In this document: one piece after another, positions 1 through 35,997 of the stretch
How positions within the stretch are numbered: position 1 is the first letter of the stretch
How the letters are laid out: each line of letters starts with the position of its first letter
IMG/VR virus record: IMGVR_UViG_3300042564_005462
Coordinates: 1 to 35,997 of that record
From: a virus
Reading direction: 5' to 3' (one strand)
DNA: 35,997 nt
Translations under genes and position numbers: made by a program
The notes under the pieces: generated by a model
Told to the model about the DNA's origin: nothing
Databases searched by the model: none
The model's input: the letters and a program-made list of their open reading frames with translations, nothing else

Positions 1-1
1 T

Positions 2-349
2 TATAAATCAGCACTTTCTTACATTCACGTTAGAGAGGTATTGATTGAACTTGAAAGAGAATTATCAAGAATGTTGTTAGACTTCCAATGGAAATTTAAC
101 ACTCCTGATATTAGAGCAGAAATTAAACTTAGAGCAGACGTTATCTGTGAAACTTATGTAAGTAAGAATGGTTTATACAACTACTTTAATAAAATGGATG
201 ATGAAAACAACACAGCTGAAATCATTGACAACCAAATCGGTGTTCTTGATACATATGTTGAACCAATCAAGGGTATGGGTGTTATTGTGAATAACATTAC
301 AATCTTGAGAACTGGAGCAATCAGTGCAGGTGGATTCATCAACTCATAA
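2..349 (+). CDS. 18: Tail sheath protein, C-terminal part (gp18-like), partial
   Basis: The reading frame is open to the left edge, so this is the end of a longer gene; the first in-frame TTG at 41 is not a real start. The visible part has the C-terminal fold of contractile phage sheath proteins: a helix beginning SYIHVREVLIELERELSRML, a Phe/Trp segment (LLDFQWKFN), then a strand with a V-x-P-x-K-G-M-G-V-I turn and a final hydrophobic strand. In the T4 family this domain joins neighbouring sheath subunits and drives tail contraction. A strong terminator follows directly. The call rests on similarity recalled for the sheath C-terminal domain, and the gene's missing bulk lies outside the window. 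Confidence 0.82.
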   Translation, partial: YKSALSYIHVREVLIELERELSRMLLDFQWKFNTPDIRAEIKLRADVICETYVSKNGLYNYFNKMDDENNTAEIIDNQIGVLDTYVEPIKGMGVIVNNITILRTGAISAGGFINS

Positions 350-370
350 GAATTAAATAAAAATCAATGA

Positions 371-398
371 AAATCCCTCAGAAATGAGGGATTTTTTT
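371..398 (+). terminator. Rho-independent terminator after tail sheath gene
   Basis: A perfect 10-base-pair stem (AAATCCCTCA / TGAGGGATTT) closes a GAAA loop and is followed by more T residues. It lies 22 bases after the sheath stop codon and separates that gene from the next tail gene. Confidence 0.9.
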
Positions 399-482
399 AT
401 TTTAAATAAACTTATTTGTTATTACTTAATATAATAGAGGAAATAATATAACTAATATATAAAAAAAATAATATAAACAAAT

Positions 483-1433
483 ATGTCAGATAACAACGAT
501 AAACAGGAAATGTCAGAAGAAGACTACTTAAAAAGACACCTTTCTGATTTAGAAACTGGTAAACAACAAGCTCTCAACTCAGATATCCCTTTTGTGGAAC
601 CTGTTGTTGATAACACACGAACAAATGATTTAAATTTCTTTAATTTTGATATTAGAGAATTACCTTGTGGTCAATTTTACCCAACTGGTACATTATTCAT
701 GATTAGACCAGCTCAAGTTAAAGAAATTCAAGCTTACTCAATGGTTGATGATGAAAACTTCTATGATATTATTGAAAAAATGAATGACATTTTGAAGTCT
801 TGTGTTAGAATTAAATATCCTGATGGTAAATTAGGATCTTTTTTAGAGATTAAAGACCAAGATAGATTATTTTTAGTTTTCTTAATTAGAGAGTTAACAT
901 TTCAACAAGGAACTTCATTAGCAGTTACAACTAAATGTCCTAGCTGTTCAACAGAGATTTCTGTAGAGTTAAAAAGAGAAACATTTTCTTTTCACGAAAT
1001 TGATGAAAAATTAGATAAATTCTTTAATCATTCTACAAGAACATATAACTTTAAGACAGTTAATGGTAAAACTTTTGAACTAACTCCACCAAATATTGGA
1101 TTACAAAAAGCTTTCACAGATTATATTGTTAAAGAAAATAATGAAAAAAGAACTCCTAACTTATCATTCTTGAAAATTATTCCATTTATGTTGGCTGGTA
1201 GATCGGCTATTACTTATGATGGTATCAAATCTAAGTTAATAGAATTTGAAGATATGGATGATATCTCTTTCCAGTTCTTAAACGCCGCTGTTAGTAAGAT
1301 GACTTTTGGTATTAAAGAATTAAAAAAGAATTGTGAGTGTGGTGAGGAGGTCCACACAGACATGCAATTTCCCAACGGAGCGTCAGGTATTTTCGTTATT
1401 CATGATGCCTTTGAAGCATATATTAAAGAATAA
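483..1433 (+). CDS. T4 gp26-like baseplate hub / tail assembly protein
   Basis: This 316-residue protein matches the T4 baseplate protein family (gp26 type). The family signature is seen at residues 60-110: LPCGQFYPTGT, then a R-P-A segment and a helix ending in a conserved S-C-V. Two CxxC/CxC elements (C152-x2-C155 and C284-x-C286) probably form a zinc ribbon. Proteins of this family help build the central baseplate hub or act as tail assembly chaperones. The neighbours are sheath and tube genes, which fits. The start is the only good ATG, in an A-rich leader without Shine-Dalgarno sequence. The coding frame ends in YIKE-stop, and an out-of-frame extension follows (see next entry). Confidence 0.72.
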   Translation: MSDNNDKQEMSEEDYLKRHLSDLETGKQQALNSDIPFVEPVVDNTRTNDLNFFNFDIRELPCGQFYPTGTLFMIRPAQVKEIQAYSMVDDENFYDIIEKMNDILKSCVRIKYPDGKLGSFLEIKDQDRLFLVFLIRELTFQQGTSLAVTTKCPSCSTEISVELKRETFSFHEIDEKLDKFFNHSTRTYNFKTVNGKTFELTPPNIGLQKAFTDYIVKENNEKRTPNLSFLKIIPFMLAGRSAITYDGIKSKLIEFEDMDDISFQFLNAAVSKMTFGIKELKKNCECGEEVHTDMQFPNGASGIFVIHDAFEAYIKE

Positions 1434-1665
1434 GTTACTATTACAAAAACATTTCCACACACAAGAGTGGGCTATGGATAATTGGCCGTTCTGGATGTTA
1501 GAAGAAAATGTTAAGATAGTTAACGAAATTATGGAAGAAGAGGAATCAAATAGAAAGAAAGAAGAAGAGGTACAACAAAAAGGAATGCCAGATACCAGTT
1601 CGATGATGAAAAATGCATCAAATATGGGTAACATGGGGAATAACTTTAGTATGCCAAGTATGTAA
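1432..1665 (+). CDS. Out-of-frame extension of the gp26-like gene (possible +1/-2 frameshift product)
   Basis: A second open frame continues from the end of the gp26-like gene to 1665, shifted by +1 relative to it. Its likely real part reads LLLQKHFHTQEWAMDNWPFW, then an acidic Glu/Lys helix and a Met/Asn/Ser-rich tail ending NFSMPSM. No good start exists at the junction. A frameshift at GAA-TAA (skipping T1431 gives AAG TTA CTA) would fuse the two frames. Alternatively translation could begin at ATG 1474, giving 63 residues. Tail assembly chaperone genes in many phages are expressed as such frameshift pairs, and the helix-plus-acidic-linker look fits that role. The position beside the sheath and tube genes supports it. 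Coordinates mark the frame after the proposed shift. Confidence 0.5.
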   Translation, partial: KLLLQKHFHTQEWAMDNWPFWMLEENVKIVNEIMEEEESNRKKEEEVQQKGMPDTSSMMKNASNMGNMGNNFSMPSM

Positions 1666-1671
1666 AAAATT

Positions 1672-1702
1672 AAAACCAGTAAATAACTTTACTGGTTTTT
1701 TT
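1672..1702 (+). terminator. Rho-independent terminator
   Basis: A 12-base-pair perfect stem (AAAACCAGTAAA / TTTACTGGTTTT) with a TAAC loop runs into a T tract just after the extension frame of the gp26-like gene. Confidence 0.9.
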
Positions 1703-1725
1703 ATGTCTTAATAATTTAAAATAAA

Positions 1726-1750
1726 AAAACCCATCAAAATGATGGGTTTT
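1726..1750 (-). terminator. Bidirectional-looking terminator before the tail tube stop
   Basis: The stem AAAACCCATC / GATGGGTTTT with an AAAAT loop has A residues on the left and T residues on the right, so it can work on both strands. It lies just past the 3' end of the minus-strand tail tube gene and is most likely its terminator. It also backs up the plus-strand terminator at 1672-1702. Confidence 0.85.
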
Positions 1751-1767
1751 TATTTAATATTTATAGA

Positions 1768-2388
1768 TTAATATCCACTAACTAATGGTGGGTTAATACC
1801 AAAGTTTTGGTCGATATATTCATCAATGAAGTAATCATAAACGAAATCAACCGGAACTGATTCAATGATGTTGTTTGATGACCAGTCAAGTGAATAACCA
1901 GCTAATTTTGTAATTTGACAGTTTTGGAAAGTAACACGTCTTAATACAACACCTTTTTTATCGTGTTGGTTAACGATGATAGTACCAATAATATCACTTT
2001 TATAGTGAAGTGAACCATTTTGAGAGTTAAATACTAAATCATACCATGCTTTCATTGTGTTCCAAGTTTCCATAGAACCTTGTTGATTAACATTCACCTG
2101 AATTGGAATAGATAGAGTACCATCTGTTTTATTAGGTGATGTCATAAACATTCTAGTTGAATATTTAAATCTTTGTGTTTTTGCAGTAACATCAAACTCT
2201 GTTAAAGGCATATCAATTTTAGTTGCATTTTGTAACAATAAAATCGGATCTCTTCCTTGGGCTGTTAGTATTACTGGTAATATAAAGGTTATCTCAAATA
2301 GGTTTAAGTACACCACCTCATCTGGGAGTGTTCCTGGACCACCTGGTGAACCCGAGTTTATTACTTGTGTAAAATGTGGTAATGCCAT
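1768..2388 (-). CDS. 19: Tail tube protein (gp19-like)
   Basis: This 206-residue protein has the ending typical of T4 gp19-type tail tube subunits: a conserved N-C-Q-I-T-K region, then a strand LDWSSNNIIESVPVDFVYDY, close in form to the LDWDSNNEIQTFEV strand of the T4 protein. Tube subunits stack as hexameric rings inside the sheath and form the DNA channel. The N-terminal stretch of about 20 residues is rich in Gly and Pro (SGSPGGPGTLP) and is probably flexible. It is somewhat longer than T4 gp19 (163 residues). A related initiator-type tube protein (gp54/gp48 class) is an alternative. It is transcribed opposite to the sheath and gp26-like genes, unlike the adjacent 18-19 order in T4. Confidence 0.78.
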   Translation of the reverse strand: MALPHFTQVINSGSPGGPGTLPDEVVYLNLFEITFILPVILTAQGRDPILLLQNATKIDMPLTEFDVTAKTQRFKYSTRMFMTSPNKTDGTLSIPIQVNVNQQGSMETWNTMKAWYDLVFNSQNGSLHYKSDIIGTIIVNQHDKKGVVLRRVTFQNCQITKLAGYSLDWSSNNIIESVPVDFVYDYFIDEYIDQNFGINPPLVSGY

Positions 2389-2410
2389 CTTATTTATATT
2401 TTTTTTTATT

Positions 2411-2429
2411 TAATTTGTTTGACAAATTA
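2411..2429. promoter_or_regulatory. Inverted repeat in the divergent tail tube / gp47 gap
   Basis: TAATTTGT-TTG-ACAAATTA is a perfect 8-base inverted repeat with a 3-base centre, lying in the 173-base gap between divergently transcribed genes. It could be an operator. The rest of the gap is almost pure A/T and no clear promoter could be picked out. Confidence 0.3.
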
Positions 2430-2561
2430 TAACTTATATATTATATTATTTTTTGTCTCTATATAATTTATTAGTTCTTAGTGTATATATTAGTTATAAA
2501 AAGTGATTTTTTTCTAAACTATAATAAAATCATCAACTATAATTAAAAATAAACTGTGCAA

Positions 2562-3683
2562 ATGAGAGTTTTTATGATTACAGATACACATTTTGGTATT
2601 TATCTTAATAATTTAGATAAGTGGCTCAATATGATGGAATCTACTTTTTATAACTTTGTTATACCTTACTTAAAAGAAAATGCTAAACCAGGTGATATAC
2701 TTATTCACTTAGGTGACTTGTTTGATAATAGAAATAGTTTACCTATTATCGTACTTAACAAAGTAGAAAAAATACTCAAAGAAGTCTCTGATATTCTACC
2801 AATGCACATTATGGTTGGTAATCACGACCTTTGGAATAAAGGTTCTAATGAAGTTAACTCAGTTCGTCTTTATGGATATATTAATAAGAACATTACTGTT
2901 TATGAAAAAACAACAACTTTAGAAGTTGGTGGTCAGAAGTTAGTTCTGATGCCTTGGGTTGAGAAAAGAGTAGATATGATTAATGAGTTATCTTCTAATA
3001 AAGGAGACTATCTTATGTGTCACTCTGACCTTAATGGTTGTAGAATGCACTTAAACTCAGTTGCTCATAGAAATCCAGATAAAATTGATGTTGAGAACTT
3101 CTCAGCTTATAAAAATGTATTCTCAGGACATATTCACATTAGACAAGTAAACAGTAACTTTATGTTTATTGGTTCATTGTATCAAATGGATAGAAATGAT
3201 TATGGTGACCAAAAAGGAATAACTGTCTTAAATTTAGAAGATGATTCTATTGAGTTTGTACAAAATACATATTCACCTGTATTTAAGAAAGTAAGAGTTG
3301 TTAATGAAGATGATGTTGAAGAGTTAGAATCATTAAAAGATACTAAAGATTATATTGATATTGCTATATCTAATAACTTACTTGTTTCTAATAGAAAGTT
3401 AAGAAGAAAGTTAGAAGTTATTTTAGAGAAAAGTAACTTTGCTTCTGTTGAGTATATTGACGATATAACAAAAGAGTTAGTTGATGGTGAAGAAGTAAAT
3501 GAGTCTGTTGAAGTTGATGAAGATTCTATTGATATATCTATTCAATTAGACTATGAGGATTATGTTAAAGAATACATTCTAAAACAGAAATATGATAATG
3601 AAAAATTCAAATCTGGTATACTTACCGAATTTGATGATGTGATTAGAATTTACAAAGAAAATTATACTACAAATAAAAATTAA
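2562..3683 (+). CDS. 47: Recombination endonuclease subunit gp47 (SbcD/Mre11-like)
   Basis: The protein carries all metallophosphatase motifs of the SbcD/Mre11 family. Counted from ATG 2562 they are D8-T-H10, G51-D-L-F-D55, G86-N-H-D89, H154 (CHSD) and G189-H-I-H192. These bind two metal ions (Mn in the family) for nuclease action. In T4, gp47 pairs with the ATPase gp46 to resect DNA ends for recombination-dependent replication and host DNA breakdown. No gp46 gene is in the window. The C-terminal third is acidic and helical, as expected for the partner-binding region. The start is ATG 2562 rather than GTG 2556 two codons earlier, because MRVFMITDTH fits the family's N-terminal strand. Confidence 0.9.
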   Translation: MRVFMITDTHFGIYLNNLDKWLNMMESTFYNFVIPYLKENAKPGDILIHLGDLFDNRNSLPIIVLNKVEKILKEVSDILPMHIMVGNHDLWNKGSNEVNSVRLYGYINKNITVYEKTTTLEVGGQKLVLMPWVEKRVDMINELSSNKGDYLMCHSDLNGCRMHLNSVAHRNPDKIDVENFSAYKNVFSGHIHIRQVNSNFMFIGSLYQMDRNDYGDQKGITVLNLEDDSIEFVQNTYSPVFKKVRVVNEDDVEELESLKDTKDYIDIAISNNLLVSNRKLRRKLEVILEKSNFASVEYIDDITKELVDGEEVNESVEVDEDSIDISIQLDYEDYVKEYILKQKYDNEKFKSGILTEFDDVIRIYKENYTTNKN

Positions 3684-3684
3684 A

Positions 3685-3894
3685 ATGAGAACTGAAGTTT
3701 CTATTGACACGATAAATGTTTATAATCGAGTTATGTCTGGTAAGTTTTATAGTGAAAGACTTGCTATCTATTCTGAAAGATATCTTAATAAAATATTGAG
3801 ATTATTAGAAGAAGAAGATGAATTTGAGAAATGTATAATCTTTAAGAAGTTTATAGAGTCAAGATTTGACCATAAATCAAATTATACTTTATAA
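3685..3894 (+). CDS. Small helical protein after gp47, unknown function
   Basis: A 69-residue protein begins one base after the gp47 stop (TAAAATG), so the two are almost surely translated from one message. It is mostly charged helix with a Glu-rich stretch (LLEEEDEFEK) and an aromatic start. No known domain is recognised. Its end overlaps the convergent cupin-like gene by 6 bases. Tight coupling to gp47 suggests a role near recombination, but this is only context. Confidence 0.6.
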   Translation: MRTEVSIDTINVYNRVMSGKFYSERLAIYSERYLNKILRLLEEEDEFEKCIIFKKFIESRFDHKSNYTL

Positions 3895-4152
3895 TTTTAC
3901 TAACTTAATCTTTAATTCATTTGTACCTTTTATCAATCTGTGATAAACACCCATTGGTATAAATATTTCACCTTCAATATTCTTTGGTAATTCATTATCC
4001 AATTGTATTTTCCAGTCTGTGGTTTCAATGGATTCGATTATTCTATCTTCTCTATCACGGTGCCACATAAACTCACCAGAATCAGTATTTTGACTGAATA
4101 TTCTGATAAAAGTATTATCACTTATTTTATTTTCTTGAAATGGTAAAGACAT
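3889..4152 (-). CDS. Small cupin-like protein, unknown function
   Basis: Taken from ATG 4152 (MSLPFQ), the protein has 87 residues. The longer frame to 4179 would need a TTG start inside the upstream gene. The pattern is that of a small cupin-type barrel: W-H-R-D-R-E-D-R, then W-K-I-Q-L-D-N-E-L-P, then a turn with IFIPMGVYHRLIKG and a final strand. Two His residues (in FMWHRD and VYHR) and acidic residues could bind a metal. Similar small proteins with a WH-x-D-xx-R ... YHR pattern are common in T4-like phages and lack an assigned role. It is the last gene of the minus-strand cluster that starts at 6355. Confidence 0.6.
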   Translation of the reverse strand: MSLPFQENKISDNTFIRIFSQNTDSGEFMWHRDREDRIIESIETTDWKIQLDNELPKNIEGEIFIPMGVYHRLIKGTNELKIKLVKL

Positions 4153-4163
4153 TTTACTATTAT

Positions 4164-4913
4164 TTACTTTATTAACCAATTTACATATTTATCTACTCCC
4201 TTTTGACTCTTAAAGTTTGGATAATTTTCTACTGAATTTTCAATTTTTTCAATTATCTCACTCCAAAGAGGTTTAAATATTTCTCTATCTTGTTCTGATA
4301 ACTTACCTGCTGATGCTGAATCAATCAGTGGAGATATGAAGGATTCTATTGTCGTTTCATTCGCTCTTGGTGAATAATTAACATCTACAATGTTAATCTT
4401 TTTATTCTTAGTATCAATTAAGAAGTTATTTGGCTTTGATGGGTCAATAACAATGCCATTTTTAACTAATTGGTCCGTTTCTTCAACTAATTTATCAAAG
4501 GCAGATTGTGGAAGATTTGCAATTTCCTTTATTATAGAAAGATAGGGTTCTTTTGGTAATCCTCTACCACCAGCTGGAATTCCAACTTGCTTACGAAGAA
4601 TTTTAATAGGTTCGTCTCCAATAATACCCCATTTACTTTCGTGTTGTGATCTCGCAACTGCTTGTCCACAATTAAAATCAACTGGAAAGTCCACTGGTAT
4701 AATCTCAGTGACTTTAAACTCTTCAGGTCTATTTACAACAGACTTTTTTAACCTTAAAACTAAATTAGGATAATTTGGTATCTCAAATACCATAGCATTT
4801 CCTCCACGTCCTAATTCTTTTTTATTAGGATCAGATATTATTTGATTTATTTCATTTACACTTGGAATTTTTGAAGTACTTTCAAATAATTTATATGATT
4901 TTAAATGTTTCAT
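4164..4913 (-). CDS. Protein kinase-like protein with head-targeting-like leader
   Basis: Residues 1-11 (MKHLKSYKLFE) look like the capsid-targeting leader of T4 internal head proteins (MKTYQEFIAE), which the head protease gp21 cuts after Glu. The rest shows a kinase fold in order: a glycine-rich loop G35-R-G-G-N-A-M-V-F43, a basic strand LVLRLKK (K56/K57) in the place of the ATP-binding Lys, a catalytic-loop-like segment VID157PSKPNNFLID, and IVD177VNY in the place of the DFG motif. The Asp-x4-Asn-Asn pattern resembles the kinase/aminoglycoside phosphotransferase superfamily. The inferred role is a phosphotransferase packaged in the head and injected with DNA. The substrate is unknown, and an inactive pseudokinase is possible. 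It sits in a cluster of other leader-bearing genes. Confidence 0.6.
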   Translation of the reverse strand: MKHLKSYKLFESTSKIPSVNEINQIISDPNKKELGRGGNAMVFEIPNYPNLVLRLKKSVVNRPEEFKVTEIIPVDFPVDFNCGQAVARSQHESKWGIIGDEPIKILRKQVGIPAGGRGLPKEPYLSIIKEIANLPQSAFDKLVEETDQLVKNGIVIDPSKPNNFLIDTKNKKINIVDVNYSPRANETTIESFISPLIDSASAGKLSEQDREIFKPLWSEIIEKIENSVENYPNFKSQKGVDKYVNWLIK

Positions 4914-4930
4914 TTACTATATAATATTTT

Positions 4931-5503
4931 TTACCAGAATCCAGGATAAGTTTTACCGCCCCAAAGGTGTCCATATTTGTTTATTCTACAAGCCCAGTAT
5001 CCAGCTTTAGTTTTATCTTTCTTCATATCACAATTGTGTCTAGAAGCAAAAGCTTTTCTTGCTTTAGGATTACTAACTTTAGCTGTTAATCCACCATGAA
5101 CATCACCAAAAGCTATCTTTTTAACTTTACCTGTTTTTGGATTCTTCACATAAACGTGGTATTTCTTAGTTCCACCTCTCATAGGGTGATTTAATTTAAC
5201 TTCCTTATCATGGTATTTAGCTTCTTGTATAGCTTCAATATTTTCCATAGGTAAATCCAAAGGAACTAATTCACCATTGTACATTCCAAACTTACCAATA
5301 TCAGTTGATTCATATAATTCTTTATCAACATCGCATAAATTAACTCTACCTAAGTCAAATAGTTCTCTCGCTTCTTTGATTACGTTAAAGAAAGCTTCTG
5401 ATCCAGGCCTGAATATATTTTCAGTAATAGGTTTGTTATTCTCTAAATGATATTTAAGAGATTCTGATATGTTAATAGATTCAGTGAATTTTACAACTTC
5501 CAT
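4931..5503 (-). CDS. Putative virion-internal protein with C-terminal basic HNCD domain
   Basis: The N-terminal half contains several L/I/F-x-E sites (KFTE, ITE, LYE) that a T4-type head protease could cut. The C-terminal 85 residues are strongly basic and have the pattern V-K-K-I-A-F-G-D, S/N-P-x-A-R-K-A-F-A-S-R-H-N-C-D, then K-T-K-A-G-Y-W-A-C-R, ending in GHLWGG. This module (arginine-rich, with HNCD and YWxC) is known from many phage structural or internal proteins, but its activity is not established. The two Cys and the His could bind zinc, and its charge suggests DNA contact. It lies between a kinase-like gene and a Cys-rich acidic gene, 8 bases from the latter. Confidence 0.55.
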   Translation of the reverse strand: MEVVKFTESINISESLKYHLENNKPITENIFRPGSEAFFNVIKEARELFDLGRVNLCDVDKELYESTDIGKFGMYNGELVPLDLPMENIEAIQEAKYHDKEVKLNHPMRGGTKKYHVYVKNPKTGKVKKIAFGDVHGGLTAKVSNPKARKAFASRHNCDMKKDKTKAGYWACRINKYGHLWGGKTYPGFW

Positions 5504-5511
5504 ATTGTTAA

Positions 5512-5982
5512 TTATTTATTTAATGATCCTATAAAGTCTTGTATGCTCATAACTTTAACATCTGATTCTGGATTTACCTCTTCTGATCCACAATTACAAT
5601 CATCACAACATCCACATCCTTCTTCTCCGCTACAATCATCACAACATCCCGATGTTTCACTTTCTTCATCTTCTAAGAAGTCCGTTCCTCTAAGTTCTTT
5701 GCTTGATTGTTTATCAACTTCATATTCATCAGTTGGTTGTCCAAAGTCGTCTGAGATACCTAAATCGTCATCGTCATTTGATATGCTTATTGTAATGAAT
5801 GATTCGAATTTTTCAATTTTGTCCATAGACTTCTTGAATTCTTTCTGAACTTTTTCATTATCCTCAACTTCAGTTTTGAATGATGGTTTTTCTTCCTTAT
5901 CTTTTTCTAAGGATTTAGCAGTAAATAAAACCTCTTGGTCTTTTACTTTTTCTTCTTTTGATTCAAATCTTTTGATTTTCAT
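5512..5982 (-). CDS. Acidic Cys-rich (metallothionein-like) protein with short leader
   Basis: From ATG 5982 it encodes 156 residues; the GTG at 5991 would overlap the upstream stop codon and is less likely. The N-terminus MKIKRFE-S resembles the head-targeting leaders of its neighbours. The body is highly charged Lys/Glu, then Asp-rich (NDDDDLG). A compact segment near residue 120 has nine Cys in about 21 residues, in the patterns CCDDC, CGCCDDC and C. This resembles a metal-binding cluster, with acidic residues between Cys pairs, but no known metallothionein family is recognised. The end (VMSIQDFIGSLNK) is a short amphipathic helix. It follows the upstream gene with a one-base gap (TAATATG). 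Confidence 0.55.
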   Translation of the reverse strand: MKIKRFESKEEKVKDQEVLFTAKSLEKDKEEKPSFKTEVEDNEKVQKEFKKSMDKIEKFESFITISISNDDDDLGISDDFGQPTDEYEVDKQSSKELRGTDFLEDEESETSGCCDDCSGEEGCGCCDDCNCGSEEVNPESDVKVMSIQDFIGSLNK

Positions 5983-5983
5983 A

Positions 5984-6355
5984 TTATTCACTTATCTTTT
6001 TTACTATTCTGGCGCATTTTTCATACTCCTCATTTTGTTCTAACTCTTTAATATAGTCTAAGAGTTGTCTTCTATTAGAAAGTTCTAATCTTATTCTAAA
6101 TCTTATCTCTTCTAACTCTTTCATATTCATAGAAGAGTTATCGATTAACTTATTAACCGTGTCCCTTTCAAATTTAGTACTATTGCTAAATCTATCCCAA
6201 GTTTCAATACCATTCTCACTAAGAAACTTTACTATTTCATCAACACATAAGTCTATTCTTGACTTAACTGTATTCATACTTTTCTTTTTCTTACCAAATA
6301 CCTTTCTAAAGAACCCCTCATTTATGAATTCTTCGTAATTATTTATCCTTGACAT
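5984..6355 (-). CDS. Small basic helical protein with head-targeting-like leader
   Basis: The 123-residue protein begins MSRINNYEEFINE-G, the closest match in the window to the T4 internal-protein leader (MKTYQEFIAE-A). A strongly basic stretch follows (FRKVFGKKKK) and then long amphipathic helices with an E/R-rich repeat. It is the first gene of the minus-strand cluster 6355 to 3889. A role as an internal head protein that contacts DNA is inferred from the leader and the basic segment. No domain family is recognised. Confidence 0.55.
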   Translation of the reverse strand: MSRINNYEEFINEGFFRKVFGKKKKSMNTVKSRIDLCVDEIVKFLSENGIETWDRFSNSTKFERDTVNKLIDNSSMNMKELEEIRFRIRLELSNRRQLLDYIKELEQNEEYEKCARIVKKISE

Positions 6356-6426
6356 AATGATTATATATTAATTTTGAGTATTAAGAAATGTAAAATTAAT
6401 ATATAATGAAAACCAATTAAAATTAA

Positions 6427-9400
6427 ATGTCAGAAAAGAATCTTTATTTCTTTAACAAAGAAGGAGACTATCTAAATTTCAGTTATAATGAATTTGATCA
6501 AAGATTTGAGGGAAATATACTTTTTCATGAAAATTCTAATGATACATATAAAACGTATGGAATTTACACACTAGAAAAAATAGATTCATTTGAGTATGAG
6601 TTACCAGGTCAGTTAACAACTGATAAATTTCAATTATTCAACGATTATGGACTTCACTTTTATTCAGCTAAGTATGCTACTCAGAGTGTAATAAAAGTAG
6701 AACCTGTTAATAATGATCCTGATTTTTATACAAAGTGGATTTATGGTGATGATTTTGATGTTAAGTTTCCACTTGGTACACTAATTAAATTCAATAGTTC
6801 AATTTTAGAGTTCATAAATCTAAATCAAACATATGTTGTTGTTAGTTCTAAAAAGGGAGCTATAATGATATTATCTCAAATGGATAATGCAACATTTGAA
6901 ACATCATATTATCAAATATATTTAGATGAATATGGTGATAACTTTGAGGACATAACAATCTCTGGTATTAATGCGGTTGGTGTTTATAACTATATTGATT
7001 CAAGTTATAATAATAATTTATCTCTTTGGTCTGAACCTAATTTTTATGATAAGTACTATGTTGGTAAGAAATTAAATATAGTAAATACTGAAAAAAATGA
7101 TGGTATTTTAACCGTTAAAAATATAGATGTTACCGACACCGCTCACTTTGAGTATTATGTTAATAAAACATCACTTCCTACTAATACAAATCTTGTAATG
7201 GAGGTTATAACGAGAACTGATGTTCCAAAGGTATATGAAGGTGAAATTGATTTAACATCTAATAATAGAATATATGTTGATCCAACAAACTATCCTCAAA
7301 TATTAAAATCTGGTACTGAGTTTAAAGTAATAGGATCTGTGAATAATACTAATTTCTTTACAGTTGCTAGTGTACCTGACTTTAACTATATTACAACGAC
7401 TACTTATCACGCTACACAATCTCAAGTTTTATACAAAAATAGAGTATATCAATGTGTTAAAGGATATACTCAAAGTTACGGTGGTGCAATTAGTGTTTCT
7501 TATATAACACCAGATAATACAGAATATTGGGGAGCTCCTGACCATATAAAAGTTAATGAGGCTATTACTCCTGATACTTTACTATTTGGTCAATTATATT
7601 TAACAACAGATAGATATTACTTTGATTTTGGCTGGACTGGTTCAAATGCTATAACACTTGCTTCAGTAGCTCAAAAATACCAAGAGGATTTAAAAATTTT
7701 TAATATTGACTTATATTACAAAGATAATAAGTTAAGAGCTGATTTAGTTTACCCTAGTAAATATTCAACTGTTAATTTTTATCATACTCAATTAGGTTCA
7801 ACATATTCAATTGGTAATATGTTAGAAACTCGTGAAAGATTAGTTGAAGTTGTGGAAACATTAAACTATGAGTTTAATTATGATTATTCCGAGAATATAA
7901 AATATAATATTGTTTTTACTGATTTAGATGAATATGGATTTAAAGTTACTATAAATGGAATGGTATATGATGAAGAAGTTGCTTTTGTTTATACTGGTTC
8001 TGAAATTGATATGGAGAGAACTATCGATAGAACTCTTAGAAACTGGTTAACAAGATATTATGTTCAACTTTATACATTAGGTATAAATGCTGAGATAAAA
8101 TATATTGGTAATTACAATTCTATATTCTACAACTCTATTGTACTTATTTCTGAATATCCTAATGTTCCTATGATACTTAATAGTGTTTTGGTTGGTTCAA
8201 CCGCTAACTTTTATATTGAACATTCACGAGTTTTACTTAATGATTTAGGTCCTTATTTTAATATTAATATAAATAACAATGATTATGGAGTATCCACTGT
8301 TTATGGAGCTTCTGCTATTCCAAATATACCAAGTACTTTACAAAGTTGGGTAGACTCACATGCTGAGACATTACTACCTTTTGATATAATTGTGATTAAT
8401 ATAAATAATTTGTTAAAGTTTGATGTTACAAGTTTAGAAAGAAGATTAGAATATACTATTAACTCTGGTAAAATTAATTTACCTGGTATATATGACTACA
8501 CAATAACTGATAAGATTTTAGGTAATCATGGATCTTTAATTGCGTCAAACCAAATTTTACTTCCATCTACATCTGGTGTTTCTTTTGAACAGGAGGGATT
8601 TGCTACGGGAATGGCACTTGCTATAAATAATACATTTCATCCTTATGTTAACCAAGAGTATGTTGTTCAATTTTTAGATCCATTAGTTATGGATTTAAGT
8701 TATCAAGGTCCTTTCTGGGGATTGACAGATAGTATTTGTAATTCATCTGCTTTTATTACATTGGCATTTAATACCGGATTTGGACAAACAGCTTGTTCGG
8801 GTCCAATTGGTCCAACTGGATTTGGTGGTGAATTTGACACTTTACCTTATGGTGGATTTAATCCGGTCATGTTTAGTGTTACATATAATCCAAATAGTTA
8901 TACTTTAAATGGATTTGACTTTAGTTCTTATCCGGGTTCTGGTAATTTAGTAGATATTAAATATATTCAATTATCTAGTTCTATATTAGCTTATGGTGAT
9001 GGATTAGTGGCAATTGACTCTTATTTTGGTGATTATATTACTACGGTTAATTTACCAGGTAACACACAAAGTATTGAGATGGAATTCAATACAGTTAATA
9101 ACTATGTTTATTGTTTATCTAAACACAATATCTATGTTGTTGACTCAATGATAAATACCTTAGTTGGTAGTATGAGTTTGTATGGTACAGCTAGTGATAT
9201 GGCTATTAATCCTGTTAATGGTGATGTTTACATTTCTTATGAGACAGAACCTAAAGTTGATATATTTTCTTATAATAACTTAACATCGGTTCCTAGTGGT
9301 TCATTGAACTTGGCTTCTTTAGTTAGTTCGGGAATAAGTAGAACTGGTAAAATGGTATTTAATGATTTTGAAGGAGATATGTATATCACGACTGATAATG

Positions 9401-12162
9401 ATTTTGTTGTTAGAGTTAATTCTGATAGATCTATTCAAACTACATACGGTATACTTGGATTGACACACTCAATATTTTACGAGCCAGTTGAAGAAGCTAT
9501 TTATGTTTATGGTTCTGCTAGTTTGTGGAAAATCGATAATAATCTTACACAATCAATATCTGGATTAACGGCTGGATTTGCTGATGTTATTTATAACAAC
9601 ACCTCAGGTGAGATGAATATTTCAGATTCTTCTGGTAATTTTACAAGATTGGATTTAGATGCTAATATTACATCTCAGACTTTTACATCTGGTGAATATG
9701 GTTATCTAAGTGTTAATCAGTTTGATGGTGATGTCTACAGAACAAATTTAACTTCAGCTTCTACTGGTATTAGAGTTTTTGACTCAAATACTGGTGCTGT
9801 TAAACACACTTCTTCTATATCAGCTATTGCTACTAAGATAATTTATAACCCTGAGAGAAAATCTGTTTGGGCCATACAACCATCGATAAATTCAGTTGTT
9901 GAAATTTTAGTAACACTTAACGGAACTATAAATTTAATATCATCTACATCATCACTTATAAGTGAGAACTTATATGGTACATTAGATCCTAATTATGTTC
10001 CTAAAGATGATATTTGGTTAAAAACAAGAGAGTATTTTAGAAGACCAAGAGAAAACTTCCAAAATGATTCAATTCCGGTTAAGTATTATTGGAAATGGAT
10101 ATCTGATGAAGTTCCTGACTTCTTTATTTATGATTTTTCAGGTGAACAATTAGCGACAACCGGTGCTTATTCTTATACTGGTCCAAAACCATTAACAAAC
10201 GTTGTACTTAATAAGTTACCTAATAAAGATATAACAAAAATATCTTATCCTGAATATCAACAAACTATATTTGATAGAGTTGACTTTACTTTAAGTTATA
10301 TTGATGATGAGACTGATATATCAACAGCTGCTGAACCATTAGAATTGTTCTTAGGATTTAAATCTAATGATGAAGGTGCTTTGAGGTCTGTTCTTCAACT
10401 TTATAAAAGTGAGGAAATTCAATTTAATATTACTTCTGATGTTAATACAACTTTAACTTTTGATACTATTAATGATAATGATAAAAGAGGTATAGTAAAA
10501 ATCAATACAAATTCATCAGAGACATTCACAAATAAAGGACTTAAACCTGGCCAACATATTGTAATCTATGTTAAAGATGATAGTAATTCTAAGAATCAAT
10601 ATATTTCTGAAAACAATGGTATTGTTCTTAAAGTAAGAGAAGTTTATACCAAAACTCTAATTGTTGATTTCTTTAATGTTTCTTATGATTTATTAGAAGC
10701 TGAATCAACTGTTATTTCTAATTATCCATCTACTGGTAATACTACATATTTAAAGACTACTATAAAGGTTAAAGATAGAGAGATAGGAAGATTTATCACA
10801 TATGGTCAAACAGAAGAAGAAGATATCAGATTTAAAGTTGAATTAGGAAATATTGGTAAGTTAATTAGTCCAGATGAGATATTTATTTTCAAAGAGTATG
10901 ATATTAATGAAGGTGGTGTTGATTGGATTTTCTTGAATAAGAAAAGAAAAGAAATGTTGATGAACAAAGATGTTATATTTTCTTACATAGGATCTTATAA
11001 GTCAATAATAAATGCTATCAACTATTTTGGATATAATGATTTACAACTAAATGAGTATTATAGAAATATAGATGGATCCTCTAGAGATTTTGGTAAATTA
11101 TTTAAAGTTGAAATTCCTGATATATTTGATAATACTATTAAAGGTTGGAATGAGAATGACTTTCTTAAAAACACACTACCTAATGAAAAGTTTGAAGAAA
11201 CTAATTCATTTAACCTAACTTATTTTATAACAGATACTGAAGGTAATTATATACTAAACTATACTTTAGATGAGATTATTATAAAGTTACAAGGACTGAA
11301 GTTCTGGTTGAAAAAGAATATTGTTCCTTTAACTCATAAGATATTAGATATAACTGGTAGAACATTCTTAAAAAGTGGTACTCAAATACAACATAATTTA
11401 TACGATATTAAAATATTTAATATGAGAGAGGAAATGACACCAGTCACATTTAAAATGAATGAGGCATATCTTTACCCAGTTAATAGTGGATCTACAGTTT
11501 ATAACTGTGTATTAGACTTCTATAGTATAATACCTGAGAGTAGCATACCAATTATTCCTTATGTGGATAATCCAAAACCTTATAATGATGCTAATTTAAC
11601 TCCACCTGATTACTTTAATATTAAAATAAGAACGTATAAAACATATAAAGAGTGGGTTCCATTTACAACTTATAATACAGGTGATAAAGTTCTTTACTAT
11701 AATACTTTATATGAGTCAGTAATTGATAATAATAAAATTAAAAATCCAAGAAAATATGATAATATTAGTACTTGGTCAGCTAATATATCTTATCAAGTGT
11801 CTAATGTTACTGAATATAACAGAGATTATTATGTTTATAGTGGATTAGGTACAGCAACTTCTAGTACTCCAAATAATGATACACTAAATTGGTTAAATGT
11901 AACAGAGTGGAAAAAGATAGATTTAGAACCAGTTCAAACAATAAATGAGTTTAGATCCGGTGATGATTTATTACCTTATAACTTTACAATAGATTCAAAT
12001 TTGGATCCATTTATAATTATTGAAGTTAGTTCTGATAATAGTTATGGTCAGACATATACAGATAAAAAAAGTTACCTAATAAAAGGTCTTAAAGACCTAA
12101 CTGATGAATACTCATATATTGATCCAATAGGACCTTTCCAAGCAATAACTCCAGTTTATTAA
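6427..12162 (+). CDS. Giant virion protein (baseplate/fibre type) with beta-propeller and C-terminal carbohydrate-binding-like modules
   Basis: At 1911 residues this is the largest gene in the window, and it is rich in Tyr, Asn, Thr and beta structure as phage tail proteins are. The first 800 residues are beta-rich and hold a W/Y module near residues 325-370 like a small sugar-binding fold. Residues about 838-1165 contain repeated strands of the form N-x-V-N-x-D-V-Y-I with G-x-V/T turns, typical of a YVTN/NHL-like beta-propeller. Residues 1507-1548 (KEMLMNKDVIFSYIGSYKSI and following, then FGYND) resemble a helical motif in P2 gpI-type tail proteins. The last 180 residues have two modules with W-x-Y-x-x-G-D-K-V-x-Y, close to CBM5/12. 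Receptor or host-surface binding, or a baseplate scaffold, is inferred. A terminator follows. Confidence 0.6.
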   Translation: MSEKNLYFFNKEGDYLNFSYNEFDQRFEGNILFHENSNDTYKTYGIYTLEKIDSFEYELPGQLTTDKFQLFNDYGLHFYSAKYATQSVIKVEPVNNDPDFYTKWIYGDDFDVKFPLGTLIKFNSSILEFINLNQTYVVVSSKKGAIMILSQMDNATFETSYYQIYLDEYGDNFEDITISGINAVGVYNYIDSSYNNNLSLWSEPNFYDKYYVGKKLNIVNTEKNDGILTVKNIDVTDTAHFEYYVNKTSLPTNTNLVMEVITRTDVPKVYEGEIDLTSNNRIYVDPTNYPQILKSGTEFKVIGSVNNTNFFTVASVPDFNYITTTTYHATQSQVLYKNRVYQCVKGYTQSYGGAISVSYITPDNTEYWGAPDHIKVNEAITPDTLLFGQLYLTTDRYYFDFGWTGSNAITLASVAQKYQEDLKIFNIDLYYKDNKLRADLVYPSKYSTVNFYHTQLGSTYSIGNMLETRERLVEVVETLNYEFNYDYSENIKYNIVFTDLDEYGFKVTINGMVYDEEVAFVYTGSEIDMERTIDRTLRNWLTRYYVQLYTLGINAEIKYIGNYNSIFYNSIVLISEYPNVPMILNSVLVGSTANFYIEHSRVLLNDLGPYFNININNNDYGVSTVYGASAIPNIPSTLQSWVDSHAETLLPFDIIVININNLLKFDVTSLERRLEYTINSGKINLPGIYDYTITDKILGNHGSLIASNQILLPSTSGVSFEQEGFATGMALAINNTFHPYVNQEYVVQFLDPLVMDLSYQGPFWGLTDSICNSSAFITLAFNTGFGQTACSGPIGPTGFGGEFDTLPYGGFNPVMFSVTYNPNSYTLNGFDFSSYPGSGNLVDIKYIQLSSSILAYGDGLVAIDSYFGDYITTVNLPGNTQSIEMEFNTVNNYVYCLSKHNIYVVDSMINTLVGSMSLYGTASDMAINPVNGDVYISYETEPKVDIFSYNNLTSVPSGSLNLASLVSSGISRTGKMVFNDFEGDMYITTDNDFVVRVNSDRSIQTTYGILGLTHSIFYEPVEEAIYVYGSASLWKIDNNLTQSISGLTAGFADVIYNNTSGEMNISDSSGNFTRLDLDANITSQTFTSGEYGYLSVNQFDGDVYRTNLTSASTGIRVFDSNTGAVKHTSSISAIATKIIYNPERKSVWAIQPSINSVVEILVTLNGTINLISSTSSLISENLYGTLDPNYVPKDDIWLKTREYFRRPRENFQNDSIPVKYYWKWISDEVPDFFIYDFSGEQLATTGAYSYTGPKPLTNVVLNKLPNKDITKISYPEYQQTIFDRVDFTLSYIDDETDISTAAEPLELFLGFKSNDEGALRSVLQLYKSEEIQFNITSDVNTTLTFDTINDNDKRGIVKINTNSSETFTNKGLKPGQHIVIYVKDDSNSKNQYISENNGIVLKVREVYTKTLIVDFFNVSYDLLEAESTVISNYPSTGNTTYLKTTIKVKDREIGRFITYGQTEEEDIRFKVELGNIGKLISPDEIFIFKEYDINEGGVDWIFLNKKRKEMLMNKDVIFSYIGSYKSIINAINYFGYNDLQLNEYYRNIDGSSRDFGKLFKVEIPDIFDNTIKGWNENDFLKNTLPNEKFEETNSFNLTYFITDTEGNYILNYTLDEIIIKLQGLKFWLKKNIVPLTHKILDITGRTFLKSGTQIQHNLYDIKIFNMREEMTPVTFKMNEAYLYPVNSGSTVYNCVLDFYSIIPESSIPIIPYVDNPKPYNDANLTPPDYFNIKIRTYKTYKEWVPFTTYNTGDKVLYYNTLYESVIDNNKIKNPRKYDNISTWSANISYQVSNVTEYNRDYYVYSGLGTATSSTPNNDTLNWLNVTEWKKIDLEPVQTINEFRSGDDLLPYNFTIDSNLDPFIIIEVSSDNSYGQTYTDKKSYLIKGLKDLTDEYSYIDPIGPFQAITPVY

Positions 12163-12166
12163 GCAT

Positions 12167-12198
12167 AAAAAAACCTCAGAAAATTCTGAGGTTTTTTG
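12167..12198. terminator. Bidirectional terminator between convergent genes
   Basis: CCTCAGA-AAAT-TCTGAGG forms a stable stem flanked by an A tract on the left and a T tract on the right. It lies between the convergent giant virion gene and the minus-strand gene ending at 12210, so it can serve both. Confidence 0.9.
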
Positions 12199-12209
12199 TT
12201 TCTTTATGA

Positions 12210-12863
12210 TTAAATAACTTCACCTTGTACTGTCTCAGGTTGTCTATTTTCCATTGTAACACCATCTTCAAATGTTAGAACCCAATCTTGAACATCAGCT
12301 GATAGATTTTTACCAGTTGTATCATAGTAATTGAATATTTTACTGATAGCTCCAATTTTCATTAGAACTTCTGCAAAAAGATAAGAATCTTTTACCAATC
12401 CTTTAACTGTGTGTTTAGATATTAAGTGATAAACATATGTGATTTCAGTTGCGTTAACTGGGAAAGAAGTCAAGTCTTCATCATTTGTATATTTACCTTC
12501 TTTCATAGAGTCGAATAAATCTTTCAATTCAATTGCAAAAAATACACTATTCACATCATATTCTAATTTAGTTAAAACTAAATCAGTTAAGAATTTATGT
12601 TGAGGTCTATTTAGTTGGAAGTTGTATTTAGCTTCTTTTAACTCATTGATATACTCTTTCCATAAAGATTGAGCTTTTTGATAAAGTTCATCTTTTTCCT
12701 TGTTAGTTTTACCTTTTCCAGAATTTGTAAAGATATACTCTTTAATAGAGTTTAACTTATCATCTAACGTATTCTCAACTTCTTTATCAACTAAAAGATA
12801 TTGTTTACCATTTTCTTCAACGCTAACTTCTGGTTTAATTACATTTGTTTCTATTTTTTCCAT
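12210..12863 (-). CDS. Unknown protein in the tail/tape-measure cluster
   Basis: The 217-residue protein is acidic and mostly helical. The N-terminal 30 residues look extended (ETNVIKPEVSVEENGKQYLL), followed by a Lys/Glu-rich helix with GKGKTNKEKDELYQKAQ and a Trp helix (LWKEYINELKEAKYNFQL). No signal peptide or membrane segment is seen and no family is recognised. It is the last gene of the minus-strand run starting at the tape measure (18060), and a terminator follows. A tail assembly or virion role is suggested by location only. Confidence 0.6.
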   Translation of the reverse strand: MEKIETNVIKPEVSVEENGKQYLLVDKEVENTLDDKLNSIKEYIFTNSGKGKTNKEKDELYQKAQSLWKEYINELKEAKYNFQLNRPQHKFLTDLVLTKLEYDVNSVFFAIELKDLFDSMKEGKYTNDEDLTSFPVNATEITYVYHLISKHTVKGLVKDSYLFAEVLMKIGAISKIFNYYDTTGKNLSADVQDWVLTFEDGVTMENRQPETVQGEVI

Positions 12864-12882
12864 TTTTTATTATTATTTTTTA

Positions 12883-13314
12883 TTATGCTATGAATTCTTC
12901 GTCAGTTTTCGCATCTTTCTTTTGTTCTTGGTAAAGTTCTTCAACTTTATTAGCTCTTGCTACTTTCTCCACTCCGTATTTATTAACAATTGATGAGAAT
13001 GTGTTTAAGTCAGTTTTACCTAATTTGATTTTACCTGTTTCGATATTGATGTTAATTTTATCAATTTCTTGTTCGATTAAAATAGTTGTTGATTCTTCAT
13101 CAAATACCATCATCAAATCTTCATTGATAGATACTAATATCTCTTTTTCTAAAAGAAATGAGAATTTTGGTGGAATCACTGATACTTTAATCAGTTCTTT
13201 TTGTTTTTCATCCCCCTCAAATTGAAATTTGATAGAAACTGGAAACGCTTTTTTGTTAAATACCTCAAAGAATGTTGCTATTGTATCCTCTGACAATTCG
13301 TAGAAATTATCCAT
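12883..13314 (-). CDS. Unknown protein, tail cluster
   Basis: The 143-residue protein is about half beta strands (FPVSIKFQFEGD, KVSVIPP, ILVSINEDLMMVFD) and ends in a charged helix with EQKKDAKTDEEF. The beta part is followed by ILIEQEIDKININIETGKIK. The family is not recognised, although small proteins with this pattern occur beside structural genes in related phages as far as I recall. It lies 19 bases upstream of the 217-residue unknown gene, without a Shine-Dalgarno sequence between them. Confidence 0.58.
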   Translation of the reverse strand: MDNFYELSEDTIATFFEVFNKKAFPVSIKFQFEGDEKQKELIKVSVIPPKFSFLLEKEILVSINEDLMMVFDEESTTILIEQEIDKININIETGKIKLGKTDLNTFSSIVNKYGVEKVARANKVEELYQEQKKDAKTDEEFIA

Positions 13315-13368
13315 ATATTATTTTTATTTGTTTTTTATTATAAGAAAATTAAGTGAAAATGTTTAGTG

Positions 13369-13794
13369 TTAAACTAACAAAAATGTTAAAATAGTACCTA
13401 ATATTATTGTAGTCGGAATAAATATATAATATAACCTATTATAGAATGTATTACTTTTGAATAAAGAGAATCCAATTACAATTAAATATGAATATTTATC
13501 CACCTTTTTAACTTCGTAAATATCAAATAACTCATTTAATCCTTTGGAGTTTAGAAATGTTGATGTTTCTTTTACAAACTCTCTAATAAAGTTTTGTGAT
13601 ATAGTATCTATATCTGATTTTTTAAGTGAGTAAGCTTCTCCAACTAATTCTTCAGGTACATTTAGAACAGTATATAATCTATTGGCATTATCAATTCTAA
13701 ATCCAAATTTTTGTAAAATCTCTGATTTATTAGATTTGATAATCTTTCTATAAGAAAGAAAAAGTTTTAATTTTTTTAAAAATGATGTTTTCAT
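13369..13794 (-). CDS. Tail-anchored membrane protein, unknown function
   Basis: A 141-residue protein with a basic N-terminus (MKTSFLKKLKLFLSYRKIIK), a middle domain with F-G-F-R-I-D-N-A-N-R-L-Y-T-V-L-N-V-P-E-E-L, and a hydrophobic C-terminal segment (YIFIPTTIILGTILTFLLV) that looks like one membrane helix. It lies 48 bases downstream of the tape measure candidate on the same strand. A membrane-facing job during infection or tail assembly is possible. Function is not known. Confidence 0.6.
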   Translation of the reverse strand: MKTSFLKKLKLFLSYRKIIKSNKSEILQKFGFRIDNANRLYTVLNVPEELVGEAYSLKKSDIDTISQNFIREFVKETSTFLNSKGLNELFDIYEVKKVDKYSYLIVIGFSLFKSNTFYNRLYYIFIPTTIILGTILTFLLV

Positions 13795-13842
13795 ATTTAT
13801 ATTATATAAAAAGTTTACTTATTTGTTTACTCTCTATTCTCA

Positions 13843-16800
13843 TCAAAAACCAAATATTCCGGTAGAATCTTGTTTTAGTAATTTTAATATCTCATCTAAT
13901 TTATCAACTACTGGATTTCCTTTATCACCTTTTGTTCCGGATGATAAAACACCAATCATTTGGTCCATTTGTTTTGATAAGTAGTGTAGACTATTTCTTT
14001 TAGCTTGTTCTGGTGTCAAATATCTATCAGGGTTTAATTTCTTATCAGATACTCTATCTCCAACACTCGACATTTTTGATTGCTTAGGCATTTGCATTTC
14101 AGTTCCACTTGATCCACTACCAGATTTTTTAGTCATTTTACCATCAGCTAAATCTCTGGTCATTGTACCCAAATCTTTCATGCTTTTTAAATTAAGAGTT
14201 CTCATTGCGAATCCTAACTTCATTAAAGAGTTTGCTAAGGCATCATATCCTTTTGCTAGAGTTACCATTCTTCTAACTATTTGAGATATAGGGTCGGTTC
14301 CTAACATGCTTTCTATTCCTTGTCCAATTCTTCCAAAGAAACTTGTACCTTTTTCTGCTTCTGCTAGTTTCTTAATAACTTGGTTGAAATCTAGTATATT
14401 TTTACCTACATTTTTCATGTAGTTTGGATCTATATTGAATGCGAAATACTTTTTATTTTCCCATAATATTTTAGCAACACTTATCAACTGTATAGTAAGA
14501 TCTTTTATTAAACTCAAATCTTTTCTTTCTCTTACTGTTGTTGAAGATTTAGAAGCTCCGATTCCAAAAAATCCACTACTTACAGTTGTTACAGTTTTTT
14601 CACTTACTAACATCTTATCTAACATTAGTGCTAGTTTTCCAAATCCTAGTAAGTTTTTAGATAAGTTTTGAATATAGTTTGAATCTATTTTGAATTCGAA
14701 ATACTTTTTATTTTCCCATAATATTTTAGCGACACTTATTAATTGTATAGTAAGATCTTTTACTAAACTTAAATCTCTTCTTTCTCTTACAGTTTTTGTA
14801 GACTTAGAAGATCCAATTCCAAATACTCCACTATTTGTTGTTACTACAGTTTTTTCACTTACTAACATCTTATCTAATTTCAATGCTAGAGTTCCAAATC
14901 CTAAAAGATTCTTAGATAGATTTTTTACAAAGTTTTGGTCTAACTTAACTTTAAAGAACTTTTGATTGGTCCAAAGAATTCTTGCTACATCAGCCATTGC
15001 TTGAACACCAACTTTTAATATCATTGAGTTCAAAGCAAATGAAGTAGTTGTGTAACCTCTTTCTTCAATTGTGTCAAATAGGTCCATAAATCCGATAACC
15101 GATTTACCTACACCTTTTGCCCATTCTGATGTTGGGTATGACTTCCAAGCTTCTGGTTTTACTTTTATAAATTCTTTTGCTGCTAATACTAATGCTTTTG
15201 CGATAGTAACAATACCATATTTCATATTGTCTATAACATCATCACCACTTTCATACCAACTTCTACCTGATAAAGCTTCAAATACTGGTGCGAATGCGTT
15301 TAGAGATGCTCCAACACCTTTACCCCAATCTTTTGATGGATATTTACCTTCTTCAAATTTAGCCTTTCCTTTCTCAAAAACACCAGCTGCTGCGACTATA
15401 CCTTCTGCTATTAGTATTATAGCTTTTTTCATTTTTTTCCCACCACTGTAAGGGAAATCAACTAACATACTATAAACTGGTGCAAATGCTCCGATTGCTA
15501 ATCCAACACCTTTTGCCCAAGCGACCGGTGGTCCGTTTACAAATGCCGCTTTATTTTTAGCAAAATACCAAGCCGCTGAGATGATACCACCAGATACAGT
15601 TCTTATCGCTTTTGCAAAATCATCTGGTCCTACACCACCTCCTCCGCCAAAAAGTCCAGGTGCATTATCTACCAACATTTGATAGACCGGTGAGAAAGCA
15701 CCTAAAGCGATACCTACACCTTTTGCCCAAGCCTCTGTTGGTCCTTGTTTATAATCTCCTTTTTGTAATATCTTAGAAACATCTACTATCGACCAAGCGA
15801 TATCTTTCAACATTTTACGACCCGCTTCGAAAGGATTGGTTCCTCCAAAGAATTCTACTACAGCTCCCATTGCACCTACAGCTCCTAGTAAAATGATTAA
15901 TGGTGTAAATACTGTGTATAATAAAGCAACAGAAGCCGACCATCCTACTATTCCTGGTAGATTATAATTACCTTTTGCTAAAATTCCAGCAACTCCAACA
16001 ATAGTTTTTGCAACCAATAGTGTTATTCCTAACCCAGCATAAAAGAATGGATTAATTGCATTAAATCCTAATAATATAGCTGCAACTCCAAATGTTGCTA
16101 AGGCTGCTGCTACTCCTAAATTCCAAGATAGTGTTGGATATTTTTTATAGTTACCTGCCGCTAATATATGAGATGTTGCTATTATAGTAACTGCCACTAA
16201 CATTATTATACCTAATCCAGCATAAAAGAATGGATTCATTGTTTGTGTTCCTAAGAGTAAAGCGGCAACTCCAAATACTCCTAAGGCCGCAGCTACTCCA
16301 AGTGACCATTTTAAGGACGGATATTTTTTATAATTTCCTGCCGCTAATATATGAGAGGTCAACATTATTGTCAGAGCCACTATTACTATTGCTATACCAC
16401 CTTTGACGTATGTTCCTACTCCACCTAACATGGTTAGAATTTTTGCTACTAATCCAAATGCTATTATCGCGATAGCTGTTAATAATGTCCATCTCCATCC
16501 TGGATACTTACTATACTTACCTTTACTTAAAAGTATAGAAGCCAACATAATAGAAGTTGCTAAAATAACTATTGAAATTGATCCTTTTATAACTGTAGAG
16601 AAACCTATTACCTTAACTAAAAATAAAGCTCCTATTCCAAGAACTATCAGTGCTAATGTTAAAACAACACTGAATACTAATATTTTAAGCATTAACATAA
16701 AAGGTATATCAGCAGTTTTATTTAAAATGTGTGATGATAACATAATAGCCAATGACATCACAACAAGTACAAGTGGTATTAGGAATAGTTTACCTTTACC

Positions 16801-18060
16801 TAAAAGTTTTTCAACTAATACAACACCAATTGCAAGTTTTTCCATAAAATATGACATTATAGCAAATAAAATGGTTACTCCTAATGCGGTAACAAATTGC
16901 CAAAGTCCAATAGGTTTTGTCAATGATAATATCCAAGAAGATGCTGTAATTGCAGCAGCGATTCCAACTAATACTAAAATTAAATTAACCGGACTTACTT
17001 TTGTCTTTTTGAATGCAACTACACCCATAGCTATTTTTTCTAAATTAAATGCGACTATCGCGAACATAGCCGCTATTAATATAGCAGTTACTATCTGACC
17101 AAATGACATAGGTCTAACTAGTCCTAATACCCAAGATGATACTGTTATAGCGGTTGCGATGCCGAGTAAGGTTTTAATAAGTTCGAGTGGTTTAACTTTT
17201 AGTCTTTCAAACATTACTACCGCTACCCCTATCTTGTGCATATTATATGATATAATTGAGAATACAACAGCGATAGCAATTGCAGTCATTGCTTGTGCAA
17301 AACTTATTGGCATAATTAATTGAAACGCCCAAGAAGATGCCGTAATTGCTGCTGATATAGAAACTAAAGTAGTTATTAGTGCTAACTTACTTACCTTTAG
17401 TTTATCAAATAATATAGTTGCTGTAAATATATTTACTAATGATTTGGACATTACCGCAAAAGTCGCCGCGATAAAAATCGCTGTTAGTAATTGTGTAAAT
17501 CCAATAGGTTTAATAAGACTTAATACCCAAGATGATACAGTAAGTGCAGCAGACATCATAATCATAGTTAAGGAAGCCATTGCTGCTTGTTTTATTGATA
17601 AATTAAGTTTGGCTATCTTCTCAAATGCAATTGAAATAAGTACTATCGCTAATCCTAGTGATATAACTGATAGAAAATCTACTTTACCAACTAATTTGAA
17701 TGCCATACCGATAGCTAATACCGCTACTGCTATTAGTAAGATAGTTGCTACTCCTTTTTTGATTTGACCTTTTTTCTTCTCACCTCCAGATTCTTCTATA
17801 GCTTCAGTTTTCTTTTCACCACCCTTTTGTTTTTGTAACTGAATGATAGTTTCCTGATTCTTTAAAATCTTTTGGGTATCAGTTTTTACTGATTTAAGAC
17901 TGGTGTTAATCTCTGTTAATTGCTTAGAGAAATCACCACTTTTTAAAGCAGTGGTTGTAGCTGATTGACCTTTGTCATCACCTTTCTTTCCCAATGCCTC
18001 TGAGATTTTCTCTAAAGAGACTGATAAATTATCTAATGCTTTTAATAGTATCTTATCCAT
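13843..18060 (-). CDS. Tape measure protein candidate, 1405 residues, built from repeats
   Basis: A very long, hydrophobic-centred protein in a tail gene region is most likely the tail tape measure, which sets tail length and leaves through the tube at DNA injection. The N-terminal 100 residues are a coiled-coil-like charged region. Residues about 155-410 contain four copies of a 66-residue unit, each with the SSW motif at 176, 242, 308 and 374. Each unit has two hydrophobic helices. Residues about 510-700 have units of about 61 residues with ILAAGNYKKYP at 571 and 632 and variants at 509 and 693. Near the C-terminus an 85-residue unit recurs (KILWENKKYF and LDKMLVSEKTV). At the usual 1.5 angstrom per residue of helix, 1405 residues would allow a tail of about 210 nm. 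T4 gp29 is far shorter. No lytic or peptidase domain is seen. Confidence 0.62.
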   Translation of the reverse strand: MDKILLKALDNLSVSLEKISEALGKKGDDKGQSATTTALKSGDFSKQLTEINTSLKSVKTDTQKILKNQETIIQLQKQKGGEKKTEAIEESGGEKKKGQIKKGVATILLIAVAVLAIGMAFKLVGKVDFLSVISLGLAIVLISIAFEKIAKLNLSIKQAAMASLTMIMMSAALTVSSWVLSLIKPIGFTQLLTAIFIAATFAVMSKSLVNIFTATILFDKLKVSKLALITTLVSISAAITASSWAFQLIMPISFAQAMTAIAIAVVFSIISYNMHKIGVAVVMFERLKVKPLELIKTLLGIATAITVSSWVLGLVRPMSFGQIVTAILIAAMFAIVAFNLEKIAMGVVAFKKTKVSPVNLILVLVGIAAAITASSWILSLTKPIGLWQFVTALGVTILFAIMSYFMEKLAIGVVLVEKLLGKGKLFLIPLVLVVMSLAIMLSSHILNKTADIPFMLMLKILVFSVVLTLALIVLGIGALFLVKVIGFSTVIKGSISIVILATSIMLASILLSKGKYSKYPGWRWTLLTAIAIIAFGLVAKILTMLGGVGTYVKGGIAIVIVALTIMLTSHILAAGNYKKYPSLKWSLGVAAALGVFGVAALLLGTQTMNPFFYAGLGIIMLVAVTIIATSHILAAGNYKKYPTLSWNLGVAAALATFGVAAILLGFNAINPFFYAGLGITLLVAKTIVGVAGILAKGNYNLPGIVGWSASVALLYTVFTPLIILLGAVGAMGAVVEFFGGTNPFEAGRKMLKDIAWSIVDVSKILQKGDYKQGPTEAWAKGVGIALGAFSPVYQMLVDNAPGLFGGGGGVGPDDFAKAIRTVSGGIISAAWYFAKNKAAFVNGPPVAWAKGVGLAIGAFAPVYSMLVDFPYSGGKKMKKAIILIAEGIVAAAGVFEKGKAKFEEGKYPSKDWGKGVGASLNAFAPVFEALSGRSWYESGDDVIDNMKYGIVTIAKALVLAAKEFIKVKPEAWKSYPTSEWAKGVGKSVIGFMDLFDTIEERGYTTTSFALNSMILKVGVQAMADVARILWTNQKFFKVKLDQNFVKNLSKNLLGFGTLALKLDKMLVSEKTVVTTNSGVFGIGSSKSTKTVRERRDLSLVKDLTIQLISVAKILWENKKYFEFKIDSNYIQNLSKNLLGFGKLALMLDKMLVSEKTVTTVSSGFFGIGASKSSTTVRERKDLSLIKDLTIQLISVAKILWENKKYFAFNIDPNYMKNVGKNILDFNQVIKKLAEAEKGTSFFGRIGQGIESMLGTDPISQIVRRMVTLAKGYDALANSLMKLGFAMRTLNLKSMKDLGTMTRDLADGKMTKKSGSGSSGTEMQMPKQSKMSSVGDRVSDKKLNPDRYLTPEQAKRNSLHYLSKQMDQMIGVLSSGTKGDKGNPVVDKLDEILKLLKQDSTGIFGF
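14430..14966 (-). repeat. 255-bp direct repeats inside the tape measure gene
   Basis: Two near-identical stretches begin at about 14443 and 14698 (GAAATACTTTTTATTTTCCC) and a diverged third at 14953, giving an exact period of 255 bases (85 codons). They encode the 85-residue C-terminal unit of the tape measure. The high DNA identity of the first two suggests recent duplication or gene conversion. Confidence 0.85.
16750..17600 (-). repeat. 198-bp coding repeats of the tape measure (66-residue units)
   Basis: Four hydrophobic units of exactly 66 residues share the motif A-x-S-S-W and a following P-(I/M)-(G/S)-(F/L). Their SSW codons lie near 17535, 17337, 17139 and 16941, exactly 198 bases apart. 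The DNA has diverged more than at the 255-bp repeats. Confidence 0.8.
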
Positions 18061-18074
18061 AAAAAACTTTTATT

Positions 18075-18130
18075 TCCAAAGTATATATAAAAAACGTAAA
18101 TCCTTCTTGGAATATATACTATATATTAAA
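18075..18130. promoter_or_regulatory. Divergent promoter gap with inverted AGTATATAT repeats
   Basis: The 89-base gap between the divergent tape measure gene and the gene at 18150 contains AGTATATAT and, about 25 bases later, its inverse ATATATACT. TTCCAA near the first and TTGGAA near the second add to the symmetry. The arrangement looks like a pair of back-to-back promoter elements, but no clear minus-33/minus-7 pair was found. Confidence 0.3.
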
Positions 18131-18149
18131 AGATAAATTAAACAAGTAA

Positions 18150-18614
18150 ATGCAAATAAAACGACTGATTAAATATTACATTTTAGGTGAATCATTAAAA
18201 GAGATAGAAATGAATAGAATTCTAGAAAAAATATCGAAAACGAATAAATTGACAAAAAGAGAAAAAGACTTTCTTAATTTGTATAATATAACCAAAGATG
18301 AGGAAAAAGGCAGAGACCTTATGTACTTGTCTAAAAATGTTACTGTTAAAAAAATAAAAGAACTTATTGAAAAATATAAAAAAGTTATTTGTGATTTACA
18401 TGATAGAAACGGCAAGATAGGATTACAAATAATTGATATTGTTGATGAAGATAATGAAGAAGAAACTAGTTTAGTTATTATGAAGGGAAATGAAACTCAT
18501 AAACTACATGATAAGTTTTTATATAATATTATCTACAATACAAAAAAGGATGAATATTCACTACAAGAACAAGATGAATATTTCGAGAAAATAACAGTTA
18601 AAAATGAAGATTAA
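18150..18614 (+). CDS. Unknown charged helical protein
   Basis: The 154-residue protein is rich in Lys, Glu and Ile, with a predicted helical N-terminal half (KISKTNKLTKREKDFLNLY) and a beta-rich C-terminal half (IGLQIIDIVDEDNEEETSLV). The pattern N-x-x-T-K-R-E-x-D-F-L in the first half recalls small helix-turn-helix or protein-contact regions, but no family is recognised. Its end overlaps the next gene by 11 bases, so the two are probably co-translated. Confidence 0.55.
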   Translation: MQIKRLIKYYILGESLKEIEMNRILEKISKTNKLTKREKDFLNLYNITKDEEKGRDLMYLSKNVTVKKIKELIEKYKKVICDLHDRNGKIGLQIIDIVDEDNEEETSLVIMKGNETHKLHDKFLYNIIYNTKKDEYSLQEQDEYFEKITVKNED

Positions 18615-18882
18615 GAAATTTAACAAATTTGTAAATGAAGAGATATCCGGAACTGAATTAGTTGGTCCAGTTGGACCTGCTTATGGTGAAACTCGTTTAC
18701 AAAACAAAACAGTCGATGCTTCTGATACCAATGTTATTTATTCAGAATTAGATGGTAGTGTTTATTCAGAAGATGAATACAACAATCTTTATAATGAGTA
18801 TTTAAAAATGGGTGGTTCCCCTTTACACGGATTTTCACTAGAAAATATTAATATAATATTAGATTATATACAGAATAACTAA
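18604..18882 (+). CDS. Small protein with head-targeting-like leader
   Basis: The 92-residue protein starts MKIKKFNKFVNE-E, which fits the pattern of the T4 internal-protein leader (basic/hydrophobic, Phe, then x-N-E) and the leaders in the 4164-6355 cluster. The rest is acidic and Tyr-rich (YSEDEYNNLYNEYLKMGG) with a G-P-V-G-P-A-Y-G-E stretch. If the leader is removed the remaining protein would be about 80 residues. A packaged internal role is inferred only from the leader. It overlaps the preceding gene by 11 bases. Confidence 0.5.
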   Translation: MKIKKFNKFVNEEISGTELVGPVGPAYGETRLQNKTVDASDTNVIYSELDGSVYSEDEYNNLYNEYLKMGGSPLHGFSLENINIILDYIQNN

Positions 18883-18921
18883 ATTTTATATATACAATTT
18901 GATAAAAAACAGAAATCAAAT

Positions 18922-20262
18922 ATGAGTAAGTTAATTACATTAAACGGCATGAATAACGACGAGGTTTTAAATGACCTTTTCAACGATGAAATCTTTGTTT
19001 ATGAAGATATTCAAGGAAGTAAAATCTGGGTTAATTGGAACGGTAAAGAATTTGAGATAAGACCTAAGTCTATTTCAAGTGATCCTATCAATTTAATTGA
19101 TTTAGCAATGCAAAACTATTACAATCCAGCTCTTAACTATCTAAATTCATTAGATGAAAGAGTAAAAAGTCTATTGAATAGAAAATGGTGGTTTTGTTTT
19201 GAGTATTTTCCAGATAATCAACCAGCTAATATAGAATATAATAGAGTTCCTAAGAATCAATTAGTTCTTAGTAGTATCAATAAGTCTGGTAAATATGAAT
19301 TTTTAATAGATGAGTTAGATGAGTATTCTAGACTATTAGATGTTGATGTAATTCCTGTTATTTATCAAGGTAAATTAACTGAAGGTATGAAAGAAGCTAT
19401 TAAATACTTTATCCATACAAGTGAAGAAGACTTAGATTATATCTTTGGTGAAAAATCATTTGCCTATTTCTTCTATAAAGTTTTAAATCCTAAAATTGAT
19501 AATTCATTTTTAATGGATGATGACTTCCAAAAGAATATTGAGAAGTTAATAATAAGAAGTAAAACTAAAGATATCTCATTTGAGATATTAAACCCACTTT
19601 ATAAAAGAATAAGTGAAGAAAATAATACAGAGTTTGTTGAGATTTATACTTTAATACTTATTAATTTCTTAAATTTCTGCCAATCTATCAATCTAGAAGA
19701 TGTTAAACTTAAAGGTGATAAGAAAGATGATATTTATATCTATCTTTTATCTAAATTATTTAATGTTTATGTTTCTGAGATTAAACAAGATTTATTAGAC
19801 TTTGACTTTGTTGTTCCTGAGTTCTTTGATAAAGATAAATTTAAGATTAATACTGAATTAATTAAAAATAAACTTACTAAAGATTATATACAAGAAGATG
19901 AAAAATTAGAGTATATATTTAAAGTTGTTTTAGGGTCATTTAATAAAAGAAGAAAGAAGCCAATTGGTATCTTTACAGAAAATACAGTTAAGTTATTTAA
20001 TAAGTTTGTTGATGATATAGATACTTATATTTCTAAATACTTAAATAAACTACATGAGATTGAACTTGGTAGAGCTGGTCTTTTAGACTTTGGTGACTTC
20101 TTTGATATTCAATACGACCAAGATGGTGAAGGTCAAGTTTATCCTGATGTTTACTCTGAATTTGAGAAAGGTGTTGATAATGACAAGAAGAAAAAAGGCA
20201 AAGGTGGTAAATTTCCAATTGAACCTACAAGTGGTAAAGAACCTGAAACTCCTATTAAGTAA
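18922..20262 (+). CDS. Possible ligase-fold (nucleotidyltransferase-like) protein
   Basis: The N-terminal 130 residues resemble the adenylation core of RNA/DNA ligases: a VYEDIQGSKIWVNWNGKEFE segment in the place of motif I, then R-P-K, and WWFCFEYFPDNQPANIEYNR in the place of motif III. The Lys that would accept AMP (K in K-x-D-G) is replaced by Asp in D-I-Q-G, so either the motif is shifted or the protein is not catalytic. The C-terminal 250 residues are helical and acidic and end in a Lys/Gly-rich linker. A virion or accessory role is equally possible. The gene ends in TAATG, overlapping the next start by one base. Similarity to ligases is a weak inference. Confidence 0.35.
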   Translation: MSKLITLNGMNNDEVLNDLFNDEIFVYEDIQGSKIWVNWNGKEFEIRPKSISSDPINLIDLAMQNYYNPALNYLNSLDERVKSLLNRKWWFCFEYFPDNQPANIEYNRVPKNQLVLSSINKSGKYEFLIDELDEYSRLLDVDVIPVIYQGKLTEGMKEAIKYFIHTSEEDLDYIFGEKSFAYFFYKVLNPKIDNSFLMDDDFQKNIEKLIIRSKTKDISFEILNPLYKRISEENNTEFVEIYTLILINFLNFCQSINLEDVKLKGDKKDDIYIYLLSKLFNVYVSEIKQDLLDFDFVVPEFFDKDKFKINTELIKNKLTKDYIQEDEKLEYIFKVVLGSFNKRRKKPIGIFTENTVKLFNKFVDDIDTYISKYLNKLHEIELGRAGLLDFGDFFDIQYDQDGEGQVYPDVYSEFEKGVDNDKKKKGKGGKFPIEPTSGKEPETPIK

Positions 20263-20459
20263 TGAGTTCAATTAATCTTAACATGACTTCTGTTGAAGTT
20301 AAAGCTGAAGTTAGACCACTTAGGTCTACTTGGACTGTCGAAATGGCATCTGATTTAAATAGTTTTCATGGATTAGATCCTAGTATATTGGAGAAATCAT
20401 TAAGAAGTGAGATAAGAAAGGTAAAGATTAAAAATATATTTAATAAAGTCAAACCATAA
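20262..20459 (+). CDS. Stand-alone peptide resembling a segment of the major capsid protein gp23
   Basis: The 65-residue product carries V-E-V-K-A-E-V-R-P-L, then WTVEMASDLNSFHGLD and a helix with L-R-S-E-I-R-K. T4-like gp23 has a very similar internal stretch, of the form V-E-x-K-x-R-x-L-K-A-x-Y-T-x-E-L-A-Q-D-L-x-x-x-H-G-L-D, followed by L-x-x-E-I. The match of the whole block, recalled from gp23 sequences, is striking. As a separate gene it could mimic or bind capsid subunits, help assembly, or act by another route. It shares one base with the upstream stop codon (TAATG), indicating coupled translation. Why this block should be free is unknown. Confidence 0.55.
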   Translation: MSSINLNMTSVEVKAEVRPLRSTWTVEMASDLNSFHGLDPSILEKSLRSEIRKVKIKNIFNKVKP

Positions 20460-20482
20460 CTTGTTTTTTAAATATAAATAAT

Positions 20483-21718
20483 ATGAGATTGACAAATTCC
20501 ACCACTGACGAACAAGAGTATAAAAAACGAATATCTACTAAATTAGGTAAAAAAATACAATCATTGCAATTTTTACCAATTTGTCTTGATGGTATTCAAA
20601 AAGATAAAACCATTAACTTTGAAAATCAAAAGTTAAAGACATCTTATCTTATAGATATTGTTCATAATTTAATTTTAAAATACTATTTCAAAAAAGAAAA
20701 TAGATATGTTCTTAACTCTGTTGTTTTAAAAGAAAAATATGGTTATCTATATAACTATTACATCAAATATTTAGTTGCTAATAATGTTCTTCGTATGGTT
20801 ACAAACTATAAGAAAGGATTTACTTCAAGAGCATATGAATTAAATGAAAGTATATTTAAATCTAAAATAAAAAGACATAGAAACTCAGATAAGATTTTAA
20901 TAAAGAAATACAAAAAGAAAATATTTGACACAATTGAAGATTTCTCCGATTCTACAAATAGTTTAATTGAATTAGGAATTAGAGAAAAGTTAATATCTGA
21001 TTTATTTGATGTTGAGATTCAGTATGATCGTTCTATATTTTATTTAGATTCTATTAAACAGGATATTGATATCTATAATCGTAATAGTTATTCAGTTGAA
21101 GCTATAAACGACAAACACATATTTTATCACTTTGATAGTTATGGTAGAATGCACACGAATTTTACAATCCTAAAGTCTTTCATTAGAAAAAATTGTTTAT
21201 TGATAGATGGTGAAGAAACATTAGAGATTGATATTAAAAATAGTCAGCCACTTTTCTTATGTAAATTAATAAGTGATTCTGGTACCAGTTGGGTTAAAAA
21301 AGAAGAATTTGAATTTTTCAAACAACTTACTATCAATGGAACTTATTATGAATATATGATGCAAGTTATTGGTGAGAAAGATAGAAATAAAGTAAAAGAA
21401 ATCACATATAAAGTTTTATTTGGTAGAAACGCTTCTAATAGTAAAGCTGATAAATATTTTGCTACGGCTTTTCCATCTATACACACTTTTATAAAACTTT
21501 ATAAAAAAGAATATGGTGATTATAGAGTACTTTCTTATGATTTACAAAAAGCTGAATCAAATTTAGTTTATAATAAAATAATTAAAAAGATTATGATATT
21601 ACATCCAGATATTAAAATGCTAACAGTACATGATAGTATTATTTATCCAAGAAAATATAAAGATATAGTAACTGACTTTTTTAATTCTGAGATGAAATTG
21701 GAATTTAATTTAATTTAA
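20483..21718 (+). CDS. DNA polymerase of the family A-like TV-Pol type
   Basis: The 411-residue protein has the palm motifs of the polymerase superfamily that includes DNA polymerase I and T7-like RNA polymerases: motif A LEID250IKNSQP, a motif-B-like helix DRNKVKEITYKVLFG (301-314), and motif C TVH383DS. The upstream stretch YHFDSYGRMHTNFT is typical of a mobile-element polymerase family that was described as TV-Pol (transposon and viral polymerases). There is no 3'-5' exonuclease domain; the first 200 residues are helical and Lys-rich and could bind DNA or prime. It is separate from the gp43-type enzyme at 33707. A role in an alternative start, in repair or in mobile DNA is possible. The ends look intact. 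Confidence 0.7.
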   Translation: MRLTNSTTDEQEYKKRISTKLGKKIQSLQFLPICLDGIQKDKTINFENQKLKTSYLIDIVHNLILKYYFKKENRYVLNSVVLKEKYGYLYNYYIKYLVANNVLRMVTNYKKGFTSRAYELNESIFKSKIKRHRNSDKILIKKYKKKIFDTIEDFSDSTNSLIELGIREKLISDLFDVEIQYDRSIFYLDSIKQDIDIYNRNSYSVEAINDKHIFYHFDSYGRMHTNFTILKSFIRKNCLLIDGEETLEIDIKNSQPLFLCKLISDSGTSWVKKEEFEFFKQLTINGTYYEYMMQVIGEKDRNKVKEITYKVLFGRNASNSKADKYFATAFPSIHTFIKLYKKEYGDYRVLSYDLQKAESNLVYNKIIKKIMILHPDIKMLTVHDSIIYPRKYKDIVTDFFNSEMKLEFNLI

Positions 21719-21735
21719 TAATTTATATATAATTT

Positions 21736-21891
21736 ATGAAAACATACCATTTAATTTCTAAATCTGGTAACGAGATTGTTAACAGATTTACTTGTCAGTA
21801 CATAGAGGATGCTGTCTTATATTTTTCTAAAGTTAAGAAGCTTAGTAAGAAAGATCTACTACATATATTTCATATTAAAGAGGAATATTAA
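21736..21891 (+). CDS. 51-residue protein, unknown
   Basis: This short frame begins MKTYHLISKSGNEIVNRF, continues with C-Q-Y-I-E-D-A-V-L-Y-F-S-K-V-K-K-L-S and ends in KEEY-stop. The pattern (a strand, a Gly-Asn-Glu turn, a strand, then a helix) is common among small proteins of T4-like phages, as far as I recall. It has an ordinary start context and sits between two larger plus-strand genes. The stop codon lies inside a perfect hairpin. No function can be assigned. Confidence 0.6.
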   Translation: MKTYHLISKSGNEIVNRFTCQYIEDAVLYFSKVKKLSKKDLLHIFHIKEEY

Positions 21892-21905
21892 AGCCCTTTA
21901 ATATT
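21884..21905 (+). terminator. Perfect hairpin across the stop codon
   Basis: AATATTAAAG and CTTTAATATT form a perfect 10-base-pair inverted repeat with CC between. It covers the stop codon of the 51-residue gene. There is no T tract, so a weak terminator, an mRNA-end stabiliser or a protein-binding site are all possible. Confidence 0.45.
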
Positions 21906-21918
21906 TAATATATACCTT

Positions 21919-22461
21919 GTGATCGATTTAACTAACCCAAAAATATCATTTATCCTACTATCTTCTGATAAGTTAGAAGACATGGTTTCTATTCTTTATG
22001 CTAAAGAGTATAAAATTATTCCTATTAAAGGATATTATCATGGTCAATATGAAGATTCTGTTATCGCTTACAATGATGATAATGATAATGATGAATTAAG
22101 AAAAGACTTACTATTTCTACTAAATCATTTTCACCAAGAATGTGGAATCATTAAATATTTAGGTGATAGTAATGTAAAGAAAACATTTAGTGATGGTTCT
22201 GAAAAACCAATGGGTATTGTTATCTATAATACCGATGCTGAAAATATCTCTTATTTATACAATGGAGTTTCATTCTCATTTGTTGAACAAGTTAGATACT
22301 GGAAACCAACTAAGAAAGAAGATTTCAGAGTTGGTATGTTAGTTGAATATTTCAACAATAATAAATGGTATGAAAAGAAAGTTGAAGATCCTATCAATGA
22401 ATATGATAAGATTTATAAACTAATGATTAAATATGATAAAATTAGAGTTGTCTCTAAATAA
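21919..22461 (+). CDS. Conserved-looking hypothetical protein
   Basis: The 180-residue protein starts with GTG (MIDLTNPKIS); the first ATG would be 22 codons later and would remove a strand. It has two parts: residues 1-110 (alternating beta/alpha with FSDGSEKPMGIVIYN), and a C-terminal beta module with VGMLVEYFNNNKWYEKKV and D-K-I-Y-K-L-M-I-K-Y. I recall the last block from several T4-like phages but know of no assigned activity. The end overlaps the convergent minus-strand gene by 8 bases. Confidence 0.55.
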   Translation: MIDLTNPKISFILLSSDKLEDMVSILYAKEYKIIPIKGYYHGQYEDSVIAYNDDNDNDELRKDLLFLLNHFHQECGIIKYLGDSNVKKTFSDGSEKPMGIVIYNTDAENISYLYNGVSFSFVEQVRYWKPTKKEDFRVGMLVEYFNNNKWYEKKVEDPINEYDKIYKLMIKYDKIRVVSK

Positions 22462-23239
22462 TCTCAAACCAATGTATTGACTTATCCCAAGAATTTGGAG
22501 TTTCCACCATAAAATAAGTAGAATCGTTAACATTTCTAACGACATTAAGACCACCTCCTGATTGTTTATCTGTTTTCATCATAATTATCTTATTAGGTTT
22601 AATATATGGTGATGGTATGATGTTAATACCCATCATATTTCCAGTAACAATTTTATTATCATTAGTTAGTGTTATAGAATTTGAATTTGATAATAATATG
22701 TACTTATAAGCTTCTAACCCTACTATCATAGAGTTCGCTGGACCTCTTCTAGATGTTTTAGCAATTAAATTAGATAACATCGTTATCTTAGACATTAATT
22801 TTCTAGAATTCGCCATTTCATTCTCTGAATCAGTCAAAGAAGTATCATTTTGTATAATTAAGTTAAGAGATTGAGGTATATTCATAGGCTTTAAAGTTAG
22901 TGATTCTAACTTTAATATTATCTCACTAAATAATTGATTGTTATCTATGAATTTACTAGCTGTTGCATTAACAGACATAACTTTAGCTGAGATTGTAGAC
23001 ATGAATCCTTCATTTTCTAAAGGGTCTAAAAAAGATTCTCTGTTTTTGAATTCATCTACTTTATTATCGAGAACTGCGTCAATTGCTAGTTCTCGATTTT
23101 TTCTTTTAAGTTCTCTCTTGTATTCATCATTAGGTTCTTCAACCATATCTAAATAAGCAATAATTCCTTTTGGAAGAGATGGTTTCGAATTCTCTGTATA
23201 GTTACATACTTTTTCTAAATCATCTCGTGTAATTATCAT
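22454..23239 (-). CDS. Capsid-fold-like structural protein, uncertain
   Basis: The 261-residue protein ends with a segment resembling the C-terminal domain of T4-type capsid proteins: T-S-R-R-G-P-A-N-S-M-I-V-G, then a helix, a GNMMGINIIPSPYIKPNKII strand pair and a Gly-rich turn. In gp23/gp24-like proteins the matching stretch is R-R-G-x-G-N-F-I-I-A. The N-terminal 90 residues are helical and charged. A minor capsid or capsid-like role is an inference; a decoration or unrelated protein is possible. Its start overlaps the end of the glycosyltransferase gene by 20 bases, so the two are co-expressed. Confidence 0.4.
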   Translation of the reverse strand: MIITRDDLEKVCNYTENSKPSLPKGIIAYLDMVEEPNDEYKRELKRKNRELAIDAVLDNKVDEFKNRESFLDPLENEGFMSTISAKVMSVNATASKFIDNNQLFSEIILKLESLTLKPMNIPQSLNLIIQNDTSLTDSENEMANSRKLMSKITMLSNLIAKTSRRGPANSMIVGLEAYKYILLSNSNSITLTNDNKIVTGNMMGINIIPSPYIKPNKIIMMKTDKQSGGGLNVVRNVNDSTYFMVETPNSWDKSIHWFEII

Positions 23240-23981
23240 GTAAGTTTTTCATTCCATTTTTTCCTATTCCTTTATTAATATACTTAACTAAGTCTTCTTT
23301 TGATAGATTAGATAAAGTTTGTAATAATTGTAGGTTTCTTTGATATGCTGGCATATCTGGTTGAGTTCTATTGTGAAATAAATGATAACACTTGTTTGGT
23401 AGTTCTGTATATGTTAGGAAGTTTTTAACTTTAACTGATTGAAAATCATCTTCTCCTCCCCATCCAATAAAATCTTCACTCCATCCTCCAATTTTATTAA
23501 TAGTTTCTTTTTTGAACATACAAATACCACCACATAAAGGAACTTTTTGATGATCGTTTTCACCTCTTCCTGGTCTTTCTATTAAAATCATTTGTTCAAA
23601 CTGTAGATTTGATTCATTTGCATCTAAGTCAAGTACGGATGAATAAGGATTAACCATTTCATATTGATCTAGTAGTCTAAGACCATCGATAAATCTATTA
23701 GGATCCATTATTAAATCAGAGTCTCCGAATACAATAACATTTGACTTTGCGTATTTTGTAGCGACATTAAATGACCACGATTTATTGTATAATTCTTTTG
23801 ATTTTAGGAAAATATGACGACATTTTAAATTAAGATGTGATATTTTAGAGTGTTCGTCTTGTTCGATTACGATTACTTCTACTCCTCCGAAACAGTTAAT
23901 CCAATCTAATACTCTTTTAAGATTATTTAATCTATCTGGGGTGTGTCTATATCCGATGATATAAGTGAATGAATGATTCAT
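23220..23981 (-). CDS. Glycosyltransferase (GT-A fold, with galactosyltransferase-type C-terminal domain)
   Basis: The 253-residue protein is a family 2/7-type glycosyltransferase. Residues 1-90 form a nucleotide-sugar fold ending in VIVFGD87SDL, where D-x-D binds the metal. Residues 148-180 contain PLCGGICMFKKETINKIGGW and G-W-G-G-E-D-D, the typical signature of the galactosyltransferase C-terminal domain (catalytic Glu/Asp region). The length is normal for one catalytic domain, and no membrane segment is present. It probably adds sugar to phage DNA bases, a virion protein or a host surface molecule; the target is unknown. The overlap with the capsid-like gene suggests that capsid glycosylation is worth checking. 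Confidence 0.78.
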   Translation of the reverse strand: MNHSFTYIIGYRHTPDRLNNLKRVLDWINCFGGVEVIVIEQDEHSKISHLNLKCRHIFLKSKELYNKSWSFNVATKYAKSNVIVFGDSDLIMDPNRFIDGLRLLDQYEMVNPYSSVLDLDANESNLQFEQMILIERPGRGENDHQKVPLCGGICMFKKETINKIGGWSEDFIGWGGEDDFQSVKVKNFLTYTELPNKCYHLFHNRTQPDMPAYQRNLQLLQTLSNLSKEDLVKYINKGIGKNGMKNLHDNYTR

Positions 23982-24074
23982 TAATGAATATTATTTTTTA
24001 GTTATAGTAGAATTTGATTTATTTGTTTAAACATTTTTATTATTGTTTTCTATAAACTTTATAATAACCTAAAT

Positions 24075-24482
24075 ATGGATAAAAAAGTAGGTAGATTTGA
24101 AAAGATATCGTTTCCTGAACTCGATATTGATATAATAGAAGCCAAAGTTGATACTGGTGCTTATGGTATTGCTTTACACGTTGATGGTATAAAGGTCATT
24201 GATGATAAACTTAACTTTTGGATCAATGATGAATCTAATAAGTTTACTTATGATAAATATAAAGTTGTTACCGTTAAAAGTTCGTTTGGTAGAATACAAA
24301 AAAGATATTCAGTTAGAACTCAATTAAAATTAGGTGATAAGTCTTATAAAGTTTTTGTATCTTTGACTGATAGAAAAAGTATGAAGTTTCCTTGTTTGAT
24401 AGGAAGAAGATTTCTTTATAAGTTTAATTATTTGGTAGACGTAAGAAAAAAGAATATACATGATAGAGATAAAAAGGTGTAA
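24075..24482 (+). CDS. Retropepsin-like (RimK-associated 'zinc protease' type) protein
   Basis: The 135-residue protein has AKVD26TGAYGIALH, the Asp-Thr-Gly motif in the form seen in the bacterial retropepsin-like family (PF05618, usually labelled ATP-dependent zinc protease), and K-F-P-C-L-I-G-R-R-F-L as the matching later element. Such proteins are dimeric aspartic-protease folds, often next to RimK-type ligases; activity of this family is not well known. No ligase is seen here. The gene overlaps the next by 23 bases. It may process a phage or host protein. The call is well supported for the fold, less for activity. Confidence 0.7.
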   Translation: MDKKVGRFEKISFPELDIDIIEAKVDTGAYGIALHVDGIKVIDDKLNFWINDESNKFTYDKYKVVTVKSSFGRIQKRYSVRTQLKLGDKSYKVFVSLTDRKSMKFPCLIGRRFLYKFNYLVDVRKKNIHDRDKKV

Positions 24483-24996
24483 CTATTTCACTGGTGATAT
24501 GACTCATGTTGCTTCCGGTGTCTATGAAATTGTAAAATTTTTAGAAGTTGATGGTAGAAATTATTTATTGATTACTCCACCGAGAGCTAATACTCAATCA
24601 AAACAAGGTCAATCCACAGGTTTAAAGTATTCTTTATCTAATCAATTCACATATGAAAACTTTGAGGAGTTTTGTGAAATACTAAATAATAAATCAAATT
24701 TATTTAGAGTTGATTTATTGGTATTTGACTTTTGGCATTTATCACATCAACACGTTAATAATTATAAAAAAGAAATAGATAAATTAAATCTAGACCATAT
24801 AATCGTAACTAAAGAATATTACTACAAAACAAGTGATGATGTAAATGATTTTCAAATAAGAACAGAATATAAAGACCACCATAAAAGCGATACTTGGATT
24901 ACTGATAATATAAATAAATCAACTACTACTTTAGATTCGCTTAAAACTTCTTATATAAGAGATAAAAAAATTGATCATTTATTTGGAAAAGAATAA
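24460..24996 (+). CDS. Hypothetical protein coupled to the retropepsin-like gene
   Basis: The 178-residue protein starts at ATG 24460 inside the previous gene. It has a beta-rich first half (SGVYEIVKFLEVDGRNYLLI, then a T-P-P-R-A-N-T-Q-S-K-Q-G-Q-S-T-G turn rich in Ser/Gln/Gly) and an alpha/beta second half with L-F-R-V-D-L-L-V-F-D-F-W-H-L and a Lys/Asp-rich end. I do not recognise a family. The overlap of 23 bases suggests that both proteins act in the same process. The promoter for the next gene lies across its 3' end. Confidence 0.55.
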   Translation: MIEIKRCNYFTGDMTHVASGVYEIVKFLEVDGRNYLLITPPRANTQSKQGQSTGLKYSLSNQFTYENFEEFCEILNNKSNLFRVDLLVFDFWHLSHQHVNNYKKEIDKLNLDHIIVTKEYYYKTSDDVNDFQIRTEYKDHHKSDTWITDNINKSTTTLDSLKTSYIRDKKIDHLFGKE

Positions 24997-25013
24997 ATTA
25001 ATTTATATCTTTG
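24982..25013 (+). promoter_or_regulatory. Bacteroidota-type vegetative promoter
   Basis: TTTG (24982-24985) is followed after exactly 20 bases by TATCTTTG (25006-25013). This is the minus-33/minus-7 layout (TTTG, N19-21, TAnnTTTG) of the Bacteroidota main sigma factor. The expected transcript start is about 15 bases before the peptidase ATG at 25034. Confidence 0.72.
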
Positions 25014-25033
25014 TATCCTAATTCTATATTTAA

Positions 25034-26152
25034 ATGAGAGTAACGAGAAAATTCGTCAAATTAACAAAAAAAACTTATCCACACGGAACTGAAACGCAGT
25101 TAAAATCATTCCTACCTAATGGATATAAAGAAGATATACACGGTAACTATTACCTTATGATAGGTGATAAACCATCAACAATGTTTACCTGTCACCTTGA
25201 CACGGCTTGTAGTAAACAACAAGATGTTAAACATGTTTTTCATAATAATCTTATAAAAACAGATGGTACAAGTATATTAGGAGCTGATGATAAAGCAGGT
25301 ATGACTGTTATACTTTACATGATTGAAAAACAAATACCAGGACTTTATTACTTTTTTATTGGTGAAGAAGTTGGATGTGTCGGATCTGGTAGATTGGCTA
25401 GAACTTGGATAGATACCGAATTCTGTGAGCATATCACAAAATGTGTATCATTTGATAGAAGAGGTACTACATCAATTATTACTCATCAATTATATGGTAG
25501 ATGTTGTTCTGATGTTTTTGCCAAAGACTTGGCTTCTAAATTCAATTTAGTTGAAACATCTTTTAACTTTAGACCAGATGATACTGGTATTTATACTGAC
25601 TCTGCTAAGTTTATTAGTTTAATTCCAGAGTGTACAAATATATCTGTTGGTTACTATAACGAACACAGTACAGTTGAAAGTCAAGATATAGTATTCTTAA
25701 AGAAGTTATGTAAAGCAGCTTCAACAATTGATTGGGAATCAATTTCTATCGCTAGAGATCCATTGAAATTTGATGATTATTATGATGAAGATGGTGATTT
25801 TGATTTTCCAGGTTCTGACGATGATGATGATGATTTCTTTGATGATGATGATTTTTCATCTTCTAACTTTACTTGGGTTAAACACAATGGTGAAACAAAG
25901 AAAATGTTGATATCTAAGAAACAAATCGAACAAGAGTCTTCTATTATTTCTAATTGGTTAGTGACTAGTGATATTTATCCAAATCTTAAAAGTGTTATTT
26001 GGAATGGTGAATCATTATATGCTAAAAATAAAAACAATGTAGTAGAACATATCGGAATGAGATATGATATTATGGAGTATTTAGTTGAATTGAAAAGTAT
26101 TCCAGCTACCGAGTTAATGGATGTTGAAAGATATAAAGAAGTATCCTTTTAA
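25034..26152 (+). CDS. Zinc aminopeptidase-like protein (M20/M28/M42 type) with an Asp-rich linker
   Basis: Metal-binding residues of a di-zinc peptidase are visible in order: H54-L-D56, G-A-D85-D-K, E111-E112-V-G, D141 (SFDRRG) and H211 (NEHSTVE). This is the pattern of M20/M28/M42 exopeptidases. Residues 247-273 are an acidic stretch containing a run of six Asp and further Asp pairs, and a C-terminal domain of about 100 residues follows that is not part of the usual enzyme. The role could be peptide or N-acyl hydrolysis in the host cytoplasm, as no signal peptide is present. It is placed under a clear host-type promoter, suggesting early expression. Confidence 0.8.
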   Translation: MRVTRKFVKLTKKTYPHGTETQLKSFLPNGYKEDIHGNYYLMIGDKPSTMFTCHLDTACSKQQDVKHVFHNNLIKTDGTSILGADDKAGMTVILYMIEKQIPGLYYFFIGEEVGCVGSGRLARTWIDTEFCEHITKCVSFDRRGTTSIITHQLYGRCCSDVFAKDLASKFNLVETSFNFRPDDTGIYTDSAKFISLIPECTNISVGYYNEHSTVESQDIVFLKKLCKAASTIDWESISIARDPLKFDDYYDEDGDFDFPGSDDDDDDFFDDDDFSSSNFTWVKHNGETKKMLISKKQIEQESSIISNWLVTSDIYPNLKSVIWNGESLYAKNKNNVVEHIGMRYDIMEYLVELKSIPATELMDVERYKEVSF

Positions 26153-26160
26153 GGATACTT
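26139..26160 (+). terminator. Perfect hairpin across the peptidase stop codon
   Basis: AAGTATCCTT, TT, AAGGATACTT: a perfect 10-base-pair stem with a 2-base centre that includes the TAA stop and is followed by a T-rich stretch. It lies between the peptidase and a convergent small gene and probably ends transcription from both sides. Confidence 0.65.
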
Positions 26161-26306
26161 TATTTTATCGCTTTATATTCTGGTGTAGATACAATAAATA
26201 ATAATTGTCCTGTTGATAAAAGGTTAATATTCCAACCTCTTTTCTTACATTCTTCGATTAGATACTTTTCTCTAAGTATTGCTATGTTTTCTTTCTTTGA
26301 GTTCAT
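26160..26306 (-). CDS. 48-residue protein, unknown
   Basis: The frame reads MNSKKENIAILREKYLIEEC, then KKRGWNINLLSTGQ, LLFIVSTPEYK and AIK-stop. The arrangement (a charged helix, K-R-G-W, S-T-G-Q, then a T-P-E-Y-K end) is a pattern I recall from small proteins of T4-like phages. It starts one base after the stop of the upstream membrane protein gene and ends against the hairpin. No function is known. Confidence 0.6.
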   Translation of the reverse strand: MNSKKENIAILREKYLIEECKKRGWNINLLSTGQLLFIVSTPEYKAIK

Positions 26307-26307
26307 A

Positions 26308-26739
26308 TTAGTTTAGTAAAAATAAGTATATAAAAACTTGTGCTAGTATTCCAATACTCATTGCAATTGTTCTTTTGTTGTAAGTCATTAGTGGTGTAAA
26401 TGGTGGAAATGTTCTTGATTCATCTTTCCAACCTTTTTCGTATGTTTTTCCACTTAATTTGTTTCTTGTATAGTAATAAGTTCCATTATGAAAAAATGAA
26501 AACATTAAAATCATTGATAGTAATGAGAATAATGAATACCATCCTAATATTTGTACCATAAATCCACCCGATATTAATAAAACTAATGCTCTTTGTAAGT
26601 TAAATACTGGATTTATATCGAAGTCACAAACTTTCCTACTTATATTTTCGTAGTGCCAGTAGAAACCTTCCCTGATACCTTCTGTTAAAGAATATCCTAT
26701 CCAGATTAAATTCATTATAATTAGTGTTATTAGAACCAT
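26308..26739 (-). CDS. Integral membrane protein, unknown
   Basis: The 143-residue protein has about four hydrophobic helices: the N-terminus (MVLITLIIMNLIWIGYSL), two in the middle (LVLLISGGFMVQILGWY and LFSLLSMILMFSFF) and the C-terminus (MSIGILAQVFIYLFLL). The loops contain E-G-I-R-E-G-F-Y-W-H-Y and H-N-G-T-Y-Y-Y-T-R-N-K. No signal peptide beyond the first helix and no known transporter motif is seen. It faces the divergent promoter at 26754-26785 and heads a two-gene unit with the 48-residue gene. It could modify the host membrane during infection, which is only inferred from topology. Confidence 0.6.
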   Translation of the reverse strand: MVLITLIIMNLIWIGYSLTEGIREGFYWHYENISRKVCDFDINPVFNLQRALVLLISGGFMVQILGWYSLFSLLSMILMFSFFHNGTYYYTRNKLSGKTYEKGWKDESRTFPPFTPLMTYNKRTIAMSIGILAQVFIYLFLLN

Positions 26740-26753
26740 AAAAACTCTTATTT

Positions 26754-26785
26754 TTTGTATATATAAAATTTTATTATTATCTTTG
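26754..26785 (+). promoter_or_regulatory. Bacteroidota-type promoter, nearly leaderless
   Basis: TTTG (26754-26757), exactly 20 bases, then TATCTTTG (26778-26785). The ATG of the 2H phosphoesterase gene begins at 26790, about where transcription should start, so the message would have little or no leader. Confidence 0.75.
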
Positions 26786-26789
26786 TGAC

Positions 26790-27260
26790 ATGTTCGAGAT
26801 AAAAGGAATCATAGAATTTGACCCAGTTAACGTGACTAAGAAGCACAACGCTCAGTCTAGTTGGAAGAAAACTGCTATGGTTAAATTTGATGATGATACT
26901 TTTGCTTACTACTCTTGGTTCTTACAAAAAAGATTCAACTTATTCTTAAACAAACCTTTGAGAGGAACACACGTTACTATCATTAACGATAAGTGTGATG
27001 ATGAAATCTACGCACAAGCTAGACAAATGTTTCATGGAAAAGAAATCACTTTACAATACGATCCAACTTTAATCAGATCTAATGATAAAGGTCACTGGTG
27101 GTTGAAAGTGTATTGTGATGATGCTACAAACATCAGAACTGCTATGGGTTTAACACCAGATCCTTACTTTGGTTTACACTTAACTATTGGTTTGGCTACA
27201 CACTTACAATTAGAACACTCTAAATATATTACAGAACAATGTATAAGATTCAACCTGTAA
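26790..27260 (+). CDS. 2H phosphoesterase, candidate Acb1-type anti-CBASS enzyme
   Basis: The 156-residue protein has the two H-x-T motifs of 2H phosphoesterases: H61-V-T63 (RGTHVTII) and H130-L-T132 (GLHLTIG). In T4 the anti-CBASS protein Acb1 (gene 57B product, about 152 residues) is a 2H enzyme that cuts cyclic dinucleotide and trinucleotide signals. As I recall, its motifs are at residues 44-46 and 113-115, which is the same 69-residue spacing. A Trp pair (GHWWLKV) lies between the motifs. Size, spacing and phage context therefore suggest an Acb1 relative. An RNA 2',3'-cyclic phosphodiesterase or tRNA-type role is the main alternative. It lies directly behind a strong host-type promoter, consistent with early use. 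The end overlaps the next gene by 22 bases. Confidence 0.65.
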   Translation: MFEIKGIIEFDPVNVTKKHNAQSSWKKTAMVKFDDDTFAYYSWFLQKRFNLFLNKPLRGTHVTIINDKCDDEIYAQARQMFHGKEITLQYDPTLIRSNDKGHWWLKVYCDDATNIRTAMGLTPDPYFGLHLTIGLATHLQLEHSKYITEQCIRFNL

Positions 27261-27754
27261 TAGAACACATAGAAAAAGTCTATGGATTTGAAGTTGTTCC
27301 TTGTTCAATACCAAGGAGCAACTTTCAATATTTTAAAAGAAATTTTTATTTATTTATTCATAATAAAATAAGTAAAAATCTATTTTTCTTCTTACGAGAT
27401 AAAGTTTCTCCAATTAAATACTTAGATGAAAGACCAAAAAAAGAACTTTGGTTTCGTAAAAGAGACTCGGAAGGTAGAGTTTCAATTGAAGTTGAGATAA
27501 AACCTATACCGGTTGAGTCTTGTATTTATCTTAGTCATGACTCTGGATTTTTTGAAATTTGGCCAATAATTCTTTTGAAACCTATTAATGAGAATTATAA
27601 AGTTAAAATTTATGAACAATCAGATAGTGCTGAATATATAACATTTCCACTTAATCATATCAATGGAAATGAACAAGTAGATTATTATTTTTCAAAACTA
27701 GATGAATTGAAAACCGAATTAAGAAATTATAAATTAAAAAATATATTGAAATGA
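27239..27754 (+). CDS. Hypothetical protein after the 2H phosphoesterase
   Basis: The 171-residue protein starts inside the end of the 2H gene (overlap 22 bases). It is beta/alpha with many aromatic residues (FQYFKRNFYLFIHNKI) and a Lys-rich C-terminal helix (KTELRNYKLKNILK). Family unknown. Its start in the ATG of ACAATG and the overlap suggest translational coupling, so a partner role to the 2H enzyme is possible. It also overlaps the next gene by ATGA. Confidence 0.55.
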   Translation: MYKIQPVIEHIEKVYGFEVVPCSIPRSNFQYFKRNFYLFIHNKISKNLFFFLRDKVSPIKYLDERPKKELWFRKRDSEGRVSIEVEIKPIPVESCIYLSHDSGFFEIWPIILLKPINENYKVKIYEQSDSAEYITFPLNHINGNEQVDYYFSKLDELKTELRNYKLKNILK

Positions 27755-28086
27755 AAAACTATCACGATATAAAAGAAGAAGAATCAGAAAAAACTAAAAA
27801 CTACTCTGATAAAAGTCTTCGTAGATATACTAAAGCTCTTAAATTTATAAGAGGTCTTTATTCTGAGTTATTCTTTTGGATAATCTCTTTAATTCCTTTT
27901 GCTATTTTTCCTTTACTTATTAGACCAACACTTACTATCTATACAATATATCTTGTTGTTCACTTCTTTTTCTGGTCATTATGGGGTAAAAAGAAATACC
28001 ACGAAATGTGTGATAAAGATGTTGAAGAATTAAATTTAGTTATTCAAGTCTTGGAAGATATTAAAAAAGAAAGAAATGAAAAATAA
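27751..28086 (+). CDS. Small two-helix membrane protein
   Basis: The 111-residue protein has a charged N-terminus of about 30 residues, two adjacent hydrophobic helices (LFFWIISLIPFAIFPLLI and TIYTIYLVVHFFFWSLW) and a charged C-terminal helix with cytoplasmic-type Lys/Glu residues. Both ends are probably cytoplasmic. It overlaps its neighbours on both sides (ATGA at the start; 11 bases at the end). No family recognised. It resembles small phage membrane proteins generally, but cannot be assigned to holins because no lysis gene lies nearby. Confidence 0.58.
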   Translation: MKNYHDIKEEESEKTKNYSDKSLRRYTKALKFIRGLYSELFFWIISLIPFAIFPLLIRPTLTIYTIYLVVHFFFWSLWGKKKYHEMCDKDVEELNLVIQVLEDIKKERNEK

Positions 28087-28492
28087 TTATATTTTTACAG
28101 ACATTGATGGCGTTCTTAATCCACATTGGAGAAAGAAGTGGGATAAAACTGCTATTAAAATTTACAATCAAGTTTGTAAAGAATTTAATCTAAAGCCTGT
28201 TATCACTTCTACTTGGAGAATAAATCATAATAAAGAAGAACTACAAGAAATCTTTAATAAACAAGGAATAGAAGTTGAGATATATGACTATACTCCTGAT
28301 TTAGATATGATTGATAGAGGACAAGAAATAAAAACTTGGTTAGATAACAATCAATGTGATAATTATGTTGTTATTGATGATAGAACAGCTGATATAGAAC
28401 CTTATGTGAATAATGTTGTTAAGTGTAGAAGTTGGTTGGGTCTTACTAATGATGAATATCTAGAGATTAAAAATATCTTACAGAATGGATGA
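28076..28492 (+). CDS. HAD-superfamily phosphatase (Swiss Army Knife RNA repair type)
   Basis: The 138-residue protein has the three HAD motifs: FTD9ID11GVLN, TSTWR (44-48) and VVID101DR. The closest family by eye is the small HAD domain of 'Swiss Army Knife' RNA-repair proteins (HAD_SAK_2, PF18143), which in other phages and bacteria may remove end phosphates from nucleic acid. There is no cap domain. Location in a run of overlapping accessory genes next to the 2H enzyme makes a role in RNA end repair or nucleotide processing plausible. A simple nucleotide phosphatase is possible. Confidence 0.72.
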   Translation: MKNNYIFTDIDGVLNPHWRKKWDKTAIKIYNQVCKEFNLKPVITSTWRINHNKEELQEIFNKQGIEVEIYDYTPDLDMIDRGQEIKTWLDNNQCDNYVVIDDRTADIEPYVNNVVKCRSWLGLTNDEYLEIKNILQNG

Positions 28493-28838
28493 TTTCTTTG
28501 ATAGTTTTAAGGGTAAGCCTAAATACGATCATAAAGTCAGAGTAGTTCACTTTAAGAAAGAACCTTTTGATATTTATATTGGTCGTCTTCCAAATGGTAA
28601 GTTCAATAAGTGGGCTTATCCAAAAGAACTGCGTGAGTCTTTTCCAGAAGGTACAACAAGAAAAACAATTGTAGATGCTTATGAAGAGTATTTACTTTCA
28701 AATAAAGAATTAATGAATGATTTACACGAACTAAAAGATAAAGTTCTTGGTTGTTGGTGTAAAAATTTAGGAGGTGGTGGGAAATCTTGCCACGGTGATA
28801 TTTTAGTTAAATGGGTTAAAAAAAATTGTAATGAGTAG
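28485..28838 (+). CDS. DUF4326 domain protein
   Basis: The 117-residue protein matches DUF4326: VRVVHFKKEPFDIYIGR (18-34), a K-W-A-Y-P helix start, R-K-T-I-V-D-A-Y-E-E-Y-L-L (59-71), then LGC90WC92 and SC102HGDIL. The conserved Cys and His at the end could bind a metal. The domain is found across phages and bacteria and is of unknown activity; the conserved CWC and CHGD make an enzymatic or metal-bound role likely. It overlaps both neighbours by 8 bases, within a tight gene run. Confidence 0.8.
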   Translation: MDDFFDSFKGKPKYDHKVRVVHFKKEPFDIYIGRLPNGKFNKWAYPKELRESFPEGTTRKTIVDAYEEYLLSNKELMNDLHELKDKVLGCWCKNLGGGGKSCHGDILVKWVKKNCNE

Positions 28839-29184
28839 AAGAGTAATATTCCTAAAGAGGTTTTTAGAAATTGGATTTAAACAATCAAAACCTGAAACTT
28901 GGTCGGGCGCAGGTTGGAGTAGAGAATATACATACCATCCTAATTATTTAGGTGATAACCATTATACTTTAGTTACTTTCACACATGGTGAAGAAGCTGG
29001 TATAAGAGAAAATACCGAATATAGATTATATGTTCATAGCGATATAGATGGCATGTATGTTGCTAGTAAATTTCAATTATCATATGATAGAGATTGGAAT
29101 AAAAACTATTTAGATAATCAATTTAATCAAATATTTAACTTGGAATTAAGAGATAGTAAATTAAAAGAATTATTAAATGACTGA
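28831..29184 (+). CDS. Hypothetical protein
   Basis: A 117-residue protein with a basic start (MSRRVIFLKRFLEIGFK), a W-S-G-A-G-W-S-R-E-Y-T-Y turn, beta strands (YTLVTFTHG, YRLYVHSD) and an Asn/Lys-rich C-terminal helix. No known family is recognised. It overlaps the genes on either side by 8 bases and so belongs to the same operon. Confidence 0.5.
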   Translation: MSRRVIFLKRFLEIGFKQSKPETWSGAGWSREYTYHPNYLGDNHYTLVTFTHGEEAGIRENTEYRLYVHSDIDGMYVASKFQLSYDRDWNKNYLDNQFNQIFNLELRDSKLKELLND

Positions 29185-29518
29185 TATAGAATTATTAGAG
29201 TGTACTCAAAGTGTTTATGATTTTCTTATAGATGATACTGATATTAGATTGAATAAAAGTTACAATTCATTTATGGAAATTCCAGCATTTAAGAAAATGA
29301 ATGATACGTTGATTAGATATGAGTTTACTAAACACTCTGATGTTGCTGATATGGTTCTACTTACTTTAACTCTTAATGGTGTGTGGAAAATCTATGAACA
29401 AAACTCTTTTAGAGAATTACTAAGAGATACTCCAAAAGATTTCTTTTCAACAACAAAATCACATGATTTTTATAGAATAATTTTAAGAGACTTAAAACTA
29501 AAATTATACCTGGATTAA
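29177..29518 (+). CDS. Hypothetical protein
   Basis: A 113-residue mainly helical protein (LLECTQSVYDFLIDDTDIRL ... HSDVADMVLLTLTLNGVWKI). It is the last gene of the overlapping run 26790-29518 and its end overlaps the convergent homing endonuclease gene by 15 bases. No function can be assigned. Confidence 0.5.
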   Translation: MTDIELLECTQSVYDFLIDDTDIRLNKSYNSFMEIPAFKKMNDTLIRYEFTKHSDVADMVLLTLTLNGVWKIYEQNSFRELLRDTPKDFFSTTKSHDFYRIILRDLKLKLYLD

Positions 29519-30454
29519 TTTTCCTTTATAATCAAATATTAGAAATTCAAATTTTAGTCCAATAGATTCACAAGCTTTTTTCTTTAGTAGATTCTTCTCA
29601 ATATTTGCTTTATAGGTCCATATTGATTTTATCTCATATATCTTATTTTCACTTTTTATATAAAAATCTGCATAATATTTTCTTAATTTACCTTTGTGAT
29701 TATATTTTATAATTCCCAATTCTTTATTTATTTCCTTAACACCTTGTATTATATCATTCTCAGTATATCTATCTAATAAGTATTTAATACCAAATGTTTC
29801 ATACCCTTGTAACTTTATATTTTTACCAGATGGTAATAAGTAATCTTTAAATTTCACTCTTGATTTTAAATTTTTCTCAAATGACTCATCTGATTGCATA
29901 GGATGTCCGCCATATTTTATCTCGAATGTCTCTTTAATTTTATCTTTAACGGATTTTAATCTGAACGGAGATACAACCATATTATTCTCAGAATAATATT
30001 TCATTATATTATCATGTCCGTATTTTTCTAAGACAGATTTTTTTAATTTACTTTTAGTGGCTTCTGTCTTCATTGGATGTCCGCCATAATTTTTTTGGAA
30101 TGTTTCTCTGGTTGATTTTTTCCTTTTTTCATTTAGGTATTCACATTTATCATCACTACAAAAAACACTATATCCTCGATTATTGTCTAAGAAACTACAA
30201 TTATTTCCACATTCACACAGAATATCTTTTTCTATATTTTTTATGAGTCTGTAAACAGATTCTTTTATTGAGTTATTATAAAAATATATTTCTCTTACCT
30301 TATCAGTTACTATTTTATTTTTTGATATGAAAAATGAAAATGATCTATTATTTGTTAATATATTCCTAACCTCAGATAATAATAAGTATAGTTCCTCTTT
30401 ATTATTACATTTTTCTATTTTCATAACATGTTCTTTTAATATACTTTTACTCAT
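29504..30454 (-). CDS. Putative free-standing homing endonuclease
   Basis: The 316-residue protein has a Cys-rich zinc-type segment (C-E-C ... C ... FCSDDKCEY) followed by repeated short modules of the form F-x-x-x-Y-G-G-H-P-M (about residues 120 and 185), with a related E-K-Y-G-H-D module between them. These are typical DNA-contact repeats of phage homing enzymes. The C-terminal domain has Y-Y-A-D-F-Y-I and I-Y-E-I-K-S with a basic end, which looks like a PD-(D/E)xK nuclease core (Asp ... Glu-x-Lys). It is on the opposite strand to all neighbours and is flanked by them with almost no spacing, as expected for an inserted selfish gene. The nuclease family is inferred from residues; the target site is probably in or near a neighbouring gene. 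Confidence 0.66.
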   Translation of the reverse strand: MSKSILKEHVMKIEKCNNKEELYLLLSEVRNILTNNRSFSFFISKNKIVTDKVREIYFYNNSIKESVYRLIKNIEKDILCECGNNCSFLDNNRGYSVFCSDDKCEYLNEKRKKSTRETFQKNYGGHPMKTEATKSKLKKSVLEKYGHDNIMKYYSENNMVVSPFRLKSVKDKIKETFEIKYGGHPMQSDESFEKNLKSRVKFKDYLLPSGKNIKLQGYETFGIKYLLDRYTENDIIQGVKEINKELGIIKYNHKGKLRKYYADFYIKSENKIYEIKSIWTYKANIEKNLLKKKACESIGLKFEFLIFDYKGKLIQV

Positions 30455-30516
30455 AAACTTTTATCATTTTTATTATATATTAAATATTATATTACCCATA
30501 TTAAAAATAATGTACT

Positions 30517-31302
30517 ATGCCGGAAGGACCAGAACTAAAAATCATGGCTGATTATATTAATCAGAATGTAAAAGATAAAGTATTTAATAAATCATTTCAT
30601 GTTCTGAAAGGAAACAATCCTGAACAATTTCAACTACTTGGTGAATTCAAAGTTGATGCTGAATCTTTTGGTAAAGAGTTAATCATTAGATTCTATAATG
30701 GTTCCGAAATACACAAAATATCTGTTTTTATGGGTATGTCCGGTAATTGGTTATTTACACCAACTGAAACTTGGTCTGATAGAAAATTTACCAGAATGAG
30801 ATTAGATACCACCGATGGTTATTCACTACTTCTTTATGGAACTTATATGGGTCCTAAATATAGAATCGGTGGTTTTACTGGTGTTAAAAGAGGTCCGGAT
30901 CCAACAAAAGAGTTCAGTGATTTCTATGATAATGTTGCCGATAATTTAGATAAGAAAGTATTTGATAAACCTATTTGTGAAGCTTTATTAGACCAAAAGT
31001 ATTTTAATGGAATTGGAAATTATTTAAGAAGTACCATTTTATACTATTTAGATATTAATCCTTTTGATGAAGCTAGAAAAGTAATCAAAGATAATCCAAA
31101 AATTTTATCAATGTGTCGTGATATTCCTATCACTGCTTATAACTTAAATGGTGGTCAGTTACAAGATTGGAAGAATCCATTTGATACTGACTATGAAGAG
31201 TTTAAGAAGTGGGTTTTCTATCAAAAGGGTATATCTTGTAAAGATAAAACAGGAAGAACATTTTGGTTTGATGAAAAGTGGAAACAATATTGTCCTTATT
31301 GA
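30517..31302 (+). CDS. Formamidopyrimidine/endonuclease VIII-type DNA glycosylase
   Basis: The product begins MPEGPE, the conserved N-terminus in which Pro2 forms the Schiff base and Glu3 acts as acid. K53 (FGKEL) is at the position of the beta-clamp Lys. The H2TH motif is seen at residues 158-175 (LLDQKYFNGIGNYLRSTILY). The C-terminal hairpin carries G-R-T-F-W-F-D-E-K-W-K-Q but only two Cys (C241, C259), so the usual four-Cys zinc finger is incomplete and may be of the zincless type. The enzyme removes oxidised bases and cuts the abasic site. The length (261) fits. It follows the homing endonuclease after 60 bases. Confidence 0.85.
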   Translation: MPEGPELKIMADYINQNVKDKVFNKSFHVLKGNNPEQFQLLGEFKVDAESFGKELIIRFYNGSEIHKISVFMGMSGNWLFTPTETWSDRKFTRMRLDTTDGYSLLLYGTYMGPKYRIGGFTGVKRGPDPTKEFSDFYDNVADNLDKKVFDKPICEALLDQKYFNGIGNYLRSTILYYLDINPFDEARKVIKDNPKILSMCRDIPITAYNLNGGQLQDWKNPFDTDYEEFKKWVFYQKGISCKDKTGRTFWFDEKWKQYCPY

Positions 31303-31313
31303 ATATAACTTAT

Positions 31314-31841
31314 ATGTTCAATGAAGATTTTAATGTTATAAATGGTGATAGAGCTTCCGGAAAGTCTATATTCTTACGAGAATTATCTCGTGTCTTAAAA
31401 AAGTTAAATTATAAAGTTTGTTTTATTGATACATTGGGAGAAGCAAATCTCAGTAGTAAAAATAGTGATATAGATTTAATTAAAGTTCTTAGTGAATCTG
31501 ACTATAATAACAAACGAACTATACAAGTTGTAAAGGAAATCACAGAAAGAGATAATTATGACTTTATACTTGTTGATGATACTGATTATTTATCCGAATC
31601 TATTATACAAGATATTAAAAATATCAAAGTTAAGAAAATAATTGCTTGTACGGTATTGGATAATACAAGATTAGATAAAAAAGATACTCATAAAATTTGT
31701 AGTATTTACAATGAACTTAAACTTAAAGAAGGTTTTTTAATAGAATATCATGATAAATCTTTAAATATTGAAAATTTAGAGGAATTCTATATTCAGTTTA
31801 TTAGAGATGAAAAATTAACAAAAGTATTAAATGAAAAATAA
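31314..31841 (+). CDS. P-loop NTPase of unknown role
   Basis: From ATG 31314 (175 residues) the protein has Walker A G11-D-R-A-S-G-K-S18 and a Walker B-like YDFILVDDTD. TTG 31299 and GTG 31278 are possible earlier starts and would add a short strand (LNITYMF) that may belong. The rest alternates beta and alpha, ending in Glu/Lys-rich helix. The exact family is not clear; it could be a kinase or a small AAA/RecA-like ATPase. It follows the glycosylase by 11 bases and overlaps thymidylate synthase by 11 bases, so it lies in the nucleotide/repair operon. Confidence 0.65.
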   Translation: MFNEDFNVINGDRASGKSIFLRELSRVLKKLNYKVCFIDTLGEANLSSKNSDIDLIKVLSESDYNNKRTIQVVKEITERDNYDFILVDDTDYLSESIIQDIKNIKVKKIIACTVLDNTRLDKKDTHKICSIYNELKLKEGFLIEYHDKSLNIENLEEFYIQFIRDEKLTKVLNEK

Positions 31842-32886
31842 AGCTGACAAACAGTATCTAAATTTTCTAAATTATATTTTAGAAAATGGTGAAGTTAAAG
31901 GAGATAGAACTGGTACTGGTACTATTTCTATTTTTGACTATTCAATGACATTTGATATGTCTGAAGGATTTCCTCTTCTTACATCAAAAAAAGTTTTTAC
32001 AAAAGCTGTAATTCACGAACTTATTTGGTTTTTAAGAGGTGATACAAATATTAAATACCTTGTTGATAACAGTGTTCATATCTGGGATGGTGATGCGTTC
32101 AAAAACTTTATGAATAAAAGTGAAGGTGATCCTGATATGATATGGAACCAAGAACAATTCATTCATATGATTAAAACAGATGATGAATTTGCTGAAAAGT
32201 GGGGTGAATTAGGTCCGGTATATGGTAAACAATGGAGACGATGGGGTGGATATAAAAAGGTTCCTAATGGATGGCATCACGGTATTCCATCTGGATATAA
32301 AGATGTTCCGATTGGTGACCAAATATCAGACCTAATTAATGATTTAAAAAACAATCCCGATTCAAGAAGATTAATTGTATCGGCTTGGAATGTAGGTGAG
32401 TTAGAACAAATGGTTCTTCCACCTTGCCATAACTTCTTTCAATGTTATACAAGTTTAGTTAAATTAGAAGATAGAATTAAATGGTATTGTGAATCAGTTG
32501 GTAGAGATAATAGTTATGGTGAAGATTTCACTGAAGAATTTCTAAATGAGAAAAATGTTCCTACTAGAAAATTAAGTCTTAAATGGAACCAACGTTCTTG
32601 TGATGTTCCTTTGGGTATTCCATTTAATATTGCTTCTTATGGTATTCTTTTACATTTACTAGCAAGAGAAGCGAATATGATTCCACATCAGTTGAAGTTT
32701 ACTGGTGGTGATTGTCACATTTACTTAAATCAAGTTGATGGTGTTAAAGAACAATTACAAAGAAATACTCATAATTTACCTAAATTAGTTTTGAGTAATA
32801 AATCTATAGATGAGTTAAAATATGAAGATATAAAGATTATTGATTATAAATCAGAACCTACTATATCATTCCCTTTATCAAATTAA
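31831..32886 (+). CDS. td: Thymidylate synthase (ThyA type)
   Basis: The protein has every key element of folate-dependent thymidylate synthase: DR26TGTG, GPVYGKQWR (128-136), S-R-R (178-180) for the phosphate, the catalytic PPC199H, N-x-R-S-C-D-V-P-L-G and P-F-N-I-A-S-Y, and the D-C-H-I-Y segment. It makes dTMP from dUMP with methylene-tetrahydrofolate. At 351 residues it is longer than the E. coli enzyme (264); extra stretches lie around residues 90-120, 140-160 and 212-247. No intron or frameshift is seen, unlike T4 td, which has a group I intron. Confidence 0.95.
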   Translation: MKNKADKQYLNFLNYILENGEVKGDRTGTGTISIFDYSMTFDMSEGFPLLTSKKVFTKAVIHELIWFLRGDTNIKYLVDNSVHIWDGDAFKNFMNKSEGDPDMIWNQEQFIHMIKTDDEFAEKWGELGPVYGKQWRRWGGYKKVPNGWHHGIPSGYKDVPIGDQISDLINDLKNNPDSRRLIVSAWNVGELEQMVLPPCHNFFQCYTSLVKLEDRIKWYCESVGRDNSYGEDFTEEFLNEKNVPTRKLSLKWNQRSCDVPLGIPFNIASYGILLHLLAREANMIPHQLKFTGGDCHIYLNQVDGVKEQLQRNTHNLPKLVLSNKSIDELKYEDIKIIDYKSEPTISFPLSN

Positions 32887-32901
32887 AATAAATTATAATA
32901 T

Positions 32902-33108
32902 ATGGAAACTAAAAAAGAACACAAACCCGGATCCGTTAATGTGAAAGAAATTAAAGAAGCTATTAGTGAAATTGAATTATACACATCTATGTATAAGAAA
33001 AAAAGACTTACTACTGAGGACTATATAAAGAAGGTTCATGTATCTCTTTCAAGATTGACTTCTCAAAGAGATTACTTTGAATACCTAAGAAATATAGGAC
33101 AAAATTAA
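32902..33108 (+). CDS. Small basic helical protein, unknown
   Basis: The 68-residue protein is nearly all helix (VKEIKEAISEIELYTSMYKK, then RLTTEDYIKK and LSRLTSQRDYFEYL). It follows thymidylate synthase by 15 bases and precedes another gene by 9 bases, so it is part of the same transcription unit. No known family. Confidence 0.55.
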   Translation: METKKEHKPGSVNVKEIKEAISEIELYTSMYKKKRLTTEDYIKKVHVSLSRLTSQRDYFEYLRNIGQN

Positions 33109-33117
33109 AAATATAAA

Positions 33118-33609
33118 ATGGAAAACTTAACCACAATGAGTTATTTAGAACAATTAGTTGATGTTATAAAAACTATCGATACAACTGATTTATCTGATGA
33201 TGTTAACAAAGATTCAATATCAAAAGTTATTGAAGAACAAAAAGTTTATTTTTGGATTAGACTTTATTTGTCTGAAGAAGATGATAATATACAAATTGGT
33301 GATGATATCACTATTCAATGGACAAGATCCGGTGAAGAGTTAAAAACTAAATTTATCTGTTTTGATAAGATGGGTCTTGATAAAGATAAAGGAGAGACTA
33401 TAACTAATTTCACCGCGGAAGACAATAAAAAGGTTCTTTGTTTGATGATAGATGAAAAAATGGTAAATAACAACGATGATATTCCATTTATTAGAACTTT
33501 ATTCAAAACAGGAAATCACTATGAATATCAATTAATGAAAAGAGATGAATTACTTTTTGTTAATGATAGAAATGGTATATTCTTAGATTACTTTGATTGT
33601 GACTTCTAA
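33118..33609 (+). CDS. Hypothetical protein
   Basis: The 163-residue acidic protein starts with a helix (SYLEQLVDVIKTI) and continues as beta strands (KVYFWIRLYLSEED, DDITIQWTRSGE, KFICFDKMG, YEYQLMKRDELLFVNDRNG). It has no recognised motif. It is the last gene before a strong terminator and follows the nucleotide-metabolism genes. Confidence 0.55.
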   Translation: MENLTTMSYLEQLVDVIKTIDTTDLSDDVNKDSISKVIEEQKVYFWIRLYLSEEDDNIQIGDDITIQWTRSGEELKTKFICFDKMGLDKDKGETITNFTAEDNKKVLCLMIDEKMVNNNDDIPFIRTLFKTGNHYEYQLMKRDELLFVNDRNGIFLDYFDCDF

Positions 33610-33611
33610 AT

Positions 33612-33637
33612 AAAAACCCACTTTAAGTGGGTTTTTT
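33612..33637 (+). terminator. Rho-independent terminator
   Basis: CCCAC, TTTAA, GTGGG with outer A/T pairs (AAAAA / TTTTTT) gives a strong hairpin followed by T residues, two bases after the stop codon of the 163-residue gene. Confidence 0.9.
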
Positions 33638-33706
33638 CATTTTAAAATAACTTTTTCTATAAAAGTTAATATAACTCATGTAAAAATAATAAAAATAATA
33701 AAGCTC

Positions 33707-35233
33707 ATGCTTGTAGAAACTCAATATTTATCAAATAGTAAAAAGTTAGTCGTAAGTTACGTTGACAAAAGTGGTGAAATAAAACTCAAATATTACAATT
33801 GGGAAAATCCAATGAAATATGTTGCGTGTGAAGATAACGACGCACAAAAACATCCAGAATTTAGGTCTTGGGATGGTAAGTCAGTTAAACAAATTGATGT
33901 ATCACATCCTGATAGATACGCAACTTATGAATTTTTAGACTCACTTCCAGAATCTGAAAAGAATGAGATATTTGAATTTAACTTACCTAAGATATTCTTT
34001 ATAGATATTGAAACAGAAATCGTTGATGGTTTCCCTGAAGCGGCTGATATTAAAGATGTTAATGGTAATGTCACTAAAGAAGGTGCTTCAACACAAGTTC
34101 TTTCTATCTCAATTGTTTATGACGATAAAATCATTCTTTTAGGTTTGAAAGAAATGCCAGAAGATATGCAAGAAAGAATCAAAGATAATACTAACAAGTA
34201 TTTTGAGAAATTTGGTTCTGATTATAAATTCAAATACATCAAATATGATGATGAGTTTGATATGTTGTACGCTTTCTTTTATAAGATGATTCCTAAGATG
34301 CCTATTTTAACTGGATGGAACTTCCTTAAATATGACTGGTTGTATTTAGTAAACCGTTCAAGAAAGATTTCTAAATGGGCTAATGGTAAAGAATATAAAA
34401 TTGACCCTGCTGTTTCTTCCTTGACTAAAAAGATGAATAAAATATGGTCTACTGAATTTGAGGTACCTGCTCATAGAATGATTTTTGACTACATGCAGCT
34501 TTATGAAATCTGTGATACTTCTATTAAAGTAAAAGAGTCATCATCATTAGACTTTGTTGCTAGTAAACTTGTTGGTGTTGAAAAGATTAAATATAACGGA
34601 TCTTTACAGAAACTATATGAAGATGATTTTGAAACTTTTATGTATTATAACGCGGTCGATAGTGTACTTGTACAAAAGATTCACGAAGCTCGTAACTACA
34701 TCTCAATTATTTATGCGATTTCATCATTGGCTCAAATTAGAATTGTTGATGTTGTTTCTCAGATGAATAACGCTTTAGGTTCACTCGCTATTACAGAAGG
34801 TGTTTTAAGAAATAGATTCCGTGAGATGGATAACATTGTTCTTTTTAGAGATGAGAAAGGAGATGCAGAATCCACAATTGCTGGAGGTTGGGTAAAGGAT
34901 CCAATTGTTGGAATGAATCAGTGGTGTGTTACTTATGACTTTGCTTCACTTTATCCAACTACTCAAAGACAATTCTATATTGCTCCTGAAACGTTTGTAG
35001 GTATACAGGATTCTAAAAACAAAGACTTATGTGATAATGGAAGACCAATAGATTTAGAAAAACATGTTCTTTGTGTCAATGGTGCAGTTTTTGAAAAAAG
35101 ATCTTCTCCTACTCTTAGAATGCTTGAGGATGTATATGCTGATAGAAAGAAAGCTAAAAAAGTGATGATGGATAAAAAAGAAGAGTATAAGAGAATACAA
35201 GATGAGATAGCTCAGTTAGAAGCTGAATTGTAA
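33707..35233 (+). CDS. 43: DNA polymerase, family B, N-terminal half (gp43A-like; split)
   Basis: The protein is the first half of a T4 gp43-type polymerase. It has ExoI FFID100IE102, ExoII GWNFLKYD210, ExoIII YNAVD318, the whole N-terminal/exonuclease domain, and polymerase motif A TYD411FASLYPTTQRQ. It ends at residue 508 after a charged helix in the fingers (R-K-K-A-K-K-V-M-M-D-K-K-E-E-Y-K). The motif B Lys-x3-Asn-Ser-x-Tyr-Gly and motif C DTDS are not present before the stop codon or in the following 760 bases. The missing half should be another gene outside the window. Split gp43 genes are known in some T4-like phages of Aeromonas. The exonuclease residues are all intact. A terminator lies 70 bases upstream. 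Confidence 0.88.
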   Translation: MLVETQYLSNSKKLVVSYVDKSGEIKLKYYNWENPMKYVACEDNDAQKHPEFRSWDGKSVKQIDVSHPDRYATYEFLDSLPESEKNEIFEFNLPKIFFIDIETEIVDGFPEAADIKDVNGNVTKEGASTQVLSISIVYDDKIILLGLKEMPEDMQERIKDNTNKYFEKFGSDYKFKYIKYDDEFDMLYAFFYKMIPKMPILTGWNFLKYDWLYLVNRSRKISKWANGKEYKIDPAVSSLTKKMNKIWSTEFEVPAHRMIFDYMQLYEICDTSIKVKESSSLDFVASKLVGVEKIKYNGSLQKLYEDDFETFMYYNAVDSVLVQKIHEARNYISIIYAISSLAQIRIVDVVSQMNNALGSLAITEGVLRNRFREMDNIVLFRDEKGDAESTIAGGWVKDPIVGMNQWCVTYDFASLYPTTQRQFYIAPETFVGIQDSKNKDLCDNGRPIDLEKHVLCVNGAVFEKRSSPTLRMLEDVYADRKKAKKVMMDKKEEYKRIQDEIAQLEAEL

Positions 35234-35884
35234 TTATTTTTCTACTTTTATAGTAGTCCAATCTACATTAGGCATTAACTCTGTTACAACTTTACTTGCT
35301 TTCTTGATATATCTTTGATTATCATCATAGAATACAGCTTTTTTGAATCCTGTATCCTTTAGAATTTCAACTATCATTTCACCTTTCCAATGACCAGCAT
35401 TTTTAGTACCTACTGGTGCCATATGTAGTCCATACTTAGGAAGTTCTAATCCAAGTTCTTGTAATTTATTTGATACTTTACTTCTTAAAGATTCTTCTCT
35501 CGCTGTTACTATACACTTGTTTTCAACTGATTTGTAAAGTTCTGAGAGTTCTTTTAATTCTTTTGGTAGACTTATATCGGATATGTAAAATAAGTCGGGA
35601 GAAGTAAGATAAACACGATTACCTTTTCTTACCCAGTTTCCATAAATTCTTATTTGTTGTTGAGGATCTTCAACATAAATTCTACCATCTTGCCATTTTA
35701 AGTCATTAAGACTAACACCCACTCTTTTAACCGATAATTCTAATAAGTCTTTTATTGATACGTCTTCTTTTAAAAATTGAATAGCCAGCTCGTTGAAATC
35801 TGGTGATACAACAAGCGTGTCGTCAAAATCGAATATCCTAAGAGTTTCATTACTATCATTAAATTCCTTAAATCTTTTAATCAT
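35234..35884 (-). CDS. HAD-superfamily protein (SAK RNA-repair type) with head-targeting-like leader
   Basis: The 216-residue protein starts MIKRFKEFNDSNE, similar to the short basic/hydrophobic leaders elsewhere in the window, then has HAD motif I IFD19FD21DTL, a Thr motif (CIVTARE) and YDD near the end. Between them lie GLHMAPVGTKNAGHWKGEMI and N-R-Y-I-K-K-A, which resemble the HAD domain found in Swiss Army Knife RNA-repair proteins (HAD_SAK_1, PF10307). It would be a phosphatase acting on nucleic acid or nucleotide. The gene is convergent with, and abuts, the broken polymerase gene (no base between their stops), so its arrival may relate to the split. Confidence 0.68.
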   Translation of the reverse strand: MIKRFKEFNDSNETLRIFDFDDTLVVSPDFNELAIQFLKEDVSIKDLLELSVKRVGVSLNDLKWQDGRIYVEDPQQQIRIYGNWVRKGNRVYLTSPDLFYISDISLPKELKELSELYKSVENKCIVTAREESLRSKVSNKLQELGLELPKYGLHMAPVGTKNAGHWKGEMIVEILKDTGFKKAVFYDDNQRYIKKASKVVTELMPNVDWTTIKVEK

Positions 35885-35894
35885 TTAATATATA

Positions 35895-35997
35895 TTAATC
35901 TTCATCTCTAAAAAATATGTCAACAAGGTGTTTTAGATCACTTCCAAAGTGTCTTAAACACATACTATATATTTCTTCTTTTAATTCAAAACCTTGA
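35895..35997 (-). CDS. C-terminal end of an unknown small protein (partial)
   Basis: The minus-strand frame is open from the right edge to a TAA at 35895-35897 and reads ...GFELKEEIYSMCLRHFGSDL, then KHLVDIFFRDED-stop. It is the end of a gene that begins outside the window. It lies 10 bases upstream of the HAD gene on the same strand. No function can be assigned. Confidence 0.5.
   Translation of the reverse strand, partial: QGFELKEEIYSMCLRHFGSDLKHLVDIFFRDED

Follow-up and report, generated by a model that had tools for sequence, protein, structure and literature searches.

Putative capsid-targeting leaders on a four-gene cluster of a Mahaphage-type fragment and on 15–18% of genes in its nearest complete relatives

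The window analysed here, which we refer to as the source fragment, is a complete, linear IMG/VR record of 35,997 bases. Between positions 4164 and 6355 its minus strand carries four adjacent genes, which we confirmed as open reading frames with the N-termini quoted in the initial annotation. In the direction of transcription they encode a protein of 123 amino acids (5984–6355), in which the leader MSRINNYEEFINE (6317–6355) precedes a lysine-rich remainder beginning GFFRKVFGKKKK; an acidic, cysteine-rich protein of 156 amino acids (5512–5982; leader MKIKRFE, 5962–5982) containing the pattern CCDDC...CGCCDDC; a protein of 190 amino acids with a C-terminal phrog_7595 domain (4931–5503; leader MEVVKFTE, 5480–5503); and a protein of 249 amino acids with kinase-like sequence features (4164–4913; leader MKHLKSYKLFE, 4881–4913). 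For 5512–5982 the list of open reading frames places the start at a GTG, 9 bases farther upstream than 5982; homologues favour the ATG. A leaderless gene for a small cupin-like protein (3889–4152, minus strand) ends the cassette in many contigs; its likeness to cupins was judged by eye, and it has no Pfam match.

Beyond their leaders the four proteins had been described as entirely different from each other, and this was borne out: we saw no similarity among the remainders, and their family matches differ. The phrog_7595 match of 4931–5503 has an E value of 1.3e-11, with the label ‘HVA1 family’ in some records. A search of Pfam and PHROGs returned nothing significant for the cores of the other three; 5984–6355 has a weak, non-significant match (E 0.08) to phrog_2667, ‘internal head protein’. 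The kinase-like features of 4164–4913 were recognised by eye (GRGGNAMVFE, LRLKK, DPSKPNNFLID and IVDVNY). Its sequence matches in the PDB are only weak (E 0.1), its single-sequence structure model is poor (pLDDT 44.5), and no relatives were found except near-identical contigs. A kinase fold for this protein is only a lead.

The nearest complete genomes are the Mahaphages LR745206.1 (634,780 bases, about 635 kb; W01 below) and LR756502.1 (642,428 bases; W02). Their genes are largely colinear with those of the source fragment and mostly 35–95% identical to them; the best matches of most source-fragment genes fall in order along 164–235 kb of W01, and in W02. The gp47-like nuclease has 79% identity to W01 and 66% to W02, and the baseplate wedge protein 66% and 58%, respectively. 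Colinear over most of its length with Mahaphages of more than 600 kb, the fragment evidently derives from a huge phage of this type. It does not extend to the terminase and capsid-protein genes. According to the accessible text of Al-Shayeb et al. 2020 (PMC7162821), the Mahaphage clade contains the largest genomes of that study, and the hosts of members larger than 634 kb are predicted to be Bacteroidetes, which agrees with the earlier suggestion of a Bacteroidota phage as the source.

Leaders were scored with a nine-position profile obtained by expectation maximisation on all W01 and W02 N-termini, with the source fragment held out. Open reading frames in these two genomes were called by a simple longest-first rule, and their start codons are uncertain. 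The profile consensus is K-[YH]-[LI]-K-x-[YF]-[NEK]-x-[F], as in MKHLKKYNE|S and MKHLKTYKIFE|S. The leader of 4164–4913 scores 20.0 bits, the top rank in the source fragment, and none of 11,248 internal-Met controls scores as high; that of 5984–6355 scores 6.5 bits, a value reached by 0.4% of the controls (p~0.004). The leaders of 4931–5503 (0.3 bits, 4.7% of controls) and 5512–5982 (−5.7 bits, 26% of controls) are not significant on their own. On these scores, only two of the four proposed leaders stand alone; the other two are recognisable only through the canonical leaders of their homologues, and are degenerate in the source phage.

The evidence from homologues draws on W01, W02 and IMG/VR, where at least 80 loci encode relatives of the 4931 protein. 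In these relatives the N-termini vary (MEVVKFTE, MKIIKFTE, MKYLKLFESF, MNYIKKFNNF, MKHIKQF, MLKPFQAWITE) and the remainder is conserved; MKYLKLFESF, MNYIKKFNNF and MKYIKKFNEE score 15–19 bits. The homologue of 5512 at 208377–208574 in W01 starts MKHIKRFNEAKEDKDQE (19.1 bits), and that in L204 starts MTHIKRFNETKEE (8.3 bits). Homologues of 5984 at the same locus start MRKIDTYIEFINEEFF in W01 (49% identity), MSRIRKYKEFITES in W02 (47%) and MKINRYNQFINEEFF in L216; starts of homologues are also given as MKINRYNQFINE, MSRIRKYKEFITE and MRKIDTYIEFINE. These three families therefore bear canonical leaders elsewhere. In some contigs the 5512 and 4931 proteins are fused.

The order of genes at the locus is recurrent: baseplate wedge, 5984-like, 5512-like, 4931-like, a variable slot, the cupin-like gene, and gp47. 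The gene at 4164–4913 occupies the hypervariable slot, which is followed by the cupin-like gene in 30 distinct contig arrangements. These 30 slots hold 42 genes, 28 of them tagged. Several untagged slot genes are GIY-YIG-like endonucleases (judged by eye) or have a first ATG upstream of an in-frame MKHLKTY. Together with the protein at 4164, the tagged slot proteins (29 in total) fall into 10 unrelated core families, and they carry an almost invariant leader, MK[HY]LKxY[KQ]xFES. One slot family, with the pattern LYHGN...GAIFLT, was read by eye as an ADP-ribosyltransferase. This reading was not supported: the model has a pLDDT of 57, there is no Foldseek match below E 0.75, and no relative in the PDB.

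The source fragment has two more leader-like genes outside the cluster. One (18604–18882, plus strand) encodes a protein of 92 amino acids whose leader MKIKKFNKFVNE (18604–18639), followed by |E, matches the T4-style class-B pattern described below; its orthologue in W01 starts MIKKFYQFINEISGTELVGPVGP. The other (35234–35884, minus strand) encodes a protein of 216 amino acids resembling HAD/polynucleotide kinase-phosphatases (phrog_415, E 0.003), with the weaker leader MIKRFKEFNDSNE; its W02 orthologue starts MMRIKKFESF.

The whole-genome scan that the initial annotation proposed found the same leader in abundance. Leaders of at least 12 bits occur on 103 of 888 genes in W01 and 127 of 914 in W02, compared with 0.3 and 0.6 expected when internal Met positions serve as controls and 0.2 when shuffled sequences do. 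Adding a second class (class B), defined by the regular expression KKYxxFI[NK]E, which also fits the T4 tag, brings the totals to 136 genes (15.3%) and 169 genes (18.5%). As a control, the class-B pattern selects only IPII and IPIII among 112 open reading frames of T4. The start MKTYQEFIAE, which had been attributed to all of IPI–III, holds for these two; IPI starts MKTFKEFTSTTTPVSTITE. In relatives whose genomes measure 636, 735 and 462 kb, 5–6% of genes have leaders, and in Lak-A1, immuto and Melnitz 0–0.5%; for W05, W06, W07 and W08 the scan covers the first 400 kb. The leader Glu lies at residue 7–16, mostly at 8, 9 or 11, and 46 of the 305 leader proteins (~15%) lack a clear hydrophobic-x-Glu within this range. 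N-termini are only weakly enriched in hydrophobic-x-Glu as such, so that the Glu alone is not the signal.

The leaders behave as a module. Together, W01 and W02 have 305 leader proteins, which form 219 core families (170 singletons). Among reciprocal-best pairs less than 40% identical, the leader is kept in 11 of 12 partners, and of 75 untagged genes only 4 are paired with a tagged one. Leader genes tend to be neighbours, with 50 and 79 adjacent pairs in W01 and W02 against 20.9 ± 4.0 and 31.2 ± 4.5 expected. They also turn over faster than other genes, 38% having reciprocal best hits compared with 50% of the others. In the tagged RNA ligase, homology to T4 Rnl1 begins at residue 23, near Rnl1 residue 8. 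The leaders appear to be add-ons to existing proteins.

A gp21-type protease, which had been named as supporting evidence, is present in the complete relatives, although no S77 match was found in the 36-kb source fragment. The Pfam S77 matches in W01 and W02 (E 1e-4 and 2e-5) are below the curated cut-off; the proteins have tblastn homology to annotated head proteases, and they keep the active-site motifs GEFDHP and SSRA (GELNHP and SSRG in T4 gp21). In these proteins the protease domain, at 198546–199094 in W01, is joined to a scaffold-like tail, which accounts for a length of about 700–800 residues. This tail contains 11–13 near-repeats of YSEYIAE in W01, W02, W05 and W07, and five degenerate ones in W06; the proteases of Lak-A1, immuto and Melnitz have none. 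The five repeat-bearing genomes have leaders on 5.2–18.5% of genes. Scaffold repeats and leaders thus go together, but this correlation is suggestive only, because it comes from eight related genomes and is confounded by kinship.

The propeptide of the capsid protein (PF07068) ends EYAEFHSINE|NAYANAS, where T4 gp23 has FLTE|A. Both this propeptide and the scaffold repeats contain predicted sites of the same specificity as the cargo leaders. T4 gp21 cuts after L/I-x-E (PMC9026906), and the SPN3US protease gp245 prefers Ser at P1′ (PMC10052503); here, Ser follows the leader Glu in 39% of cases, the background being 7–8%. The leader end, hydrophobic-x-Glu|Ser, fits a predicted cut by a gp21-type protease. 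The N-termini predicted after such a cut include STSKIPSVNEINQ, GFFRK..., SINISESLK and SKEEK.

The motif TTAATATATA, which resembles a late promoter, lies ahead of the cassette at 6362–6371 (minus strand), at 6396–6405 (plus strand) for the divergent baseplate-wedge gene at 6427–12162, and at 35889–35898, near the gene at 35234–35884. It usually starts 14–16 bases before the ATG. It is found ahead of 94 of 297 leader genes (a looser leader set) compared with 122 of 1144 others, and the relaxed form T[AT]ATATATA ahead of 137 of 305 compared with 233 of 1497 (p 7e-27). By eye, a similar motif precedes the capsid-protein, protease-scaffold, wedge and tape-measure genes, except the tape-measure gene of W02, and is absent ahead of the DNA polymerase, thymidylate synthase and gp47 genes. 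We infer that it is a late promoter common to leader, head and tail genes.

Among the tagged proteins of W01 and W02 are an RNA ligase 1 (E 1e-56), a CCA-adding enzyme or poly(A) polymerase, and a 2′-5′ RNA ligase/Acb1-like domain (2′-5′ phosphoesterase) joined to a DEDD-type exonuclease. Other tagged domains are nudix, cyclase, methyltransferase, SET, GNAT, HNH, M15 and lysozyme. A tagged RNA ligase and CCA enzyme would suit the repair of tRNA just as infection begins. One tagged protein matches DNA-primase families; cargo of this kind, a replication enzyme, would not be expected. One copy of every tagged protein of W01 amounts to about 3.1 MDa. This is small compared with the internal protein of SPN3US, a 240-kb phage, which is estimated at more than 40 MDa (PMC10052503), so that head capacity is no obstacle.

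We consider it likely that the four genes are a cassette of cargo genes and that their leaders are capsid-targeting sequences (CTSs), with docking, cleavage, packaging and ejection as the implied steps. Late in infection, the leader would dock each new protein onto the prohead core, which would be built from the S77 (gp21-type) protease-scaffold fusion, whose 11–13 YSEYIAE copies are similar to the leader. Three kinds of hydrophobic-x-Glu site, in the scaffold repeats, in the propeptide of the capsid protein and in the cargo leaders, would then be cut after Glu by the activated protease; the scaffold would disintegrate, and the mature cargo would remain free alongside the DNA inside the head. 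The cargo would be ejected into the next host, where it may act on the host or on host defence. The initial comparison with T4 internal proteins gains support from the genome-wide leaders, the S77 protease, the motif shared by scaffold and capsid protein, and the almost invariant leaders on unrelated cores.

Several other explanations have to be weighed. The N-terminal likeness might be a DNA-level element, such as a promoter or a signal for translation that extends into the start of the coding sequence, or a composition bias: the genomes are AT-rich, the promoter-like motif is close to start codons, and codon use is somewhat biased at leader positions 6 and 9. However, every leader position is encoded by varying synonymous codons, with usage of Tyr, His, Leu, Lys and Glu codons close to genome-wide values (for example, CAT/CAC 57/43 for His, four codons for Leu, and both GAA and GAG for Glu). 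Selection therefore acts on the protein, and a DNA-level signal was rejected as the cause of the leader. Since shuffled N-termini and internal-Met controls also fail to reproduce the likeness, and the leader is missing in immuto, Melnitz and the AT-rich Lak, we regard both forms of this explanation as extremely improbable. It is also very improbable that the cluster is ordinary, made up of two chance leaders and two unrelated neighbours. The 5512 and 4931 leaders do score like background in the source phage, but other contigs have, at this locus, orthologues of 5984, 5512 and 4931 with canonical leaders, and the slot holding 4164 is mostly tagged.

The remaining alternatives accept the leader as a protein tag and differ in what it is for. 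Tagged proteins are very numerous and one matches primase families, as might be expected if the leader served to localise or dock proteins at some other intracellular phage structure (a replication compartment, a membrane or a transcription complex) rather than the prohead. We think this quite improbable: the leader matches the motif that the scaffold repeats share with the capsid propeptide and suits the cleavage specificity of the head protease of T4, genomes without scaffold repeats are also without the leader, and the leader's counterpart in T4, which conforms to the pattern, has been proven to be a CTS (PMC9026906). It is unlikely, too, that the leaders mark prohead-core proteins with a structural role, shaping the very large head or condensing DNA, most of which would not be injected effectors. 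Fast turnover argues against it, and both the hypervariable slot and the enzymatic cargo (RNA ligase, CCA-adding enzyme, 2′-5′ phosphoesterase, nudix, methyltransferase, SET, GNAT) suit delivered effectors better; in its favour, some cargo proteins resemble certain T4 core proteins in being small and either basic or acidic, as in the lysine-rich 5984 and the acidic 5512 proteins, and T4 IPIII also affects head assembly (PMC9026906).

Returning to the reading of the leaders as CTSs, we lean, if only slightly, towards a broader proposal. Mahaphages of this branch may load well over 100 different proteins per head, including the RNA ligase, CCA-adding enzyme and 2′-5′ phosphoesterase, which could undo tRNA-cleaving and cyclic-nucleotide defences on infection, by means of one evolvable tag that copies the protease-scaffold repeat; any gene gaining about ten codons would therefore become injectable cargo. 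Provided that the tags function as their T4 counterparts do, some of the largest known phages would devote about one-sixth of their genes to injected proteins. This would provide a function for a large share of unannotated huge-phage genes, part of the reason for the very big genomes and heads, a sequence rule for spotting candidate anti-defence proteins, and a modular loading system consisting of tag, repeat scaffold and protease. We found no report of such leaders in huge phages in the open-access literature, to which the search was confined, and the accessible text of the Mahaphage paper (Al-Shayeb et al. 2020; PMC7162821) does not mention them.

Among known systems, the Lak phages (code 15), also members of the Mahaphage clade, were scanned as a possible further case; neither leader nor scaffold repeats were found, and in this they differ from the relatives of the source fragment. 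phiKZ and SPN3US are alike in having large heads, more than 40 MDa of internal protein (SPN3US), and a diverged gp21-type protease that cuts after Glu, with the preference of SPN3US for Ser at P1′ paralleled here by the enrichment of Ser after the leader Glu (PMC10052503). However, SPN3US has nine cleaved substrates, mostly with long propeptides (111–254 residues), and 42 uncleaved head proteins, whereas the Mahaphage relatives have a short, uniform tag on very many genes; propeptides in the phiKZ/SPN3US system are mostly longer than 100 residues, in contrast to a leader Glu at residue 7–16. Melnitz-type T4-like phages (Kyanoviridae) have a few neighbouring proteins with T4-like leaders (MQGFKTFLSE|A, MLTLINFSKYITE|D and MKKFSEIIE|A), one of them fused to a 4931-type domain, but only a handful of leaders and a protease without scaffold repeats.

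The closest parallel is with IPI–III and Alt of T4 (Mullaney & Black 1996; PMC9026906, PMC3012670). In T4 the ten-residue CTS of IPIII is sufficient for loading, and the T-even internal proteins are diverse defence proteins in which only the CTS is conserved (PMC9026906, PMC3012670). Both systems have a short N-terminal tag with aromatic residues and a hydrophobic-x-Glu end, seen individually in 4164 and 5984 and through homologues in 5512 and 4931. In both, unrelated cores have the tag alone in common, the locus is hypervariable, an S77 protease carries GExxHP and SSRG-type motifs, and the capsid protein is cut at a similar (here predicted) site. The differences are in scale and design: three internal proteins and Alt in T4 compared with 136–169 tagged genes (15–18%) in W01 and W02, a tag dialect of MKHLKxYKxFE|S, a protease fused to a scaffold with 11–13 tag-like repeats, and cargo that includes enzymes of the tRNA-repair type. 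Packaging of 136–169 protein species would greatly exceed what T4 does. The system thus appears to be a massively expanded variant of the T4 internal-protein system, with packaging and cleavage predicted from its sequences.

The run of tagged genes on L283, a 476-kb IMG/VR contig, is a putative tandem cargo array: six consecutive genes at 451-4099 each begin with the tag (the short, T4-like N-terminal leader ending in Glu, proposed to target proteins to the capsid), the sequences after the tag are all different, and a seventh tagged gene lies farther along the contig. In four further contigs (L210, L214, L219 and L221), the Cys-rich homologue of window gene 5512-5982 is naturally fused to that of 4931-5503.

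Both nearest complete relatives of the window join an S77 prohead protease to a scaffold-like protein (LR745206, 198546-200669; LR756502, 225272-227371), and homologues of this fusion are found in LR756504 and LR756501. The scaffold-like part contains 11-13 copies of YSEYIAE across these four genomes; Lak-A1 has no S77 fusion to a scaffold with this repeat. LR756501 also has short ORFs resembling the N-terminal (276342-276932) and C-terminal (145891-146127) portions of the capsid protein, separate from the full capsid-protein gene.

The motif TTAATATATA occurs in the window at 6362-6371, 6396-6405 and 35889-35898. Across the window and the two relatives it most commonly starts 14-16 bases upstream of ATG (117 genes), with a secondary peak at -28 to -37; a promoter at -14 to -16 would therefore yield nearly leaderless mRNAs. 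The window's DNA polymerase ORF (33707-35233, 508 residues) ends at a stop codon, followed by a gene on the opposite strand. Its homologues in both relatives are of similar length, which suggests part of a split family-B polymerase.

In phage Melnitz (MZ577097, 12203-16866), three adjoining proteins carry T4-like leaders, and the third includes a 4931-type domain and, by eye, a TTGH nucleotidyltransferase-like domain. At the hypervariable position held in the window by 4164-4913, eight contigs (L205, L216, L217, L226, L237, L275, L277 and L280) encode a tagged family, LYHGNRKGDFPP...GAIFLT...GSKNVAIFDE. A fold search gave no confirmation of an ADP-ribosyltransferase; by eye, the sequence looks ADP-ribosyltransferase-like, and in this it resembles Alt, which T4 packages.
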